Of a DNA stretch of 64,000 nucleotides, positions 1 to 64,000 are shown one piece after another (positions within the stretch are counted from its first letter, which is position 1; each line of letters starts with the position of its first letter). The position numbers and the translations under genes were made by a program. A model generated the notes under the pieces. That model was not told the origin of the DNA. It ran no database searches and worked only from the letters and a program-made list of their open reading frames with translations. Source of the DNA: Tyzzerella sp. (GTDB taxonomy: Bacteria > Bacillota > Clostridia > Lachnospirales > Lachnospiraceae); assembly GCA_017472665.1 (NCBI GenBank), contig JAFUOS010000001.1, positions 1-64,000 of the forward strand, written 5' to 3'.

Positions 1-375
1 AGAACGGATTTTCTACAGAAGTTATCTACTAAAATGATTCGTGAAAATGATGTCATATGCATTGAGGACTTGCAGGTAAAGAACATGATTCGTAACCACA
101 AGTTGGCAAGAAACATTGCAGATGTTTCTTGGTCAGAGTTTGCCAGACAGTTGGAATATAAGGCGGACTGGTATGGAAGAAAACTTGTAAAGGTAGATAA
201 GTGGTATGCAAGCAGTCAGATATGTAACTGCTGTGGACACCAGTTTCCAATCACAAAGAATTTATCCATACGAGAGTGGATATGCCCAAACTGTTATACA
301 ACCTTAGACAGAGATGGAAACGCAGCAAGGAACATACTGGATGAAGGCAAGAGATTATTGGCTGATGTGGCCTAA
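1..375 (+). CDS. tnpB: TnpB (IS200/IS605-type RNA-guided nuclease), C-terminal part
   Basis: The reading frame is open from the first base of the window, so only the last 124 residues are seen. They carry the C-terminal half of the RuvC-like nuclease (the Glu of CIEDL at about residue 22, the Asp of LDRDG at about 103-105) and a four-cysteine zinc ribbon (CNCC near 75-78, CPNC near 95-98), the signature of TnpB/OrfB. TnpB of this family is an RNA-guided DNA nuclease that helps its IS element persist. The first catalytic Asp and the DNA-recognition domain lie outside the window, so whether the gene is intact cannot be told. It is followed directly by the element's right end and its presumed guide RNA. 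The neighbouring host gene is interrupted by the insertion. Confidence 0.93.
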
Positions 376-484
376 TAACAACATATATAAGAACCGTAGG
401 AACTGCGGGGATAGCCTGGGAATGCTTAGTGCGTTAGCACTATCGACCAGGAACCCCGCGACTTCAGTCGTGGGAGGTTCAGTA
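376..484 (+). ncRNA. IS605 right end and presumed TnpB guide RNA (omega RNA) scaffold
   Basis: Directly after the tnpB stop lies a hairpin-rich stretch: a GTGCGTTAGCAC hairpin (430-441) and then CCCGCGACTTCAGTCGTGGG (454-473), a stem-loop typical of IS200/IS605 right ends. In known TnpB systems the 3' end of the tnpB transcript, through the right end, forms the guide-RNA scaffold, and the guide is the host sequence just beyond. Here the thiamine-binding-protein frame resumes at about 483-485, so the element end is placed within a few bases of 484. The exact boundary and RNA ends are inferred. Confidence 0.75.
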
Positions 485-695
485 CATCAAATCAACAGGA
501 CTCAGTTACTATGTCGGTCCATGTGAGACATCCATCGAGGGAGACTATGACGAACTGATGGAAATCATCAAAGAATGTCAGAAAGTAGCAGTCTCTGCAG
601 GCGCGAAAGAGGTTTCCGCTTACGTAAAGATTTCATATCGTCCAGAAGGAGAAGTGTTAACCATTGAAAAGAAAGTCACAAAACATCACCAATAA
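483..695 (+). pseudogene. Thiamine-binding protein (MTH1187/YkoF-like, DUF77), 5' part displaced by IS insertion
   Basis: Frame 3 from about 483 reads YIKSTGLSYYVGPCETSIEG and runs to a TAA at 693-695. The motifs VGPCETSIEGDYDEL and KEVSAYVKISYRPEG are those of the small (about 100 aa) MTH1187-type thiamine-binding proteins, which accompany thiamine-precursor transporters. The N-terminal third is missing from the window because the IS605-type element lies immediately upstream in the same orientation, so the gene is split or displaced. The stop codon lies 30 bases inside the following permease gene, so translation of the two was probably coupled in the undisturbed operon. Confidence 0.85.
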
Positions 696-1425
696 AATAT
701 GGTCATGCTCCGCGATTGTATTGCTTTTGATTGTATGGCAATTGATTAGTTCGCTGGGAATCGTAGATAGTTTTATGCTTCCGTCACCGCTACAGGTTGC
801 AGGGGCATTTGTGTCAGAATTTCCGACTCTGATGGAACATTCTGTGATTACACTCGCAGAAGCATTCATCGGTCTTGGACTCGGGGTTTTACTCGGTTTT
901 GGCATGGCAGTTTTGATGGATCAATTTGAAGTGTTATACAAAGCATTTTATCCGCTGATTGTACTGACGCAGACGATTCCGACGGTCGCTATCGCACCGC
1001 TTCTGGTATTGTGGTTCGGTTATGAGATGGCGCCAAAAGTCATCCTAATCGTCATCACCACATTTTTCCCGCTCGCAGTAGGCCTTTTAAATGGATTCAA
1101 ATCCGTAGATATGGATTCCATTCACCTGCTTCGTGCAATGGGCGCAGGCAGATGGCAGATTTTTAGGTACATCAAACTCCCGGGAGCAATGTCGCAGTTC
1201 TTTGCCGGACTTCGCATCTCGGCATCTTATGCAGTGGTTGGAGCAGTGATTTCCGAATGGCTTGGCGGTTTCGGAGGTCTCGGTGTTTATATGACGCGTG
1301 TAAAAAAGGCATTTTCTTTTGACAAAATGTTCGCGGTCATTTTCCTGATTTCTATCATCAGTTTACTTCTGATGAAGGGCGTGGACTTACTTCAAAAGAA
1401 ATGTATGCCATGGGAAAAGGAGTAG
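664..1425 (+). CDS. thiX: ABC transporter permease, ThiX type (HMP/thiamine precursor uptake)
   Basis: A 253-aa integral membrane protein of the SsuC/TauC/ThiX permease family. An N-terminal membrane segment (residues 12-32) is followed by about five more, and the EAA-type loop that contacts the ATPase reads AMGAGRWQIFRYIKLPGA near residues 158-175. The start is TTG at 664, behind AGAAGGAG at 644-651, and overlaps the preceding thiamine-binding gene. With the downstream substrate-binding protein and ATPase it forms a complete importer. The WTPNTNH motif of the partner protein and the adjacent thiamine-binding gene point to hydroxymethylpyrimidine-type precursors rather than sulfonates. If the IS insertion separates the operon from its promoter or a TPP riboswitch upstream, expression may be altered. 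Confidence 0.88.
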   Translation: MKRKSQNITNKIWSCSAIVLLLIVWQLISSLGIVDSFMLPSPLQVAGAFVSEFPTLMEHSVITLAEAFIGLGLGVLLGFGMAVLMDQFEVLYKAFYPLIVLTQTIPTVAIAPLLVLWFGYEMAPKVILIVITTFFPLAVGLLNGFKSVDMDSIHLLRAMGAGRWQIFRYIKLPGAMSQFFAGLRISASYAVVGAVISEWLGGFGGLGVYMTRVKKAFSFDKMFAVIFLISIISLLLMKGVDLLQKKCMPWEKE

Positions 1426-1432
1426 AAAAAAG

Positions 1433-2443
1433 ATGAAAAAGAAATTATATGCATTATTACTTGCAGCAGTACTCGTGATGACTGCTGCAGCTTGTGGAAA
1501 TACATCAAGCACAGATGGAAAGAAAGATATCAAGGATTTAGAAAAAATCACATTTGTCCTCGACTGGACACCAAACACAAACCACACAGGTTTATATGTA
1601 GCACAAGAAAAAGGATTCTTTGAAGAGGCAGGCTTGGAAGTAGAAATCGTACAGCCACCGGAAGACGGCGCGGAAGTGATGGTTGCTTCTGGAAAAGCAC
1701 AGTTTGGTGTGTCATTCCAGGATACGCTCGCGTCAGCATTTGCGGGTGAAGATGCACTTCCAGTCACGGCAGTAGCATCTGTGATTCAGCACAATACTTC
1801 AGGAATTATTTCACGTGCAGGCGAAGGCATGGATACTCCAAAAGGAATGGAGGGACATTCTTACGCAACATGGAACAGCCCAATCGAGCTTGCAACATTG
1901 GAAGAAGTAGTGAAAGCTGACGGTGGAGATTTCAGCAAAGTAGAACTGATCCCAAGCACTGTGACGGATGAAGTATCTGCACTGAAAACAAAATCGGTAG
2001 ATTCTATCTGGATTTTCTACGCATGGGCAGGTGTGAAAACAGAGTTGGAAGAACTTGATACAGATTACTTTGCATTTGCAGACATTGACCCAGTATTCGA
2101 TTACTACACACCGGTTATCATTTCTGGAAATGAATATTTGGAAGAGAATCCAGAGACTGCAAAAGCATTTTTAGAAGCGCTCAGCAAAGGCTATGAATTC
2201 GCCATTGAGAATCCAGAGGAAGCTGCAGATATCCTCTGCGGTGCGGTACCAGAATTGGATAAAGAATTGGTAGTGGCAAGTCAGAAATATTTAGCAGAGC
2301 AGTATCAGGCAGAGGCAGAATACTGGGGTTACATTGATGCAGAACGTTGGAATAATTTCTACAACTGGATTAATGAAAACAAATTGACAGAGGACGAGGT
2401 TCCACTTGATACAGGATTTACGAACGAGTATCTGCCGCAATAA
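1433..2443 (+). CDS. thiY: ABC substrate-binding lipoprotein, ThiY/NMT1 family
   Basis: A 336-aa lipoprotein with signal sequence and lipobox (TAAAC, lipid-anchored Cys at about residue 21). The mature N-terminus reads FVLDWTPNTNHTGLYVAQEKG, cut here to FVLDWTPNTNHTGLYVAQEK, the hallmark of NMT1/THI5-like proteins that bind thiamine pyrimidine precursors such as HMP or formylaminopyrimidine. The later VMVASGKAQFGVSFQDTL is also conserved in this family. It starts 7 bases after the permease stop with AGGAGTAGAAAAAAG upstream, so it is part of the same operon. Exact ligand is not readable from sequence. Confidence 0.9.
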   Translation: MKKKLYALLLAAVLVMTAAACGNTSSTDGKKDIKDLEKITFVLDWTPNTNHTGLYVAQEKGFFEEAGLEVEIVQPPEDGAEVMVASGKAQFGVSFQDTLASAFAGEDALPVTAVASVIQHNTSGIISRAGEGMDTPKGMEGHSYATWNSPIELATLEEVVKADGGDFSKVELIPSTVTDEVSALKTKSVDSIWIFYAWAGVKTELEELDTDYFAFADIDPVFDYYTPVIISGNEYLEENPETAKAFLEALSKGYEFAIENPEEAADILCGAVPELDKELVVASQKYLAEQYQAEAEYWGYIDAERWNNFYNWINENKLTEDEVPLDTGFTNEYLPQ

Positions 2444-2467
2444 AAATGCAGGGAGTAGGAGGAGCGC

Positions 2468-3208
2468 ATGGCAGTTTTACAGGTAAAAGGCGTTTCAAAA
2501 TCATTTGAACAAGAGCAAATCATAAAAGACATCTCCATTGAACTGCGAGAAGGAGAAATTGTTTCCCTTCTAGGAATCAGTGGTGGTGGAAAAACCACAC
2601 TTTTTAATATCATTGCCGGACTCAGTGAGCCGGACGGAGGCAAAGTGTACCTTGAAAATGAAGACATCACAGGGAAGCCGGGAAACGTAAGTTATATGCT
2701 TCAGAAAGATTTGCTGCTTCCATATCGTACCATTGTGGATAATGTGGCGCTTCCGCTCATTATCCGTGGGATGAAAAAGAAAGAAGCACGCCAGAAAGCT
2801 GCCTCTTATTTTGAAGAATTTGGCCTTGCAGGAACCGAGAAAAAATATCCCGCGCAGCTTTCGGGTGGAATGAAGCAGAGGGCAGCGCTTCTTCGCACGT
2901 ATTTGTTTTCGGAGAAAGTGGCACTTTTGGATGAACCATTTTCGGCATTGGACATGCTGACGAAGAGCACGGTGCATGAATGGTATCTGGATGTGATGGA
3001 GAAGATAAAATTGTCGACGCTCTTTATTACACACGATATTGATGAGGCGATTTTGTTGTCTGACCGCATTTATCTTTTGACGGGCAGGCCGGGGACGATT
3101 ACGAAGGAGATTGCCATTCGGGAGCCAAAGCCGAGGCGCAAGGATTTTAATTTGTCTGAGGAGTTTCTGGCGTACAAGCGCGAAATTATTTCTCACTTGG
3201 GGGAATAA
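2468..3208 (+). CDS. thiZ: ABC transporter ATP-binding protein, ThiZ/TauB type
   Basis: A 246-aa ATPase: Walker A GISGGGKTT (about residues 37-45), Q-loop MLQKD, signature LSGGMKQR (about 131-138), Walker B VALLDEPF and H-loop ITHD. This is the nitrate/sulfonate/taurine-type ATPase family, and it energises the ThiX permease encoded upstream. A good ribosome site (GGGAGTAGGAGGAGCGC) precedes the ATG by a short spacer. It is the last gene of the thiamine-precursor operon. No obvious strong terminator separates it from the dipeptidase gene 72 bases on. Confidence 0.9.
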   Translation: MAVLQVKGVSKSFEQEQIIKDISIELREGEIVSLLGISGGGKTTLFNIIAGLSEPDGGKVYLENEDITGKPGNVSYMLQKDLLLPYRTIVDNVALPLIIRGMKKKEARQKAASYFEEFGLAGTEKKYPAQLSGGMKQRAALLRTYLFSEKVALLDEPFSALDMLTKSTVHEWYLDVMEKIKLSTLFITHDIDEAILLSDRIYLLTGRPGTITKEIAIREPKPRRKDFNLSEEFLAYKREIISHLGE

Positions 3209-3280
3209 AAGTAATTGACTAAAAGCAAATAATGTAAGAAAATAGTGTGTAAAGAACAAATTATTATCGGAGGAACATCA

Positions 3281-4726
3281 ATGAAAGTTTTACAAGGATT
3301 AGAGCCAGCATCTGTATTTGGCTTTTTCGAAGATATTTGCAACATTCCACACATTTCTTATCATGAAAAAGAACTCAGTGATTACTGTGTAAATTTTGCA
3401 AAAGAAAGAGGACTTGATTACAAACAGGACAGCATGGGAAATGTCATCATCATCGGCGAAGCAACACCAGGGTATGAAGATGTAGAGCCAATTATAATTC
3501 AAGGTCATCTTGACATGGTGGGGGATAAAGTCCCAGAGTGCCCAATCGACATGGAAAAAGAGCCAATCAAAGTGATGATTGACGGCGATTATCTCACCGC
3601 AGACGGCACAACACTTGGTGGCGATGACGGTATCGCAGTTGCTTATGGATTAGCACTTTTAGATGCAAAAGATATTCCGCATCCACGTTTGGAAGTGGTT
3701 TTGACAGTCAGTGAAGAAGTAGGTTTGGAAGGTGCCACAGGCATTGATTTATCATGTTGTAAGGCAAAAAGACTTCTTAATATCGACTCAGAGGATGAGG
3801 GCGTTTTCACAGCAGGATGTGCAGGCGGTGTGAGAGCGGATTGCTCGATTCCGGGAGAAGCAGAGACAAAGAGCGGAGTGGTTTGCGAGATTAAAACACA
3901 AGGTTTCCTTGGCGGACACTCTGGTATTGAAATCGATAAAGGTCGTGCAAATGCAAACACAACCATGGGAAGATTTTTCCTATTATTAAAAGAAAAGACG
4001 GCATTTGATTTGGTCAGTATCGTTGGCGGCGTAAAAGACAACGTCATTCCAAAGAATGCAAGTGCTACATTTTTAGTGGCTGAGAATGATATCGAAGCGG
4101 TGAAGGCAGCAGTTGCAGAATTCAATGGCTATTTGGATGTGGAATATGGTGTTTCTGACCCAGATATAGAATTGGTATTGGAAGTAAAAGAAACTGCAGA
4201 GTGCAAAGTGCTTTCTGAAATTTCAAAAGAAAAAGCAATTACAGCACTTAATCTTATGCCAAATGGCGTGCAGGCAATGAGTATGGATTTGCCAGGGCTT
4301 GTGGAGACTTCATTGAACATGGGCGTTATCCAGATTGATGAAGAAGGAATCAATCTTTGCTTCTCAATTAGAAGTTCTTATGTTTCGGCAAAAGACTTTA
4401 TTGGAGCAAAATTGAAACAGATTACAGAAATGCTTGGCGGAAGCGTAAGTTTCCAAGGACAATATCCAGGATGGCCATATGCGAGAGATTCTAAGCTACG
4501 TGACCTTTGTGTCAAAGTTTATAAAGAGCAATATGGCAAGGAACCGAAGATTGATGTGATTCATGCGGGGCTGGAGTGTGGTATCTTATCTTCTAAGGTG
4601 GAAGGACTGGACTGCATTTCAATTGGACCAGATATGTCGGATGTTCATACGCCGGATGAAAAGATTAGTATCAGCTCTGTTGCAAGAGTTTGGGAGTTTT
4701 TGAAGGCGGTATTAGCTGAGAAGTAA
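3281..4726 (+). CDS. pepD: Aminoacyl-histidine dipeptidase (PepD, M20 family)
   Basis: A 481-aa cytosolic zinc dipeptidase that hydrolyses Xaa-His and other dipeptides. Metal-binding motifs are visible: GHLDMVGDK (His76, Asp78), GGDDGIAVAYG (Asp115/116), the SEEVGLEG pair (Glu145/146, catalytic base region) and a late HAGLECG. Length matches the family (about 480 aa). The frame is open further upstream to a GTG at 3245, but ATG 3281 is preferred because CGGAGGAA sits 7 bases before it. A clear terminator follows. Confidence 0.93.
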   Translation: MKVLQGLEPASVFGFFEDICNIPHISYHEKELSDYCVNFAKERGLDYKQDSMGNVIIIGEATPGYEDVEPIIIQGHLDMVGDKVPECPIDMEKEPIKVMIDGDYLTADGTTLGGDDGIAVAYGLALLDAKDIPHPRLEVVLTVSEEVGLEGATGIDLSCCKAKRLLNIDSEDEGVFTAGCAGGVRADCSIPGEAETKSGVVCEIKTQGFLGGHSGIEIDKGRANANTTMGRFFLLLKEKTAFDLVSIVGGVKDNVIPKNASATFLVAENDIEAVKAAVAEFNGYLDVEYGVSDPDIELVLEVKETAECKVLSEISKEKAITALNLMPNGVQAMSMDLPGLVETSLNMGVIQIDEEGINLCFSIRSSYVSAKDFIGAKLKQITEMLGGSVSFQGQYPGWPYARDSKLRDLCVKVYKEQYGKEPKIDVIHAGLECGILSSKVEGLDCISIGPDMSDVHTPDEKISISSVARVWEFLKAVLAEK

Positions 4727-4732
4727 TGTTGG

Positions 4733-4763
4733 GAGGAATTCGATTTCGGATTCCTCTTTTTTT
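4733..4763 (+). terminator. Rho-independent terminator after pepD
   Basis: GAGGAAT (4733-4739) pairs with ATTCCTC (4750-4756) and is followed by seven T residues (4757-4763). Confidence 0.85.
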
Positions 4764-4787
4764 ATAACTTTGGATTTGACGATGTGA

Positions 4788-4895
4788 TTGCCGTAGGCAA
4801 TGGGCAACGTAAGTTGCCGTCTTTCGAAGAAAGCACAGCGTCAACGAGGGAAAATCGAAGAATTTCTCGAGTCTGGAGCCCTTTTAAAAGTTCAC
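4788..4895. other. String of small perfect hairpins in non-coding DNA
   Basis: Three perfect small stem-loops follow one another: ATTGCC-gta-GGCAAT (4788-4802), GGCAAC-gtaa-GTTGCC (4803-4818) and CTTTC-gaa-GAAAG (4821-4833). A looser CGAG...CTCG pairing (4855-4870 region) and CTTTTAAAAG (4881-4890) come next. There is no long open frame with a ribosome site. The stretch abuts the first 177-nt structured element and may belong to the same non-coding module. Confidence 0.5.
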
Positions 4896-5072
4896 GAAAG
4901 AATGTCTGCCCATGACAAGCCTCGAAGTTCCGCTTTACCTTAGCTCATCCACGAATATATAAGACTCCGAGGGAGTCGCCGTGTGGGGCTCGTCCCTCGC
5001 AGCCTAACATCTTCGGGATGTATCTTCGGAACGCTCCACTTACCTCGTCTTATCATGGGCAGACATTCTTTC
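4896..5072 (-). ncRNA. Structured 177-nt element, copy 1 (minus orientation), unknown family
   Basis: Bounded by a 24-base inverted repeat: 4896-4919 is complementary to 5049-5072 except one position, which is a U.G wobble only if the minus strand is transcribed. Read on the minus strand, the interior contains TAAGTGGA (5042-5035) and a conserved 34-nt core (5007-4974). The core matches the second copy at 27 of 34 positions without gaps. The closing stem has no sequence similarity to that of copy 2 although both are long helices. I see this as a folded RNA or a mobile structured DNA element. I do not recognise its family, and transcription is inferred. Confidence 0.6.
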
Positions 5073-5117
5073 TGAATCTTGTAAAAATTCCGGGCGGCTA
5101 AGTTTACTTGTTCGAAT

Positions 5118-5409
5118 TTACCTACTGGCCATCTGCGATTTTCAATCCAGCAGGTAGTAACTTGCACAACTATTTTATCATTACATGCTATGTTAAACTT
5201 TCATATAGCACAATAGGTAAAACTAGCGCAGTGTTCCTTGAAATTACCAACTTAACATCTCTATGCATCCACAAAGTAGGTAAACATGCTGATGGTGACT
5301 TGGATTTTACCTGCTACATACCAAATATGTCTTACTTAGTAGGTAATTCGTTTTTACATGACATTTCTCTTACCTGCTATCTGTGCGTCTTACTATCCCG
5401 CGTAGGTAA
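5118..5409 (+). repeat. Five-unit dyad-repeat array, exact 63-bp period, variable loops and linkers
   Basis: TTACC-type left arms start at 5118, 5181, 5244, 5307 and 5370. GGTAA-type right arms end at 5157, 5220, 5283, 5346 and 5409. Each unit is thus exactly 40 bases, and the linkers are exactly 23 bases. Units can fold: unit 4 has a 10-bp stem TTACCTGCTA/TAGTAGGTAA with a 20-nt loop, unit 5 has 8 bp, unit 3 has TTACCaACTT/AAGTaGGTAA, and unit 1 has TACCTaCTGG/CCAGcAGGTA. Unit 2 has an internal loop (TGCTAT/ATAGCA). Inner pairs change together between units. Loops and linkers are unrelated in sequence. G-T pairs at 5313/5340, 5376/5403 and 5118/5157 would be wobbles only in a plus-strand RNA. 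It is not a classical CRISPR: conserved parts are only 8-10 bases and alternate in orientation. Confidence 0.8.
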
Positions 5410-5519
5410 TCCTTCTAGCAAATCCCGAATCTGATGAAATGTCCGACAGATAAGTTTGCTTACTCGACTTTGCTTCGCACTCAACAAGCTAGCAAAGTTC
5501 CAGCATTCATATACGAACA
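5410..5519. other. Non-coding stretch between dyad array and structured element copy 2
   Basis: No gene seen. It contains CTTTGCT...AGCAAAG (5468-5497), which could fold, and CTAGCAAA twice (5415 and 5489). It also carries TAAGTTTGCTTACTCGA (5452-5468), which resembles TAAGTTTACTTGTTCGA just before the array (5099-5115), so both edges of the array share a related 17-base sequence. Confidence 0.45.
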
Positions 5520-5696
5520 GAAGAAATTAAGATATATCCTGAAACGAAAGTTAAGTGGAAGTGACGGAGAATCCGTCGTGTAGCCGTTAGGTTGTGAGGT
5601 AGGAGTCCCTCACGACGACTAGCTCAGAACCTTACGGATACTAGACTAGTCGGAGTCAATGGAGCGTTGGAGTGAAGGATATATCTTAATTTCTTC
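5520..5696 (+). ncRNA. Structured 177-nt element, copy 2 (plus orientation), unknown family
   Basis: A perfect 21-base inverted repeat (5520-5540 with 5676-5696) closes a 177-nt element, exactly the length of copy 1. Inside are TAAGTGGA (5552-5559), a GACGG-agaat-CCGTC hairpin (5563-5577), and the 34-nt core 5587-5620 with GTGAGG/CCTCAC hairpin. CGACTAG and CTAGTCG also lie downstream and could pair. CCGTTAGG (5584-5591) and CCTTACGG (5630-5637) could pair across this, giving a possible pseudoknot. The core is shared with copy 1, but the closing-stem sequence is not. I do not recognise the family. RNA function is inferred from helix conservation. Confidence 0.6.
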
Positions 5697-5782
5697 GTCC
5701 GTCTATGAACTCGATAAATCCAATGTTATCCCAACATTTTTGTGATAATTCCATGAAGAGTATTAAAAAAAGATAAAAGCCA

Positions 5783-5810
5783 TTGCATAAATATCCATTT
5801 TTTGTATAAT
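5783..5810 (+). promoter_or_regulatory. Vegetative-type promoter for the DUF5685/J/Hsp70 cluster
   Basis: TTGCAT (5783-5788), 16-base spacer, TATAAT (5805-5810), about 45 bases before the first gene of the cluster. Confidence 0.65.
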
Positions 5811-5855
5811 TGACAAGAGTAAAATGCAACAAATAGGTCGAAAGGAACAACATAC

Positions 5856-6674
5856 ATGTTTGGATATGTAATATGTAATAAAGAAGGTCTAGAACAGCAA
5901 GAACTGGACCGCTATCAAAGCTTTTACTGTGGACTCTGCAGGACATTGGGTAACAAATTTGGCTCGATGGAGCGAATTTCCCTCAGCTATGATATGACAT
6001 TTTTAGCATTATTTTTGACAGCATTACATGAACCAGAAGAAAAAACATCGCAGTTCCATTGTGCGATGCATCCGATACACAAAAAGGCAGCGAATGAGAA
6101 TCTTTACATTGATTACGCTGCGGATATGACGGTTGCCGTAGCATATTATAAATGTTTGGACGATTGGGAAGACGAGCACAATCATATTAGCAGGAGATAT
6201 GGAAAGATTTTGGAAAAGAGTTATAAACAGGTGCAGCTCAAATATCCGAGACAGTGTGAGAGCATTGCAAGAAGTGTTCGAGAATTGAAAAATATCGAGA
6301 AAGATGGAGAAGCCAAGCCGGATGAAGCAGTGAATTGCTCTGGCCGGATGATGTCAGAACTGTTTGTTTATGAAGAAGATTTCTGGAGCAATAGTCTTCG
6401 GACTTTCGGATACGAACTTGGCAGATTTATTTATCTGATGGATGCCGCAATGGATTACAAGCAGGATTTGAAAAAAGGAAATTATAATCCGCTTATCAAG
6501 ATGCAGAAAAAACCAGAGGAAATGGAAGGCATCATGGCAGGTGCCATCGGAAGGGCAACAGAGCAGTTTGAGAAGCTTCCGATTGTGCAGGATGCACATT
6601 TGATTCGGAATGTTTTATATGGTGGTGTCTGGCAGCAATATTATGCCATGCTACATGGGAAGGAGAAAAAATAA
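5856..6674 (+). CDS. DUF5685 family protein
   Basis: A 272-aa soluble, helix-rich protein beginning MFGYVICNKEGL with a CGLCRTLG motif (about residues 29-36). Further conserved features are DYKQDLKKGNYNPL near residue 205 and a YGGVWQQYY-like end. This matches what I know as DUF5685, a family found in Clostridia beside J-domain proteins and an Hsp70. Its function is not known. Residues C, H and D spaced along the helices suggest a possible metal or prenyl-synthase-like fold, but that is inference. The stop overlaps the ATG of the J-protein (TAATG), so the two are translationally coupled. Confidence 0.75.
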   Translation: MFGYVICNKEGLEQQELDRYQSFYCGLCRTLGNKFGSMERISLSYDMTFLALFLTALHEPEEKTSQFHCAMHPIHKKAANENLYIDYAADMTVAVAYYKCLDDWEDEHNHISRRYGKILEKSYKQVQLKYPRQCESIARSVRELKNIEKDGEAKPDEAVNCSGRMMSELFVYEEDFWSNSLRTFGYELGRFIYLMDAAMDYKQDLKKGNYNPLIKMQKKPEEMEGIMAGAIGRATEQFEKLPIVQDAHLIRNVLYGGVWQQYYAMLHGKEKK

Positions 6675-7462
6675 TGGTGCAGGATCCGTATCAGGTGTTA
6701 GGGGTCTCGAGAGATGCCACTAAGGAAGAGATAAAGAAGGCGTATCGAAAGAAGGCGAAGGAATATCATCCAGATTTGCATCCGAATGACCCGACGGCGG
6801 CGCAGAAGATGAACGAGATAAATGAGGCATATGATATGCTGAATAACCCAGAGAAGTATAAACAGAGAGAACAACAGGCGAGCGGTTATAATCGTGGATA
6901 TGGAAATCCATATGGCAGTGGCTATGGTGGCGCTTATGGAAACGGTTACGGTGGCGCGAACGGAAATGGTTATGGACAAAATTCGCAAGGTAACAATTCG
7001 TATGGAGGCTGGCAGCAGTCAAGCGGTTTTGGATATTATGATTTTGATGATTTGTTTGGATTCGGAAGAACGGAATCGCAGCCACCGAAGCCTTCACCGC
7101 AGCCGGGAGACGGCAATGATATCCGCCAGGCAATTGATTTGATTAACATGGGCCAGTATCAGTATGCAAATCAGACGTTGAACAGTATTGTGAGTGCACA
7201 GAGAAATGCAAGATGGTATTATTTGAGCGCGCTTGCAAACCATGGCCTTGGAAATTATATGTTTGCGGAGGAGCAGATTCGAAAAGCGATTCAGATGGAG
7301 CCGAACAATGAGATTTACCAGAGAACGCTCCGAAGTATGAGCCGTGCAGGAAATGCATATAACGAGGCTGGACAAGAGTACGGCAGATATGCGGAGGGAA
7401 TGAATCGTATGTGTACGACATTATGTCTGATGAATTTCTTTTGCATGTTCTGTCGCTGCTAA
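6674..7462 (+). CDS. J-domain co-chaperone with Gly/Tyr/Asn-rich linker and TPR-like C-terminus
   Basis: 262 aa. The N-terminal J-domain (residues 4-70) holds the HPD motif at 32-34 that stimulates Hsp70 ATPase. Residues about 74-125 are a low-complexity NGYG/GGAYGNGYGG linker, followed by a TPR-like helical region (about 145-225: QAIDLINMGQYQYANQTL, YYLSALANHGLGNY). The C-terminus is cysteine rich (CTTLCLMNFFCMFCRC). It lacks the zinc-finger and substrate domains of true DnaJ, so it is a specialised co-chaperone. It lies between DUF5685 and an Hsp70 gene and is coupled to DUF5685 by a one-base overlap. Confidence 0.88.
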   Translation: MVQDPYQVLGVSRDATKEEIKKAYRKKAKEYHPDLHPNDPTAAQKMNEINEAYDMLNNPEKYKQREQQASGYNRGYGNPYGSGYGGAYGNGYGGANGNGYGQNSQGNNSYGGWQQSSGFGYYDFDDLFGFGRTESQPPKPSPQPGDGNDIRQAIDLINMGQYQYANQTLNSIVSAQRNARWYYLSALANHGLGNYMFAEEQIRKAIQMEPNNEIYQRTLRSMSRAGNAYNEAGQEYGRYAEGMNRMCTTLCLMNFFCMFCRC

Positions 7463-7577
7463 GTTTCTAAGAGATGCAAGTGGCGAAATACAGACCATTG
7501 AATTCAGACAATGGGATTAAAATTATCGAATAAAGATTATGAGATAATAATGAGACAAAACAGAAAGAGGCAGAAAA

Positions 7578-9332
7578 ATGAGTAAAGTAATAGGAATTGA
7601 CCTTGGAACTACAAACAGCTGCGTATCCGTAGTAGAAAACGGAGAACCAGTAATCGTGCATACAGTGACAGGAAGCCGCACCACTCCAAGCGTAGTAGCA
7701 TTTACCAAGAACGGAGAGCGCTTAGTTGGAGAGGCAGCAAGAAGACAGGCGGTCACAAACACAGACAGAACAATCAGTTCTGTAAAAAGACACATGGGAA
7801 CGGAGTGGAGCACCCGCATCGATGGAAAAGAATACAAAGCGCAGACCATCAGCGCGATGATTTTGATGCAGCTCAAAAAAGAGGCGGAAGAATTCTTGGG
7901 AGAGCCAGTGACAGATGCGGTTATTACAGTTCCGGCGTATTTCAATGACGTCCAAAGGCAGGCAACAAAAGATGCAGGACGTATCGCAGGCTTAAATGTA
8001 AAACGTATTATCAATGAGCCAACCAGCGCTGCACTTTCTTACGGATTGAACCACGGTGAAGCACAGAAAGTCATGGTATATGACCTTGGTGGTGGAACAT
8101 TTGACGTTTCTATTATAGAAATCGGAGATGGTGTCATCGAGGTGCTAGCAACTTCTGGAGACAATCATTTGGGCGGCGATGATTTTGATGCGCGTGTTGC
8201 AGATTGGATTGTGAAAAATCTCAAAACGGAAAAACATGTTGATGTTTCCAGAGATTTGGCTGCAATGCAGAGAGTGCGTGAAGCTGCGGAGACGGCGAAA
8301 AAAGAACTGTCCACATCTGATAGTACTCAGATTGTTTTGCCATATTTGACACAATCCAAAGGAGAAGCGATTCATTATGAAACGACTCTGACCCGCAGAC
8401 AATTCAATGAATTGGTAAATGATTTGATTGAGAGAACAGCCGGACCAGTGCAGACAGCGCTAAACGATGCAGGAATTGCAGCATCCGAGCTTGGAAAAGT
8501 ATTGCTTGTAGGTGGTTCTACGAGAATCCCAGCTGTGCAGAATAAAGTGAAATTATTGACGGGCAAAGAGCCTTCCAGAAATATTAATCCGGATGAATGT
8601 GTAGCCATGGGTGCAGCCATTCTTGGAAGTACGCTGCAGGGAAATGCACTTGTGGCAGCAGGAACCGGACAAAATCTGTTACTTTTGGATGTCACCCCTC
8701 TCAGTCTTTCTATCGAAACAGTGGGCGGTGTAGCAACTAGATTGATTGAACGAAATTCAACGCTTCCTACGAAGTATTCAAGAATATTTACAACGGTATC
8801 TCCATACCAGAAGAATGTTGAAATCCGCGTTCTTCAAGGAGAGCGTCCGATGGCAAAAGATAATAAGCTGATTGGAAAATTTGTATTAAAAGGATTAAAG
8901 CGCGGAGCAAACGGTATTCCACAGATTGATGTTACATTTGATATTGATGCGAACGGAATCCTCAAAGTTTCTGCGAGAGACGAAGTAACTGGTAAGTCAG
9001 AGTCAATCACCATCACAGCAGATGACCGTATGTCTGAAGCAGAAATTCAACAGGCGATGCGCGATGCACAGGAATACGCCGGAGCAGATAACATTCGCCG
9101 CGAGGCATTGGAAGTTGTCAGTGAGGCACAAAGTCTTCTTAACAAGACGGAGCAGAAAGTGAAAGAAGCTGGCAAACAGATGGATAAAGCGAAGCGCAAA
9201 GAGATTAAAAAAGATTGTGCTGATTTACAAAAATTGCTGGGCAAATTCCGTGTGGATAAGGTAACCGAGGAAGATTTGAATCGCATGAGGGATGCGAAGG
9301 CGAGACTGGAAATGTCGAGCGCGAGCATTTAG
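7578..9332 (+). CDS. dnaK: Hsp70 chaperone (DnaK family), probably the specialised paralogue
   Basis: 584 aa. The ATPase domain shows GIDLGTTNSCVSV (residues 4-16), DLGGGTFDVSI (about 164-174) and VGGSTRIPAVQ. The peptide-binding domain follows (VEIRVLQGERPMAKDN, VSARDEVTGKSESI), then a short lid ending DAKARLEMSSASI. It lacks the long disordered tail with a terminal acidic motif seen in many housekeeping DnaK proteins, and no grpE, hrcA or dnaJ is adjacent. With the J-protein and DUF5685 upstream it looks like a second, dedicated Hsp70 system. A ribosome site AGAGGCAG lies before ATG 7578. Annotation pipelines would call it DnaK. Confidence 0.9.
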   Translation: MSKVIGIDLGTTNSCVSVVENGEPVIVHTVTGSRTTPSVVAFTKNGERLVGEAARRQAVTNTDRTISSVKRHMGTEWSTRIDGKEYKAQTISAMILMQLKKEAEEFLGEPVTDAVITVPAYFNDVQRQATKDAGRIAGLNVKRIINEPTSAALSYGLNHGEAQKVMVYDLGGGTFDVSIIEIGDGVIEVLATSGDNHLGGDDFDARVADWIVKNLKTEKHVDVSRDLAAMQRVREAAETAKKELSTSDSTQIVLPYLTQSKGEAIHYETTLTRRQFNELVNDLIERTAGPVQTALNDAGIAASELGKVLLVGGSTRIPAVQNKVKLLTGKEPSRNINPDECVAMGAAILGSTLQGNALVAAGTGQNLLLLDVTPLSLSIETVGGVATRLIERNSTLPTKYSRIFTTVSPYQKNVEIRVLQGERPMAKDNKLIGKFVLKGLKRGANGIPQIDVTFDIDANGILKVSARDEVTGKSESITITADDRMSEAEIQQAMRDAQEYAGADNIRREALEVVSEAQSLLNKTEQKVKEAGKQMDKAKRKEIKKDCADLQKLLGKFRVDKVTEEDLNRMRDAKARLEMSSASI

Positions 9333-9434
9333 ACTACGAAGAGATCAAGCAATCTTCAAAGCGTTGCTCGGTGTCGAGGGCTGTAACGTATTGGCTTGAA
9401 TAAGTGAATTTTTGCAAATAAATTCAATAAATGA

Positions 9435-9469
9435 GGGCGACAGTGGAAATGCTGTCGCCCAAATTATTT
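9435..9469. terminator. Bidirectional terminator between Hsp70 and Cof phosphatase genes
   Basis: GGGCGACAG (9435-9443) pairs with CTGTCGCCC (9452-9460). AT-rich runs lie on both sides, between convergent genes. Confidence 0.75.
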
Positions 9470-9472
9470 CAT

Positions 9473-10282
9473 CTAATCCCTCATAAACTGATTAATCACA
9501 TACAAAACCCCATCCTCATCATTGGACTTCGTAATAAAATCAGCATTCTTTTTCACAATATCCTGTGCATTCGCCATTGCAACTCCAAGTCCTGCATACT
9601 CAATCATTGTGAGATCGTTGAAGCCATCTCCGCAGCAAATCATCTGATCGGATGTAAGCCCAACGCTGCTCAAAAGCTTTTGAAGAGAATGTGCTTTATC
9701 AATATTCTGTGGCATAACCTCCAAGAAAAATGAATCTGAACGATAGATATTTAGCAGTTTATGAAATTTTTCTTTCAAAATTCCTTCGAGTTTCTCGGCA
9801 ATTGCAGGATCTCCTGTAATTAAAAGTTTATTCACTGGAAAATCCACGTATTCTGCAAAATTGTCCACTCGTTTGACTGGCAGTTTATTAATACTCGATT
9901 CTAATTCGGAATATTGATTCGGCTTAATGCCAGAAATAACTGCATCATCAGAATAAGTTAAAATATCCACGTCGAATTCTTTTACAATGTCATAGACAGT
10001 TGGAATAACGCTTGGAGGAAGCGTTTTATTGTAAATAATCTCATTCGTTGCACAATTAATAATGCGACCACCATTATAGGAGAGGATAAAGCTTCCATAA
10101 TCTTGCAGATTTAATTCCTTTGCAAGCGGCAACACACCCGGAGTCGGGCGGCCAGAAGCAAGCACCACCTTTTTCCCTTGCTGTTGAATCTCAATCAAAG
10201 CTTGTTTGGTAGGCGGCGTAATTTTCTTTTCGGAGTTTGTCAGTGTACCGTCTAAATCCAGTACGAGCATTTCGTAAGTCAT
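9473..10282 (-). CDS. Cof-type HAD-IIB phosphatase
   Basis: 269 aa haloacid-dehalogenase phosphatase. Motif I DLDGTLT (residues 8-14, nucleophile Asp8), motif II VLASGRP (about 40-46), motif IV GDGFNDLTMIEYAG near residue 218. The cap domain between 85 and 190 is of type IIB, as in Cof/YidA proteins that dephosphorylate sugar phosphates or nucleotides. The substrate cannot be read from sequence. It is the most downstream gene of a minus-strand run, 74 bases after murF, but with its own ribosome site, so linkage to the cell-wall genes is uncertain. Confidence 0.88.
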   Translation of the reverse strand: MTYEMLVLDLDGTLTNSEKKITPPTKQALIEIQQQGKKVVLASGRPTPGVLPLAKELNLQDYGSFILSYNGGRIINCATNEIIYNKTLPPSVIPTVYDIVKEFDVDILTYSDDAVISGIKPNQYSELESSINKLPVKRVDNFAEYVDFPVNKLLITGDPAIAEKLEGILKEKFHKLLNIYRSDSFFLEVMPQNIDKAHSLQKLLSSVGLTSDQMICCGDGFNDLTMIEYAGLGVAMANAQDIVKKNADFITKSNDEDGVLYVINQFMRD

Positions 10283-10356
10283 ATTGTTACCTTTCTCTAA
10301 GAGAATCCTTTATTGACACCTTATATAAATTCTTTGTGAAAGTTTTGGCGCAAGGT

Positions 10357-11799
10357 TTATACAAGGGTCAAATTCTCTAAGTATGTCACAATCTCAGGGA
10401 ATTCCATTCCATGAGATGCCTTTACAAGTACAGTATCTCCTTTTTGCAGAAGTTTAACGGCCTCAGCAAAGAAATCTGCTTTTGTATTAAAATGATAAAC
10501 AGATGTGTTACCGCCATCAATAACATTCGTATGATCCGCAGGAATATCGGTTACAGTTTTGATGGACGCCTCTGTAATAGCAGCAGAAGCACCCTCCGCC
10601 GTGTTCTTCGAAAGTTCCCCGATACAAATCAACACATCAATCCCTTTTGCCACCGCATGGCTACCGCATCCAGCATGAAGCTCTTTCTCATTCGCCCCAA
10701 GCTCAAACATATCTCCTACGATCGCAACCGTGCGAGTGTCTGCTGTCGAAAGTACATCCAGCGATGCCTTCATAGAAACTGGATTTGCATTGTAACAGTC
10801 GTCAATAATAAGCAGCGAATCCGTAGAAATCATATTGTTACGCCCTGAAACCGGAACAAGTGCTTCGATTCCTGCCTTAATTTCGTCTACAGTCAGTCCA
10901 AGCTCTTGTCCGACTAAAGCACCAGCCAGCGCATTATATACCATGTGCTCCCCAGGAATCGGAATTACAGTTTCAATCAAGTTATCCCCAAGATGAAGTG
11001 TACAACCGATGCCTTTCAGCGACATACTGTGGATATCTGTCGCAAAAGCGTCAAACTTTGTGGATAACCCAAAGAATTTCGGCGTCTGTCCTTTGACATT
11101 CTTCACCGTAATCAGCTTGTCATCATCCCCATTTAAGATAATCTTTGCATCTGGCTGCATATAATCAAACATTTCTGTTTTCGCTTTTAAAATACCATCG
11201 CGGTCTTTCAAATTTTCCAAATGGCAAAGACCGATATTCGTAATCACACAAACGTCTGGCTGTGCCATTTTTGTCAATCGGTGCATTTCGCCAAAGTCAC
11301 TGATTCCCATTTCCAAAATGGCAACTTCGTGTTCCTCACGAATATTAAAAATCGTAAGAGGAAGACCGATTTCGTTATTGAAATTACCAGCTGTTTTGAG
11401 GACGTTATATTTCTGTGAGAGAACAGAGGCAATCATCTCTTTTGTACTTGTTTTTCCAACACTTCCAGTGATTCCAACTACCTTGATACCAAGTGCTATG
11501 CGATAATGCTGGGCAATGGCTTTCATGGCAACAGGGCAGGATTCTACCAAAATATAAGGATAAGAAGCATCGTCTAATTCTTTTTCCGACAAAGTGCAAA
11601 GTGCACCTTTTTCCATGACCTGTGGAATAAAGTCGTGCCCATCCACACGAGCTCCCTTGATTGGAATAAATAAGTATCCTTCTTCAATTTTGCGGCTATC
11701 GATGGCAACACCGGTTACTTCCTGTGAAAGTTTGGAAGCATCCCCAAAGTATTGACCGCCACATGCCGCAGCGATTTCTTTTAAAGACATATGTTTCAT
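10357..11799 (-). CDS. murF: UDP-MurNAc-tripeptide--D-Ala-D-Ala ligase (MurF)
   Basis: 480 aa. Mur-ligase ATP loop GITGSVGKTSTKEMI (about residues 110-124), central-domain motifs GNFNNEIGLPLTIF and LEMGISDFGEM, and C-terminal DDCYNANPVSMKASL. MurF adds the D-Ala-D-Ala dipeptide to the peptidoglycan precursor in the cytosol. Length and N-terminal substrate domain (IDSRKIEEGYLFIPIKGARVDGHDF) are normal. It starts 11 bases after ddl, whose product it uses, so the two genes are an operon for the same pathway step. Confidence 0.96.
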   Translation of the reverse strand: MKHMSLKEIAAACGGQYFGDASKLSQEVTGVAIDSRKIEEGYLFIPIKGARVDGHDFIPQVMEKGALCTLSEKELDDASYPYILVESCPVAMKAIAQHYRIALGIKVVGITGSVGKTSTKEMIASVLSQKYNVLKTAGNFNNEIGLPLTIFNIREEHEVAILEMGISDFGEMHRLTKMAQPDVCVITNIGLCHLENLKDRDGILKAKTEMFDYMQPDAKIILNGDDDKLITVKNVKGQTPKFFGLSTKFDAFATDIHSMSLKGIGCTLHLGDNLIETVIPIPGEHMVYNALAGALVGQELGLTVDEIKAGIEALVPVSGRNNMISTDSLLIIDDCYNANPVSMKASLDVLSTADTRTVAIVGDMFELGANEKELHAGCGSHAVAKGIDVLICIGELSKNTAEGASAAITEASIKTVTDIPADHTNVIDGGNTSVYHFNTKADFFAEAVKLLQKGDTVLVKASHGMEFPEIVTYLENLTLV

Positions 11800-11810
11800 G
11801 AGAAATCCTC

Positions 11811-12869
11811 CTACTTGGCGTTGTAACGCGCAAGTGATTTTTCAATAATTAATTCGCAAAGGTCTGCGTATTCGATGCCGGCAGCTTTTGCTTCTTTTGG
11901 CAGCAAACTTGCGGAAGTCATACCTGGAAGCGTGTTCATTTCCAAGCAATAAATGTCACCGTTTTCATCCAACAAGAAGTCTGCACGTGAGTATATATCT
12001 AATTTCAAAGATTTAAATGCAAGTTCAGTTGCTTTTTGAATCCTTGCAGCAACTTCATCTGGAATCTGTGCAGGGCAAATCTCTTCTGTAGCACCTGCCT
12101 GATATTTGTTGGAATAATCAAACCATCCTGTTTTCGGAATGATTTCGATTACAGGAAGCGCTTTTCCATCGATAATACCGCAGGCAAATTCGCGGCCTTT
12201 GATGTATGGCTCAATGACAACTTCATCTTCATAAGAAAATGATTTTTCAATCGCTGCTTTGTATTCAGCATCTGTATTTACAATATAGACACCGATACTG
12301 GAACCGCCAGAGCATGGCTTCACAACGACCGGAAGCGACAAGCCAAGTTCAGCCAGAGGTGTGTCTTTCTTTTCTTTTTTCAAAGCCGTACCTAGTGGAG
12401 TTGGAACGCCAGACATTTTGAAAATCTGTTTAGCAATCCCTTTGTCCATGGCAAGGGCACTGCCTAAGTAATTAGGACCAGTGTATTTGATGCCTAAAAT
12501 GTCAAATGTAGCTTGTAATTTTCCATTTTCCCCGACGTCACCGTGAAGTCCCATAAATACGATATCGGCTAAGCGGCAGATTTCAACCACATTTGGTCCC
12601 AAGAAACAGTCAGACTGATCTTCACGCGATGCTTTGATAGCGTCCAGGTCCGGTTCGGTAGTTTTAATGCCTTCGGCAATTTCAAGCCCTGCCCCTGGGA
12701 GGGTAAATACTTCTTCTAATTTATCAGAATCGTAAGGGAATCCCAAGAATACATCTAATAAAAATGCATCGTGTCCTTTTTCTCTTAAAGTCTTGCAGAT
12801 TCCTGCACCAGAAGTGAGAGATACGTCACGTTCTGTGCTTAATCCTCCAGCTAATACAACAATTTTCAT
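11811..12869 (-). CDS. ddl: D-alanine--D-alanine ligase
   Basis: 352 aa ATP-grasp enzyme joining two D-alanines for peptidoglycan. N-terminal VVLAGGLSTERDVSLTSG, glycine-rich PCSGGSSIGVY, ATP-grasp EMNTLPGMTSASLLP near the C-terminus. The omega-loop region reads FDYSNKYQAGATEE. It keeps the Lys-Tyr pair found in D-Ala-D-Ala enzymes, whereas D-Ala-D-Lac ligases differ there, so this is a normal Ddl and not a vancomycin-resistance ligase (inference from family knowledge). It precedes murF in the same direction. Confidence 0.95.
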   Translation of the reverse strand: MKIVVLAGGLSTERDVSLTSGAGICKTLREKGHDAFLLDVFLGFPYDSDKLEEVFTLPGAGLEIAEGIKTTEPDLDAIKASREDQSDCFLGPNVVEICRLADIVFMGLHGDVGENGKLQATFDILGIKYTGPNYLGSALAMDKGIAKQIFKMSGVPTPLGTALKKEKKDTPLAELGLSLPVVVKPCSGGSSIGVYIVNTDAEYKAAIEKSFSYEDEVVIEPYIKGREFACGIIDGKALPVIEIIPKTGWFDYSNKYQAGATEEICPAQIPDEVAARIQKATELAFKSLKLDIYSRADFLLDENGDIYCLEMNTLPGMTSASLLPKEAKAAGIEYADLCELIIEKSLARYNAK

Positions 12870-12891
12870 AATCTTTATACTCCTTTATTTA

Positions 12892-14343
12892 TTAGCCAAC
12901 GCTCATTTGATTCAGTAAGCGTTGTTTTTCATCATACAATTTCTGTGATAAATCCACATAAACGCGGTGTGGGTTGAAGAGACGTTTTGTTTCATCCCAC
13001 AGGGTTTCTTTTTCCTGACGGCAGTATTCTGCAATTTCCATAACGGATGGTGATTCGTAAACGCATTCGCCATTGATAAATACTGGATACAGGATTTCAC
13101 GGATTGTATAAGTGCCGCCTGCAAGTTTTGTCTTCTTCCAAGTTGCAAGTGGGTCAAATAACAGTAAGTCTTCATTTTCATCAAATGTTTCGTCCACAAA
13201 GCAAATGAGGTCGGCGCGCATCTTACCTGTTTCTTTATCATAAATACGATAAATCGTCTTGTTACCAGGGTTAGTAATCTTTTCTGTATTTTCAGAAAGC
13301 TTAATCTTTGACTGGAATGTACCGTCTGGTTGTTTGATAGCTGCTAATTTGTAAACACCGCCAAAGGATGGACAGTCTTTAGAAGTAATCAGGTTCGTAC
13401 CTACGCCCCAAGAAGTAATCTTCGCACCCTGCACTTTCAAATCGTGAATCAAAAGTTCATCCAAATCATTGGAAGCGGAGATGACAGCATCTTCAAATCC
13501 AGCTGCGTCTAACATTTTACGCGCTTTCTTAGAAAGATATGCAAGGTCACCGCTGTCAAGACGGATTCCATAGTTGGTAAGTTCAATACCGGATTCGCGC
13601 ATCTCTGTAAATACTTTGATCGCATTTGGCACACCTGATTTGATGGTGTCGTAAGTGTCTACCAAAAGTGTGCATGCGTTTGGATAAAGATTTGCATATG
13701 TTTTAAATGCAGTATATTCATCTGGGAAACTCATAATCCAGCTGTGAGCATGAGTTCCTTTTACAGGCACGTCAAACATCTCGCCGGCGAGCACGTTGGA
13801 AGTACCGATACATCCGCCAATCATGGCAGCTCTTGCTCCATAGAGACCAGCATCTGGACCTTGTGCACGGCGAAGTCCAAATTCCATAACACCGTCACCT
13901 GAAGCTGCATATACCACGCGGGCAGCTTTTGTTGCAATCAAAGACTGGTGATTTACAATGTTTAAAATCGCTGTTTCAATCAGCTGCGCTTCCATAATAG
14001 GAGCCACAACTTTCAAAAGTGGTTCTTTTGGAAATACAACGGTTCCTTCCGGAATCGCATAAATATCACCGCTAAAGTGGAATCCACTTAAATAATGTAG
14101 GAAATCGTCGCTGAAGATTTTTAAACTGCGAAGATAAGCAACATCATCATAAGTGAAGTTTAAGCCTTTAATATAATCAATTACTTGTTCTAAGCCGGCT
14201 GCGATGGAGTAGCCGCTCTTGTTTGGATTTGAGCGAAAGAATACGTCAAAAACAACGGTTTCGTTTTCTCCACGTTCAAAATATCCTTGCATCATGGTTA
14301 GTTCGTATAAATCGGTTAATAAGGTAAGATTTCTGTTATTCAT
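12892..14343 (-). CDS. pncB: Nicotinate phosphoribosyltransferase
   Basis: 483 aa. N-terminal LTDLYELTMMQGYFERG, central EFGLRRAQGPDAGLYGARAA (His/Arg substrate-loop region) and RLDSGDLAYLSKKARKML are hallmarks of NAPRTase, which makes nicotinate mononucleotide from nicotinic acid and PRPP in NAD salvage. The length is that of the long bacterial form. A strong site (GGAGCGAG) lies before its ATG, and it is the first gene of the minus-strand run pncB-ddl-murF. The spacing to ddl is 22 bases, so it is probably cotranscribed although functionally unrelated. Confidence 0.95.
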   Translation of the reverse strand: MNNRNLTLLTDLYELTMMQGYFERGENETVVFDVFFRSNPNKSGYSIAAGLEQVIDYIKGLNFTYDDVAYLRSLKIFSDDFLHYLSGFHFSGDIYAIPEGTVVFPKEPLLKVVAPIMEAQLIETAILNIVNHQSLIATKAARVVYAASGDGVMEFGLRRAQGPDAGLYGARAAMIGGCIGTSNVLAGEMFDVPVKGTHAHSWIMSFPDEYTAFKTYANLYPNACTLLVDTYDTIKSGVPNAIKVFTEMRESGIELTNYGIRLDSGDLAYLSKKARKMLDAAGFEDAVISASNDLDELLIHDLKVQGAKITSWGVGTNLITSKDCPSFGGVYKLAAIKQPDGTFQSKIKLSENTEKITNPGNKTIYRIYDKETGKMRADLICFVDETFDENEDLLLFDPLATWKKTKLAGGTYTIREILYPVFINGECVYESPSVMEIAEYCRQEKETLWDETKRLFNPHRVYVDLSQKLYDEKQRLLNQMSVG

Positions 14344-14369
14344 TTTTCTCGCTCCTTGTAAAAATTATA

Positions 14370-14483
14370 GGGCCGAGCCTCGGAAACCTATGGTTCCCGA
14401 GGTCGCTTCGCTCGTCAAATGCACAAATATATAGATGTTTATGCAAGCATCACATCTATATATCTGCACACTTGGCTCTGCCC
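14370..14483. repeat. Nested inverted-repeat element between pncB and malQ
   Basis: An outer helix can form between GGGCCGAGCC (14370-14379) and GGCTCTGCCC (14474-14483). Inside lie two further stem-loops: CCTCGGAAACC with GGTTCCCGAGG (14379-14389/14392-14402) and TATATAGATGT with ACATCTATATA (14428-14438/14452-14462). It sits between divergent genes. It may be a small non-autonomous (MITE-like) element or a folded leader. No coding frame is present. Confidence 0.5.
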
Positions 14484-14544
14484 TTTGCGGATATTATAGC
14501 ACTGCATATGCAAAAAGTAAATTTCAAAGTGAATTTCAAAAACA

Positions 14545-14573
14545 TTGCCTTTCTCTTTATCCTTCGGTATAAT
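14545..14573 (+). promoter_or_regulatory. Promoter for malQ
   Basis: TTGCCT (14545-14550), 17-base spacer, TATAAT (14568-14573), 40 bases before the start codon. Confidence 0.7.
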
Positions 14574-14612
14574 AAGAAATATGTTACCAAAAGAGGAAAG
14601 AGGATAAAAGTT

Positions 14613-16115
14613 ATGAGCACAGCGACATTAACTCGAACATCGGGAATTTTACTTCATCCAACATCCATTCCATCGCCATACGGCATCGGAGACATGGGGA
14701 TTGAAGCGTATGAATTTATTGATTTTCTGCAAAAATCAGGACAGCATTTGTGGCAGACATTGCCGCTTACACCGACTGGTTTTGGGGATTCTCCATATCA
14801 AAGTTTTTCTGCGTTTGCAGGGCAGCCGCTTATCATCAGCCCGGCGTTTATGGCAGAATTGGAGTTAATAAAGGAAGAAGACCTGGCGGATTGTCCGGCA
14901 GGAGATGGGAAATTCGTGGACTATGGAACGATTATTCCATGGAAAACAAAGATTTTAAAATTAGCATTTGAAGGCTTCGCGAAGACAACAGATAAAGAAT
15001 TGTTGGCAGAATATGAAGCTTTCTTGAAAGAAAATGCATTTTGGCTGGAAGACTATGCACTCTTCATGTCATGCAAAGAAAAACATAGCGGTCAGAGCTG
15101 GCTTTCTTGGGAAGAAGAATACCGCAAACCAACCAAAGTTGTAAAAGCCAAGATGCTCAAAGAGTTTGCAGAAGATATGAAATATTATTATTTCGTGCAG
15201 TTTATGTTCTTCAAACAATGGACACAATTAAGATATTATGCCAATGAAAAAGGCGTGAAGATTATCGGAGATATGCCGTTATTCATGTCACTCGACAGCG
15301 CAGATGTATGGGCAAATCAAGGATTATTCCAATTAGATACGAAAGGTCATCCACTGGCAGTAGCAGGAGTTCCACCAGATTATTTCTCCGCAACTGGTCA
15401 GCTTTGGGGGAATCCACTTTATGATTGGAAAGCACACAAAAAAGAAAATTACAAATGGTGGGTTTCAAGAATCAGCAATCAATTGAAATTGGCTGATTAT
15501 GTGCGTATCGACCATTTCCGCGGACTGGACGAATACTGGTCAGTTCCAGCGGGAGAAGAAACTGCCATGAATGGAAAATGGGAACCGGGTCCGAAGGATG
15601 ATTTGTTCCTTGCAATTGAAAAGGAACTTGGAGAGGGACTTCCGATTATTGCAGAAGATTTGGGAACGATTACGCAGGAAGTGCGCGATTTGCGCGACCG
15701 CTTCAATCTGCCTGGTATGAAGATTCTCCAGTTTGGGTTTGAGGCGACGGATGAAAGCTCATTCTTGCCACATCAATTTAAAACGACAAATTGTGTATGT
15801 TATACGGGAACGCATGATAATGATACGACAAAGGGCTGGTATGAGACTGCTTCAGAGTATGCAAAAGACAAAGTACGTTGTTATATGAACACCGACGGAA
15901 GCAGCATTCACTGGGATTTTCTTCGCACTTGTTTGGGAACGGTTGCGGCATATGCGATTATTCCACTGCAGGATGTGCTTGGAGTAGGAAAAGAAGGGCG
16001 TATGAATACGCCGGGTGTTGCTGTGAAAAACTGGGCATGGCGTTATGAGGAGGATGCGCTTTCTGACGGACTCGCTGAGGGGCTGAGGAGAACGACACGT
16101 TTGTATGGTAGATAA
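14613..16115 (+). CDS. malQ: 4-alpha-glucanotransferase (MalQ, GH77), first copy
   Basis: 500 aa amylomaltase, transferring glucan chains between malto-oligosaccharides in the cytosol. GH77 landmarks: N-terminal GILLHPTSIPSPYGIGDMG, catalytic nucleophile region VRIDHFRGLDEYW, acid/base region IIAEDLGTIT, and GTHDNDTTKGWY. The frame is open upstream to 14472. ATG 14613 is preferred because AGAGGAAAGAGGA (14592-14604) precedes it and the protein then starts where the family does. It is a single-gene unit with its own promoter. A second malQ is at 38 kb in a maltodextrin operon. Confidence 0.95.
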   Translation: MSTATLTRTSGILLHPTSIPSPYGIGDMGIEAYEFIDFLQKSGQHLWQTLPLTPTGFGDSPYQSFSAFAGQPLIISPAFMAELELIKEEDLADCPAGDGKFVDYGTIIPWKTKILKLAFEGFAKTTDKELLAEYEAFLKENAFWLEDYALFMSCKEKHSGQSWLSWEEEYRKPTKVVKAKMLKEFAEDMKYYYFVQFMFFKQWTQLRYYANEKGVKIIGDMPLFMSLDSADVWANQGLFQLDTKGHPLAVAGVPPDYFSATGQLWGNPLYDWKAHKKENYKWWVSRISNQLKLADYVRIDHFRGLDEYWSVPAGEETAMNGKWEPGPKDDLFLAIEKELGEGLPIIAEDLGTITQEVRDLRDRFNLPGMKILQFGFEATDESSFLPHQFKTTNCVCYTGTHDNDTTKGWYETASEYAKDKVRCYMNTDGSSIHWDFLRTCLGTVAAYAIIPLQDVLGVGKEGRMNTPGVAVKNWAWRYEEDALSDGLAEGLRRTTRLYGR

Positions 16116-16227
16116 ATGTGCGAAAAAGGGGCGGTTTTGTGTCCTAAAGGAGACACTTGCGTGTCAGAAAGAACGCATGGGAGTGACCTTGAGGGTATAT
16201 ACAAAAAAATCTGTGCTCTATACCCTT

Positions 16228-16275
16228 AAAAAGCCAAAAAAATGATAAATTTAACTGTTTTTAAGTGGCTTTTTT
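16228..16275 (+). terminator. Terminator-like hairpin downstream of malQ
   Basis: AAAAAGCCA (16228-16236) pairs with TGGCTTTTT (16266-16274) around a long AT-rich loop. It is preceded by a possible AGGGTATA/TATACCCT stem (16193-16226 region). GGGTAT recurs at 16327-16332. Confidence 0.5.
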
Positions 16276-16375
16276 CGATATAGAGAAAAACATTTCCAGA
16301 ATACCCCCCACTTTACATGCAATCTAGGGTATAACTAGAAAGTTTTGGTGTATATAGAAAGAAGGAATTCGACAT

Positions 16376-17110
16376 ATGATTAGATTTATAATAGCCGCAA
16401 CATTTTTAGTGCTATTTTTGCTGGTTTCTTACATTTTATTTTTCGTAGAATGGATTATTGGAAAAATCAGTAAGAAAGCGAAGGATTACAGTTCACTTCG
16501 CATCGTACAATGGGGATTTTCTGTAATTTTGAAACTCAGCGGCCTACGATTGACAATAAAAGGCAAAGAAAATATTCCAGATGAACCGGCACTTTTTGTA
16601 GCCAACCATAGAAGTTATTTCGATATCCTGATTATGTACGTGCAATGTGAGCGACTTACCGGATTTGTGGCGAAGGATTCAATTGAGAAGATTCCATCAC
16701 TTCGTGTATGGATGAGATATCTGTACTGCTTGTTCCTCAAACGTGATGATCCAAGAGCCGGCATGAAAATGATTCTGCAGGCGATCGAGTATATTAAGCA
16801 GGGCGTTTCGATTTGCATTTTCCCAGAGGGCACGAGAAATAAAGGGGAAGAGTTGAGCCTGCTTCCATTTAAGGAAGGTTCGTTTAAGATTGCGACGAAG
16901 GCGGGCTGTCCGATTGTTCCGGTTTCGATTAATAATTCATCTGAGATTTTTGAAAATCATGTGCCGAAGCTTAGGAAGACGCATGTGATATTGGAGTATG
17001 GTACGCCGATTTATCCTAAGGAACTTTCGAGGGAAGAGCAGAAGAGTATGGGGGCGAAGTGCCAGGAGATTATAGAGAAGACAATTAAAGAAAATGCAGC
17101 GCTTGTGTAA
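16376..17110 (+). CDS. plsC: 1-acyl-sn-glycerol-3-phosphate acyltransferase
   Basis: 244 aa. N-terminal membrane segment (residues 4-26), then the acyltransferase motifs NHRSYFD (H-x4-D, about 78-84), FPEGTRNK (about 149-156) and CPIVPVSI. It acylates lysophosphatidic acid to phosphatidic acid at the membrane. The start ATG 16376 has GAAGGAATTCG upstream. It stands alone, between malQ and an Rpn-type nuclease gene. Confidence 0.93.
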   Translation: MIRFIIAATFLVLFLLVSYILFFVEWIIGKISKKAKDYSSLRIVQWGFSVILKLSGLRLTIKGKENIPDEPALFVANHRSYFDILIMYVQCERLTGFVAKDSIEKIPSLRVWMRYLYCLFLKRDDPRAGMKMILQAIEYIKQGVSICIFPEGTRNKGEELSLLPFKEGSFKIATKAGCPIVPVSINNSSEIFENHVPKLRKTHVILEYGTPIYPKELSREEQKSMGAKCQEIIEKTIKENAALV

Positions 17111-17129
17111 GCGGATTGGAGTAAGGTGT

Positions 17130-17157
17130 CGCACTGTGAAGGTGTGGCACTTTTTTA
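17130..17157 (+). terminator. Terminator after plsC
   Basis: An imperfect GTGTCGCAC...GTGTGGCAC stem with G.U pairs is followed by six T residues. Confidence 0.5.
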
Positions 17158-17327
17158 AAACGGACGATAAGGAGCAGTGGTAAAATCATGCAAACGGGGC
17201 AACATGCCCCTAAAGTGAATACACAAGAAGTTATCCACATTATCAACAAAAAAATTGACTTATGTAATTCAATTATTTTTGCTACCACAGATTTACAAGA
17301 TATGATAAAATGGAAAGGAAGAACAAG

Positions 17328-18182
17328 ATGAGTCATAAGAAAAGTTTACAAGAATTAACATTTAAAGATAACTTCATGTTTGGTGCGGTTCTTTTAGACC
17401 CAGAGAATTGTAAGGGGATATTAGAACGAACCATTGGTACTAAGATTGAGCGTGTAGAAGTCAGTAAAGAGAAAAGCATTGTCTATAATCCAGAATATAA
17501 AGGGATTCGCTTAGACGCATATGCAAAGGACGAAAATCAAACTAGGTACAATGTAGAGATGCAGGTTTTACAGAAACCAGCGTTGCAAAAACGGACGAGA
17601 TACTACCATGGGCAGATTGATATGGAGATTTTGCTTACAGGTGTGGGATACGAGGAACTTCCTGATACGTATGTCATATTTATATGTGACTTTGATCCTT
17701 TTCACAAAGGCAAGTATCGTTACACGAAACAGACCATTTGTAAGGAAGTGCCGGAGCTTGAGATGGACGACGGAGCGCATACGATTTTTCTTAGCACCAA
17801 AGGAACCAATGAAGGGGAAGTACCAGAAGAGTTGGTGAAATTTCTAAAATTTGTTGGGGCGAAGCCTTCAGACAGTGAGAAAGATTTTGAAGATGCATTT
17901 ATCAAAAGACTGCAGAAATCTATTCGGGAAGTGAAGGCGAGCCGTGAAATGGGGGCAAGGTATATGACATTTCAGGAATTGTTAAAAGATGAACGCGCTG
18001 CGGGAAAAGCAGAAGGAAAAGCAGAGGAAGTGTTGGAGTTTCTTCAAGAGCTGGGAACAGTATCCAATGACCTTAAAATGTGTATTATGACCGAAACGGA
18101 TTTGGAACGATTAAAAAAATGGGTTAAGCTAGCAGCAAGGTCTACGTCGCTTGATGAATTTATAAATAAGATGAAGGAGTAA
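17328..18182 (+). CDS. Rpn-family PD-(D/E)XK nuclease / putative transposase
   Basis: 284 aa. The N-terminus TFKDNFMFGAVLLDPENCKG, then RLDAYAKDENQTRYNVEMQV (nuclease core with Asp and the E-x-Q of the PD-(D/E)XK fold, about residues 65-83) and KRTRYYHGQIDMEILLTG identify the Rpn/PDDEXK_2 family (recombination-promoting nucleases, often labelled transposase). These occur in many scattered copies in Lachnospiraceae. The C-terminal region RAAGKAEGKAEEVLEFLQEL is the usual charged helical tail. Start: ATG 17328 has AAGGAAG upstream. An in-frame ATG 18 bases earlier has none. No inverted repeats mark it as a mobile unit. Confidence 0.88.
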   Translation: MSHKKSLQELTFKDNFMFGAVLLDPENCKGILERTIGTKIERVEVSKEKSIVYNPEYKGIRLDAYAKDENQTRYNVEMQVLQKPALQKRTRYYHGQIDMEILLTGVGYEELPDTYVIFICDFDPFHKGKYRYTKQTICKEVPELEMDDGAHTIFLSTKGTNEGEVPEELVKFLKFVGAKPSDSEKDFEDAFIKRLQKSIREVKASREMGARYMTFQELLKDERAAGKAEGKAEEVLEFLQELGTVSNDLKMCIMTETDLERLKKWVKLAARSTSLDEFINKMKE

Positions 18183-18187
18183 AAGTA

Positions 18188-18421
18188 ATGAATAGATGTA
18201 TTACTATTTGGAACAGAAAAGAGGTATATCTGACCAGGGATTTGAATGCAGTACATGACATTTTATCAAAGCATGGCATTGATTACATAACAAGAACAAA
18301 TAGTATTACAAATTTAGGAAGACATCATGGGACTCCTAATATTAAAGCAGATTATGCATATGAATATAGAATCTATGTTCACAAGCATGATTATGAATTT
18401 GCGAAAGATTTATTAAAGTAA
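18188..18421 (+). CDS. Small 77-aa protein of unknown function
   Basis: It starts 5 bases after the nuclease stop with AAGGAG (18174-18179) upstream, so it is probably cotranscribed. Sequence features: NRKEVYLTRDLNAVHDILSKHGID at the N-terminus and YEYRIYVHKHDYEFAKDLL at the C-terminus. This alternation of strands and helices recalls the small ferredoxin-like DUF2007-type proteins, in which a helix pairs a residue-spaced HD motif, but the match is by pattern only. No signal peptide or membrane segment. Function unknown. Confidence 0.65.
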   Translation: MNRCITIWNRKEVYLTRDLNAVHDILSKHGIDYITRTNSITNLGRHHGTPNIKADYAYEYRIYVHKHDYEFAKDLLK

Positions 18422-18434
18422 TAGTGACAAGATT

Positions 18435-18466
18435 AGCCAGGTTCTGAATTGAGCCTGGCTCTTATT
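18435..18466 (+). terminator. Terminator after small protein gene
   Basis: AGCCAGG (18435-18441) pairs with CCTGGCT (18454-18460), followed by a T-rich run. Confidence 0.65.
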
Positions 18467-18511
18467 CTGTGCCAAGCATGACATGAATCCAGTTTTAAAA
18501 ATACCACCTAG

Positions 18512-18540
18512 TTCTATTCCTACCCCCTCCTGTATACAAT
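18512..18540 (+). promoter_or_regulatory. Possible sigma-E-like promoter for the lipoprotein-sipL unit
   Basis: TTCTATT (18512-18518), 14-base spacer, TATACAAT (18533-18540). The -10 resembles the sigma-E consensus CATACAAT and the spacing is right, but the -35 is only partly matched. sipL is a mother-cell gene in Clostridia, which fits. Confidence 0.35.
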
Positions 18541-18567
18541 ATAAAGAAATAACAGGCGAGGAACGCA

Positions 18568-18975
18568 ATGAAAAAAATCCTTTCAACCATATTATCCCTC
18601 TGCATCCTCTTTTCCCTCTGTGCCTGCTCCGCTAAAGAGCTCGCCACCGAGAAAATCCAGGATATAGACTTCACCGTAACCGAAGAAAAAAACATCCCCG
18701 AAGAACTCCTGACCATGATAGAAGAAAAAGGCACCTCCCCGTTCAAACTGACCTACGCCGACCAAGGCGCCCTCTACATCGCCGAAGGCTACGGAGAGCA
18801 GGCGACCAGCGGCTACAGCATCGAAGTCAAGGAATGTTTTGAAACGAAAAATGCCATTTATGTACATACGAACCTAATCGGACCATCCAAAGAGGAAAAG
18901 ATTGTGGAGGCAAAAACCTATCCATACATCGTAATCAAATTAGAATTCATTGATAAGAATGTGGTGTTTCAGTAA
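18568..18975 (+). CDS. Small lipoprotein with PrcB-like C-terminal domain
   Basis: 135 aa. Signal peptide and lipobox (SLCAC, lipid-anchored Cys at about residue 20). The pattern EEKGTSPFKLTYADQGALYIAEGYGEQATSGYSIEV and the end PYIVIKLEF are typical of the PrcB C-terminal domain (protease complex subunit PrcB), found in small lipoproteins of Firmicutes. The first two thirds use C-rich codons (ACC, CCC, GCC, CTC) much more than the last third or the neighbours. It precedes sipL by 12 bases and probably shares its transcript. Confidence 0.75.
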   Translation: MKKILSTILSLCILFSLCACSAKELATEKIQDIDFTVTEEKNIPEELLTMIEEKGTSPFKLTYADQGALYIAEGYGEQATSGYSIEVKECFETKNAIYVHTNLIGPSKEEKIVEAKTYPYIVIKLEFIDKNVVFQ

Positions 18976-18987
18976 AGGAGAATCGAT

Positions 18988-20544
18988 ATGGAGTTCATGA
19001 CAAGAGAAATTCAAACAAATCAGATGGGAAAGAAGCTGATAGACCAGTTTATGCTGGATGAAGACTACAACGTACCGGACAGCAAGCGAGACGTGCAGCG
19101 TATCGTGGTCGGTGAAGGAAAAGTAAAAATAGACGAAGTGAAGCCGGTAGAAAATTATATCCGTGTCAGTGGAAAAATGGAGTTTCAAGTGTTGTATGTA
19201 GGCGAAGGCCTGGAACCGTCACTCTGCTGCCTGGAAGGGAAAATTCCATTTGAGGAAATGGTGTACACAGAGGATAAAGAGGGGGTTTACGACGTGCAGG
19301 ATGCAAGGGTAGAATTGCAGACCATGATGATTCATTCTCGAAAATTGCGTCTAAAAGCAATGATTGAGCTACAGTTGGAATCGGAAAAACAGATGATGGA
19401 AGAGATTCCGACGGACATCGATTGCAGCACGACACTTTATAAAAAGAAGAAACCGATTGACTTGTTAAAACTGCACACGTCCAAAAGAGATACCTATCGC
19501 ATAAAAGAAGAGCTTTCCTTGCCAGGAACAAAGGAAACTATCGGAACCATGCTTTGGAGCGACGTAGCTAATCGCAAATTAGATACAAAATTAGTGGCAG
19601 ATGAGATGCAGATTCTGGGCGAACTGCTTGTTTTTTGTTTCTATGAATCTCCGGATGGGAAGATTGACTGGATAGAGCAAATTGTGCCGTATCAGGGAAA
19701 AGTGGAATGCTACGGTGCCGACGAAAACATGTATCATCAGGTGCGTGCAAATCTGGAGGATGTAATTACAGACGTGCGTATGGATGAAGATGGAGAAGTG
19801 CGAGTAATCGGAATCGAAGGCACTCTAAAACTTAGCATCGCCATTTACGAAGAAGAGCAGATGGATGTTCTGGAAGATGTATATTCTCTGGAAAAACAGT
19901 GCAAATTAGAGAGAAAAGAAGTCTCTTATGAGCAGTTGATTTTGCAGAACCATTCCAAATGCAAAGTGGCAGAGCGACTGGCACTTCCAGAACTGAAAAA
20001 TGATATCCTGCAAATCTGCCACAGCAGCGGAAATGTCCAGGTAGACCATGTGCAAATGCAGGAAGATGGCATCCGTGTAGAAGGCGTGTTACATATCAGT
20101 TTTCTGTATGTAAAGGCAAATGACGAAGTGCCATTTGACACATGGCAGGGTGTAGTACCATTTTCTTATTTAATTGAGTGCAAAGATACTTCGGAAAATA
20201 TGAACTATCACATTTCCAGCATTTTAGAACAGCTTAGTGTCGGGCTTCTTGGCGGCGATGAAGTGGAAGTGAAGGCAGTACTCGCATTTCACTGCTTTTT
20301 TCGCAAAGCAGTGAAGACAGAAATGATTAGTGATTTGAAATTAGAACCGATTGATATGAGTGAAATGGAAAAGCGTCCGGGCGTGATTGGCTACATTGTA
20401 AAAGAGGGCGATGAACTCTGGACTTTGGCAAAACGTTACAGCACCACCATGGATGGCATCCGGGAAGTGAATGATATGGCAGATGATAAGTTAAAAGTCG
20501 GTGATCGGATATTGATTTTCAAGGAAAATATGAGTATACTGTAG
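18988..20544 (+). CDS. sipL: SipL-like spore morphogenesis protein (DUF3794/SPOCS + LysM)
   Basis: 518 aa, close to the length of C. difficile SipL. The N-terminal part consists of repeated SPOCS/DUF3794 units (VPDSKRDVQRIVVGEGKVKI; LPGTKETIGTMLWSDVANRK; LPELKNDILQICHSSGNVQV). The last 45 residues form a LysM domain (YIVKEGDELWTLAKRYSTT ... LKVGDRILIF). SipL binds SpoIVA through LysM and anchors the coat to the forespore in Clostridia. ATG 18988 has AAAGGAG upstream. Neighbours are a lipoprotein upstream and ispE 120 bases downstream. Confidence 0.9.
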   Translation: MEFMTREIQTNQMGKKLIDQFMLDEDYNVPDSKRDVQRIVVGEGKVKIDEVKPVENYIRVSGKMEFQVLYVGEGLEPSLCCLEGKIPFEEMVYTEDKEGVYDVQDARVELQTMMIHSRKLRLKAMIELQLESEKQMMEEIPTDIDCSTTLYKKKKPIDLLKLHTSKRDTYRIKEELSLPGTKETIGTMLWSDVANRKLDTKLVADEMQILGELLVFCFYESPDGKIDWIEQIVPYQGKVECYGADENMYHQVRANLEDVITDVRMDEDGEVRVIGIEGTLKLSIAIYEEEQMDVLEDVYSLEKQCKLERKEVSYEQLILQNHSKCKVAERLALPELKNDILQICHSSGNVQVDHVQMQEDGIRVEGVLHISFLYVKANDEVPFDTWQGVVPFSYLIECKDTSENMNYHISSILEQLSVGLLGGDEVEVKAVLAFHCFFRKAVKTEMISDLKLEPIDMSEMEKRPGVIGYIVKEGDELWTLAKRYSTTMDGIREVNDMADDKLKVGDRILIFKENMSIL

Positions 20545-20666
20545 GTATAATGTATACAAGATACAGAAAAAATACAACATTTCAGAAAACCATCGAGGAA
20601 ATCTTTCAGAAGATCTATTAGAAAATCAGAATGGGAAATTTTTTGAAATGTGTAGGAGGAAGCAAG

Positions 20667-21545
20667 ATGAGTGACACCTTGAAATTAAAGGCCCTTGCCA
20701 AAATTAATTTAGGATTGGATGTACTGGGAACGCGAGAAAACGGTTATCACGACGTTCGTATGGTAATGCAGACAATTTATCTGTACGACAACGTGACTCT
20801 GCAAAAGACAGAAGAACCAGGGATTCAATTGACAACGAATTTATTCTACCTTCCGGTGGATGAAAAAAATATTGCATATAAAGCGGCAAAAATATTGATG
20901 GACGAATTCCAGATTCCAGGCGGTGTCAAAATCGATTTGGATAAACACATTCCGGTGGCAGCCGGCATGGCAGGCGGAAGCTCCAACGCGGCAGCGGTGC
21001 TGGTTGGAATGAACCGATTATTCCATTTGGGTCTTAGTGAACAGGAACTCATGGACCGCGGTGTACAGCTTGGCGCAGATGTACCATATTGTGTGATGAG
21101 AGGAACGGTGCTGGCAGAGGGTATCGGAGAAATTCTGACGCCCCTTGCTCCGCTTCCAAAATGTTATATATTAGTGGCAAAACCGAACATCAGTGTATCG
21201 ACCAAAACCGTGTACGAAAAACTGGATGCCCATGAAATCGAGGACCATCCAGATATTGACGGTGTGATTGCAGGATTGGAAGCCGACGATTTAAAAAAAG
21301 TAGCCGATTCTATGGGAAATGTATTGGAACGTGTCACGATAGAAGATTATCCAATTATCGAAGATATCAAAACAGCTATGAAAGAAGCAGGCGCGCTGAA
21401 TGCTATGATGAGCGGAAGCGGCCCGACCGTGTTTGGCATATTTGAAGAGAAAAAGATTGCAAAACAGGCACAGCAGAAGATAAGAAAACTCGGACTTACA
21501 AAACAGGTATACGTGGTGAATGTACACAACAGCAGGAGGAAATAG
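20667..21545 (+). CDS. ispE: 4-diphosphocytidyl-2-C-methyl-D-erythritol kinase
   Basis: 292 aa GHMP kinase of the non-mevalonate isoprenoid pathway. N-terminal LKALAKINLGLDVLGTRENGYH, ATP loop VAAGMAGGSSNAAAVL (about 94-109) and C-terminal MMSGSGPTVFGIF. The frame is open upstream to 20631, but ATG 20667 is preceded by GTAGGAGGAAGC and gives the normal N-terminus. It is followed with no gap by the GntR regulator gene, whose ribosome site lies inside the end of ispE. Confidence 0.96.
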   Translation: MSDTLKLKALAKINLGLDVLGTRENGYHDVRMVMQTIYLYDNVTLQKTEEPGIQLTTNLFYLPVDEKNIAYKAAKILMDEFQIPGGVKIDLDKHIPVAAGMAGGSSNAAAVLVGMNRLFHLGLSEQELMDRGVQLGADVPYCVMRGTVLAEGIGEILTPLAPLPKCYILVAKPNISVSTKTVYEKLDAHEIEDHPDIDGVIAGLEADDLKKVADSMGNVLERVTIEDYPIIEDIKTAMKEAGALNAMMSGSGPTVFGIFEEKKIAKQAQQKIRKLGLTKQVYVVNVHNSRRK

Positions 21546-21546
21546 C

Positions 21547-22221
21547 ATGGGAACGAACTTCGAATTGAACATGAACGATTTTTTGCCGCTTCGCGATGTG
21601 GTGTTTAATACACTTCGTCAGGCAATTTTGCGCGGAGAACTGCAGCCGGGGGAACGACTTTTGGAAATTCATCTGGCAAATAAGCTTGGAGTAAGCCGTA
21701 CTCCGATTCGTGAAGCAATGCGGAAACTGGAGTTGGAAGGTCTTGTGCTGATGATTCCGAGAAAAGGAGCGGTTGTGGCAGAGATTACGGAAAAGAGTCT
21801 GCGCGACGTCTTGGAAGTAAGAAAAGCTTTGGAAGAATTGGCTGTGAAGCTTGCTTGCGAAAAGATTCAGGACGAAGAAATCGACGAATTGAAAGCAGCA
21901 GCAAAAGAATTCGAAAATGCGCTGAAATCAGGTGATGTGACTGTATTTGCAGAGGCGGATGTGAAATTCCATGACATTATTTACCGTACAACAGATAATC
22001 AGAGACTGATTCAGCTTCTTTACAATTTACGAGAGCAGATGTACCGCTATCGTGTGGAATATTTGAAACGGAAAGATTCTCACGAAGTTTTACTCGCGGA
22101 ACATCAAAGAATTATTGAGACAATCGAAAGACAAGATGAAAAGAGTGCGGTAGAAGCAGTTTGCACACATATTGATAATCAAGTAGAAGCAGTGTCAGAC
22201 ACGATTCGTACAAAGAAATAA
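21547..22221 (+). CDS. GntR-family regulator (FadR/FCD subfamily)
   Basis: 224 aa. N-terminal winged helix (LRQAILRGELQPGERLLE, KLGVSRTPIREAMRKLELEGLV, residues about 18-75) and a C-terminal all-helical FCD ligand domain with a metal-site-like pattern (EADVKFHDIIYRTTDNQRL). Such regulators usually sense small carboxylates. The effector here is unknown. ATG 21547 sits one base after the ispE stop with AGGAGG (21534-21539), so it is coupled to ispE. Similar ispE-gntR-spoIIR order is known to me from related Clostridia, but its meaning is not. Confidence 0.9.
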   Translation: MGTNFELNMNDFLPLRDVVFNTLRQAILRGELQPGERLLEIHLANKLGVSRTPIREAMRKLELEGLVLMIPRKGAVVAEITEKSLRDVLEVRKALEELAVKLACEKIQDEEIDELKAAAKEFENALKSGDVTVFAEADVKFHDIIYRTTDNQRLIQLLYNLREQMYRYRVEYLKRKDSHEVLLAEHQRIIETIERQDEKSAVEAVCTHIDNQVEAVSDTIRTKK

Positions 22222-22255
22222 ATTACATGGAATAAATTTAAAAAAAATGTGCATA

Positions 22256-22277
22256 CTCCAACTAACAAAAGTTGGAG
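22256..22277 (+). promoter_or_regulatory. Perfect stem-loop that covers the spoIIR ribosome site
   Basis: CTCCAACT (22256-22263), 6-base loop, AGTTGGAG (22270-22277). The right arm contains most of the GGAGG ribosome site (22274-22278), 10 bases before the spoIIR ATG. If it forms in RNA it would hide the site. It could instead be a DNA operator. Confidence 0.55.
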
Positions 22278-22287
22278 GTACATAAAC

Positions 22288-22902
22288 ATGAAAATCAAAA
22301 TAAAGAAAAAACAAATTGTCTGTACGATACTTGCCTTGCTCATTGCAACATGCACAAGCGGCATTCTCACGGAAGCCAAGGTGGTAAAAGTGCAGGAAAA
22401 AATGGCAGATGAAGTTTTCCGTTTTCACGTCCTTGCAAACAGTGACAGCGAAGAAGACCAAGCATTAAAAATGCTGGTGAAGGAAAATGTCATTGCCTAT
22501 ATGAAGGAGGAACTGCCAGAATCCGAGAGTGTCGAAATGACGAAAAACTGGGCAGCTTTCCATTTGGAAGAAATTGAAGCAGTGGCAACGGAAACATTGC
22601 AAAAAGAAGGCTGTAGTGATTCCGTTCACGCTGAAGTAACAAACTGCTATTTTCCAGATAAAACTTACGGAGATATAACATTCCCGCAAGGATATTATGA
22701 TGCGCTCCGCATTGAAATCGGGGAAGCGAAAGGGCAGAACTGGTGGTGCGTACTGTATCCAAATCTGTGTTTTGTAGATGCGATACATGCAGTTGTGCCG
22801 GACGAAGGGAAAGAAGAATTAAAAGAAGTGCTGGATGAGGAAGAATATGAAATGGTGACGGCGACGTCAAAGTTCAAAATCAGGTGGTTCTTTTTCCGAT
22901 AG
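22288..22902 (+). CDS. spoIIR: Stage II sporulation protein R
   Basis: 204 aa with an N-terminal membrane/secretion segment (residues 9-27). The family core is clear: VFRFHVLANSDSEEDQALK, VKENVIAY, YGDITFPQGYYDALRIEIG and GQNWWCVLYPNLCFVDA. SpoIIR is the forespore-secreted signal that triggers processing of pro-sigma-E in the mother cell. ATG 22288 with TTGGAGG is preferred over the upstream open frame (22249). The ribosome site lies in a hairpin. It is shorter at the C-terminus than some homologues. Confidence 0.93.
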   Translation: MKIKIKKKQIVCTILALLIATCTSGILTEAKVVKVQEKMADEVFRFHVLANSDSEEDQALKMLVKENVIAYMKEELPESESVEMTKNWAAFHLEEIEAVATETLQKEGCSDSVHAEVTNCYFPDKTYGDITFPQGYYDALRIEIGEAKGQNWWCVLYPNLCFVDAIHAVVPDEGKEELKEVLDEEEYEMVTATSKFKIRWFFFR

Positions 22903-22920
22903 TACTTGTGGAGGAACGGA

Positions 22921-24102
22921 ATGACAGAGTTTTTGGTAAAACATTTTGTGAAAGATTATAAAGAAATAGAGAAGATGTCTGTGCGTACTTCCTACGGAGT
23001 GTTAGCAAGTATCGTGGGCATCTTTTGCAATGTGCTTTTATTTGCGGTCAAGTTTACAGTTGGAGCCCTGATGCGCAGTATCTCAGTCATGGCAGATGGG
23101 TTTAACAACTTGTCGGACGCAGGATCATCGATCATCAGTTTTATTGGAGTAAAGATGGCCAACAAGCCAGCGGATGAGGAGCACCCATTCGGACATGGAA
23201 GAATGGAATATATCGCGGCACTTGTGGTCGCATTCCTTGTAATTGAAGTGGGATTATCCTTTTTTAAGGATGGAATTGAGAAAATCAGAGACCCACGTGA
23301 ACTGCAGTTTCATTTAATCCCGTTACTGATTTTGATTTTGTCAGTGGGCATAAAATTGTGGCTGGGATTATTTAATAAAAAGCTGGGTACTAAAATCAAT
23401 TCAAAAGTGATGCTTGCGACATCTGCGGATTCTATGGGCGATGTGATTACGACGACAGCAACGATTGCATCCATTCTGGTATTTAAAGTGTTTGGAATCA
23501 ACATTGATGGTTTGGTCGGAATCGGCGTATCGCTGGTAGTTATGTGGGCAGGTATCGGAATTGCAAGAGACACCCTGGAACCACTTCTTGGAGAAGCTGT
23601 TCCGAAAGACGTATACGAAAAAATCACGAAATTTGTAGAGAGCCGCGAAGGTGTTTGTGGCACACACGATTTGATTGTACATAACTATGGACCGGGAAGA
23701 AGCATGGCTTCTCTCCATGTAGAAGTTCCAAATGATGTGGACATTGAGCTGTCCCATGAGATTATCGACCGCATTGAACGGGAAGCTCTGAAAGAAATTG
23801 GCATCTATCTTGTCATTCATATGGATCCGATTGAGACAAAAAATGAGGAGACGCTGCGTACAAGAAAGCAGGTGGAAAGCACCTTAGCCGAGCTGGATGC
23901 GCGTGCAAGTATTCACGATTTTCGTATGGTGGCCGGGGAGAATCAAATCAACCTGATTTTCGACATGCTGGTTCCGATTCAGTATGATAAAGAACACAAA
24001 AAAATGCTTTGTCAGGAGCTGAGGAAGCGAATGCATGAAATTGACGAGAGATATCAATGTGTGATTGTTGTAGAAAGTGGTTATATTGCGGAGGAAAAAT
24101 AA
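22921..24102 (+). CDS. Cation diffusion facilitator (CDF) transporter
   Basis: 393 aa. Six membrane segments in the first about 210 residues with the metal-site motifs SVMADGFNNLSDAGSS (Asp pair), HPFGHGRMEY and DSMGDV, followed by a cytosolic ferredoxin-like domain (VHNYGPGRSMASLHVEVPNDVDIE). CDF proteins export Zn, Mn or Fe in exchange for protons. Metal choice is not readable here. ATG 22921 follows TGTGGAGGAACGGA. The C-terminal extension beyond 300 residues (MVPIQYDKEHKKMLCQELRK) contains a second such domain. The stop abuts the thioesterase ATG (TAAATG). Confidence 0.92.
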   Translation: MTEFLVKHFVKDYKEIEKMSVRTSYGVLASIVGIFCNVLLFAVKFTVGALMRSISVMADGFNNLSDAGSSIISFIGVKMANKPADEEHPFGHGRMEYIAALVVAFLVIEVGLSFFKDGIEKIRDPRELQFHLIPLLILILSVGIKLWLGLFNKKLGTKINSKVMLATSADSMGDVITTTATIASILVFKVFGINIDGLVGIGVSLVVMWAGIGIARDTLEPLLGEAVPKDVYEKITKFVESREGVCGTHDLIVHNYGPGRSMASLHVEVPNDVDIELSHEIIDRIEREALKEIGIYLVIHMDPIETKNEETLRTRKQVESTLAELDARASIHDFRMVAGENQINLIFDMLVPIQYDKEHKKMLCQELRKRMHEIDERYQCVIVVESGYIAEEK

Positions 24103-24816
24103 ATGTACAAAATAGATACAAAAGTACGCTACAGTGAATGTGGAGAAGACGGCACACTGAAATTAGCAGCACTTCTTAATTATTTTCAGGACTCAAGTAG
24201 TGCCCATTCTGAGTCGCTTGGCGTTGGAATGGATTATTTAAAAGAAAAGAGATGTGTGTGGATTCTAAATTCATGGCAGGTTGTCATCGAGCGACTGCCA
24301 AAAGTCCATGAGGCAATAGAGATAACGACATGGCCGACTGGATTTAAAGGGGTGTTTGGCCCGAGAAATTTCTGCATGAAAACTCAGGATGGGGAGATGC
24401 TGGCATATGCAAACACTTTGTGGGTTCATATGGATTTGGACAAACAGCGCCCTATCAAACCAGATGAAGAACAGATGGCAATTTATGGGATAGAACCCCC
24501 GCTTGAAATGGAGTATGCCCCTCGTAAAATAAAATTGCCGGATGATGCGGTAGTGGTTGACACATTTTCTGTACGCAAGTATCATATTGATACAAACAGT
24601 CATGTAAACAATGCCCAGTACGTGCAGATGGCACTAGAAGCCGTGCCAGATGCATTTCAAATACGGGAAGTGCGTGTAGAGTACAAGAAATCAGCCGTGT
24701 ATGGAGATACTATTGTTGTAAAAAAAGCGGTAGAGGAAGATCGAATTGTTGTGGAACTCTGCAGCTTAAAAGATGAGGTTTATGCGACGGTGGAACTCTT
24801 GCCAAAGCAGGCGTAG
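24103..24816 (+). CDS. Acyl-ACP thioesterase (FatA-like, double hot-dog)
   Basis: 237 aa. N-terminal hot-dog half with YFQDSSSAHSESLGVGMDYL and the WVLNSWQ-like WILNSWQVVIERLP. The second half has the catalytic Asn-His-type motif RKYHIDTNSHVNNAQYVQMA. This family releases fatty acids from acyl-ACP in the cytosol. Directly follows the CDF gene with GGAGGAAAAATAA as ribosome site, so the two are cotranscribed without an obvious functional tie. Confidence 0.92.
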   Translation: MYKIDTKVRYSECGEDGTLKLAALLNYFQDSSSAHSESLGVGMDYLKEKRCVWILNSWQVVIERLPKVHEAIEITTWPTGFKGVFGPRNFCMKTQDGEMLAYANTLWVHMDLDKQRPIKPDEEQMAIYGIEPPLEMEYAPRKIKLPDDAVVVDTFSVRKYHIDTNSHVNNAQYVQMALEAVPDAFQIREVRVEYKKSAVYGDTIVVKKAVEEDRIVVELCSLKDEVYATVELLPKQA

Positions 24817-24858
24817 TAGAGCGGGTATGACAGAGCTATAAAGCAGCAAAGAGCAGTA

Positions 24859-24881
24859 AGGCATATTTGTTTTCATATGCC
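24859..24881 (+). other. Stem-loop between thioesterase and S1-protein genes
   Basis: GGCATAT (24859-24865) pairs with ATATGCC (24875-24881). No T run follows, so it is more likely a processing or leader hairpin than a terminator. Confidence 0.4.
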
Positions 24882-24909
24882 GGATTCTGACAAATGATAG
24901 GAGAATGAG

Positions 24910-25737
24910 ATGAAATTAGGGAAAAAACAGGTTTTAACTGTAGTAAAAAAAGTAGATTTTGGTGTGTATCTGGGAAGTGATGAAGAAAGAGTGCTTCTCC
25001 CGAAAAAACAGGTTCCAGCAGGGATTGAGCCAGGCGACCCGGTAGAAGTATTTTTATATAAAGATTCGGATGACAGACTCATTGCAACGACCAATGAGCC
25101 AAAGATTGAGCTGGGAGAACTCGCGGTGCTTGATGTTGCCGACACTGGGAAATTTGGTGCATTTTTAGATTGGGGATTGGAGAAAGATTTATTCCTGCCA
25201 TTCAAACAGCAGACAGCGAAAGTAGAAAAAGGGGACAAATGTCTTGTATCACTTTACATCGATAAGAGTCAGCGCCTGTGCGCAACGATGAAGGTCTATG
25301 AGTTGTTGAGTAAAGAATCGCCATATCAAAAAGATGATGAAGTAGAAGGAATTATCTATGATATCAGTGACAATTTTGGAACCTTCGTGGCAGTAGACAA
25401 TCAATTTTCGGCACTGATTCCAAAGAAGGATTCTTTTGGAAACTTTAGAGTGGGACAAACTGTACACGCACGTGTGGCAGCAGTAAAGCCGGACGGGAAG
25501 CTGGATTTGAGCGTGAAAGACAAGATTCCGATGCAGATGGACAAGGATGCAGAAATGATTTTGAAGAAAATGGAAAAGAATGGTGGAATGCTTCCGTTTA
25601 CAGATAAGGCAGATCCAGAGATTATTAAAAAAGAGTTTGCCATGAGCAAAAATGCATTTAAACGTGCAGTTGGCAGATTACTGAAAGAAAACAAGATTGA
25701 AATTACAGAAAAAAATATCGTGATTCGTAGAAAGTGA
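24910..25737 (+). CDS. cvfB: S1-domain RNA-binding protein, CvfB/YitL family
   Basis: 275 aa. Several tandem S1-like OB domains: VVKKVDFGVYLGSDEERVLLP (res 11-31), VLDVADTGKFGAFLDWGLEKDLFLP, and IYDISDNFGTFVAVDNQFSALIP. A winged-helix end follows (KNAFKRAVGRLLKENKIEI). CvfB-like proteins bind RNA and affect virulence-gene expression in staphylococci. The role here is unknown. Ribosome site ATAGGAGAATGAG. The stop TGA (25735-25737) lies 5 bases before the dnaE ATG, so the two are cotranscribed. Confidence 0.9.
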   Translation: MKLGKKQVLTVVKKVDFGVYLGSDEERVLLPKKQVPAGIEPGDPVEVFLYKDSDDRLIATTNEPKIELGELAVLDVADTGKFGAFLDWGLEKDLFLPFKQQTAKVEKGDKCLVSLYIDKSQRLCATMKVYELLSKESPYQKDDEVEGIIYDISDNFGTFVAVDNQFSALIPKKDSFGNFRVGQTVHARVAAVKPDGKLDLSVKDKIPMQMDKDAEMILKKMEKNGGMLPFTDKADPEIIKKEFAMSKNAFKRAVGRLLKENKIEITEKNIVIRRK

Positions 25738-25742
25738 GAAAT

Positions 25743-28700
25743 ATGAGTTTTGCACATTTACACGTCCACACAGAATACAGTCTGTTGGACGGCTCCAATA
25801 AGATAAAAGAATATGTTTCCAGAGTTAAAGAACTTGGGATGAACAGCGCAGCAATCACAGACCACGGCGTTATGTATGGGGTGATTGATTTTTATCGTGC
25901 CGCAAAAGCAGCAGGGATTAAGCCAATTTTGGGCTGTGAAGTTTATGTCGCTCCGGGGTCACGCTTTGAAAAAACGCCGGGAACAACAGATGACAGATAT
26001 TATCATTTGGTTCTCTTGGCGGAAAATCAAAAGGGATATGAAAATCTGACGAAGATTGTATCGAAAGCATTTGTAGAAGGATATTATTACAAACCACGTG
26101 TCGATATGGAACTTTTGGAAGAATACCATGAAGGCATCATTGCGCTCAGCGCATGTCTTGCCGGGGAAGTGCAGAAGAATCTGCAGAGAGCCATGTATCA
26201 GGAAGCATTTGCAGCGGCAAAACGATACGAAGACATTTTCGGAAAAGGAAACTTCTTTTTGGAATTACAGGACCATGGTATGCAGGAGCAGACGATGGTC
26301 AACCAGCAGCTTTTACGCCTTTCAGAAGAAACGGGCATTGAACTGGTAGCAACAAACGATGTGCATTACACTTACGCGGAGGATGAGAAACCGCACGATA
26401 TCCTGCTCTGTATTCAGACTGGGAAAAAATTGGACGACGAAAACCGTATGCGTTACGAAGGCGGCCAGTATTACGTCAAATCTGAAGAAGAAATGAAAGC
26501 ATTATTCCCATATGCGCTTCAGGCAATTGAAAATACACAGAAGATTGCCGACCGTTGCTATGTGGAAATCGAATTTGGTGTGACAAAACTTCCAAAGTAT
26601 GATGTGCCGGACGGTTACACATCCTGGGAATATCTAAATAAATTATGTTTTGAAGGCTTGCAGAAACATTATGGGACTGCGACTGAAGAACCAAAACAGG
26701 AATTAAAAGACAGACTTACTTATGAACTTGGTGTCATCCAAAAGATGGGGTATGTTGACTATTTTCTTATCGTATGGGATTTCATCAAATATGCGAGAGA
26801 CAATGATATCATGGTAGGACCAGGCCGTGGTTCCGCAGCCGGAAGTATCGTTTCTTATTGTCTTGGAATCACGAATATTGATCCGATTAAATATCAGCTG
26901 CTGTTTGAACGTTTCTTGAACCCTGAGCGTGTATCCATGCCCGATATCGATATTGACTTCTGTTTTGAACGTAGACAGGAAGTTATCGATTACGTAGTGC
27001 GAAAATATGGTGCAGACCGCGTGGTACAGATTGTTACCTTTGGTACGTTGCAGGCAAAAGGAGTTATCCGCGATGTAGGACGTGTTATGGACTTGCCATA
27101 TGCGTTTGTAGACAGCATTGCGAAAATGATTCCACAGGAACTCAATATTACACTGGATAAAGCATTAGACATGAACAGCGAGTTGAAGTCGCTCTATGAG
27201 TCGGACGAGCAGGTGAAGACCCTGATTGATATGTCAAAACGTCTCGAAGGTCTTCCACGCCATTCTTCTATGCATGCAGCTGGCGTTGTAATCAGCCAGA
27301 AATCAGTAGACGAATATGTGCCGTTGTCTCTTGGATCAGATGGTTCCGTTACGACACAATTTACGATGACGACCTTGGAAGAACTGGGACTTCTGAAAAT
27401 GGACTTCCTTGGTCTTCGTACGCTCACCGTAATTCAAAATGCAGTGCAGTTAGTAGAAAAGAATACAGGAAAGAAAATTGACATTGACCATATCAATTAT
27501 GATGACAAAGCAGTCTTAGATTCCATCGGAACAGGTAAAACGGATGGGGTATTCCAGTTGGAAAGTGCTGGTATGAAGAGCTTCATGAAGGAGCTGAAAC
27601 CACAGAGTCTGGAAGATATTATCGCGGGTATTTCTCTGTATCGTCCGGGCCCAATGGACTTTATTCCGCAGTATATCCGCGGGAAAAATGACCCAGCATC
27701 GATTACATACGATTGCCCACAGTTAGAGCCGATTCTAGCACCGACTTACGGTTGTATCGTATACCAGGAGCAGGTAATGCAGATTGTGCGTGACCTTGCC
27801 GGTTATACCCTTGGACGAAGCGATTTGGTACGACGTGCCATGTCCAAGAAAAAGGGCGATGTCATGCAGAGAGAACGCCAGAACTTCGTGTATGGTAATC
27901 CAGAAGAAGGCGTACCAGGCTGTATCGCGAACGGCATCAGCGAGCAGGTTGCCAATAAAATTTATGACGAAATGCTTGATTTTGCAAAATATGCATTCAA
28001 TAAATCTCATGCGGCTGCTTACGCGGTAGTTGCATACCAGACAGCTTATTTGAAATACTATCATCCGGTAGAATTTATGGCGGCACTTATGACTTCCGTG
28101 ATTGATAATCCGGGAAAAGTGGCAGAATATATTTATACCTGTCGACAAATGGGGATCGAAATCCTACCTCCGGACATTAACGTGGGAGAAGGTCGATTTT
28201 CAGTAGATGGGGGCAACATCCGTTACGGTCTTGCAGCAATTAAGAGTATCGGTCGCCCTGTGATTGACGCAATTGTTGCCGAGCGTGGGCAGAATGGTCC
28301 GTTTAAGCATCTGAAAGATTTTATCGAACGTTTATCTGGAAAAGAGGTCAATAAACGAACGATAGAAAGTTTTATCAAAGCAGGGGCGCTGGACAGTCTG
28401 CATGGTGCTAGAAAACAGTTTATGATGATTTACATCAAGATTCTGGACCAGGTAAATCAAGAGAAAAAATACTCGATGACAGGTCAGATGACTTTGTTTG
28501 ACATGGTGAGCGATGATCAAAAGAAAGAGTTTGAAATCCCGCTTCCGAATGTAGGAGAGTATGAGAAAGAAACGCTTCTTGCCTTCGAAAAAGAAGTGCT
28601 CGGTATTTATATCAGCGGCCATCCAATGCAGGAATATGAAGAAAAATGGCGCAAAAGCATTACGGCAACGACGGGAGATTTCCAGATTGATGAAGAAACC

Positions 28701-29225
28701 GGACGTACAAAGGTACGGGAAGGCGCAAAGAAAATTATCGGCGGCATGATTACCGCAAAGACGATTAAGCATACAAAAACCGGAAAACCGATGGCGTTCC
28801 TTACAATCGAAGATTTGCTGGGAACGGTAGAAGTAGTCGTATTTCCGAAAGACTACGAAAAGAATCGTGCTTATCTGAATGAAGATTCCAAAGTCTTTGT
28901 GAAAGGACGTGTATCGGAAGAGGACGATAATGCAAGTAAATTGATTTGCGAATCTATTATTCCGTTTGAACAGGTGAACTGCGAAGTGTGGATTCAATTT
29001 CCAGATATTGCGTCCTACACAGCAGAGGAAGCAAACCTTTTCGAAATGCTGAAATTCAGTGAAGGAAATGACAGCGTGATTATTTATTGCGCAAAAGAAA
29101 AGGTAATGAAACGCCTGCCGGCAAACCGCAATATCCATGTGGAATCGGCACTTTTAGAACAATTGAATCATTATTTTGGGGAATCTAGAGTAAAAGTAGT
29201 TGAAAAAGCGATTGCAAACATTTGA
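25743..29225 (+). CDS. dnaE: DNA polymerase III subunit alpha (DnaE)
   Basis: 1160 aa replicative polymerase of the DnaE type. N-terminal PHP domain (HLHVHTEYSLLDGSNK, residues 5-20; ITDHGVMYG), palm with GPGRGSAAGS and the catalytic PDIDIDF, SMHAAGVVI, the KSHAAAYAVVAYQTAY region, HhH motif GLAAIKSIG, and a C-terminal OB fold (GGMITAKTIKHTKTGKPMAFLTIED). Length is usual for Firmicute DnaE. ATG 25743 is chosen over an upstream GTG that lies within the previous gene. The ribosome site is weak, which suggests translational coupling. Confidence 0.96.
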   Translation: MSFAHLHVHTEYSLLDGSNKIKEYVSRVKELGMNSAAITDHGVMYGVIDFYRAAKAAGIKPILGCEVYVAPGSRFEKTPGTTDDRYYHLVLLAENQKGYENLTKIVSKAFVEGYYYKPRVDMELLEEYHEGIIALSACLAGEVQKNLQRAMYQEAFAAAKRYEDIFGKGNFFLELQDHGMQEQTMVNQQLLRLSEETGIELVATNDVHYTYAEDEKPHDILLCIQTGKKLDDENRMRYEGGQYYVKSEEEMKALFPYALQAIENTQKIADRCYVEIEFGVTKLPKYDVPDGYTSWEYLNKLCFEGLQKHYGTATEEPKQELKDRLTYELGVIQKMGYVDYFLIVWDFIKYARDNDIMVGPGRGSAAGSIVSYCLGITNIDPIKYQLLFERFLNPERVSMPDIDIDFCFERRQEVIDYVVRKYGADRVVQIVTFGTLQAKGVIRDVGRVMDLPYAFVDSIAKMIPQELNITLDKALDMNSELKSLYESDEQVKTLIDMSKRLEGLPRHSSMHAAGVVISQKSVDEYVPLSLGSDGSVTTQFTMTTLEELGLLKMDFLGLRTLTVIQNAVQLVEKNTGKKIDIDHINYDDKAVLDSIGTGKTDGVFQLESAGMKSFMKELKPQSLEDIIAGISLYRPGPMDFIPQYIRGKNDPASITYDCPQLEPILAPTYGCIVYQEQVMQIVRDLAGYTLGRSDLVRRAMSKKKGDVMQRERQNFVYGNPEEGVPGCIANGISEQVANKIYDEMLDFAKYAFNKSHAAAYAVVAYQTAYLKYYHPVEFMAALMTSVIDNPGKVAEYIYTCRQMGIEILPPDINVGEGRFSVDGGNIRYGLAAIKSIGRPVIDAIVAERGQNGPFKHLKDFIERLSGKEVNKRTIESFIKAGALDSLHGARKQFMMIYIKILDQVNQEKKYSMTGQMTLFDMVSDDQKKEFEIPLPNVGEYEKETLLAFEKEVLGIYISGHPMQEYEEKWRKSITATTGDFQIDEETGRTKVREGAKKIIGGMITAKTIKHTKTGKPMAFLTIEDLLGTVEVVVFPKDYEKNRAYLNEDSKVFVKGRVSEEDDNASKLICESIIPFEQVNCEVWIQFPDIASYTAEEANLFEMLKFSEGNDSVIIYCAKEKVMKRLPANRNIHVESALLEQLNHYFGESRVKVVEKAIANI

Positions 29226-29292
29226 TGAATGTTATAAAATTGTCTCGAAATAGGAACATTTTGACTGACATAGAAAAACTGGAGGAAAAGTT

Positions 29293-30279
29293 ATGAGCAG
29301 CGAAAAAAATACAACACAACCAATTAAAACAATCGGTGTATTGACAAGTGGTGGAGATGCACCAGGTATGAACGCAGCAATCCGTGCGGTAGTAAGAACA
29401 GCTTTAGCGAAAGGACTCAACGTATGGGGAATCCGTCGTGGTTATCATGGCCTTCTGAGAGAAGAACTGATTCCGATGACTGGAAGAGACGTTGCAGATA
29501 CCATTCAGCGTGGCGGTACCATTCTTCAGACGGCAAGAAGTCAACAGATGCGTACAGAAGAAGGACAGTTAAAAGCAGCTGGCGTTCTGAAAAAATATGG
29601 AATTCAAGGATTAGTCGTAATCGGTGGAGACGGTTCTTTTGCAGGTGCACAGAAACTTTCTCAATACGGAATTAATGTCATTGGTGTTCCGGGAACAATT
29701 GACCTTGATATCGCATGTACAGAATATACGATTGGGTTTGATACAGCAGCGAATACAGCGATGGAAGCTATCGACAAAATTCGCGACACTTCGACATCAC
29801 ACGAAAGATGCAGTATCGTAGAAGTAATGGGTAGAGATGCCGGATATCTTGCATTATGGTGTGGTATTGCCAATGGTGCAGAGCATATCTTGCTTCCAGA
29901 GGATCACGGCTATGATGAACAGGCAATCATCGACGATATTATTGAAAATAGAAACCGCGGTAAAAAGCACTACATCATTATTAACGCAGAAGGTGTCGGC
30001 GATTCTATAAATATGGCAAAGAGAATCGAAGAAGCAACCGGTGTAGAGACACGTGCAACGATTCTGGGACACCTGCAGCGTGGCGGAAGCCCAACTGTAA
30101 AAGATAGAGTATACGCTTCTATCATGGGTGCGAAAGCAGTAGACCTTCTTGTGGAAGGAAAAACAAACCGTGTGGTTGGTTACCAGCATGGAGAATACAT
30201 TGATTTCGATATCAATGATGCACTGAAGATGCATAAAGAAATTCCAGATTATCAAGTAGAAGTTGCAAAGATGTTGTAA
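29293..30279 (+). CDS. pfkA: 6-phosphofructokinase
   Basis: 328 aa. N-terminal GVLTSGGDAPGMNAAIRAVVR, GGDGSFAGAQKL (Gly at the position that marks ATP- rather than pyrophosphate-using enzymes), EVMGRDAGYLAL and ILGHLQRGGSPT. It commits fructose-6-phosphate to glycolysis. One oddity: the catalytic stretch reads PGTIDLDIACTEYTIGFDTA, with Leu where most PfkA have Asn between the two Asp residues. Strong site CTGGAGGAAAAG. Followed 18 bases later by murI. Confidence 0.95.
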   Translation: MSSEKNTTQPIKTIGVLTSGGDAPGMNAAIRAVVRTALAKGLNVWGIRRGYHGLLREELIPMTGRDVADTIQRGGTILQTARSQQMRTEEGQLKAAGVLKKYGIQGLVVIGGDGSFAGAQKLSQYGINVIGVPGTIDLDIACTEYTIGFDTAANTAMEAIDKIRDTSTSHERCSIVEVMGRDAGYLALWCGIANGAEHILLPEDHGYDEQAIIDDIIENRNRGKKHYIIINAEGVGDSINMAKRIEEATGVETRATILGHLQRGGSPTVKDRVYASIMGAKAVDLLVEGKTNRVVGYQHGEYIDFDINDALKMHKEIPDYQVEVAKML

Positions 30280-30297
30280 AAGAAAGAGGAAAAGGCT

Positions 30298-31125
30298 TTG
30301 GATATAGATGTGAAAAAATCCGCTCCGGTAGGCGTATTTGACTCCGGAGTGGGCGGTCTTACTGTGGCAAGAGAGATTATGCGCCACCTTCCAAATGAGA
30401 ATATTGTATACTTTGGGGATACTGCGCGTGTGCCATACGGAAGTAAATCAAAAGATAATATTATCCGTTATTCCAGACAGATTATCCATTTTCTGAAGAC
30501 CAAAGGTGTTAAGGCGATTGTAATTGCATGTAATACGGCAAGTGCGCTGGCATTGGATGTGGTACGAGAGGAAAGCGACATTCCGATTATCGGAGTGGTA
30601 GAGCCGGGAGCACGTGCCGCACTGGAGACTACAAAGACGAGAAAAATCGGCGTCATTGGTACAGAAGGAACGATTCGAAGTGCCATGTATGAGAAGATTA
30701 TCCAAGGAATTGATCCGGAGGCAACGGTGATAGGAAAAGCCTGTCCTTTATTTGTGCCATTGGTAGAAGAGGGATTTGCAAAGCACAGAGTGACACAGGA
30801 GATTATTGATTATTATCTTGCATCCTTTTTGGAGACGGACATTGATTCTCTCATCCTAGGATGTACACACTATCCACTGCTTCGCTCCAGAATCCGTGAA
30901 TATGTGGGAGAAAAGATTACTTTGGTGAATCCTGCATATGAGACTGCGATGGACTTAAAACAACTCCTAAAAGCGCGCGGCATAGAAAATATGGATACCA
31001 GACAGGAACATGCTGCGTATTCATTTTATGTAAGCGATGCTGCGGACAAGTTTAAACAGTTTGCAAACTCGATTCTCCCATACGATATCGAAACAACGAA
31101 GCAGATTAACATTGAGGAGTATTAG
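30298..31125 (+). CDS. murI: Glutamate racemase
   Basis: 275 aa. PVGVFDSGVGGLTVAREI at the N-terminus, first catalytic Cys in VIACNTASALAL (about residue 80) and the second in LILGCTHYPLLR (about 190). It makes D-glutamate for peptidoglycan. The start is TTG at 30298, about 9 bases after AGAGGAAAAGG, and the protein then begins at the family's normal position. Probably cotranscribed with pfkA and DUF1934. Confidence 0.94.
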   Translation: MDIDVKKSAPVGVFDSGVGGLTVAREIMRHLPNENIVYFGDTARVPYGSKSKDNIIRYSRQIIHFLKTKGVKAIVIACNTASALALDVVREESDIPIIGVVEPGARAALETTKTRKIGVIGTEGTIRSAMYEKIIQGIDPEATVIGKACPLFVPLVEEGFAKHRVTQEIIDYYLASFLETDIDSLILGCTHYPLLRSRIREYVGEKITLVNPAYETAMDLKQLLKARGIENMDTRQEHAAYSFYVSDAADKFKQFANSILPYDIETTKQINIEEY

Positions 31126-31132
31126 TTACAAC

Positions 31133-31588
31133 ATGACGAAAGATGTATTAGTGAGCATTTCAGGTCTGCATATGGCAGCCGAAACGATGGAGAATAATGA
31201 AGATGAGCCAATTGAAGTCCTTAGCGCAGGTACTTATTATTTTAAAGATGGGAAACATTATGTCTTCTTTGAAGAGGTGGCAGAAGGCATGCAGGGCGTT
31301 ATTAAGACGCAGATAAAGTGGAAAGACACAGAAAGTCTGGAAGTGACAAAAAAAGGCCTTGCCAATGTGCATATGGTTTTTGAGAAAAATAAGAAAAACA
31401 GATGTTTTTATCATACTCCATATGGACAGCTGAATATGGGGATTTTCACGACTGCGATTGCAACGGAGGAGCAGGAAGAAAAGCTTTCTGTCCGTGCGGA
31501 GTATGCTTTGGATGTGAATAATGAGCCGCTGGCTGATTGTGCGATTCAGATTCATATCCAGCCGAGAGATTCAAGTTTTGCATTATAA
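31133..31588 (+). CDS. DUF1934 family protein (YwiB-like)
   Basis: 151 aa small beta-barrel-type protein. KDVLVSISGLHMAAE at the N-terminus, YYFKDGKHYVFFEEV and the end NEPLADCAIQIHI are those of DUF1934, a calycin-like family of unknown function common in Firmicutes and usually near murI, argS or rpoE. No signal peptide. ATG 31133 has GAGGAG 13 bases upstream, inside the end of murI. Confidence 0.85.
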   Translation: MTKDVLVSISGLHMAAETMENNEDEPIEVLSAGTYYFKDGKHYVFFEEVAEGMQGVIKTQIKWKDTESLEVTKKGLANVHMVFEKNKKNRCFYHTPYGQLNMGIFTTAIATEEQEEKLSVRAEYALDVNNEPLADCAIQIHIQPRDSSFAL

Positions 31589-31616
31589 AAGGAACTGCGT
31601 AGCAGTTCCTTACTTA
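31589..31616. terminator. Bidirectional terminator between convergent genes
   Basis: AAGGAACTGC (31589-31598) pairs with GCAGTTCCTT (31602-31611). It overlaps the stop of the minus-strand gene. Confidence 0.75.
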
Positions 31617-32062
31617 TTACGTTTGAAAAATCCTTTTTTCTTTGTCTCTGGTGTTTCCAGTGCACCTCGGATTCCCTTTACCTCAGTAATGTAAATGCCA
31701 CTAATTACGGCTTTTACTTCTTTTTTGACTGGTACAAGAGGGAAAATTTTCTCATCGCACATCAGAGTCATAATCTTTGGTCCGATTTTTGCTTTTACAA
31801 CAGGTACCTTGGCTCTGCGGAGATACTTTGGTGTGCTGTCAAGTACAACAGCAGGAAAACCGGCATCTTTGATCTTCATACGTTTCTTGTCAATGACCAG
31901 TATAGACACGTTTTGTGCCATAGCTTTTAATTGTTCTTGTTGTTCCGCCTGTTTCTTTTCTTGCTTTTTACCAAAAAAGTATAATGCTATAATAGCGGCC
32001 ACTAATATAACGATTACACAGATTAATATAATCCATCCTGGTTTCACGGCGCGCCTCCTCAA
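31610..32062 (-). CDS. Single-pass membrane protein, unknown function
   Basis: 150 aa. One strong membrane segment (WIILICVIVILVAAIIALYF, residues 9-28), a charged coiled stretch (KKQEKKQAEQQEQLKAM), and then a conserved-looking domain with KRMKIKDAGFPAVVLD and PVVKAKIGPKIMTLMCDEKIFPLVPVKKEVKAVISGIYI. The end is lysine rich. I know similar anchored proteins from Lachnospiraceae but no function. Good site GAGGAGGCGC upstream of the ATG. Stands alone between convergent and divergent neighbours. Confidence 0.75.
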   Translation of the reverse strand: MRRRAVKPGWIILICVIVILVAAIIALYFFGKKQEKKQAEQQEQLKAMAQNVSILVIDKKRMKIKDAGFPAVVLDSTPKYLRRAKVPVVKAKIGPKIMTLMCDEKIFPLVPVKKEVKAVISGIYITEVKGIRGALETPETKKKGFFKRNK

Positions 32063-32138
32063 ATCTTATTCTATGTAAACACATAGTTCTTACATAACAG
32101 GTATTTTAACATTTTTTTATAAGAAGTGCAAGAAAACC

Positions 32139-32166
32139 TTTCAAAAAATCAAAAATGTGGTATAAT
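32139..32166 (+). promoter_or_regulatory. Extended -10 promoter for the FKBP/trigger-factor lipoprotein gene
   Basis: TGGTATAAT (32158-32166) gives an extended -10. A weak -35 TTTCAA (32139-32144) lies 16 bases upstream. Confidence 0.6.
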
Positions 32167-32211
32167 AGAAGAGCATTTATGCAATTTCAAGAGAGAAAGT
32201 TGGAGAAGAGT

Positions 32212-33237
32212 ATGAAAAAGAGAATTTTAGCATGTATCGTTGCGGCTTGTACCGTGTTATCACTTGTAGGCTGTGGCGGGGAAATTAAAAACGATAAGAT
32301 CAAAATCACACAGTATAAAGGATTGGAAGTAGACAAGGTGGAATCGGCAGAAGTGACAGACGAAGACGTGGAAGCCAGCATTCAATCTACACTTTATACC
32401 CTGAGTACAACAAATGAGATTACAGATCGTCCAGCACAGGAAGGCGATGAGGTTACTATCGACTACGCTGGTAAAGTAGACGGTGTAGCATTTGATGGCG
32501 GCACAGCAGAAGACCAGACCATTACCATTGGTGAAGGTAAGTTCATCGATGGATTTGAAGAACAGATCATCGGGCACAACATTGGAGAAACATTTGATAT
32601 TAATGTGACATTCCCGGAAGGTTACAGTGAAGAATTGGGCGGAAAAGACGCAGTATTTACAATTACACTGGATAAGATTGTAGAACGAATTATCCCAGAA
32701 TTGACGGAAGAGTTATTGCCACAACTTTCTACTACGGCAACTACACTGGATGAATACAGAGCAGAAGTGAAAAAAGATTTGGAAACATCCAATGAAGAGT
32801 CAGCAAAAAGTGAATTAGAGCAACTTATTTGGAACGCTTTAATTGAAAACTGCGTGATTGAAACATATCCAGAGGATAAGATGGAAGAAGTGACAAGTAG
32901 TATAGAATCACAGTTCACTTATATGGCATCTTATTATGGCATGGAAGTTTCGGCTTTGGTCGAGAATTACTATGGCATCACGCTGGAAGAAATGGCTCAA
33001 AACCTAATTAAACAGGAATTTGCAGTAGAATTGATTGCAGAAAAAGAAAAACTGACACTGAGTGCAGAAGATTACGACAAAGGTCTTGCAGACTATGCAG
33101 AGCAATATGGCTATGATGATGTAGAAGAATTTGAAGAAATGGTTGGCAAGGAAGAACTTCAAAAGACACTCCTACAAAAGAGAGTCGGGGAATTCCTGAT
33201 GGAAAATTGTAAACAAGTAGAAAAAGAATCAGAGTAA
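32212..33237 (+). CDS. Lipoprotein peptidyl-prolyl isomerase, FKBP/trigger-factor-like
   Basis: 341 aa. Lipobox LVGC (lipid-anchored Cys at about residue 20). N-terminal part resembles a trigger-factor extension (ESAEVTDEDVEASIQSTLYT), then an FKBP domain (GDEVTIDYAGKVDGVAFDGGTAED ... FIDGFEEQIIGHNIGETFDINVTFPEGY). The last half is a trigger-factor C-terminal helical domain. Together these suggest an extracytoplasmic foldase for secreted proteins. No ribosome-binding domain is present, so it is not the cytosolic trigger factor. ATG 32212 follows TTGGAGAAGAG. Confidence 0.88.
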   Translation: MKKRILACIVAACTVLSLVGCGGEIKNDKIKITQYKGLEVDKVESAEVTDEDVEASIQSTLYTLSTTNEITDRPAQEGDEVTIDYAGKVDGVAFDGGTAEDQTITIGEGKFIDGFEEQIIGHNIGETFDINVTFPEGYSEELGGKDAVFTITLDKIVERIIPELTEELLPQLSTTATTLDEYRAEVKKDLETSNEESAKSELEQLIWNALIENCVIETYPEDKMEEVTSSIESQFTYMASYYGMEVSALVENYYGITLEEMAQNLIKQEFAVELIAEKEKLTLSAEDYDKGLADYAEQYGYDDVEEFEEMVGKEELQKTLLQKRVGEFLMENCKQVEKESE

Positions 33238-33251
33238 AATCTGACTAGAAG

Positions 33252-33287
33252 AAATCCGTGTAGGTTCAAAACTACGCGGATTTTTTT
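33252..33287 (+). terminator. Terminator after the isomerase gene
   Basis: AAATCCGTGTAG (33252-33263) pairs with CTACGCGGATTT (33272-33283) and leads into a T run. Confidence 0.85.
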
Positions 33288-33300
33288 CGTCAGCTGCTTT

Positions 33301-33329
33301 GCATATTGCATGTTTTCCACGCATAGATT
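33301..33329 (+). promoter_or_regulatory. Sigma-E-type promoter of spoIIID
   Basis: GCATATT (33301-33307), 14-base spacer, CATAGATT (33322-33329) matches the sigma-E consensus (GHATATT, 14 bases, CATACAAT-like) well. spoIIID is a known sigma-E target, and the distance to the ATG (30 bases) is normal. Confidence 0.65.
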
Positions 33330-33359
33330 GTAAAAAATGCAAACTATGTGGGGATTTTT

Positions 33360-33611
33360 ATGAAGGATTATATCGAGGAGAGAGCAGTAGAGATTGCATA
33401 TTATATTATAGAGAACAATGCAACTGTAAGGCAGACCGCAAAGGAATTTGGCATCAGCAAATCTACGGTACATAAGGATGTGACGGAGCGCCTTTCTCAA
33501 ATTAATCGGATTCTGGCAGCCCAGACAAGACAGGTGCTGGATATGAATAAGTCAGAACGGCATATCCGCGGTGGACTTGCCACAAAACAGAAGTACTTGC
33601 AGCAACATTAG
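33360..33611 (+). CDS. spoIIID: Sporulation regulator SpoIIID
   Basis: 83 aa DNA-binding protein with helix-turn-helix TVRQTAKEFGISKSTVHKDV (residues 21-40) and the basic C-terminal helix (KSERHIRGGLATKQKY). It controls mother-cell genes after sigma-E. Sequence and length are those of the family. ATG 33360 is preferred over the upstream GTG (33348), with GGGGA before it. Confidence 0.95.
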   Translation: MKDYIEERAVEIAYYIIENNATVRQTAKEFGISKSTVHKDVTERLSQINRILAAQTRQVLDMNKSERHIRGGLATKQKYLQQH

Positions 33612-33731
33612 TCCCAAAATACACTCGAAAATACAACAGCAATACAAAAGAAGGATTTGTGCAAAAGTACCAAAAAAAATAGAGAAAATTCTAAAAAATA
33701 TACAAAGTTGAGTACAAAAGATAAATTTTCC

Positions 33732-33760
33732 TTGCAACTTGGACGAAAAAGGATTATAAA
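33732..33760 (+). promoter_or_regulatory. Promoter of the maltodextrin ABC operon
   Basis: TTGCAA (33732-33737), 17-base spacer, TATAAA (33755-33760). Two LacI-type operators lie just downstream. Confidence 0.65.
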
Positions 33761-33789
33761 GGAGATACAAGATAAATGGAACGCAAAAT

Positions 33790-33799
33790 GAAACGTTTC
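33790..33799. promoter_or_regulatory. LacI-family operator 1 (GAAACGTTTC)
   Basis: Perfect palindrome GAAACGTTTC in the context TGAAACGTTTCCA, about 30 bases after the -10. An identical copy lies 66 bases downstream. This is the core expected for LacI/GalR or CcpA-type repressors, and a lacI-type gene is the fourth gene of the operon. Confidence 0.7.
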
Positions 33800-33855
33800 C
33801 AATAAAGAACTCAGGGGATTGGTAGTGACTCTGGGCATAATTTGGGACAGGAATT

Positions 33856-33865
33856 GAAACGTTTC
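33856..33865. promoter_or_regulatory. LacI-family operator 2 (GAAACGTTTC)
   Basis: Second identical palindrome, in the context TTGAAACGTTTCCAA, ending 29 bases before the substrate-binding gene and 66 bases (centre to centre) from operator 1, so looping or cooperative binding is possible. Confidence 0.7.
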
Positions 33866-33894
33866 CAAAAAAAGAAAAACGGAGGATTTCAATC

Positions 33895-35199
33895 ATGAAA
33901 AAGAAAGTATTAGCATTATTACTGTCTGCAGTATGTGTAATGTCATTAGCAGTTGGATGTGGTTCAAGCTCTGACAAAGATGCAGACGCAGAAGGTTCAG
34001 TTTACTACCTGAACTTCAAACCAGAATCTGACGCAGCTTGGCAGAAGTTAGCAAAACAGTACACAGAAGAAACAGGTGTAGAAGTAAAAGTTGTTACAGC
34101 AGCTTCAGGAGAATATGAATCTACATTAACAACTGAAATGGCTAAGAGCAGTGCTCCAACATTATTCCAATGTGGTAATCAAGCAGCTCTTGATACATGG
34201 GGTGACTATTGCTTAGATTTATCTGACACAGAAGTATACAAAGAAATGACAACAGATGACTTCAACTTAAAAGGTGAAAACGGTGAAGTTTACGCAGTTG
34301 GTTACTGCTACGAAGCATACGGTCTCATTACAAACAAAGCTTTATTAAAACAAGCTGGATACGAAGTATCTGATATCAAAGATTTTGAATCACTTAAGAC
34401 AGTTGTTGAAGACATCACAGCTCGTAAAGACGAACTTGGATTCTCAGCATTTACATCAGCAGGACTTGACGGTTCATCTTCTTGGAGATTTTCTGGACAC
34501 CTTGCAAACCTGCCATTGTTCTATGAATTCCGTGATGACGGCGTAACAGAACAACCTGCAGAAGTAACAGGTGCTTACCTTGATAACTTCAAAGCTATCT
34601 GGGATTTATACATCAACAACGCTACATGCGCAGCTAATGAAATTGCAACAAAAACTGGTGACGAAGCAGAAGCTGAATTCGGACAGGGTAAAGCAGTATT
34701 CTTCCAAAACGGTACATGGGAATACTCTAATTTAGTAACAGATGAAGAAAAAGGTTTCTTAATGAATGCAGAAGATATTACAATGATTCCAATCTACTGT
34801 GGTGTTGAAGGTGAAGAAGAATCAGGTCTCAGCTGTGGTACAGAAAACTGCTGGGCAGTTAACAGCAAAGCTTCAGAAGCAGACATTAAAGCTACATTAG
34901 ATTTTATGAAATGGGTTGTAACATCTGAAGAAGGAACAACAATGATGGCTGAACAATTTGGTCCAATTCCTTTCAAATCAGCAAAAGAATCTGAAAACGT
35001 ATTCTTTACAGCAGCTAACAACTACATCGCTGATGGAAAATATGTTGTAACATGGGCATTCAACTATACTCCAAACGTAGAAGACTGGAGAGCACCTGTT
35101 GTATCAGCATTGTTACAATACTCTGCTAACGGCGGAAGCTGGGATGATGTAAAGACAGCTTATGTAAACGGCTGGGCTACACAATATAAAGCACAATAA
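33895..35199 (+). CDS. Carbohydrate ABC substrate-binding lipoprotein (MalE-like)
   Basis: 434 aa. Signal sequence and lipobox (LAVGC, lipid-anchored Cys at about residue 22), then the extracellular solute-binding family 1 fold: EETGVEVKVVTAASGEYESTLTTEMA, VYAVGYCYEAYGLITNKALLKQAGY, GKAVFFQNGTWEYSN. It precedes two permeases, a LacI regulator and malQ, so maltodextrin or another alpha-glucoside is the likely ligand (inference). Codon choice is strongly biased (TTC, AAC, AAA, GAA), typical of a highly expressed gene. Site ACGGAGGATTTC. Confidence 0.9.
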   Translation: MKKKVLALLLSAVCVMSLAVGCGSSSDKDADAEGSVYYLNFKPESDAAWQKLAKQYTEETGVEVKVVTAASGEYESTLTTEMAKSSAPTLFQCGNQAALDTWGDYCLDLSDTEVYKEMTTDDFNLKGENGEVYAVGYCYEAYGLITNKALLKQAGYEVSDIKDFESLKTVVEDITARKDELGFSAFTSAGLDGSSSWRFSGHLANLPLFYEFRDDGVTEQPAEVTGAYLDNFKAIWDLYINNATCAANEIATKTGDEAEAEFGQGKAVFFQNGTWEYSNLVTDEEKGFLMNAEDITMIPIYCGVEGEEESGLSCGTENCWAVNSKASEADIKATLDFMKWVVTSEEGTTMMAEQFGPIPFKSAKESENVFFTAANNYIADGKYVVTWAFNYTPNVEDWRAPVVSALLQYSANGGSWDDVKTAYVNGWATQYKAQ

Positions 35200-35219
35200 T
35201 TTTAACTACCAACAGGATT

Positions 35220-35243
35220 GGGGGAGGGCACATGCACTCCCCT
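35220..35243 (+). terminator. Hairpin between the binding-protein and permease genes
   Basis: GGGGAG (35221-35226) pairs with CTCCCC (35237-35242). It lacks a long T run, so it probably attenuates or stabilises the upstream message, giving more binding protein than permease. Confidence 0.5.
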
Positions 35244-35281
35244 AATTTCATATTACTAAAATAATATAAAGGATGAGTTTT

Positions 35282-36202
35282 ATGAAGAAGAAGAAAAATA
35301 AACCATCGGCAGCAGCGGTAAACGGTCATCTGGTTTCCAGACCGATTCAAAGATGGTTCCCGCTATTTATGCTGCCAACTTTCCTTGCATTCTGTATTGG
35401 ATTTATCTGGCCATTTATTCAAGGTATCTGGCTTTCGTTCTGTGAATTTACCATTCCACAGGATGCACAGTTCGTAGGATTAAAAAATTACATAAAGGCA
35501 TTTCAAGACACAGGATTCCGTTATTCGTTTGTGTATACAGCAGGCTTTGCAGTTGTATCCATCATTGCAATTAACGTACTCGCGTTTACCGTTGCATATT
35601 TGTTGACACAAAATATCAAAGGCGCTAATATTTTCCGTACGGTATTCTTTATGCCAAACTTGATTGGTGGTATCGTATTGGGTTATATTTGGTCTATGAT
35701 ATTCGATGGAATCTTGAAAAAATATGGAACATTCCTTCTCGCGGATACAAAGTATGGTTTTTGGGGATTAGTTATCCTAATGTGCTGGCAACAGATTGGT
35801 TATATGATGATCATTTACATTGCCGGCCTTCAGAGTATTCCAGAAGATATGATGGAAGCAGCAAAGATTGATGGTGCAAGTAAATGGCAGACACTTTGGA
35901 AAATTACGATTCCAAACGTGATGTCTTCTATTACGATTTGTGTATTCCTGACTTTGACAAACTCATTTAAACTGTTCGACCAGAACTTGGCGCTCACTGG
36001 CGGAGCACCGGTTGCATTCCAGTCAGATGGTTCGATGATCAATACGACAGAAATGCTGGCACTCAATATTTACAGCACATTCTATGCAGGCTCAAGCAAC
36101 CGAGGATTTGCACAGGCAAAGGCAGTTCTGTTCTTTATTTTAGTAGCGGTACTGGCTTTGGCACAACTTCGATTTACACGTGATAAGGAGGTGCAGCAAT
36201 AA
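35282..36202 (+). CDS. Sugar ABC permease, MalF-like
   Basis: 306 aa with six predicted membrane segments. The EAA loop reads EDMMEAAKIDGASKWQTLWKITIP, cut here to EAAKIDGASKWQTLWKITIP (near residues 195-215). The N-terminus is basic and cytosolic (KKKKNKPSAAAVNG). ATG 35282 is chosen because AAAGGA (35267-35272) is correctly spaced for it. An upstream in-frame ATG (35273) is too near. Overlaps the next permease gene (TAATG). Confidence 0.9.
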   Translation: MKKKKNKPSAAAVNGHLVSRPIQRWFPLFMLPTFLAFCIGFIWPFIQGIWLSFCEFTIPQDAQFVGLKNYIKAFQDTGFRYSFVYTAGFAVVSIIAINVLAFTVAYLLTQNIKGANIFRTVFFMPNLIGGIVLGYIWSMIFDGILKKYGTFLLADTKYGFWGLVILMCWQQIGYMMIIYIAGLQSIPEDMMEAAKIDGASKWQTLWKITIPNVMSSITICVFLTLTNSFKLFDQNLALTGGAPVAFQSDGSMINTTEMLALNIYSTFYAGSSNRGFAQAKAVLFFILVAVLALAQLRFTRDKEVQQ

Positions 36203-37047
36203 TGAAAGAAAAAAGAACAATTGGCAGCACACTGCTTACGGTATTTTTTAGTATTTTCAGTATCCTTTGGCTGGTCCCAATTTTTGAAGTGTTGATTAAC
36301 TCGTTTAAAGCAAATTCGTATGTTAATACGGATTCGTTCGCGCTTCCAAATTCAGAATCCTTTGTCGGATGGGCAAACTATATCAAAGGTATGACATTTG
36401 GTAACTATCCGTTTTTGAAATCAGTATTTTTCAGTGTTTTCATTACGGTTGTATCGACAGTGCTGATTCTATTGTGTACCTCAATGGCAGCATGGTATAT
36501 CGTGCGTGTAGATGATTTCTTCTCTAAGATCATGTATTATTTATGCGTATTTTCAATGATTGTACCATTCCAAATGGTAATGTTCACTTTGTCAGGTACA
36601 GCAGATAAATTAGGTTTTAATACACCATGGACCATTCCGGTTATTTATTTGGGATTCGGAGCAGGACTTGCGGTATTTATGTTCACTGGATTTATCAAGG
36701 GAATTCCACTTGAAATTGAGGAAGCAGCAGCAATCGATGGCTGTGGCGCGATTTCTACTTATTTTAAGGTGGTATTTCCAATGTTGAAATCAATCTTGAT
36801 TTCAGTAGGTGTGTTGGAAGTGATGTGGATCTGGAACGACTACCTGCTTCCATACTTAGTATTGGATCGAACAGAGTACATGACGATTCCAATTCATGTA
36901 CAATATTTGAAAGGAAGTTACGGTACGGTTGACCTTGGCGCAACTATGGCTGTAATTATGATTAGCATTATTCCAGTAATTGTTGTATACTTATTCTGTC
37001 AAAAATACATTATTAAGGGTGTTGCTGCAGGTGCAGTAAAAGGATAA
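36202..37047 (+). CDS. Sugar ABC permease, MalG-like
   Basis: 281 aa, six membrane segments, EAA loop EIEEAAAIDGCGAISTYFKV near residue 175. Family partner of the MalF-like gene, with the start overlapping its stop (ATG in TAATGA; GGAGGTGCAGCA as ribosome site). The ATPase of the importer is not encoded in the operon. In related Firmicutes one shared MsmK/MalK-type ATPase serves several such systems, so it is expected elsewhere (inference). Confidence 0.9.
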   Translation: MKEKRTIGSTLLTVFFSIFSILWLVPIFEVLINSFKANSYVNTDSFALPNSESFVGWANYIKGMTFGNYPFLKSVFFSVFITVVSTVLILLCTSMAAWYIVRVDDFFSKIMYYLCVFSMIVPFQMVMFTLSGTADKLGFNTPWTIPVIYLGFGAGLAVFMFTGFIKGIPLEIEEAAAIDGCGAISTYFKVVFPMLKSILISVGVLEVMWIWNDYLLPYLVLDRTEYMTIPIHVQYLKGSYGTVDLGATMAVIMISIIPVIVVYLFCQKYIIKGVAAGAVKG

Positions 37048-37060
37048 GGAGATACAGTCA

Positions 37061-38086
37061 ATGACGATAAAAGACATTGCAAGAGAATCTGGATATGCAG
37101 TGGGAACGGTTTCCAGGGTACTGAATAACCATCCTGATGTTTCAGAAAAAGCACGAAAGAAGATTTTGGAAGTGGTTGAAAAATACCACTTCCGTTTAAA
37201 TAACAATGCAAAGCATTTAAAACAGCAGACCAACAGTGGAGTTGCCATTATTGTAAAAGGAAATCGAAATATGCTTTTTGCGAGCATGGTGGAATCCTTA
37301 CAACGGCAGGTGAAAGAGAAGGATTATGCGTGTCTGCTTTACTATATTGGTGAAGATGACCATGAAGTGGAACAGGCTCTGCAGGTGTGCCGGGAGAGGC
37401 AGCCACTTGGAATTCTTTTTTTGGGAAGTAACCTGGAGAATTTTAGGGAACGATTTGCTGAAGTGGATATTCCTTGTGTGCTGGTAACGAACTGCGCGGA
37501 GACATTGAATTTTCCAAATCTTTCGAGTGTTAGCATCGATGATACAGCTGCGGCTGAAACGGCGATTGAACATCTTGTTTCGCTTGGACATCAGAGAATC
37601 GGGATTCTTGGCGGTGAGATGAAGGGACGTAGAAGATCAAACCCGGCAAGATCGAGGTATGAAGGGTGCGTGAATGCATTTCAGAAAATGCAGATTCCTT
37701 TTGAAGCGCAAGTCCAGTTTGAGGGAACACAGTTTACAATGGAAGGCGGCTACCATGCAATGGAACGATTGATGGATAAGATGCCGAATCTTACGGCTGT
37801 GTTTGCCATGGCAGACGTTATGGCGCTTGGTGCAATTCGGGCTGTGAAGGATAGAGGACTTCGGGTGCCGGAGGATGTGTCGATTATCGGATTTGACGGA
37901 ATTGAAATGGGACAGTATCTTGTTCCTAAATTGACAACGATACAGCAACCAGGGGATGAGATTGCGAGCCGTTGTGTGGATATTTTGCTGCAGTGTATTT
38001 GTGAGCATAAGACGGCGGTAAATGAGCGGATTTCGTATACGCTGGTTGATGGGGAAAGCACGATGGAGTTGAAAACTTACAGATAA
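37061..38086 (+). CDS. LacI-family repressor
   Basis: 341 aa. N-terminal helix-turn-helix TIKDIARESGYAVGTVSRVL (residues 2-21) with the hinge NNNAKHLKQQ, then a periplasmic-binding-like domain (GVAIIVKGNRNMLFASMVES, ...VPEDVSIIGFDGIEMGQYL). It sits in the operon it most likely controls. The palindromes GAAACGTTTC at 33790 and 33856 fit this family's operators. Ribosome site AAGGAGATACAGTCA. Confidence 0.9.
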   Translation: MTIKDIARESGYAVGTVSRVLNNHPDVSEKARKKILEVVEKYHFRLNNNAKHLKQQTNSGVAIIVKGNRNMLFASMVESLQRQVKEKDYACLLYYIGEDDHEVEQALQVCRERQPLGILFLGSNLENFRERFAEVDIPCVLVTNCAETLNFPNLSSVSIDDTAAAETAIEHLVSLGHQRIGILGGEMKGRRRSNPARSRYEGCVNAFQKMQIPFEAQVQFEGTQFTMEGGYHAMERLMDKMPNLTAVFAMADVMALGAIRAVKDRGLRVPEDVSIIGFDGIEMGQYLVPKLTTIQQPGDEIASRCVDILLQCICEHKTAVNERISYTLVDGESTMELKTYR

Positions 38087-38114
38087 AAAATTACGGATAG
38101 GGGCGTGACTTGTT

Positions 38115-39599
38115 TTGAGAAAAAGTGGAGTTTTAATGCATCTCTCTTCACTTCCATCACCATATGGAATTGGAACGATGGGAGAAGAGGCTAGAAAATT
38201 TGTAGATTTTTTGCAGGCAAGTGGCCAGTCTTGCTGGCAACTGTTGCCAGTGTGTCCGACCAGCTATGGGGATTCTCCATATCAATCATATTCGACTTTT
38301 GCGGGTAATCCATATTTTATCGATCTGGATTATCTGGAAGAGATGGGTTTGTTGGAAAAATCGGACTATGAAACGATTGACTGGGAAAGTACACCGGATA
38401 AGGTAAACTATGGTGCGCTTTATCAGAAGCGGTATCCGGTACTTCGCAAGGCGGTCGAACGGTTTGTGCAAAATCCGACCGAGGATTTTGAGGGATTTTG
38501 CAGTGAGAACGCCGCATGGCTCTCTGACTTCGCGCTGTTTATGGCGCTGAAGGATGTGCACGGAGGTGCACCTTGGAGCGAGTGGAAGGCGCCGCTTCGC
38601 AACCGCGACGCGGGGGCGCTTGCGGAGGCTGAGAGCGAGCAGAAAGATAACATTCTTTTCTGGAAAGTATTACAATATTTATTCTTTAAACAATGGGCAG
38701 AATTGAAGGCCTATGCGAATGAGAGAGGCATCTCTATTATCGGAGATTTGCCGATTTACGTATCGCTGGACAGCGTGGATGCGTGGGCGCATCCGGAACT
38801 GTTCCAGTTGGATGAAAACAAGGTTCCAAAAGAGGTGGCCGGATGTCCGCCGGATGGATTTTCGGCAGACGGACAACTCTGGGGGAATCCGTTATATGAC
38901 TGGGATTACATGGAGGAGAATCACTTTACGTGGTGGGTTCAGAGAATCGAGTATCTTTGCAAGGTGTATGATACCTTGCGTATCGACCATTTCCGTGCGT
39001 TTGATTCTTATTATGCGATTCCGTATGGCGATACAACAGCGAAAAACGGGCGCTGGAAACAGGGACCGGGCATGAAGCTGTTTAATGAAGTGGAACGAGC
39101 CATCGGAAGGCAGCCAATTATTGCGGAGGACTTGGGATATTTGACGGATTCGGTGCGCAGGCTCCTCAAAGATAGTGGGTTCCCGGGAATGAAGGTGTTG
39201 GAATTCGCGTTCGATAGTCGCGATTCCAGCGGCAATGAATATCTGCCGCACAACTACATTCCAAATTGTGTGGCTTATGCGGGGACGCATGATAACGATA
39301 CCATCCTTGGATGGTTCGGGGATGCGGATCCGGAGGATACAGCGTACTGCAAGGAGTATCTGGACATTTCGGAAGGCGAGGAATTGCACTGGAGCATGAT
39401 GTCTTCGCTTTGGAGAAGCGTGGCGGAGCTCACGATTGTGCAGGCACAGGATTTGCTGGGCCTGGGAAGCGAGGCGCGGATGAACGCGCCGTCGACGGTC
39501 GGAAGTAACTGGTGCTGGAGAGCGGTACCGGGAGCGTTTACGGATGAGCTCGCGGAGAAGCTGAGACGGAAGATGAGGATTTACGGACGACTGGCGTAA
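38115..39599 (+). CDS. malQ: 4-alpha-glucanotransferase (MalQ, GH77), second copy
   Basis: 494 aa, beginning GVLMHLSSLPSPYGIGTMG with LRIDHFRAFDSYY (nucleophile region), IIAEDLGYLT and GTHDNDTILGWF. Length and motifs are those of GH77, about as long as the copy at 14.6 kb. It lies in the maltodextrin operon, 28 bases after the LacI gene, with a TTG start at 38115 and ATAGGGGCG upstream. The last third uses more GC-rich codons than the operon's first genes. Confidence 0.93.
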   Translation: MRKSGVLMHLSSLPSPYGIGTMGEEARKFVDFLQASGQSCWQLLPVCPTSYGDSPYQSYSTFAGNPYFIDLDYLEEMGLLEKSDYETIDWESTPDKVNYGALYQKRYPVLRKAVERFVQNPTEDFEGFCSENAAWLSDFALFMALKDVHGGAPWSEWKAPLRNRDAGALAEAESEQKDNILFWKVLQYLFFKQWAELKAYANERGISIIGDLPIYVSLDSVDAWAHPELFQLDENKVPKEVAGCPPDGFSADGQLWGNPLYDWDYMEENHFTWWVQRIEYLCKVYDTLRIDHFRAFDSYYAIPYGDTTAKNGRWKQGPGMKLFNEVERAIGRQPIIAEDLGYLTDSVRRLLKDSGFPGMKVLEFAFDSRDSSGNEYLPHNYIPNCVAYAGTHDNDTILGWFGDADPEDTAYCKEYLDISEGEELHWSMMSSLWRSVAELTIVQAQDLLGLGSEARMNAPSTVGSNWCWRAVPGAFTDELAEKLRRKMRIYGRLA

Positions 39600-39616
39600 A
39601 AAACAAAAAAATATGG

Positions 39617-39655
39617 CCCCTTTGTTGATTTTTGTCGGCGAAGGGGTTATTATAT
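39617..39655 (+). terminator. Terminator after the maltodextrin operon
   Basis: CCCCTTTG (39617-39624) pairs with CGAAGGGG (39639-39646), followed by a TTATTATATTTC run. Confidence 0.7.
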
Positions 39656-39808
39656 TTCTATTCTTTTTTTTACGGATAGGCATAAAAAGCAGAAAAGACG
39701 AGTTTTTCGTATGGGATTATTATTATACAGAAGCATGTTGTCTGAAGCTCAGTGCATGAAAAAAGAATTTATGGAAATAACAAGAAAAAACATCTAGGGG
39801 GAATTTTT

Positions 39809-41353
39809 GTGAAAAACGAAAAAGTCATCGTGCTTGATTTTGGCGGGCAATACAATCAGCTGATAGCAAGACGTGTCAGAGAATGCAATGTATATTGCGA
39901 AATTTATTCCTATAAAAAAAGCATAGAAGAAATCAAAGCAATGAATCCAAAAGGAATCATCCTGACAGGAGGACCAAACAGCGCATACGAGCCAGACTCA
40001 CCAACATGCGATGTGGAACTCTTTAACCTTGGAATTCCTGTGCTTGGAATTTGCTATGGTTCACAGCTCATGATGCATTTACTCGGCGGAACAGTCGGCA
40101 GGGCACCAGTACGTGAATATGGAAAAATCGAAGTAAATGTAGATATCACTTCAAAATTATTCACTGGCGTATCCGAGAAAACAATTTGCTGGATGAGTCA
40201 CAACGATTATATTTCAGCAGCAGCACCAGATTTCAAAATCACTGCATATACAAATGACTGCCCAGTAGCGGCGATGGAAAATGAAGAAAAAGGACTTTAC
40301 GCAGTACAGTTCCATCCAGAGGTACTTCATACACAAGAAGGAACCAAGATGTTGTCAAACTTCGTGTATAATATCTGCGGTTGCGCAGGTGATTGGAGAA
40401 TGGATTCTTTTGTAGAATCATCGATTCAGGCGATTCGTGAAAAAGTCGGAGACGGAAAAGTACTCTGCGCGTTATCAGGCGGGGTGGATTCTTCTGTGGC
40501 AGCGGTTATGCTTTCAAAAGCAGTCGGAAATCAGCTTACATGCGTATTTGTAGATCATGGACTCCTTCGTAAAAATGAAGGTGACGAAGTAGAAGCAATT
40601 TTCGGACCAGAAGGAAATTATGATTTGAACTTTATCCGTGTAAATGCACAGGAAAGATTTTATAGCAAGTTGAAAGGCGTAGAAGAGCCAGAAGCAAAAC
40701 GTAAAATTATCGGTGAAGAATTCATCCGTGTATTTGAAGAAGAAGCAAACAAAATCGGAGCAGTGGATTTCCTTGTACAAGGAACAATTTACCCAGACGT
40801 TGTAGAAAGTGGACTTGGCGGAGAATCTGCAGTTATCAAATCACACCACAATGTAGGAGGGCTTCCATCAGTTGTAAGCTTCAAAGAAATTATCGAACCA
40901 CTTCGTGACCTGTTTAAAGACGAAGTAAGAAAAGTAGGTTTGGAACTTGGAATTCCGGAATATCTTGTGTTTAGACAACCATTCCCAGGACCAGGTCTTG
41001 GAGTGCGTATTATCGGTGAAGTTACAGATGAGAAAGTTAAGATTGTGCAGGATGCAGACTATATTTACCGCGAAGAACTTGAAAAAGCAGGGTTGAATAA
41101 GAGCATTGGTCAGTATTTTGCGGCACTTACTAATATGCGTTCGGTTGGTTGTATGGGTGATGAGAGGACATACGATTATGCGGTGGCACTTCGTGCGGTG
41201 AATACGATTGATTTCATGACGGCTGAGTCGGCGGAACTTCCTTGGGATGTGCTTGGAAGGGTGATGAATCGGATTGTGAATGAGGTCGATCATGTGAATA
41301 GGGTGCTCTATGATATTACGAGTAAGCCGCCTGGAACGATAGAGTTTGAGTAG
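39809..41353 (+). CDS. guaA: GMP synthase (glutamine-hydrolysing)
   Basis: 514 aa. N-terminal glutamine amidotransferase ([15 protein letters not shown] holds the catalytic Cys; [13 protein letters not shown] the His/Glu). Next is the PP-loop [14 protein letters not shown] (about residues 220-233), and a C-terminal dimerisation domain ending KPPGTIEFE. Converts XMP to GMP. The start is GTG 39809 after AGGGGGAATTTTT. The frame stays open further upstream, but without a ribosome site. I looked for a purine riboswitch upstream and saw none. Confidence 0.96.
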
Positions 41354-41392
41354 AATTAAGTGGCTTACAAGTTACTAATATACAACAATGAA

Positions 41393-41426
41393 ACGATTGG
41401 AGAGTTATGACTCCAATCGTTTTTCT
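41393..41426 (+). terminator. Terminator after guaA
   Basis: ACGATTGGAG (41393-41402) pairs with CTCCAATCGT (41411-41420), followed by a T-rich run. Confidence 0.85.
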
Positions 41427-41510
41427 TTGAAAAAAAGCAAATTGCGTCAGTTTTTGCCAAGTTATGTGTCTAATATATATAAGACAATATAATTACGCAG
41501 AGGTGACAAA

Positions 41511-42284
41511 ATGAAGAAAAGATTTTCAAAGAAATTTACGTATGGTCTAATTGCAATTTTCCTGATTATTCTGGGAATGGGATGTGTTAAGGAAGATGAG
41601 TCGCAAACAGCAACGTCCCCAAATCAAAACGTAGATACAACAGCTCCGGTTATCGAATGCACGCAAGAAGCATTCTCATTGGCAGAGACTGCTGAAAAAG
41701 GGGATTACGCTGTAAGTTTGACTGCCCATGATGAAATTGATGGTGACTTAACTGAAAAGATTACAGTTGACGACTCAGAAGTGCAGTATGGCATAGTAGG
41801 AACGTACACAATTAAGGCAAGTGTATCTGACAGTAGTGGAAATAAATGCGAAAAAATCTTTGATGTCAATATTAAAGATACCACAGCACCAACGTTATCA
41901 TTTACAACGATGACATTCACTTTGACCGAGGGTGATGGAGCTCCGAATTACGCAGGAGTTGTAACAGCAAATGATAGTGTGGATGGAAACATAACGGGAG
42001 CGGTAGTGATTGATGATTCGAGTGTCAATTATAATTCCGCAGGGACTTATGAAGTTACCTACACGATAACCGATAATAGTGGCAATTCGGCCACCCAAAA
42101 AGTAACGGTAACAATAAAAGAGAAAGTCAGTACTTCAAGCGCAAGCACTAGCAGTGTACAAGTAATGATTACAAAGACAGGAGAATGTTATCATACACAT
42201 AAATGTGGAAATGGCACTTATTTTTGGGTAAGCTTTGATGAGGCAAAAAGTCGTGGTTTGCGTCCTTGCCAAAAATGTTATTAG
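41511..42284 (+). CDS. Lipoprotein with two DUF5011/Ig-like domains and a zinc-binding end
   Basis: 257 aa. Signal peptide and lipobox (LGMGC, lipid-anchored Cys at residue 25). Two tandem DUF5011-type Ig-like domains: DTTAPVIECTQEAFSLAE ... GTYTIKASVSDSSGNKCEK and DTTAPTLSFTTMTFTLTE ... GTYEVTYTITDNSGNSAT. A Ser-rich linker leads to CYHTHKCGN ... GLRPCQKCY. That end resembles the Ada-type metal-binding motif (Tyr-His, Cys, then Pro-Cys-x-x-Cys) found at the end of some secreted nucleases and surface proteins. Surface-exposed, function unknown. Confidence 0.8.
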   Translation: MKKRFSKKFTYGLIAIFLIILGMGCVKEDESQTATSPNQNVDTTAPVIECTQEAFSLAETAEKGDYAVSLTAHDEIDGDLTEKITVDDSEVQYGIVGTYTIKASVSDSSGNKCEKIFDVNIKDTTAPTLSFTTMTFTLTEGDGAPNYAGVVTANDSVDGNITGAVVIDDSSVNYNSAGTYEVTYTITDNSGNSATQKVTVTIKEKVSTSSASTSSVQVMITKTGECYHTHKCGNGTYFWVSFDEAKSRGLRPCQKCY

Positions 42285-42330
42285 ATAAAATATTTTAATT
42301 TTATATAATATGGTGTCTGCATGAAATTTA

Positions 42331-42371
42331 AGAAGCCTATGAACAATATTTAGATTCATAGGCTTCTTTTA
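42331..42371 (+). terminator. Terminator after the DUF5011 lipoprotein gene
   Basis: AGAAGCCTATGA (42331-42342) pairs with TCATAGGCTTCT (42356-42367), followed by a short T run. Confidence 0.85.
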
Positions 42372-42563
42372 TTGGAGCGGAAGAGATAGTAAAATAAGGA
42401 AAAGAACCCCGTGAAAATATTTTTCATTAATTTGGTGTCTAGAAGTCTCATGTAACATAAAGTATAATATTATGTATACTGCTCGTGCTTTATGGATAAG
42501 TATGACATAGATGAATTTGGGTGTTAGCAGTAAAATGTTTCATATGGGAGAAATGTTAGAAGT

Positions 42564-43088
42564 ATGTATCTAGTATCTATTTATTTCAATGAGAAAACGA
42601 ATAAACGAATTCAACAATATATAAACAAGGTAGCAGAACACACCGGAAATCAATATATGATTGAAGAAAAAGTTCCGCCGCATATAACGATATCTGCATT
42701 TGAAACAACGCAAGAAGAGGAAGCAATTCTAAAACTGGAAGAAGTGGTAAAAAAGTTGAAATGTGGAAAACTTACTTTGGCGTCGGTTGGACAATTCTTC
42801 CCATATGTGATGTATGTTACGCCTGTACTGAATGAGTATCTGCACGAAATGGCTGTGATGGTGGGTGCAGCACTTTCACAAATGGACAAAGTCAAAATCA
42901 GCCCATACTATCAACCATTCCAATGGCTTCCACATGTCACAATCGGCAAGAAGTTGACAAAAGAAGAAATGCAGATTGCATTTGAAATAATACAAAATAG
43001 TTTTGGAGCGTTTGAGGGAGAAGTCGTAAAGATAGGACTTGCGAAGCCCAATCCACATCGGGATATTGTGAGTTGGGAGTTGGAATAA
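42564..43088 (+). CDS. 2'-5' RNA ligase / phosphoesterase-like protein (2H family)
   Basis: 174 aa. The two HxT motifs that define the 2H phosphoesterase fold are present: PPHITISAF (about residue 38-46) and LPHVTIG (about 120-126). Such proteins act on 2'-3' cyclic phosphates or 2'-5' linkages in RNA, or on nucleotides. Substrate here is unknown. No signal peptide. The nearby sigma-factor gene starts 60 bases downstream in the same direction. Confidence 0.85.
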   Translation: MYLVSIYFNEKTNKRIQQYINKVAEHTGNQYMIEEKVPPHITISAFETTQEEEAILKLEEVVKKLKCGKLTLASVGQFFPYVMYVTPVLNEYLHEMAVMVGAALSQMDKVKISPYYQPFQWLPHVTIGKKLTKEEMQIAFEIIQNSFGAFEGEVVKIGLAKPNPHRDIVSWELE

Positions 43089-43148
43089 ATATTGTGACAT
43101 GTAACGAACTGTATGGGCTCAATTATTATACTAAAAGGGGAATTCACA

Positions 43149-44480
43149 ATGGAAAGAGAAGAATTAATATCTATGGTTCGCGCTGTGCAGAATGGCGATG
43201 AAGATTCTAAGACAGCGCTTTACGATACATTTCATGACAATTTATATCATTACATAATGAAAACTGTGAAGGATCCAGAATTGGCGCTGGATCTTACACA
43301 GGATGCTTTTATAGAAATATTTCAAACAATCAATTCTTTGAAAGAACCTGCTGCATTTGTGACCTGGAGTAGAAAAATTGCTTATCACAGATGTACGGCA
43401 TATTTCAGGAAACGCAGGGAATTGTTAGCAGACGAGGAGGAAGAAGGCAATTCCTTATTTGATACCCTTGTTGAGGAAAGAGAAGAATTCATTCCTGATG
43501 AAGCGTTGGATAAGGAAGATTTCAAGCAAACAATCCATGCCATGATTCAGGCACTTCCAGAGGAACAACGTGTTGCAATTATGCTGAGATATTTTGAGGA
43601 ATTGTCCGTTAAGGAAATTGCAGAAATACAAGGTGTTACAGAAGGAACAGTCAAAAGCAGATTAAACTATGGTAGAAAAGCCATCAAGCAGGCTGTTGAG
43701 AGTTATGAGAAGAAAAACGGTGTCAAACTGCATATCGTTGGTGTTATTCCAATGTTACTGTGGCTCTTCAGAGAATACAGAATTGCAAATGGTATGCCGT
43801 TTATCAAGAAGACAGAGACTACCGTTGCGAAAGAAAGTGCCAAGGTAGGGGTAAAATTACTGGCAAAGAAAATTGTCACAGGCGTAGTGATAGCAACAGT
43901 TGTCACAGGCGGCGTGGCTGCGGGAAGTATGCTAATGTCCGGAACGATAGGAAATAGTGAGGCAAGTTTAAGAGCCAGTTTAGAAACAGAAATTGAAGAT
44001 TGGGGAAATCTGGACGGAGATGATATAGTGTACTTGTTGAGTGAGATTATGAATTACACGCAAAGTCACGGATATTATGAATTGAATGATATGGAGGATA
44101 GTACGCTCTTTACATACACAGGACTCTCTGATAAAAGTAAGATGAAAAATGCAGTAGTAACGGTTGTCGAACCGAATGAGCAAGTATATGCTTTATTAAT
44201 CCAGGTAAATAACCAAGAAGATATTGACGTATTAGTAAGCGAAATCAAAGCGAACCTGCGTCCTAACGAGTGGATATGGTATGGCGCAGAAAGCGGTGAC
44301 GATAGTAATGTTTGGAGCGATGTTTTTATAGAAGATTTCACTTTCTATACAAACGGAGATTTTATACTGGTTTCATCTGTAGATCAATCATTAGTGAATC
44401 GCAGAAAACGGTTGAGTACGGAAGCTATGAATGCAAGGTTAGACGTAATCGTAGAAGAATATGAATCAAGCGATAATTAG
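43149..44480 (+). CDS. Membrane-tethered ECF sigma factor with fused extracytoplasmic domain
   Basis: 443 aa. Residues about 1-180 are an ECF sigma-70 factor: region 2 with LALDLTQDAFIEIFQTI, and region 4 with LPEEQRVAIMLRYFEELSVKEIAEIQGVTEGTVKSRL (quoted in two parts: LPEEQRVAIMLRYF and VTEGTVKSRLNYGRKAI). A membrane segment follows at about 240-262 (IVTGVVIATVVTGGVAAGSML). The remaining about 180 residues face the outside and contain a domain with NAVVTVVEPNEQVYALLIQV. The usual separate anti-sigma gene is absent, so the sensor and anchor appear fused to the sigma factor. ATG 43149 follows AAAGGGG. Confidence 0.85.
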   Translation: MEREELISMVRAVQNGDEDSKTALYDTFHDNLYHYIMKTVKDPELALDLTQDAFIEIFQTINSLKEPAAFVTWSRKIAYHRCTAYFRKRRELLADEEEEGNSLFDTLVEEREEFIPDEALDKEDFKQTIHAMIQALPEEQRVAIMLRYFEELSVKEIAEIQGVTEGTVKSRLNYGRKAIKQAVESYEKKNGVKLHIVGVIPMLLWLFREYRIANGMPFIKKTETTVAKESAKVGVKLLAKKIVTGVVIATVVTGGVAAGSMLMSGTIGNSEASLRASLETEIEDWGNLDGDDIVYLLSEIMNYTQSHGYYELNDMEDSTLFTYTGLSDKSKMKNAVVTVVEPNEQVYALLIQVNNQEDIDVLVSEIKANLRPNEWIWYGAESGDDSNVWSDVFIEDFTFYTNGDFILVSSVDQSLVNRRKRLSTEAMNARLDVIVEEYESSDN

Positions 44481-44486
44481 CAGTAG

Positions 44487-44512
44487 GGGATGGTGATTTG
44501 CCGTCCCTTTTT
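44487..44512 (+). terminator. Terminator after the sigma-factor gene
   Basis: GGGATGG (44487-44493) pairs with CCGTCCC (44501-44507), then five T residues. Confidence 0.7.
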
Positions 44513-44642
44513 GAGTATCTGTTTTTCAAAGTCAAAATGAAACAACTTATGCAGAAAGATATGAATATTAAATTTTAAAAATTTTATGAAAAAATAAAAC
44601 CAATTTAAATCTTAATCCCCCCTTATCAATAGAAGGGATGGG

Positions 44643-44888
44643 ATGAAAACTATGAATGCAGCATTAGATAAAATATTTGAAAAAATTTTAAACGTGGAAG
44701 AAGCGATTCAGGCGATAGTGATTACAACAGATATTTTAAAAGAACATTATGACCGAGATGAGGAAAGAGAAACATATCATTTAATGCTTGGAATACATAA
44801 AAACGCCGAAAGTGTTGGTCTGGAAATGAAGGAAGTGATAAGAGATTTGGATAAAATTCTTTTAAACTATCAGGAAAAGAGGTGTTAG
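44643..44888 (+). CDS. Small helical protein, unknown function
   Basis: 81 aa. Predicted all-helical with many Glu and Lys (KTMNAALDKIFEKILNVEEAIQAIV; EETYHLMLGIHK-like middle ERETYHLMLGIHKNAESVG). It has AGAAGGG (44631-44637) upstream of ATG. No membrane segment. I do not recognise a family. It lies directly before the XRE regulator gene, in convergent orientation. Confidence 0.6.
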   Translation: MKTMNAALDKIFEKILNVEEAIQAIVITTDILKEHYDRDEERETYHLMLGIHKNAESVGLEMKEVIRDLDKILLNYQEKRC

Positions 44889-44912
44889 GAAAATGGTTCT
44901 CCCATTAATAAA

Positions 44913-44935
44913 AGCGTACTGAAAAATAGTACGCT
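44913..44935. terminator. Hairpin terminator, best for the minus-strand XRE gene
   Basis: AGCGTACT (44913-44920) pairs with AGTACGCT (44928-44935). The T run (TTTTATT) follows on the minus strand. Confidence 0.65.
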
Positions 44936-44945
44936 AATTAGGGCT

Positions 44946-45269
44946 TTACTTCCTATTCGATAGAAAATCAACAAGGTTTTGAATTATGGAGTATTCATCT
45001 GGAGATAATGCAGATAATTTCTCGGTAATGTCATTCATTTGCTGTTCGTCTCGTTTTCCATATAAAATGTAGTCGGCAGTTACATTTAAGTGTGTGCATA
45101 AATTTGCCAGATTTTCAGGGCGAATGGCTTTTTTTCCAAGCTCAATGCAAGAGATGGTTTGTAGGCTAACACCCATTTTTTCGGCAAGTTGTTCCTGGGT
45201 AAGTAGCAGTTCTTTTCTGCGTTGTGAAATTCGCATTCCCATGTTGGTTAAAAAAATATCATTGCTCAT
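44946..45269 (-). CDS. XRE-family regulator
   Basis: 107 aa. Helix-turn-helix domain RISQRRKELLLTQEQLAEKMGVSLQTISCIELGKK (residues about 12-46; the recognition helix SLQTISCIE) with ADYILYGKR-type tail, then a short helical C-terminus. The ATG at 45269 is preferred over a GTG 9 bases upstream because GGGG lies 8 bases before it. It is divergent to the surface-protein gene, and the palindrome in that promoter is a likely operator (inference). Confidence 0.88.
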   Translation of the reverse strand: MSNDIFLTNMGMRISQRRKELLLTQEQLAEKMGVSLQTISCIELGKKAIRPENLANLCTHLNVTADYILYGKRDEQQMNDITEKLSALSPDEYSIIQNLVDFLSNRK

Positions 45270-45350
45270 TGAAAACACCCCATTTTTACTTCGATATCAA
45301 TATTATATAGAAAATATAGTGATACATTAATCAACTATGGCATTAAAAGA

Positions 45351-45379
45351 TTGACAAATTACAATCATGGTTGTAATAT
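45351..45379 (+). promoter_or_regulatory. Consensus promoter with overlapping palindromic operator
   Basis: TTGACA (45351-45356), 17-base spacer, TAATAT (45374-45379). Inside the spacer and reaching the -10 is ATTACAA-tcatgg-TTGTAAT (45358-45377), a perfect 7-base dyad separated by 6 bases. A protein bound there would block RNA polymerase. The divergent XRE gene is the obvious candidate. Confidence 0.7.
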
Positions 45380-45441
45380 TATATTGGTATTTAAACGAAA
45401 TAATTCAAGAAGGTAGAGAAAAAGAAAGAGAGGGAAAAGAA

Positions 45442-47514
45442 GTGAAGAAGTTAAAAAATTTAAAAGGAAAAATACTTAGCTTCACATTAGCACTGGCGAT
45501 GATAGTATCTGTATTTGCTGGTGGAAATATGCTAGAAGTTGAGGCAGAAACGGACACAGTAACGTATGCGCCTTATTATGATGCCGAACAGAAAAAGGTA
45601 TGCGATGCGCCTAGTATTGGTACACGTATTTCTCCAACAGATATTTTCAGCGCTGGAAGTTTGAATGATGATGAGCGATTTGAATGGAAGGTTTATTTCA
45701 CGGAAGATAGTGTAAGAGATGGTTCTGAAAATCCAGGTCTATATTATGTTATTTATGCAGACCAAACAAGCGAAGCGTCTGGACTTGGAACATGGGATGA
45801 AAAGAATGATTGGATTGTAACAAATGTATATTTTGAAGAAAATGTGGTTGGAGATTTTAATAAGAGACTTGTTGTAGAAGGATATTCAGTAGAAGCACCA
45901 ACAATAATTTCACCAACAATATCATTTGATTGGAATGGATTATCTGCGTTTACCATTGGCGAATCCGTACCAAATGTAGAAGATGTGTTGGTGTCTGTGA
46001 CAGGCGAATCAATCAAAGATACATTTATGTTAGGGTTACAGATTAAGGCAACCCAAGAACACGTAAAAGCTGGTTATATTACAGACAGTATGTATTCAAA
46101 TGCGAAGGGCGGTTGGATAAGTGCAGAAGATTATAGTTCCGACTATAAAATTAGTGAGACTGATGTGTATGGATATGCCTTTGAACTGCAAACAGAAGAC
46201 ATACAAGACACATATCGTGTTTTGGCTCTTGTTGATAATGCAGATATAAAAAACAATATAAATGTAATCGCTGATGGTGTTGTTGTGGATATGGCATATG
46301 CTTACAGTTGTTATTATTTGTGTGATTTTGCAATGGTTTATCTTAATCTTGGAACAGGTGCTGACATTGAGGAAGCAATCAATCCAAGTACACAAGAACC
46401 AGTAACACCACCAGCAGATGATGATAAAGATCCAGTAACACCAGGGACTGGGTCGGGAGAAACTGTATTTACAGACGAAACAGCAGATGCTATCCTTGAT
46501 GCAAATGAAATTCTTGTAAATTGCACCAGTCAAAAGGTTTGGGAATCAACAGAAGAAGACCCGTATGCACTACCAGCACGTATTGTAAAAACCGAAGATG
46601 GCACAGAAAGTTACGAATTAGTTAGCTGGTATGATGCGGAAACATATATCCGCATTGATTATGTTTACACTTTTGTGGATGATACAGAACTTACATGGTT
46701 AAAAGATTTTAAAGATTCTGCGCATCCTGATTCAATGTATGATGTTACTTATCCGATTGTGTTACAAGATGCAGCAGGAAATATTTACGTTCAAATAACT
46801 TCTCATGGAATGCCAGAAGGCTCATGGAATGAAACAATTGGCGTTGTGCCAAAAGACATCTATGACGGATACATGGAATATGTAATTGGAAAATTGAGAG
46901 AAGAAGCATCTAATACAGAAAATGATTACAAAGGGCAACTCTCAAATGAATCAGATGTGAAAACAAAGGTTGAACTGACGAAAGAAGAAAAAGCAGCAAT
47001 CGCAGATGGGGAAGAATTAGAAATTGTATTGGTATTCAATGATGCAGGTACGAAAGCGGACAATGAAGAAAAGAAAGCCATTGAGAAAGAATTAGGGGCT
47101 AATAAACTTGGAACATTCCTCGACATTGATTTAATCAAAAAAATTGCTTCAACAGAAGTAGAAGTATCAGAGACAACAGGTCTCATTTCAATCACATTCG
47201 AAATGCCAGAAGCATTAAAGAACACGGACAAAAATGTGGTCAGAACTTATAAGATTATGAGATACCATGATGGCAAGGTTGATATCTTGGATGCTAATTA
47301 TGATGAAAAGACTGGATTTTTAACATTTGAAACAGATAAGTTTTCTACATATGCTGTAGTATATAGTGATGCTAAAGCAAATACTACAACGAACACAGCA
47401 ACAACCGTTCCACAGACAGGGGATACTTCAAATACAGTTTTATATGTTGCAATGTTATGTTTAGCAATGTGTGCTGTTACTGTAGTATTAAGAAAACAAA
47501 GATTACAAAAATAA
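45442..47514 (+). CDS. Large sortase-anchored surface protein
   Basis: 690 aa. Signal peptide (KKLKNLKGKILSFTLALAMIV then AEA cleavage-like site). The body is acidic with no family I recognise (TVTYAPYYDAEQKKVCDAPS, LQIKATQEHVKAGYITDS). A Pro/Thr/Asp linker sits near residue 340 (PVTPPADDDKDPVTPGTG). The C-terminus is a sortase signal: VPQTGDTSNTVLYVAMLCLAMCAVTVVL followed by RKQR (quoted here as VPQTGD, then hydrophobic segment and basic tail). The start is GTG 45442, with GAGAGGGAAAAGA upstream. The frame open further upstream is within the promoter. Confidence 0.82.
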   Translation: MKKLKNLKGKILSFTLALAMIVSVFAGGNMLEVEAETDTVTYAPYYDAEQKKVCDAPSIGTRISPTDIFSAGSLNDDERFEWKVYFTEDSVRDGSENPGLYYVIYADQTSEASGLGTWDEKNDWIVTNVYFEENVVGDFNKRLVVEGYSVEAPTIISPTISFDWNGLSAFTIGESVPNVEDVLVSVTGESIKDTFMLGLQIKATQEHVKAGYITDSMYSNAKGGWISAEDYSSDYKISETDVYGYAFELQTEDIQDTYRVLALVDNADIKNNINVIADGVVVDMAYAYSCYYLCDFAMVYLNLGTGADIEEAINPSTQEPVTPPADDDKDPVTPGTGSGETVFTDETADAILDANEILVNCTSQKVWESTEEDPYALPARIVKTEDGTESYELVSWYDAETYIRIDYVYTFVDDTELTWLKDFKDSAHPDSMYDVTYPIVLQDAAGNIYVQITSHGMPEGSWNETIGVVPKDIYDGYMEYVIGKLREEASNTENDYKGQLSNESDVKTKVELTKEEKAAIADGEELEIVLVFNDAGTKADNEEKKAIEKELGANKLGTFLDIDLIKKIASTEVEVSETTGLISITFEMPEALKNTDKNVVRTYKIMRYHDGKVDILDANYDEKTGFLTFETDKFSTYAVVYSDAKANTTTNTATTVPQTGDTSNTVLYVAMLCLAMCAVTVVLRKQRLQK

Positions 47515-47530
47515 TAAGCATATAGCTGAG

Positions 47531-47564
47531 CAGGGTTTGGAAAGTTCCAAACCCTGTTTTATTT
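47531..47564 (+). terminator. Terminator after the surface-protein gene
   Basis: CAGGGTTTGGAA (47531-47542) pairs with TTCCAAACCCTG (47545-47556), followed by TTTTATTT. Confidence 0.85.
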
Positions 47565-47711
47565 CGAAGGCTTTTCGATGAGTTCACTCCAAACACCTAT
47601 CCCGCCCCTTATCTTAACAAAATCTGTCAATTTTTGTTAACAGCAGTTGGTAGAAATCCTCTTCCCGCCCTAGTATAATATGTTAAAAATCATTGCAAAG
47701 GTGGGAAATAT

Positions 47712-48797
47712 ATGAGAAAATACTACGTAGACAACATCCGTTGGATTACCGTCTTATTGGTAGTCCTTTACCACGTAATCTATATGTACAATGGCGTGGC
47801 AACTGCAGGAGTAATCGGTCCGTTCCATGAGGTCCAATATCAAGATGCCCTGCAATACATTTTATATCCCTGGTTCATGGTAATCTTATTTATTGTATCC
47901 GGTATGAGTTCCAGATATTACTTGGAAAAGCATACGATAAAGGAATTCCTTGCAAACAGAACTAGGAAATTATTGGTACCGTCTACCATCGGTCTGTTCG
48001 TGTTTCAATGGATATTAGGCTATTTCAGTATGTCAATCAGCAACGCATTTGATACCATTTCAAGCACGGTTCCAAAAGTCATTTTATATCTCATTATGTC
48101 GGTATCTGGTACTGGCGTGCTTTGGTATATCCAAATGCTGTGGCTTTTTTCACTAGGTCTAGCGCTTATTCGAAAATGTGAAAAAGGAAAACTATATACG
48201 ATTTGCAAGAAGGTAAATCCGCTGCTTCTGGTTTTGATGGGAGTCGCAGTATGGGCAGCTGCTCAGATATTAAATACTCCAATCATTACGGTCTATCGTT
48301 TTGGCATATACGGACTTAGCTTTTTACTTGGATATTTTGTGTTTGCGCATGAGACCGTGATAGAAAAATTGAGTAAATATTGGCACATACTTGCGATTGC
48401 CGCAGTCATTCTGTGTGCGGGATATGTTTATTATTATTTTGGAGAAAATTATGCCGTAGAACCAGTTGTAAATAGTCCGTTTTCTGTCGTTTATGGTTGG
48501 ATAGCCGTTCTTGCAATATTTGCGGCGATGAAAAAATGGGGAGATTGCCAAACTACATTTTCGGCATGGATGACAAAGAAAAGTTTTGGCTTGTACGTGT
48601 TTCACTATCTGCCATTGTCAGTAGCAGCTTATTTTATGAATCGTTATACGGAGATGCCGGCATTGCCGTCGTATCTCATAGCTGGAGCGGCGGCTTTTTG
48701 GGGCGGATTTCTGTTGAATGAAATCATATCAAGAATTCCATTGCTCCGCTGGTGCGTACTTGGCATAAAGAAGGAGAAAAAGAATGTTTCACGATAA
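47712..48797 (+). CDS. Acyltransferase 3 family membrane protein
   Basis: 361 aa with about ten membrane segments. N-terminal YYVDNIRWITVLLVVLYHVIY (quoted to 20 residues: YVDNIRWITVLLVVLYHVIY) holds the conserved Arg and His of the family, plus NRTRKLLVPSTIGLFVF and YVFHYLPLSV near the end. Such proteins O-acetylate sugars, lipids or peptidoglycan. The acceptor is unknown. The last 14 bases overlap the next gene, so translation is coupled. Confidence 0.88.
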   Translation: MRKYYVDNIRWITVLLVVLYHVIYMYNGVATAGVIGPFHEVQYQDALQYILYPWFMVILFIVSGMSSRYYLEKHTIKEFLANRTRKLLVPSTIGLFVFQWILGYFSMSISNAFDTISSTVPKVILYLIMSVSGTGVLWYIQMLWLFSLGLALIRKCEKGKLYTICKKVNPLLLVLMGVAVWAAAQILNTPIITVYRFGIYGLSFLLGYFVFAHETVIEKLSKYWHILAIAAVILCAGYVYYYFGENYAVEPVVNSPFSVVYGWIAVLAIFAAMKKWGDCQTTFSAWMTKKSFGLYVFHYLPLSVAAYFMNRYTEMPALPSYLIAGAAAFWGGFLLNEIISRIPLLRWCVLGIKKEKKNVSR

Positions 48798-49194
48798 TTT
48801 AATTCAATTACGCAAAATCAATCATATGTCCCAGGAAGAACTGGCGGAAAAAATAGATGTGTCTCGTCAGACTTTATCAAAATGGGAAACAGGCATTTCA
48901 CTTCCAGATATCGAGAAGTGTAAGTTGTTGGCAGAGGTGTTCGGAGTGACACTGGATGATTTGGTTAATTATGAAAGTACTCTGTACGGTCTTGGTGTTC
49001 CACCTAGGGGGAAACACGCCTTTGGTATGGTGACTGTAGGGGAGAAAGGGCAGATTGTGATTCCAGCTAGGGCACGCAAGATTTTTGATATCAAGGCGGG
49101 CGACCAATTGCTGGTGTTAGGCGATGAGGAGCAGGGAATTGCGATTATAAAGGAGCAGGATGTTCTTAGGTGCTTCGCTAGGGCGGAAGAATAA
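48784..49194 (+). CDS. XRE helix-turn-helix fused to AbrB-like domain
   Basis: 136 aa. Residues about 5-65 are an XRE domain (MSQEELAEKIDVSRQTLSKWE). Residues about 80-130 are an AbrB/MazE-type swapped hairpin: FGMVTVGEKGQIVIPARARK, followed by FDIKAGDQLLVLGDEEQGIA. Both halves bind DNA in their own families, so this is a two-module regulator. It overlaps the acyltransferase gene by 14 bases. The target is unknown. Confidence 0.88.
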   Translation: MFHDNLIQLRKINHMSQEELAEKIDVSRQTLSKWETGISLPDIEKCKLLAEVFGVTLDDLVNYESTLYGLGVPPRGKHAFGMVTVGEKGQIVIPARARKIFDIKAGDQLLVLGDEEQGIAIIKEQDVLRCFARAEE

Positions 49195-49232
49195 GAATGC
49201 AGCCTTGGAGATATACCCTAAAAGACACAGCC

Positions 49233-49251
49233 CGCAACCTAAAGTTGCGGA
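49233..49251 (+). other. Stem-loop after the XRE-AbrB gene
   Basis: CCGCAAC-ctaaa-GTTGCGG (49233-49251), a perfect 7-bp stem without a T run. Confidence 0.45.
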
Positions 49252-49267
49252 GAAACTAATCGTCATA

Positions 49268-49296
49268 TTGCATAACAATCCCCCTTGTGTTATACT
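49268..49296 (+). promoter_or_regulatory. Promoter for the PRTase-like/ABC operon
   Basis: TTGCAT (49268-49273), 17-base spacer, TATACT (49291-49296), 44 bases before the ATG. Confidence 0.7.
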
Positions 49297-49340
49297 AAAC
49301 ATAGTAAAAATTCACAAAAACGACAACAAGGAGGCAGCAT

Positions 49341-49982
49341 ATGGACGAAAGATTAGTAGACCTTCGCTCGACGAAGAACCCAAAAGCCCGAATTAAAATT
49401 TTGAAAGGCCACTTTGCTACCAGCAACTCGCACATCAATACATATATCGATATGTCAACCGTAAAGGTTAGACATAATAACTGTAGAGAGACAGCGAAAG
49501 TATTAGCAGCAGAATATACACATACAACCTTGGTAGACACGATTGTATGTCTGGAAGAAACCGACACAATCGGAACATTTATGGCGGAACAGCTGGCAGA
49601 TATGAGTACTCATTCTTTGAGCAGAGGTAATAATATTTCCATTGTTTCTCCAGAATATCATCAGAATGGGCAGATTTTATTCCGCGATAATGTGCAGAGA
49701 ATGATTAAAAACAGCCAGGTGCTGATTCTTGCACCATCTATCACAACTGGAAAATCTGTGAAGCGCGCGATTGAAGCAGTTTTATATTATGGTGGAACCG
49801 TTTGTGGAATTTGTTCGGTGTTTAGTTCCATCCATAAGATTAATGGATTAGAAGTAAAGACGATTTTCACAAGCAAAGACCTCCCGGATTACCGTGCGTA
49901 TGCGCCAAATGAATGCCCGATGTGTAAGGAAGGCAAGCGCATTGAAGCGATTGTAAATAGTTACGGATATTCAAAGTTATAA
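49341..49982 (+). CDS. Phosphoribosyltransferase-like protein (orotate PRTase family)
   Basis: 213 aa. Type I PRTase fold: VDTIVCLEETDTIGTFMAEQLA and the loop VLILAPSITTGKSVKRAIEA (residues about 126-145). The loop keeps TTGKS that holds the PRPP phosphate, but the acidic pair just before it in most PRTases is replaced by Ala-Pro. A CPMCKEGKR cysteine pair sits near the C-terminus. It would be annotated as orotate phosphoribosyltransferase. Substrate is unsure. It is 36 bases upstream of an ABC importer operon and shares its promoter. Confidence 0.75.
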   Translation: MDERLVDLRSTKNPKARIKILKGHFATSNSHINTYIDMSTVKVRHNNCRETAKVLAAEYTHTTLVDTIVCLEETDTIGTFMAEQLADMSTHSLSRGNNISIVSPEYHQNGQILFRDNVQRMIKNSQVLILAPSITTGKSVKRAIEAVLYYGGTVCGICSVFSSIHKINGLEVKTIFTSKDLPDYRAYAPNECPMCKEGKRIEAIVNSYGYSKL

Positions 49983-50018
49983 TTATGTGAAAAATATATT
50001 TCTAAAGGAGATTTCATT

Positions 50019-50948
50019 ATGAAGAAAATTTCATCTGTTATTTTGGTATTTGTGCTTTGCACTGGTATGTGTCTGTCATTTACGGCTTGTGGTGATGACG
50101 GTGCAGATTTTACAGTTGGCGTTTGTCAACTTATGGAGCACGAATCACTTGATAAGGCAACACAGGGCTTTATTGACGCGTTAACAGAGGAACTTGAAAA
50201 AGAAGGAAAGACAGTTGCATTTGATACTCAGGTAGCGGGCGAAGCGAACCTTTGTACTACAGTTGTCAATACTTTCACAGCAAAAAAGGTTGACCTTATT
50301 ATGGCAAATGCGACACCTGCACTTCTCGCAGCAGCTAATGCAACTACAGAGATTCCAGTGCTTGGTACTTCCGTAACAGATTATTCCGATACTTTCTCAG
50401 GAAAAATTCCTGCTAACGTAAGTGGTACGTCAGATGCGGTTCCTTTTGACGAACAGGCAGAAATGATGATTAACACATTAAATCTCGTAGAAGGTGATAA
50501 GGTTGGTGTTATTTATTGTACTAACGAATCTAACTCTTTGATTCAGTATAATGCTGTAAAAGAACTTTTCGAGGAAGAAGGCATCGTTGTAGAGGCTTAC
50601 ACGTTTTCTGAAACTACAGAACTTCAGACAATTGCAACTTCTGCAGCTAATGAATGTAAGGCAATCTATGTTCCTTCAGACAATACAGTTGCAGATAATG
50701 ACAGTGTTGTAGGTACAGTTTGTTCTGACAAGAAAGTTCCTGTATATACAAGCTATGGCGGAAGCATCTGTTATGCAAGTTTAGCTATTGATTATTATGA
50801 ACTGGGTCAGGAAACGGGTAGAATGGCGGCAGATATCTTACTCGGTAACAAGAAGATTGCAGATATCGAGATTGCAACTCTTACGCCTACAGTAGAATAT
50901 AACGATGAGCTTTGCAAAGCACTTGGCATCACCGTTCCAGAAAACTAA
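50019..50948 (+). CDS. ABC substrate-binding lipoprotein, TrpX/PF04392-like
   Basis: 309 aa. Signal sequence and lipobox (LSFTAC, Cys at about residue 24). FTVGVCQLMEHESLDKATQGF, MANATPALLAAANATTEIPV and VPVYTSYGGSICYASLAIDY fit the ABC_sub_bind (PF04392) family, whose known members carry tryptophan or other small ligands. Site AAAGGAGATTTC. The PRTase-like gene lies upstream and the permease and ATPase follow, so a nucleobase-type ligand is possible but only inferred. Confidence 0.85.
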   Translation: MKKISSVILVFVLCTGMCLSFTACGDDGADFTVGVCQLMEHESLDKATQGFIDALTEELEKEGKTVAFDTQVAGEANLCTTVVNTFTAKKVDLIMANATPALLAAANATTEIPVLGTSVTDYSDTFSGKIPANVSGTSDAVPFDEQAEMMINTLNLVEGDKVGVIYCTNESNSLIQYNAVKELFEEEGIVVEAYTFSETTELQTIATSAANECKAIYVPSDNTVADNDSVVGTVCSDKKVPVYTSYGGSICYASLAIDYYELGQETGRMAADILLGNKKIADIEIATLTPTVEYNDELCKALGITVPEN

Positions 50949-50969
50949 TTAGAAATTCAGAGGTATATT

Positions 50970-51905
50970 ATGGCTTTTTTAAATGCATTGCCTGGCGCAG
51001 TGGCAGAAGGACTTATATGGGGATTGATGGCGATTGGCGTCTACATATCCTACAAAATACTTGATATTGCCGATTTGTCGGTGGACGGCTCTATTTGTAC
51101 GGGCGGTTGTGTTTGTGCAGTGATGCTCGCAAACGGATCGCCGGTATGGCTTAGCGTTGTTGCTGCTTTTTTGGCGGGTGTACTTGCGGGCATCCTAACG
51201 GGATTGCTTCACAGTGCTTTTGGCATACCAGCTATTCTCGCGGGTATTCTGACACAACTTATATTATATTCGGTGAATCTTTCGATACTTGGCAGCAAAT
51301 CGCTGGTTGCTATCGATCCGCGTGCAAATAATCTGCTGCTTCACATGAGCAATAACCCGCGCTCTATTGTGTCTGCAGGGTTGATTATTATAGCGGTGAT
51401 CATCCTGCTTTGGCTCTTCTTCTACACGGAAGTGGGGCTGACGCTTAAATCAACGGGCGATAATCCGGACATGAGCCGTGCGCAGGGTATTAATGTAAAA
51501 TTAAACAAAGTAATTGGGCTTGCGATTTCCAATGGAATTGTCGCATTGGCAGGTTCTCTGCTTGCTCAGTATAAAGGCTCTGCAAACATCAATGATGGTC
51601 GTGGCGCTATCGTTATCGGTCTGGCTGCAATCTACATAGGACTTTCGGTTTCCACAAAAATCAAACCGAACTTCGTTGTCAGTCTTATTGGAGTTATTGG
51701 CGGCGGCATCGTATACTACATTATCTACAATTTTGTTGTGCTTCTCGGTCTCAAAACCGACTATCTTAAGATGCTTTCAGCGATTATTGTTGCGTTGTTC
51801 CTTGCTGTGCCTTACTTAAAGGGCGAATACTTTGCCAAGAAACAACCGATAGTGATAACGGACTCTTCTGCTGAAAATAGCACGGGAGGTGACGTAAATG
51901 CTTAA
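50970..51905 (+). CDS. ABC permease (branched-chain/TrpY type)
   Basis: 311 aa with eight to ten membrane segments, of the LivH-like branched-chain permease fold. Motif: LVAIDPRANNLL, TLKSTGDNPDMSRAQGINVKLNK (quoted as STGDNPDMSRAQGINVKLNK) and NGIVALAGSLLAQYKGSANI. It partners the upstream PF04392 protein. The stop overlaps the ATPase start by 8 bases. Confidence 0.88.
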   Translation: MAFLNALPGAVAEGLIWGLMAIGVYISYKILDIADLSVDGSICTGGCVCAVMLANGSPVWLSVVAAFLAGVLAGILTGLLHSAFGIPAILAGILTQLILYSVNLSILGSKSLVAIDPRANNLLLHMSNNPRSIVSAGLIIIAVIILLWLFFYTEVGLTLKSTGDNPDMSRAQGINVKLNKVIGLAISNGIVALAGSLLAQYKGSANINDGRGAIVIGLAAIYIGLSVSTKIKPNFVVSLIGVIGGGIVYYIIYNFVVLLGLKTDYLKMLSAIIVALFLAVPYLKGEYFAKKQPIVITDSSAENSTGGDVNA

Positions 51906-52695
51906 AATTACGAATCTTCAGAAAACCTTTAACCCAGGTACCGTCAATGCCAAAACCGCACTTAGTGGCCTGAACCTGACTCTTGAAGACGGCGATTTTG
52001 TGACCGTCATTGGAGGCAATGGTGCTGGAAAATCCACGATGTTGAATGCAATTGCGGGCGTGTGGAAACCGGATTGCGGTACAATAGAGATTGATGGTGT
52101 TGATGTTACAAATATGCCGGAACATAAGCGTGCACAATTTTTAGGCCGCGTATTCCAGGATCCGATGAAGGGAACATCACCTGATATGGAGATTGCTGAA
52201 AATCTTTCTATTGCGGCAAGACGTGGCACAAAGCGTAAGCTGGTTTGGGGGATAAAAAAGGCGGAACGCGAGCAGTATAAACAGCTTCTTGCAACGCTTG
52301 AATTGGGGCTCGAGACTCGGCTTTCAAGCAAAGTTGGTTTGCTTTCCGGCGGCCAGAGACAGGCGGTGACACTGTTAATGGCAACGTTAAAACGACCAAA
52401 ATTGTTGTTGCTTGATGAACACACGGCAGCACTTGATCCAAAAACGGCATCAAAGGTTTTGGAACTTACAGATAAACTGGTGAATGAAAATCATCTTACC
52501 ACGCTGATGATCACACACAATATGCATGATGCTATTGCCCACGGAAACCGTCTTATTATGATGCATGAGGGCAGAATCGTTGTAGATGTGTCAGGGGAAG
52601 AAAAGAAAAAGCTTACCATAAGTCAACTGCTTGGTCTTTTTGAAAAAGCGAGTGGTAGTGAATTTACCAATGACAAAGTAATGCTTTCGAAATAA
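51898..52695 (+). CDS. ABC transporter ATP-binding protein
   Basis: 265 aa. Walker A IGGNGAGKST (about residues 38-47), Q-loop VFQDPMKGT, signature LLSGGQRQA (about 143-151), Walker B LLLLDEHTAALD and H-loop ITHNMHD. Belongs to the PF04392/TrpXYZ-type importer encoded just upstream. Starts within the end of the permease gene. A terminator follows. Confidence 0.9.
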   Translation: MLKITNLQKTFNPGTVNAKTALSGLNLTLEDGDFVTVIGGNGAGKSTMLNAIAGVWKPDCGTIEIDGVDVTNMPEHKRAQFLGRVFQDPMKGTSPDMEIAENLSIAARRGTKRKLVWGIKKAEREQYKQLLATLELGLETRLSSKVGLLSGGQRQAVTLLMATLKRPKLLLLDEHTAALDPKTASKVLELTDKLVNENHLTTLMITHNMHDAIAHGNRLIMMHEGRIVVDVSGEEKKKLTISQLLGLFEKASGSEFTNDKVMLSK

Positions 52696-52707
52696 TAGCA
52701 AAGTAGA

Positions 52708-52742
52708 AGCACATCTCAATATATGGGGTGTGCTTTTTTTTC
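52708..52742 (+). terminator. Terminator after the importer operon
   Basis: AGCACATC (52708-52715) pairs with GGTGTGCT (52727-52734), with G.U pairing, followed by eight T residues. Confidence 0.8.
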
Positions 52743-52749
52743 GAAAAAG

Positions 52750-52758
52750 TGCTATAAT
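52750..52758 (+). promoter_or_regulatory. Extended -10 promoter for the ABC exporter pair
   Basis: TGCTATAAT (52750-52758) is an extended -10. No clear -35 is seen. Confidence 0.5.
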
Positions 52759-52799
52759 AGATAGCAATTTAAGTCGTATACATTTTTCGGAGGTTACCC

Positions 52800-54530
52800 A
52801 TGAAAAGATATTTCAAATACATCAAACAATACTGGTACTATTTTGTCTTCGGCCCAATATGCATGGTCCTAGAAGCCTGTGGCGAATTCATCCTGCCATA
52901 CATCAGTGCAAACATCATCAACATTGGCGCGGCAAATAAGAACATCCCATACATCATAGAAAATGGCTTATATATGGCACTCATATCGATCTTCATGCTC
53001 ATTTTCGGTGTATTAGGTGCTAATTTCGGAATCCGCGGTGCCTCTAAATTAGCGGCAGACATCCGATTGACAACTTTCAAAAAAATCCAAAAGTTTTCAT
53101 TTGCAAATGTAGACGATTTTTCTACAGGTTCTCTAATTACCAGAATTACCAATGACGTTTCACAAGTACAAAATTTTATCCAAACGTTGCTGAGAGGACT
53201 TTTCCGAAGTCCGGTAATGATTGTAGGTGCAATCATCATGTCCTTTGCATTGGAACCGAAAATCGCATGGATTATCTTTGCCATTTTGCCAGTGCTCGCA
53301 ATGGTAATAGCAGTAATTATGGTTGTCAGTGCTCCGCGTTACACCAAAATGCAGGAGCAAATCGACCTTTTAAATACAAGTGTAAATGAAACGGTAACCA
53401 ATCAAAAAGTAATCAAATCCTTTGCGAGAGAAGAATATGAAATCAACAAGTTTCAACAGGTAAATGAAAATCTGGTTAAAAAAAGTACAGAAGCCTTAAA
53501 AATGATGCTTTTAATGCAGCCTCTTTCTACATTGATTATAAACGTAGCTACCATAATAGTTGTATGGTTTGCAGGTAACCGCATTATAGTCGGAGGTATG
53601 GAAATTGGAACGTTAACCGCCTTGGTTACATACTTAACTCAGATTTTGACTGCTTTGAACTTCATGGCAAACATCATACTACAAGGAACTAGAGCTGCTG
53701 CTTCTAACAAAAGAATTGTGGAAGTCCTAGATGCAAAGATTGATTTGAGTGATGAGGAGGCAGCCTGCAAAGACAAAGTAATCACAAAAGGAAGCATTCG
53801 TTTTGAAAATGTATCTTTTAAATATTACAAAAAGAACAAAGAAAATGTATTAAGCAATATTAATTTAGACATAAAATCAGGGGAATTAGTTGGAATTATC
53901 GGCTCTTCCGGTTCTGGAAAGACAACATTAGTTTCTTTGATTCCGAGACTGTACGATGCCGACGAGGGAAATATTTACGTGGATGGCGTCAACGTAAAGG
54001 ATTTGTCCCTATTCCACTTGAGAGAAAGTGTTGCAATGGTTCTCCAAAAGAACACGTTATTTTCTGGCACGATTGCTGAAAATTTAATGTGGGGAAATGA
54101 AAACGCGACAGAGGAAGAACTGATTGAAGCATGTAAAGTCGCTCAGGCGCATGGCTTCGTCAGCAGTTTTAAAGAAGGATATGAAACGGAGCTGGAACAG
54201 GGTGGCGCAAATCTTTCCGGCGGGCAGCGTCAGAGATTATGTATTGCCAGAGCGCTCCTCAAAAAGCCTCAGATTATTATATTGGATGACTCCACGAGTG
54301 CAGTCGATACTGCTACAGATGCATCGATTCGTCGCGCGTTCAGGGAGAAACTTCCAGGCGTTACGAAGCTGATTATTGCACAGCGAATTAATTCTGTCAT
54401 TGACGCAGACAAAATTGTGGTGATTGACAATGGGAAAATCGTTAGTGTGGGAAAACATGCTGATTTGATTGATTCCTGCAAGGAATATCAGGAAATTTAT
54501 TATTCACAGAAAGACAGCAAGGAGGCGTAA
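52800..54530 (+). CDS. ABC exporter subunit 1 (heterodimeric, degenerate ATP site)
   Basis: 576 aa: six membrane segments (about residues 10-300), then an ATPase with Walker A GIIGSSGSGKTT (about 365-376), signature LSGGQRQRL and Walker B IIILDDSTSAVD (about 488-499). The usual catalytic Glu after Walker B is Asp here, so this subunit's own site is probably weak, as in BmrC/TM288-type exporters whose partner supplies the active site. Overlapping regions of the transmembrane part show SLITRITNDVSQVQNF. Five bases separate it from its partner gene. Substrate unknown. Confidence 0.9.
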   Translation: MKRYFKYIKQYWYYFVFGPICMVLEACGEFILPYISANIINIGAANKNIPYIIENGLYMALISIFMLIFGVLGANFGIRGASKLAADIRLTTFKKIQKFSFANVDDFSTGSLITRITNDVSQVQNFIQTLLRGLFRSPVMIVGAIIMSFALEPKIAWIIFAILPVLAMVIAVIMVVSAPRYTKMQEQIDLLNTSVNETVTNQKVIKSFAREEYEINKFQQVNENLVKKSTEALKMMLLMQPLSTLIINVATIIVVWFAGNRIIVGGMEIGTLTALVTYLTQILTALNFMANIILQGTRAAASNKRIVEVLDAKIDLSDEEAACKDKVITKGSIRFENVSFKYYKKNKENVLSNINLDIKSGELVGIIGSSGSGKTTLVSLIPRLYDADEGNIYVDGVNVKDLSLFHLRESVAMVLQKNTLFSGTIAENLMWGNENATEEELIEACKVAQAHGFVSSFKEGYETELEQGGANLSGGQRQRLCIARALLKKPQIIILDDSTSAVDTATDASIRRAFREKLPGVTKLIIAQRINSVIDADKIVVIDNGKIVSVGKHADLIDSCKEYQEIYYSQKDSKEA

Positions 54531-54535
54531 TATTT

Positions 54536-56422
54536 ATGGAAACGAATAGTAGATATGAACGTCTGGCGAAGAAATATAGTGGAACAAAGGTAGAGAACAA
54601 TAAAAAGGAAATGAAGGTTCTTGCCAGAGCCGATCGGTCCAGGGCGATGAGCGCCACAGGAAAACCGAAAGATTTGAAAAAGACGGTTGCAAGATTAGCC
54701 AGTTATTTGGTTCACGAGAGAAAATGGTTGATGATTGCAATTGTGTGTGCGATTGTGAATACAGGTGCTACATTGGCTGCTTCTTATTTCCTGAGGCCGA
54801 TTATTAATACATTTATTTATTATGACCCGAATGAGGTTGATTTGTCGGGCAGACTGGCTGGATTATTTAAAGCACTGGCCATTATGGCTGTCATTTATCT
54901 GATTGGTGTAATTACGCAATGGCTGCAGCAAAGGCTGATGCTAACTGTATCGCAAAGGTCATTGAAGCATATGAGAAATGATTTGTACTGTAAAATGCAG
55001 ACATTGCCTATGAAATATTTTGATAACAATTCTACCGGTGATATTATGAGCCGTTTCACCAATGACGTGGATACCGTGGGAGAAATGTTAAATACGACGC
55101 TCATACAGTTGATTTCTGGAATCATCACAATCGTTGGAACTGTGGTATTAATGATTGTGACAAACTGGATACTCGGGCTTATCACGATTATCGTGACGCC
55201 GTTATTGACGGTCATCAGCAAGACCATTATTAAAAAAGGGCGGAAAGCTTATGCCAAACAACAGAAAAATTTGGGAATACTCAATGGTTTTACGGAAGAG
55301 ATTATTTCTGGACAAAAGGTGGTAAAGGTATTTAACCATGAAGAAATCGCGATTGACGAATTCTCTTATTTGAATGAGGAGTTGACAAAAGCACAAATTA
55401 AGGCGCAATTTAATTCATCGATTATGGGACCGATGACGCATCAGCTGTGCAATGTCATTTATGCGGTTACGGCCTGCGTGGGCGGAATTTTAGTTGTGAA
55501 AAATGGCTTTGATATCGGTGGACTTACGATATCTTTGAATTACACGAGAAAGTTCAATCGCCCTATCAATGAAATTTCAATGCAGATGAACACTGTTTTT
55601 TCAGCTTTAGCAGGAGCAGAAAGGGTGTTTGAGGTATTGGATGAAGAACCAGAAACGGACGATGCGGACAGTCTGAAACCGGATAAAATCGTAGGAAATG
55701 TGGAAGTGAATCATGTTGATTTTGGATATGTTCCCGACCATGCAGTTTTACATGATATTACGTTATACGCAAAACCAGGTCAGAAGGTTGCTTTCGTTGG
55801 TTCTACCGGTGCCGGAAAAACTACGGTGACAAATTTATTGCCGCGATTCTATGAATTGCAATCCGGTGAAATCAAAATTGATGGAATACCGATTGAGAAG
55901 TTGGATAAAGGAGTTTTACGGCAGAATATCGCCATGGTTTTGCAGGATACTCATCTTTTTACGGGTACAGTGAGAGAGAATATACGTTATGGAAGACTGG
56001 ATGCAACGGATGAAGAAGTGGTACAGGCGGCTAAGGCAGCTTCCGCACATTCATTTATCATGCAGCTTGAGAATGGATATGATACCTATCTGGAAAATGA
56101 TGGTGCAAATCTGTCGCAAGGTCAGAGACAGCTTTTGAATATTGCGAGAGCAGCCATCAGCAAAGCTCCGATTCTGATTTTGGATGAGGCGACGTCGAGC
56201 GTTGATACGAGGACGGAAAAGTATATCGAAGAAGGTATGGATGCTTTGATGGAGAATCGAACGACGTTTGTAATTGCACATCGACTTTCTACGGTTCGAA
56301 AATCGAATGTGATTATGGTGCTGGAGAAAGGCAAAATTGTTGAGAGAGGAACGCATGAGGAATTGCTGGAGATGAATGGCAGGTATGCGGGACTGTATCA
56401 TGAGATAGTGGAACTTGAATAA
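54536..56422 (+). CDS. ABC exporter subunit 2 (heterodimeric, canonical ATP site)
   Basis: 628 aa. A charged N-terminal extension (about 45 residues, many Arg/Lys), six membrane segments, then Walker A GSTGAGKTT (about 420-428), signature LSQGQRQLL and Walker B ILILDEATSS (canonical Glu, about 545-554). LSQGQ instead of LSGGQ is common in one half of such heterodimers. Together with the upstream gene it makes a multidrug- or peptide-type exporter. Start ATG 54536 follows AAGGAGGCG. Confidence 0.9.
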   Translation: METNSRYERLAKKYSGTKVENNKKEMKVLARADRSRAMSATGKPKDLKKTVARLASYLVHERKWLMIAIVCAIVNTGATLAASYFLRPIINTFIYYDPNEVDLSGRLAGLFKALAIMAVIYLIGVITQWLQQRLMLTVSQRSLKHMRNDLYCKMQTLPMKYFDNNSTGDIMSRFTNDVDTVGEMLNTTLIQLISGIITIVGTVVLMIVTNWILGLITIIVTPLLTVISKTIIKKGRKAYAKQQKNLGILNGFTEEIISGQKVVKVFNHEEIAIDEFSYLNEELTKAQIKAQFNSSIMGPMTHQLCNVIYAVTACVGGILVVKNGFDIGGLTISLNYTRKFNRPINEISMQMNTVFSALAGAERVFEVLDEEPETDDADSLKPDKIVGNVEVNHVDFGYVPDHAVLHDITLYAKPGQKVAFVGSTGAGKTTVTNLLPRFYELQSGEIKIDGIPIEKLDKGVLRQNIAMVLQDTHLFTGTVRENIRYGRLDATDEEVVQAAKAASAHSFIMQLENGYDTYLENDGANLSQGQRQLLNIARAAISKAPILILDEATSSVDTRTEKYIEEGMDALMENRTTFVIAHRLSTVRKSNVIMVLEKGKIVERGTHEELLEMNGRYAGLYHEIVELE

Positions 56423-56458
56423 TTTCAAGTGTGCAATGTAGAATTTGATAAGTAAAAG

Positions 56459-56502
56459 GACCTTGGAATGAGACGGAAAATCTCGTTCCAAGGTCTTATT
56501 AT
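56459..56502. terminator. Bidirectional terminator between exporter and SDR genes
   Basis: A 15-base stem (56459-56473 with 56481-56495) followed by TTATTAT. The genes converge here. Confidence 0.8.
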
Positions 56503-56564
56503 ATGGAGGAAACGTCTTTTCAATGACTTCTCTTACGCTTGTTAAAAACCCTTCTGGGGGCTTA

Positions 56565-57329
56565 TTACAGAGTTGCTCCGAAGTCGGCTACAATAACCTG
56601 GCCAGTTAATGCACGTGATTCATCACTTGCTAAGAATAATAGAATGTTCGCAACATCTGCAGGCATACATGGAGATACCGATAAGTTCATGTGTTTATTC
56701 ATCTGTCCCATCATGTTAGGGTCTAATGAAGCAGGATCCGTGTGCATTGTCATCGGTGTAACGATTGTGCTTGGGTTTACAGAGTTACAGCGAATTCCGG
56801 TTCCTGTAAAACGTAATGCAGTATGTTTTGTTAAACCGATTACAGCAGCTTTACTTGTAACGTAAGAAGCTCCGCCTGTTCCGAATTCTCCGGCTACAGA
56901 GTCTAAGTTGATGATAGAACCTGAGTTATTTTTCATCATTTCTTTTACAACCGCTCTTGTACAGTACAGGCATCCTTTTGTGTTGATTCCTAATACCCAT
57001 TCAAGGTCTTCATCTGTACAGCATTCGATTGGTTTTAAGCCTTGTTCTAATACGCCGGCGTTGTTTACTAAAACGTCAATTTTCCCGAATGTTTCTACTG
57101 TTTTAGCAACTAAATTCTCAACGTCTTCTACTTTCGATACGTCTGTAGGTACGGCTAATACTTCGCCTCCGTTAGCTCTGATTTTTTCAGCTACTTCTTC
57201 TAACTGTGGTAAACGACGGGCACTAATTACTACTTTCGCTCCTTCTTTTGCAAATAATTCAGCAGTGGCTGCTCCTACGCCTGAGTTACCTCCTGTGATA
57301 ATTGCAACTTTTCCATCTAAACGTCCCAT
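56565..57329 (-). CDS. Short-chain dehydrogenase/reductase (SDR)
   Basis: 254 aa. NAD(P)-binding GGNSGVGAATA (residues 13-23), NNAGV, and catalytic triad Ser in LDSVAGEFG with Tyr-x3-Lys in SYVTSKAAVIGL. Substrate unknown. Homologues in gut Clostridia act on hydroxysteroids, alcohols or 3-oxoacyl groups, so no name is given. The initiation ATG (57329) follows AGAAAGGAG. The open frame extends further upstream only through the leader. Strong promoter with TTGACT-17-TATAAT upstream. Confidence 0.88.
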   Translation of the reverse strand: MGRLDGKVAIITGGNSGVGAATAELFAKEGAKVVISARRLPQLEEVAEKIRANGGEVLAVPTDVSKVEDVENLVAKTVETFGKIDVLVNNAGVLEQGLKPIECCTDEDLEWVLGINTKGCLYCTRAVVKEMMKNNSGSIINLDSVAGEFGTGGASYVTSKAAVIGLTKHTALRFTGTGIRCNSVNPSTIVTPMTMHTDPASLDPNMMGQMNKHMNLSVSPCMPADVANILLFLASDESRALTGQVIVADFGATL

Positions 57330-57384
57330 AGTGGTTAGCTCCTTTCTGATAAATGTTTTTGTTGTGTATAGAATTATTAATTTT

Positions 57385-57413
57385 ATTATAAAGGAGAATG
57401 GCAAATGAGTCAA
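57385..57413 (-). promoter_or_regulatory. Strong promoter of the SDR gene
   Basis: On the minus strand: TTGACT (57413-57408), 17-base spacer, TATAAT (57390-57385). Confidence 0.75.
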
Positions 57414-57541
57414 TGAGTATCAAATGGGCGGAAAACGCTTCCAGTTTATTGCCCAAATTCCCATAGTGTGCTAAACTGTACAAGTAAGACAAAAATCGAC
57501 ATAGATTGACAATCTACAAATATAAAAAGTGAGGTTACACA

Positions 57542-59080
57542 ATGATAAAAGTTAAGGAATACAGAGGACACATCCGTAACTGGGAAGCTCTTTGCGAAGA
57601 ACTAGGAATCGCCAAATCCCTTTCGAGAGAGGCTCGCGAAGAAGCTATCCTAATCAAAGCCTATGAAACATGGGGCTATGACATGGCAAATCACATGCAT
57701 GGAATGTTTGCGTTTGCACTTTGGGATGACGTAGAGCAGAAACTTTTCTGCCTGAGAGACCAGTTTGGAACAAAGCCTTTCTATTATTATGTGACAGCAG
57801 ACGGAAGACTTCTCTATGGCACCATGATTCGCCAAATCATGGAACAAGAAGGTTTCGTAAAAGAATTAAATGAGAAATTACTTCAGATTTACATGAGCCT
57901 TACCTATGTGCCGGGCGAAGAAACATTCTTCAAAGGCTTGATGAAGTTGTTACCAGGACGTTATCTTGTATGGCAAAATGGCAAAATGGAAATCACCCGC
58001 TATTGGAAACCAGAGTTCCATCCAGATGAAAGCAAATCATTAGAAGAATGGGCTGACGAAGTTCATAAAACACTCCAGGAAATCATGCCAGAGACAAAAG
58101 CGGCAGATGAAGAAATCGACTCGTTCTTATCGGGCGGGGTAGATTCTTCTTATGTGCTTGCTATGTCAGAGGCCAGTGCAGCAGATTCCTGCGGTTATGA
58201 AGAAGAACGGTTTGATGAATCAAAACTTGCAGCAGAAACAGCCAAACTTCTCAATGTGGAATTCAATCGGTGCGTGATTACTCCAGAGCAATATTTCGAT
58301 ATTGTTCCGTATGTCATGTATCATATGGAACAACCTTTAGCGGACGCTTCCGCGATTGCATTTGCACTGGGATGCAGAGCGACAGCAGAACATACGAAGC
58401 TTTGCTATTCAGGGGAAGGTTCTGACGAGTTCTTTGGCGGATATAACATGTATCGCAACGCAGAACGCTATGGAGATAACTTGAAGACATTCTACGTAGG
58501 TAATACAAATATCATGAAAGAAGATGAGAAGAAGAAAATTCTCAAGAATTATGATGAAAATGTACTTCCAATCAATCTTGTAAAGGAGATTTATGAGGAA
58601 AATGAAGGATTAGATCCGCTTTCAAAGATGCAAGATGTGGATATTCAAATCTGGCTGGAGGGTGATATTTACCTGAATGTAGATAAGATGAGTGAAGCGG
58701 CAGGTTTAGAAATCCGTATGCCACTCACAGACAGAAGAATTTTTGATATTGCATCAAGAATTCCTTCCAAATACAAAGTGAACGAAGAACAGAATAAAGT
58801 TGTCATTCGTACGGCGGCAGCAAAAGTATTGCCAGAGGAAATCGCATTCCGCAAGAAACTTGGATTTATCGTGCCGATTCGTATCTGGATGGCAGATGAA
58901 AGATATAACCAAGATGTGCAGGCGAAGTTCCACAGCGAGATGGCAGCGAAGTTCTTTAATGTGGAAGAGATTCAAGCGATTTTCGATGAATATGTTGGTG
59001 GAAATTCGGACAACTGGAGAAAAGTTTGGACGATTTATACGTTCTTAGTTTGGTATGAGGAATATTTTGTAAAACGTTAA
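57542..59080 (+). CDS. Asparagine synthase-like protein lacking the N-terminal Cys region
   Basis: 512 aa. From about residue 50 it follows asparagine synthase B: GMFAFALWDDVEQKLFCLRD, then QFGTKPFYYY and RLLYGTMIRQI, followed by the synthase domain with PP-loop [14 protein letters not shown] (about 195-208), GEGSDEFFGGYNMY and MPLTDRRIFD. The canonical start MCGI with the catalytic Cys of the glutaminase is missing, and about 70 residues are absent. I found none in any frame upstream. It may therefore use ammonia directly or a separate glutaminase. No terminator is seen before mntP. Confidence 0.85.
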   Translation: MIKVKEYRGHIRNWEALCEELGIAKSLSREAREEAILIKAYETWGYDMANHMHGMFAFALWDDVEQKLFCLRDQFGTKPFYYYVTADGRLLYGTMIRQIMEQEGFVKELNEKLLQIYMSLTYVPGEETFFKGLMKLLPGRYLVWQNGKMEITRYWKPEFHPDESKSLEEWADEVHKTLQEIMPETKAADEEIDSFLSGGVDSSYVLAMSEASAADSCGYEEERFDESKLAAETAKLLNVEFNRCVITPEQYFDIVPYVMYHMEQPLADASAIAFALGCRATAEHTKLCYSGEGSDEFFGGYNMYRNAERYGDNLKTFYVGNTNIMKEDEKKKILKNYDENVLPINLVKEIYEENEGLDPLSKMQDVDIQIWLEGDIYLNVDKMSEAAGLEIRMPLTDRRIFDIASRIPSKYKVNEEQNKVVIRTAAAKVLPEEIAFRKKLGFIVPIRIWMADERYNQDVQAKFHSEMAAKFFNVEEIQAIFDEYVGGNSDNWRKVWTIYTFLVWYEEYFVKR

Positions 59081-59129
59081 TTAAGGGTTGACAAAGCATA
59101 CTGAAATTTGATACAGGAGGATGAAACTA

Positions 59130-59714
59130 ATGGATTGGAGTTTTCGCTTTTTCTTTAACAGCATTTTACTTGGAGTTGGACTTGCGATGGACGCGTTTTC
59201 CGTGTCTCTTGCAAATGGACTGAATGAACCCTACATGAAAAAGAAAAAAATGTGCGGCATTGCCGGTGTGTTTGCGGTATTTCAGGCGCTGATGCCGATG
59301 ATTGGATGGATTTGTGTGCATACCATCGTTCAATATTTCAAGGCATTTGAAAAATTTATTCCATGGATTGCACTGATTCTGCTTGTATTTATCGGCGGAG
59401 GGATGTTGAAAGATGGAATCAAAGGTGGTGAAGAAGAGTCAGAAGCAACTGCAGTAGGATTTGTGGCACTGCTGGTTCAAGGTGTGGCAACTTCAATTGA
59501 CGCGTTGTCGGTTGGATTTACGATTGCGGAATATGGATTTTTGATGGCATTGATTTGTGCGATAATCATTGCAGTGGTAACGTACTTTATCTGCACGGCA
59601 GGGCTCATGATTGGGAAGAGATTTGGTACGAAGTTGTCAAATAGGGCGACGATTCTTGGTGGTGTGATTTTGATTTTGATTGGAATCGAGATTTTTATTA
59701 GTGGGGTATTTTAG
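59130..59714 (+). CDS. mntP: Manganese efflux pump MntP
   Basis: 194 aa with six membrane segments in two repeats: LLGVGLAMDAFSVSLANGL and VQGVATSIDALSVGFTI, the paired Asp-x3-Ser motifs of the family. It exports Mn(II). ATG 59130 is preferred, 9 bases after AGGAGG. An ATG at 59121 touches the ribosome site. I saw no yybP-ykoY-type Mn riboswitch upstream (only about 50 bases). Confidence 0.92.
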   Translation: MDWSFRFFFNSILLGVGLAMDAFSVSLANGLNEPYMKKKKMCGIAGVFAVFQALMPMIGWICVHTIVQYFKAFEKFIPWIALILLVFIGGGMLKDGIKGGEEESEATAVGFVALLVQGVATSIDALSVGFTIAEYGFLMALICAIIIAVVTYFICTAGLMIGKRFGTKLSNRATILGGVILILIGIEIFISGVF

Positions 59715-59762
59715 GAATATAATAGGTAAATGAGTTATGTAGGGAAAACGGGAGATAAGAGC

Positions 59763-61091
59763 ATGGAAAACAAGACAGAAAAGAAAGGTTTGAATATTAG
59801 TGCTAAGTCGTTCATTACGGCGATTGCAGTGATATTTGTATTGATGGTGCTGACATATGGTTTGACGTTTGTGGTGCCAGGCGGCGGGATTCCATTTTGG
59901 AAATGGATTCTATCACCAGTTCTGGTGCTTGGCGGGGAGGACAATGTATCGCTGATTGCGGTAATTATTTTCTTGCTCGTCATCGGTGGTGTGTTTAACT
60001 GCTTGGATAAATGTGGATTGATGAAATACATGTTGGACAAGATTACATATCGTTTTGGAAAAGAAAGATATAAATTATTGGCACTGGTTACGCTTTTCTT
60101 TATGGCAATGGGCTCGTTTATCGGTTCCTTTGAAGAATGCGTACCGCTTGTTCCGATCGTGGTTGCTTTGGCAATCAGACTTGGCTGGGATTCTTTGGTC
60201 GGCGTGGGCATGAGCCTCTTATCAATCGGATGCGGATTCGCAGCAGGCGTCTGCAATCCATTTACCGTAGGGGTGGCGCAGGAGTTGGCTGGGCTTCCGA
60301 TGTTTTCGGGAATGTGGTTCCGCGCTCTTAGTTTTGTACTTGTGTATGCACTTTTGGTCGGATTTCTGTTCCGCTATGCGAAACGCATAGAAAAGCCACT
60401 GAATGCAGGTGCAGATGAGGAGGCCTTTGTTCGAAATGAGAAAATGGACCGTGGATTGGTTTGCTTCGTATCGTTGATGGTTGCCGGAATTCTGGTTGTG
60501 CTTAGTTCTGTATTTATTACCGCTTTGCAGGATTATACGATGATTATCGTAGCGGTGACATTTTTGGCTTCAGGCATTGCAGCGAGTTTATTGGCAGATA
60601 TGGGCAAGAAATTAGGGAAAACATTTTGGAATGGACTCGTGAGTGTACTGCCAGCGGTACTTATGATTCTTATGGCAAATTCGATTCGCTATACGCTTGT
60701 GGAAGGAAATATTTTGGATACGATTTTGCAGGCGGCGATAGCAACCGCAGAAACACTTCCAAAATGGGCAGTGATTCTATTTATCTATTTGATTGTATTA
60801 GTAATGAACTTTTTCATTGCATCTGGTTCGGCAAAAGCATTTTTGCTGATGCCGCTTATCGTGCCAGTTGCAGAAGCGTTTGGAATATCAGCGCAGCTTT
60901 GCATTGTTGCATACGCGTTCGGAGATGGATTTTCGAATGTATTTTATCCGACGAATCCTGTGCTTCTTATCGGCCTCGGACTTGCTGATGTGGATTACGG
61001 AAAATGGGTGAAATGGAGCTGGAAGTTCCAGGTGATGAATCTGGTGCTGACGAGCGGATTACTGCTGTTTGGATTAGTAATTGGGTATTAA
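59763..61091 (+). CDS. YfcC/DcuC-type carrier (C4-dicarboxylate or basic amino acid)
   Basis: 442 aa, ten to twelve membrane segments. SFIGSFEECVPLVPIVVALA, GFAAGVCNPFTVGVAQELAG and NFFIASGSAKAFLLMPLIVP fit the YfcC/DcuC/ArcD superfamily of anaerobic carriers. Substrate is not readable. ATG 59763 follows GGGAGATAAGAG; an upstream open stretch is unlikely coding. 24 bases ahead of the S51 peptidase gene, probably cotranscribed, so a peptide- or amino-acid-related role is plausible. Confidence 0.85.
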   Translation: MENKTEKKGLNISAKSFITAIAVIFVLMVLTYGLTFVVPGGGIPFWKWILSPVLVLGGEDNVSLIAVIIFLLVIGGVFNCLDKCGLMKYMLDKITYRFGKERYKLLALVTLFFMAMGSFIGSFEECVPLVPIVVALAIRLGWDSLVGVGMSLLSIGCGFAAGVCNPFTVGVAQELAGLPMFSGMWFRALSFVLVYALLVGFLFRYAKRIEKPLNAGADEEAFVRNEKMDRGLVCFVSLMVAGILVVLSSVFITALQDYTMIIVAVTFLASGIAASLLADMGKKLGKTFWNGLVSVLPAVLMILMANSIRYTLVEGNILDTILQAAIATAETLPKWAVILFIYLIVLVMNFFIASGSAKAFLLMPLIVPVAEAFGISAQLCIVAYAFGDGFSNVFYPTNPVLLIGLGLADVDYGKWVKWSWKFQVMNLVLTSGLLLFGLVIGY

Positions 61092-61115
61092 GCGTGATTA
61101 GGAAAGGATGGAACC

Positions 61116-61850
61116 ATGGTTGTATTTTTAACTAGCAGCCCATGCGATGACGCACCAGAGGGCGCAGACGTACCATTTATATTAAAAGAAGAAAATGAAT
61201 TTGTGCAGAACCTGAAAAAACATTATGTGGCAGGCAGTAATTGCCTGATGATTAGCGCCAATCCGGAGGCCTACGAGCGCAATGACCGCATGGCAAACGA
61301 ATTTCGGGAGGGATTTGCCTACCACGGAATGGTGTTTGAAGAGATGTGGATATGCGATTGGAGAAATGCAGAACAGGTGGAAGAAATGATTGATTCAAGC
61401 AACATGATTATTCTCGCTGGCGGCCACGTGCCAACTCAGAATGCATTTTTCCGGGAAATTGGACTTCGCGAAAAACTGCAGGATTACGATGGTGCTGTTA
61501 TGGGAATCAGTGCAGGAACGATGAATTGCGCGGATGTGGTTTATGCTCAGCCGGAAGAAGAAGGAGAATCGATTGATCCAGATTATCAGAGATATTTGCG
61601 GGGACTTGGATTTACGGATATTAATGTGTTGCCACATTACCAGATGGTAAAGGATTATATGCTGGATGGGAGAAGACTGTATGAGGATATTACGTTTGAG
61701 GATAGTTATGGGCAACGGTTTTATGTCTTGGTAGATGGAAGTTATATTATTGTGGAAGATGGAAGGAATGTGCTGTATGGAGAGACGTATCTGATTCAGG
61801 ATGGCGTGATGGAGAAAATTTGTTCCTTTGGTGAGAAGATTTCTATCTAG
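61116..61850 (+). CDS. Peptidase E-like (S51) protein
   Basis: 244 aa. Nucleophile motif MGISAGTMNCADV (about residues 128-140) with LAGGHVPTQNAFF before it and NVLPHYQMV after. S51 proteins cleave Asp-Xaa dipeptides or cyanophycin-type peptides. The third member of the catalytic set is not certain by eye. Ribosome site AGGAAAGGATGG. Follows the YfcC-type carrier gene. Confidence 0.85.
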   Translation: MVVFLTSSPCDDAPEGADVPFILKEENEFVQNLKKHYVAGSNCLMISANPEAYERNDRMANEFREGFAYHGMVFEEMWICDWRNAEQVEEMIDSSNMIILAGGHVPTQNAFFREIGLREKLQDYDGAVMGISAGTMNCADVVYAQPEEEGESIDPDYQRYLRGLGFTDINVLPHYQMVKDYMLDGRRLYEDITFEDSYGQRFYVLVDGSYIIVEDGRNVLYGETYLIQDGVMEKICSFGEKISI

Positions 61851-61925
61851 CGGCTTAGGGAATGAACTTAAACAGATAGTCAACTTGAGATGGCTGAATT
61901 AATTTAGAGGGAGCTGGAATTATGT

Positions 61926-61962
61926 AGGGCTTCGGGGTGTGGAACTCCGGAGCTCTTGTTAT
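61926..61962 (+). terminator. Terminator after the S51 peptidase gene
   Basis: An imperfect AGGGCTTCGGGGT...ACTCCGGAGCTCT stem (61926-61957) with a T-rich run behind it. Confidence 0.65.
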
Positions 61963-62044
61963 TTTATGATTGCGTCTTGAGAGAGAGCTGCTTCTAATCA
62001 AAACTTATTTGAAAAGTCCTCCGTAATTTCGATGGGTATGTGAA

Positions 62045-62479
62045 TTACAGATAAGTTTGGATATCCTGTCTCAAGTCTTCCTCAATTTTAATGAGACGTT
62101 TGCAAACATCTTTTGCAGCTTTGTCGGCATCAGAGTATTCATTTAAATATTGATTTAAAGATTTGACACCCATATCGCAGCCATCGGTAATCAGGTCGGC
62201 GATGGTCGCGTCGCTGTCATCCATTCCCAATTTCATGTTGGTTTTCAACCAGGACATTCCCTTCGCCATGATGCTAGGGTCTTTTTCCTCACTGTTGTAT
62301 TTTGATAACAATTCGTGAGTTTCATTTCCAAGTTTTTCGTGATGGGCTTTGCTCTCGGAGAGCAGCTTCTTTAATTTTTCATCTCTAACAAATTCTAATA
62401 CTTCGTCAATGGATGTGACGGCCATTTTGCTGCCTGCGTCACATTCTTTTAATAAATGGATTGTTTCTTTGTGTTCCAT
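62045..62479 (-). CDS. Ferritin-like four-helix protein (DUF2383-like), unknown function
   Basis: 144 aa. All helical with charged helices: TIHLLKECDAGSKMAVTSID (residues 5-24), AHHEKLGNETHELLSKY and MAKGMSWLKTNMKLGMDDSD. Resembles the small PA2169/DUF2383-like four-helix bundle proteins known in many bacteria. No signal peptide or membrane segment. Good site AAGGAGGCTCACC upstream of the ATG (62479). Divergent to tspO. Confidence 0.7.
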   Translation of the reverse strand: MEHKETIHLLKECDAGSKMAVTSIDEVLEFVRDEKLKKLLSESKAHHEKLGNETHELLSKYNSEEKDPSIMAKGMSWLKTNMKLGMDDSDATIADLITDGCDMGVKSLNQYLNEYSDADKAAKDVCKRLIKIEEDLRQDIQTYL

Positions 62480-62589
62480 GGTGAGCCTCCTTGTTTGTTT
62501 TGGAATAGTATGTGCAGATTGCGTGGGAATTATTACCTATAGTTTGTCATATATTTGTAGTAGTTTTATATGGTTCGGAGGGAATGAGG

Positions 62590-63060
62590 ATGAAAGGAAA
62601 AAAGTTATTGTTGCTTCAATGTATTTTAGTGCCACTTCTTGTGGGAGTGGTTGCGTCGCTGATTACAAGGGGAGGAATGGAGGCGTTTGAGAGCCTTGAA
62701 AAGCCGCCGTTGTCGCCGCCAGGATGGGTGTTTCCGATTGTGTGGACGGTGCTTTATGTGCTAATGGGGATTTCGTCTTATTTGGTGATGACGGCGGGAG
62801 CGGATAAGCAGAAGACGGAGCGGGCGATGATGTTGTATTGGTATCAGTTGGCGGTGAATTTTTTGTGGCCGACGTTTTTCTTTAACTTTCAGTGGTATTT
62901 GTTTTCGTTTGTGTGGTTGGTGATTTTGTGGGTGTTGGTGGTTTTGATGATTTTGGCGTTTTGGAGGATTGATAGGAGGGCGGCGGTGCTTAATATACCG
63001 TACCTTGTGTGGTTGACGTTTGCGGGGTATTTGAATGCGGGGGTGTGGTGGTTGAATTAG
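62590..63060 (+). CDS. tspO: TspO/MBR-family membrane protein
   Basis: 156 aa with five membrane segments. LEKPPLSPPGWVFPIVWTVLY (quoted to 20: EKPPLSPPGWVFPIVWTVLY), the strongly conserved Pro-Trp motif, QLAVNFLWPTFFF, and the end GYLNAGVWWLN. TspO proteins bind porphyrins and act in stress or signalling. Codons are strongly G and T rich (TTG, GTG, GGG, GCG), more than the neighbours. Start 62590 follows CGGAGGGAATGAGG. Confidence 0.9.
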   Translation: MKGKKLLLLQCILVPLLVGVVASLITRGGMEAFESLEKPPLSPPGWVFPIVWTVLYVLMGISSYLVMTAGADKQKTERAMMLYWYQLAVNFLWPTFFFNFQWYLFSFVWLVILWVLVVLMILAFWRIDRRAAVLNIPYLVWLTFAGYLNAGVWWLN

Positions 63061-63429
63061 AGGGGAAGATTTAATGTAATTTGCCGAAGAGACTGGAAAT
63101 ATGTTATAAATAGTGGTAAAATGAGAACAGGGTTATCAGACAGTAAGGATGAAAGGGAAGAGATTCTCTTTATTCTTGCTGTTTTTCTTTTTATGATTCG
63201 AAGACTCAACGTAAATATGTATAATGTGGAAGGTATTATTTATCTGTCACGGCGGCTGGGGAGGAAAATGGTAAGAATGTTGAGTTTGATGGGGTGCAAG
63301 GGATTAGGTAGCAGAAAATAACATTAATTTATCATGAAGGGGAAGGTTCTTATAAGAGAAAACAGCATAAAAATGTAGAATATTAGTGTAAAATAAAAAA
63401 ATAATAATATTTTAAACGAGGTGAATATT
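63061..63429. other. Non-coding stretch between tspO and the DUF4365-like gene
   Basis: I see nothing certain here. A short open frame (63121-63321, plus) has no ribosome site and reads as random. A/T-rich stretches near 63360-63420 may include a promoter for the next gene. Confidence 0.4.
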
Positions 63430-64000
63430 TTGCAGTCAAACAGTAGTGAGTTATACAGACGCCATATAGCAACCCATACTGAACGTTCTGCCGAAGATCG
63501 TGCAGCGGTTTCGACTTTGGAAACACTTCTGATTTCAAATGGAAAGATCAATACGAATTTTTCGTGTGATGATAAATGGCCAAATCATGATGGTACATTT
63601 GAATTTGTATCAAATCCAGAAATATCAAGAATCCCTGAACAGAATTTTATTGTTCAGATAAAGGGAACGCACAATTACACAGAAGCGGATGGAATAATTT
63701 CATATAGTTTGAAGAGTTTAGCGTTTCCGGCTTTTATAGCAAGCGAAGTAACGGCAGATCCTGGAATCCTATTTATTGTTCTTAATCCAGATGTTAGAGG
63801 TGAGAAACGCGTTTTTGGGAAATACTTGTCACCTAGTGTGATTGAATCTATAGATTTCAACAAGAATAGCACTACAATTAAACTTGGTCCTGAAGATGAG
63901 ATAGAAGATACAGATGAAAGTGTTAATAAGTTCTGTAATAAGCTTCAGCGAATTATTGATTTTCACTTGTTTTTACGAAAATTAAATAGAGACAACCTTA
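63430..64000 (+). CDS. DUF4365-like protein, truncated at the window end
   Basis: Open from TTG 63430 to the window end (190 codons so far), with GAGGTGA six bases upstream. Reads ERSAEDRAAVSTLETLLISN at the N-terminus, then a D...D-F-E pattern and NFIVQIKGTHNYTE (residues about 74-87), followed by SLAFPAFIASEV and GILFIVLN. The first block and the VQIKGT motif are those of DUF4365, a PD-(D/E)XK-nuclease-like domain often found in defence-related proteins. The C-terminal part is outside the window, so the full architecture is unknown. Confidence 0.75.
   Translation, partial: MQSNSSELYRRHIATHTERSAEDRAAVSTLETLLISNGKINTNFSCDDKWPNHDGTFEFVSNPEISRIPEQNFIVQIKGTHNYTEADGIISYSLKSLAFPAFIASEVTADPGILFIVLNPDVRGEKRVFGKYLSPSVIESIDFNKNSTTIKLGPEDEIEDTDESVNKFCNKLQRIIDFHLFLRKLNRDNL

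What the first reader, a model, noticed from the sequence alone, without database searches (positions are those of the whole stretch)
5118..5409. Exact 63-bp array of dyad hairpins with variable loops and linkers
Five units keep a perfect 63-bp period (40-nt dyad unit plus 23-nt linker), yet only the 8-10-base arms are conserved, and these alternate in orientation. The 20-nt loops and 23-nt linkers show no similarity to each other. Inner stem bases change together between units (GCTA/TAGT, ACTT/AAGT, CTGG/CCAG), which supports selected pairing. The spacing of arms averages 31.5 bp, three helical turns. A constant-length, variable-content array of this kind is reminiscent of guide arrays (CRISPR, TIGR), but it fits none that I know, as conserved parts are too short for CRISPR and variable parts too long for TIGR.
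Basis: partly seen in the sequence, partly recalled or inferred. Interest (0 to 1): 0.92.

Follow-up and report, generated by a model that had tools for sequence, protein, structure and literature searches.

The report
Phased DNA arrays with partner nuclease
The odd 63-base repeat array is one scattered copy of a DNA element whose short mirror-image sites recur every whole number of turns of the double helix, and in many gut bacteria such arrays sit right beside a gene for an undescribed protein of the DNA-cutting type that seems to be their partner.

Summary
The array is real: ten arms alternate at an exact 63-bp period; 60 shuffles never exceed two. It is not a guide array: apparent stem covariation vanishes when arms are shuffled within genomes, arms are kept while loops and linkers drift, and the dyad centre is AT-rich. 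The architecture recurs in Clostridia (70 of 83 stretches). Guilt by association led to a PD-(D/E)XK-like protein family without a Pfam name, found in 126 of 397 genomes of the window's family. Beside its genes lie strictly alternating arrays with lineage-specific arms: six or more sites in 59 of 99 loci, against 0 of 655 control pieces. Periods fall on 5, 6, 7 or 8 helical turns (71 arrays, mean deviation 0.71 bp). Array-only copies lie elsewhere in the same genomes. Best reading: a nuclease with helically phased cognate arrays and dispersed satellites, working like RAYT/BIME but unrelated to it; the window holds one satellite, whose own partner was not found. Binding, cutting and mobility are inferred.

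The parts
5118..5409 (.). Array of five 40-bp dyads (ten alternating arms, consensus TTACCTRCT / AGYAGGTAA), exact 63-bp period: read as a satellite copy of a nuclease-cognate array
   Evidence: second copy at G000:C8:11588-11909
5118..5157 (.). dyad 1 (right arm one mismatch)
5181..5220 (.). dyad 2 (both arms one mismatch)
5244..5283 (.). dyad 3 (left arm one mismatch)
5307..5346 (.). dyad 4 (both arms exact)
5370..5409 (.). dyad 5 (right arm one mismatch)
5085..5119 (+). left copy of an imperfect direct repeat that brackets the array (71% to 5437-5471)
   Evidence: family D1
5437..5471 (+). right copy of that direct repeat
   Evidence: family D1
4881..5086 (.). module A: about 205-bp imperfect palindrome, multicopy in this genome; a separate repeat that houses the array here, not part of the array itself (the C8 copy lacks it)
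5502..5730 (.). module B: about 230-bp palindrome, multicopy; a 49-nt piece of some B copies matches A in reverse at about 80%; houses the array on the other side
4761..4878 (+). module C: repeat also found beside B fragments at G000:C4:55635 and C27:73712

Best explanation
The window array is a dispersed satellite of a two-part DNA system found across Clostridia. Part one is a PD-(D/E)XK-like protein of about 265 aa. Part two is its cognate array, usually just 5' of the gene: short non-palindromic sites in strictly alternating orientation, spaced so that every repeat is a whole number of helical turns (5, 6, 7 or 8), which puts all sites of one orientation on one face of double-stranded DNA. 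Each protein lineage has its own site sequence and period. Proposed working, inferred: protein dimers bind the two inverted arms of a dyad across a bent A-tract, neighbours stack at a fixed turn number into a regular nucleoprotein array that controls the protein's own gene, and cutting by the nuclease lets arrays be copied to other intergenic places, as RAYT is thought to do for REP/BIME. Shown by sequence: array, geometry, protein-array linkage, tracking of period and site with the protein, satellites. Inferred: binding, cleavage, autoregulation, mobility.
For: Architecture recurs: 83 stretches in genome contigs, 70 of them labelled Lachnospiraceae or another clostridial name. A protein near arrays emerged without prior choice from 479 ORFs, 0-300 bp from an array in six genomes; in L084 it lies between two arrays. 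Homologs in 21 of 24 clostridial genomes with the pattern or dyads and 0 of 6 others; leaving out the six genomes that built profile A1, 15 of 18, against a family background of 126 of 397. Arrays of at least 6 alternating sites at 59 of 99 homolog loci (63 flanks, two searched per locus where long enough); 39 of 69 among loci picked by protein score alone. Controls at that threshold: 0 of 94 shuffled flanks, 0 of 66 window pieces, 0 of 79 and 0 of 416 other pieces. Repeat in 14 new loci from a class-wide search: at least 5 sites in 12. Periods quantised: 71 arrays, R 0.864 at 10.5 bp, 1 of 71 in the gaps; for the first 59, 20,000 uniform draws reach 0.498 at most against 0.875. Period class follows the protein tree, 12 changes against 23.9 shuffled, 0 of 200 as low; arm similarity rises with protein identity (Mantel rho 0.121, 22 of 2000 as high). 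AT-rich dyad centre. Satellites: 12 RGIG5941 copies share a 3-dyad layout with the array 5' of that genome's nuclease gene; in G268, 16 of 31 pattern matches lie away from the cognate gene.
Against: The own genome's only homolog (C13, L192) has no called array and no TTACCTACT arms nearby, so the cognate protein of the window's array is not identified; the assembly is 65% complete. 40 of 99 homolog loci have no array of at least 6 sites. Three clostridial pattern-bearing genomes lack the protein. Of 11 loci with five sites only, one has a 38-bp period that fits no whole turn and two have 106 bp; L291 was called at 108 bp and counted as 2 x 54. The best-fitting quantum is 10.7, and nearby values fit almost as well. 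The Mantel correlation is weak. No empty site was found: genus relatives keep the upstream gene but not the neighbourhood. No target-site duplication was seen by eye, and 4 of 12 RGIG5941 copies share sequence beyond the outer arms. The nuclease call rests on profile hits and motifs; structure prediction was off and the PDB gave nothing.
Confidence: 0.72

Rival explanations
1. Guide-RNA array (CRISPR- or TIGR-like): 40- or 63-nt RNAs with variable loops and linkers as guides.
For: Constant length with variable content; the + strand of the array folds better than shuffles (z -3.3); TIGR arrays also flank their protein gene (passages of PMC12045711).
Against: No within-genome stem covariation; minus strand folds like shuffles (z -0.6); variable parts drift or are tandem-identical instead of being exchanged; periods are whole helical turns; partner is PD-(D/E)XK-like, no Nop, RuvC or HNH family among the hits; no Rfam match at gathering score. 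Loops were not compared with phage DNA one by one; the whole region had no distant blastn match in phages or plasmids.
Confidence: 0.04
2. Host-serving architecture or regulation: arrays are sites for a DNA-organising protein (BIME-2/gyrase-like roles) and the PD-(D/E)XK protein is its domesticated binder; no mobility.
For: Helical phasing and AT-rich dyad centres; tandem, convergent and divergent gene contexts in 41, 8 and 4 of 53 arrays with both neighbours called.
Against: Patchy: the two-unit TTACC pattern is in 2 of 397 family genomes, arms are lineage-specific, up to 7 matches of the protein per genome; dispersed copies diverge.
Confidence: 0.17
3. Defence: the nuclease is an anti-phage effector and its arrays are operator, decoy or sensor.
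For: All 33 aligned members match the C-terminal part of PADLOC candidate PDC-S68.
Against: The match is to the C-terminal domain alone, not to the protein of about 1200 aa; satellites far from the gene are unexplained. Neighbours were not tested for defence genes.
Confidence: 0.1
4. Ordinary tandem duplication of an upstream promoter element, with no link to the protein.
For: Several arrays are near-identical tandem repeats.
Against: In diverged arrays only the arms are kept; whole-turn periods, period and arm tracking the protein, and 0 of 655 control pieces.
Confidence: 0.03

Closest known systems
REP / BIME / REPIN with RAYT (TnpA-REP)
   Same: Intergenic repeats in alternating orientation, some flanking the partner gene on both sides, many dispersed copies, repeat sequence specific to each partner (passages of PMC2817692 and PMC8266576).
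   Different: RAYT is an HUH enzyme acting on single-stranded hairpins with a GTAG-type foot (same passages); here the partner is PD-(D/E)XK-like, the sites are short and not palindromic themselves, and spacing is fixed in whole helical turns.
TIGR-Tas arrays (dual-repeat and stem-loop)
   Same: Array next to a single protein gene; alternating short conserved pieces with variable content.
   Different: TIGR: 8-12-nt repeats, 9-nt spacers, box C/D, Nop protein, processed 36-nt RNAs (passages of PMC12045711). Here 20- and 22-24-nt variable parts, inverted copies of one site, no Nop hit.
BOX / STAR / ERIC-type intergenic repeats
   Same: Modular, multicopy, intergenic (recalled; for STAR the start of an abstract in a listing).
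   Different: No partner nuclease or whole-turn geometry is known to me for these (recalled, not searched).
PDC-S68 (PADLOC candidate)
   Same: Similarity to its C-terminal part in 33 of 33 members.
   Different: PDC-S68 profiles are 1202-1273 positions long; ours is a stand-alone protein of about 265 aa with another N-terminal part.

Membership tests
REP/BIME-RAYT | partner is an HUH/Y1 transposase | tested here: not met
   no Y1/HUH family among the hits of the array-linked protein: Pfam, PADLOC and PHROGs for 33 members, NCBIfam for 4 members. Whether the genomes hold RAYTs elsewhere was not searched
REP/BIME-RAYT | each repeat is itself a palindrome of 20-50 nt preceded by GTAG or the like | tested here: not met
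   arms are about 8-10 bp; GTAG or CTAC is in the window's arms but in only 8 of 59 arm consensus strings by my count; a few arms (such as TACGTA types) are partly self-complementary
REP/BIME-RAYT | alternating arrays and dispersed intergenic copies cognate to the partner gene | tested here: met
TIGR-Tas | Nop-domain protein | tested here: not met
   no Nop family
TIGR-Tas | about 9-nt spacers | tested here: not met
   variable parts are about 20 and 22-24 nt
TIGR-Tas | array processed to 36-nt RNAs | not testable with these tools
   no RNA data
CRISPR | 25-36-nt direct repeats with unique spacers | tested here: not met
   conserved parts about 9 bp in alternating orientation
CRISPR | adjacent cas genes | tested here: inconclusive
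   the only recurrent neighbour family of nuclease type is the one described; single neighbours were not annotated
PD-(D/E)XK nuclease superfamily | E ... PD ... E-type catalytic motif | tested here: met
   RSK-x-E, (P)DF, E-H-x-G: E156, D194, E209, H210 invariant in 33 of 33; PADLOC HEAT_CxxC_PD-DEXK in 19 of 33; PHROG Holliday junction resolvase or endonuclease families in a few members
PD-(D/E)XK nuclease superfamily | fold and nuclease activity | not testable with these tools
   structure prediction switched off; no PDB relative
Rfam structured RNAs | gathering-score match | tested here: not met
   0 matches in the window; three hits at E 3.7-3.8 only, far below gathering score

The most novel reading that the evidence does not exclude
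A new class of self-dispersing DNA element in which a PD-(D/E)XK nuclease, unrelated to any transposase, reads an array of inverted sites in discrete helical turns (5, 6, 7 or 8, fixed by protein lineage), forms a one-faced nucleoprotein assembly on it, and spreads array-only satellites through the host chromosome.
Probability: 0.45. Interest if true: 0.95.

Novelty: categorically new. Interest (0 to 1): 0.9.

Why it matters
It links an abundant, unnamed nuclease-like family of gut and rumen Clostridia to cognate DNA arrays whose spacing is quantised in turns of the helix. That is a natural ruler for protein-DNA geometry: dozens of protein-site pairs, four turn classes, and a clear half-turn test. 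If the satellites are mobile, REP-like spread has arisen twice with unrelated enzymes.

Tried and rejected
Rfam, plasmids and phages by distant blastn: nothing. DNA search of the whole intergenic region in 60 relatives: only the own genome matched. Viral contigs: two loci with the bare pattern and no shared sequence, one remote protein relative (L202; no array called). Single dyads TTACCTACT-N22-AGTAGGTAA with up to 2 mismatches: 14 of 397 family genomes, but only the own genome (9), G425 (46) and G251 (4) have more than one; single matches occur about as the reversed control pattern does, and were set aside as chance. RNA hairpin idea: dropped. Loose k-mer finder (at least 4 sites) hit 79 of 83 control pieces and was discarded for the strict caller. 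The shuffles keep base composition only. Empty-site search in the genus: no synteny downstream. Target-site duplications in RGIG5941 copies: looked at by eye, none seen. Structure: tool off. Literature: ten searches showed no paper tying a PD-(D/E)XK protein to such arrays; only fetched comparison papers, searches listed 12 of 424 and 10 of 766, no bioRxiv preprint library is held, so this is no proof of absence. A 2025 REP survey (PMC12306157, term search) has no 'lachnospir', 'clostridi' or 'nuclease' in its main text. Dropped before counts: 13 loci of 11 genomes without a clostridial label before (L075, L080, L083, L085, L089, L116, L117, L124, L127, L128, L133, L138, L147), as likely chance or coding repeats; L153-L155 were not; six of the 20 class-wide loci (L296, L297, L299, L303-L305) as repeats of loci already counted.

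Full report
Observation. The intergenic region 4727-5855 of the window holds five 40-nt dyads at an exact 63-bp period, with arms TTACCTRCT / AGYAGGTAA in alternating orientation. The chain of ten alternating arms is far beyond chance: 60 Markov shuffles of the 64 kb give at most two; the two-unit pattern is matched twice, never in 100 shuffles. A second copy lies on contig C8 (87% identity); between the two copies arms differ at 4 of 90 bases, loops at 17 of 110 and linkers at 21 of 115.

Setting in this genome. The window is part of a 1.66-Mb, 65%-complete assembly in 29 contigs. Its family is given only as a code; I take it for Lachnospiraceae because G425, in the same family, has contigs of the same lengths as RGIG3866, labelled Lachnospiraceae. 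Here the array sits between two long palindromic modules, A (4881-5086) and B (5502-5730), each present in many copies, several at contig ends. They are not part of the array: the C8 array copy has neither, and other A-B pairs look empty (L033, L040) or hold a second array type with arms TTCTTACCAT / ATGGTAAGAA and a period of 63-64 bp (L026, L027, L046), found at eight places.

The architecture recurs. The two-unit pattern is found in 2 of 397 genomes of the family, the own one and G425. A slightly relaxed pattern finds 83 stretches in genome contigs, 70 of them with a clostridial label, most of these MAGs called Lachnospiraceae or Clostridiales. In the first 80 of these loci plus the two own ones there are 99 arrays with 342 units; periods are 63 (174), 62 (50), 64 (12), 65 (5) and 61 (2) (search and chaining admit only 61-65). 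In the loci shown (output was cut) loops and linkers differ between genomes; arms vary between genomes but match each other within an array (TTACCTACT, TTACCGCC, TTACCATTG, TTACCATGAG, TTACCACACG).

Not a hairpin array. Over 100 non-redundant units, symmetric positions 6-9 pair far above chance, loop positions 12-20 and linkers do not. With shuffling only inside each genome (110 units, 17 genomes) the signal is gone: position 6 p 0.03, the other 14 positions not significant. So each genome uses one site sequence in two orientations. The two central positions of the dyad are AT-rich with AA/TT steps (W 0.81 and 0.83, against 0.5-0.7 in the rest of the loop); the linker centre is not (W 0.55), though linker ends next to the arms are (64 loops, 55 linkers). 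I read this as a property of bent double-stranded DNA.

A partner protein. ORFs of the array loci (479) were clustered without prior choice. Six clusters passed the cut: ABC transporters in nine genomes, a MATE-type transporter in four, translation genes in three (two clusters), a repeat protein in two, and one unnamed family in six genomes, 0-300 bp from an array in each; in L084 it has arrays on both sides. It has no Pfam family (6 and then 33 members) and no NCBIfam family (4 members scanned). Its C-terminal half matches PADLOC candidate PDC-S68 in 33 of 33 members, and HEAT_CxxC_PD-DEXK in 19 of 33; E156, D194, E209 and H210 (L084 numbering) are invariant in 33 of 33. It occurs in 21 of 24 clostridial genomes with the pattern or dyads and in 0 of 6 other pattern hits; without the six genomes that built the profile, 15 of 18, against 126 of 397 in the family at large. 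Class-wide, 38 of 391 genomes have a match, 28 of them outside the family; many of the weaker ones cover the C-terminal half only.

Protein and array go together. A strict caller (8-mer, at most one mismatch, strictly alternating, constant period left free between 35 and 110 bp) was run on both flanks of the 99 homolog loci fetched up to then. At least five sites: 70 of 99; at least six: 59; at least seven: 50. Of the 59, 20 are among the 30 loci from genomes chosen for arrays and 39 among the 69 loci chosen by protein score alone. Controls with at least six sites: 0 of 94 shuffled flanks, 0 of 66 window pieces, 0 of 79 pieces from other loci and 0 of 416 pieces far from arrays; with at least five: 0, 0, 2 and 1. 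The controls are single pieces of about 840 bp, while each locus offered up to two flanks; counted by flank, 63 flanks have at least six sites. The array is 5' of the gene in 51 of 59; seven loci have arrays on both sides. Fourteen further loci from the class-wide search give arrays of at least five sites in 12; ten of the 14 are outside the family and nine of those have an array.

Whole helical turns. Periods of the 59 arrays are 51.5-54 (28), 56 (1), 62-64 (23), 71-75 (5) and 84-86 (2); the resultant at 10.5 bp is 0.875, and 20,000 sets of uniform draws reach at most 0.498. Adding the 12 class-wide arrays (one of five sites, and L291's 108 taken as 54), 71 in all, the mean distance to a multiple of 10.5 is 0.71 bp (2.6 expected) and 1 of 71 lies in the gaps 55.5-60.5, 65.5-70.5 and 76-81.5. 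Some arrays come from one genus (such as L259 and L302) and are not independent. The best-fitting quantum was 10.7 bp. Of the 11 loci with just five sites, ten lie within about 1.2 bp of a whole turn (two of them at 106 bp) and one, at 38 bp, does not. Period class follows the protein tree (12 changes, shuffled mean 23.9, 0 of 200 as low), and all 99 protein pairs at least 45% identical differ by under 3 bp in period (these pairs are not independent). Arm sequence follows the protein more loosely (Mantel rho 0.121, 22 of 2000 as high).

Satellites. G425 has 33 two-unit matches and two homologs of the protein. Of 13 aligned RGIG5941 (JAFWPB) arrays, 12 share a three-dyad layout with a longer first linker, including the array 5' of the nuclease gene (L091); identities between these 12 are 62-98%, and 63-73% to the nuclease-adjacent one. 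By eye, eight of the 12 share nothing beyond the outer arms; four (L093, L143, L145, L148) share about 130 bp more on one side, and L093 and L143 also on the other. In G268, with a 52-bp class, 15 of 31 pattern matches are at the nuclease (C8), one on C13 and 15 at two places on C27; none in ten other genomes. By a rough ORF caller, 63 of 78 arrays overlap no open frame of 100 aa or more; contexts are tandem 41, convergent 8, divergent 4 of 53 with both neighbours called.

Mechanism. Best-supported: a DNA-binding PD-(D/E)XK protein with a helically phased cognate array. Shown by sequence: linkage, geometry, tracking of period and site with the protein, satellites. Inferred: that the protein binds the arms, that neighbours stack on one face, that the 5' array regulates the gene, that cutting drives satellite spread. 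It works like REP/BIME with RAYT (passages of PMC2817692 and PMC8266576) but is no member: the enzyme class and the repeat type are different.

The window itself. The cognate protein of its TTACCTACT-type array was not found. Proteins with that arm class in other genomes (L174, L175, L177, L179, L181, L203) lie in one clade of eight, together with L204 and L256, which have other arms. The single own homolog (C13:56918-57685) groups, on a long branch and with support 87, with L191, whose array has the same arms as this genome's second array type, and with L260 and L262. Its own flanks carry only irregular GGGTAT / ATACCC dyads. With 65% completeness and contigs breaking at repeats, a missing partner is plausible but not proven.

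Novelty. Ten literature searches showed nothing on this pairing in their listings; most subscription journals and the preprint library are not held.

Noticed in passing
window 4881-5086 and 5502-5730; G000 C1, C3, C4, C8, C14, C20 and others: Long palindromic modules A and B, partly related to each other in inverted orientation, in many copies and often at contig ends; two different array types sit between them, other A-B pairs look empty. Possibly a composite mobile element with an insertion-prone centre.
   Followed up: partly
L192 (G000:C13), 1270-1395 and 2484-2622: The own nuclease homolog has GGGTAT/ATACCC dyads with A- or T-rich centres on both sides, irregularly spaced: perhaps a decayed or third site class.
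   Followed up: partly
L192 2290-2450 and 2670-2890: Two families of short direct tandem repeats downstream of the own nuclease gene (seen by eye).
   Followed up: no
G251: C18:8475, C29:148773, C32:58243, C39:5020: Four scattered single dyads TTACGTACT-N22-AGTACGTAA with the same 40-bp outer size; this genome has four matches of the protein.
   Followed up: no
L093, L143, L145, L148 (JAFWPB): Four satellites share about 130 bp of extra flank on one side (L093 and L143 on both), so the copied unit can be longer than the array.
   Followed up: no
window 34-375: A 113-aa open frame that reads like the zinc-ribbon end of a TnpB protein of the IS200/IS605 type (recognised from memory, no search).
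   Followed up: no
L164 (G307:C49): A control locus gave a five-site 63-bp call with GGTGGGTA arms, perhaps a true array in a genome that is not in the list of genomes with the protein.
   Followed up: no
Genome-contig loci: Many array-bearing genomes are MAGs whose labels name ruminant or other animal guts.
   Followed up: no
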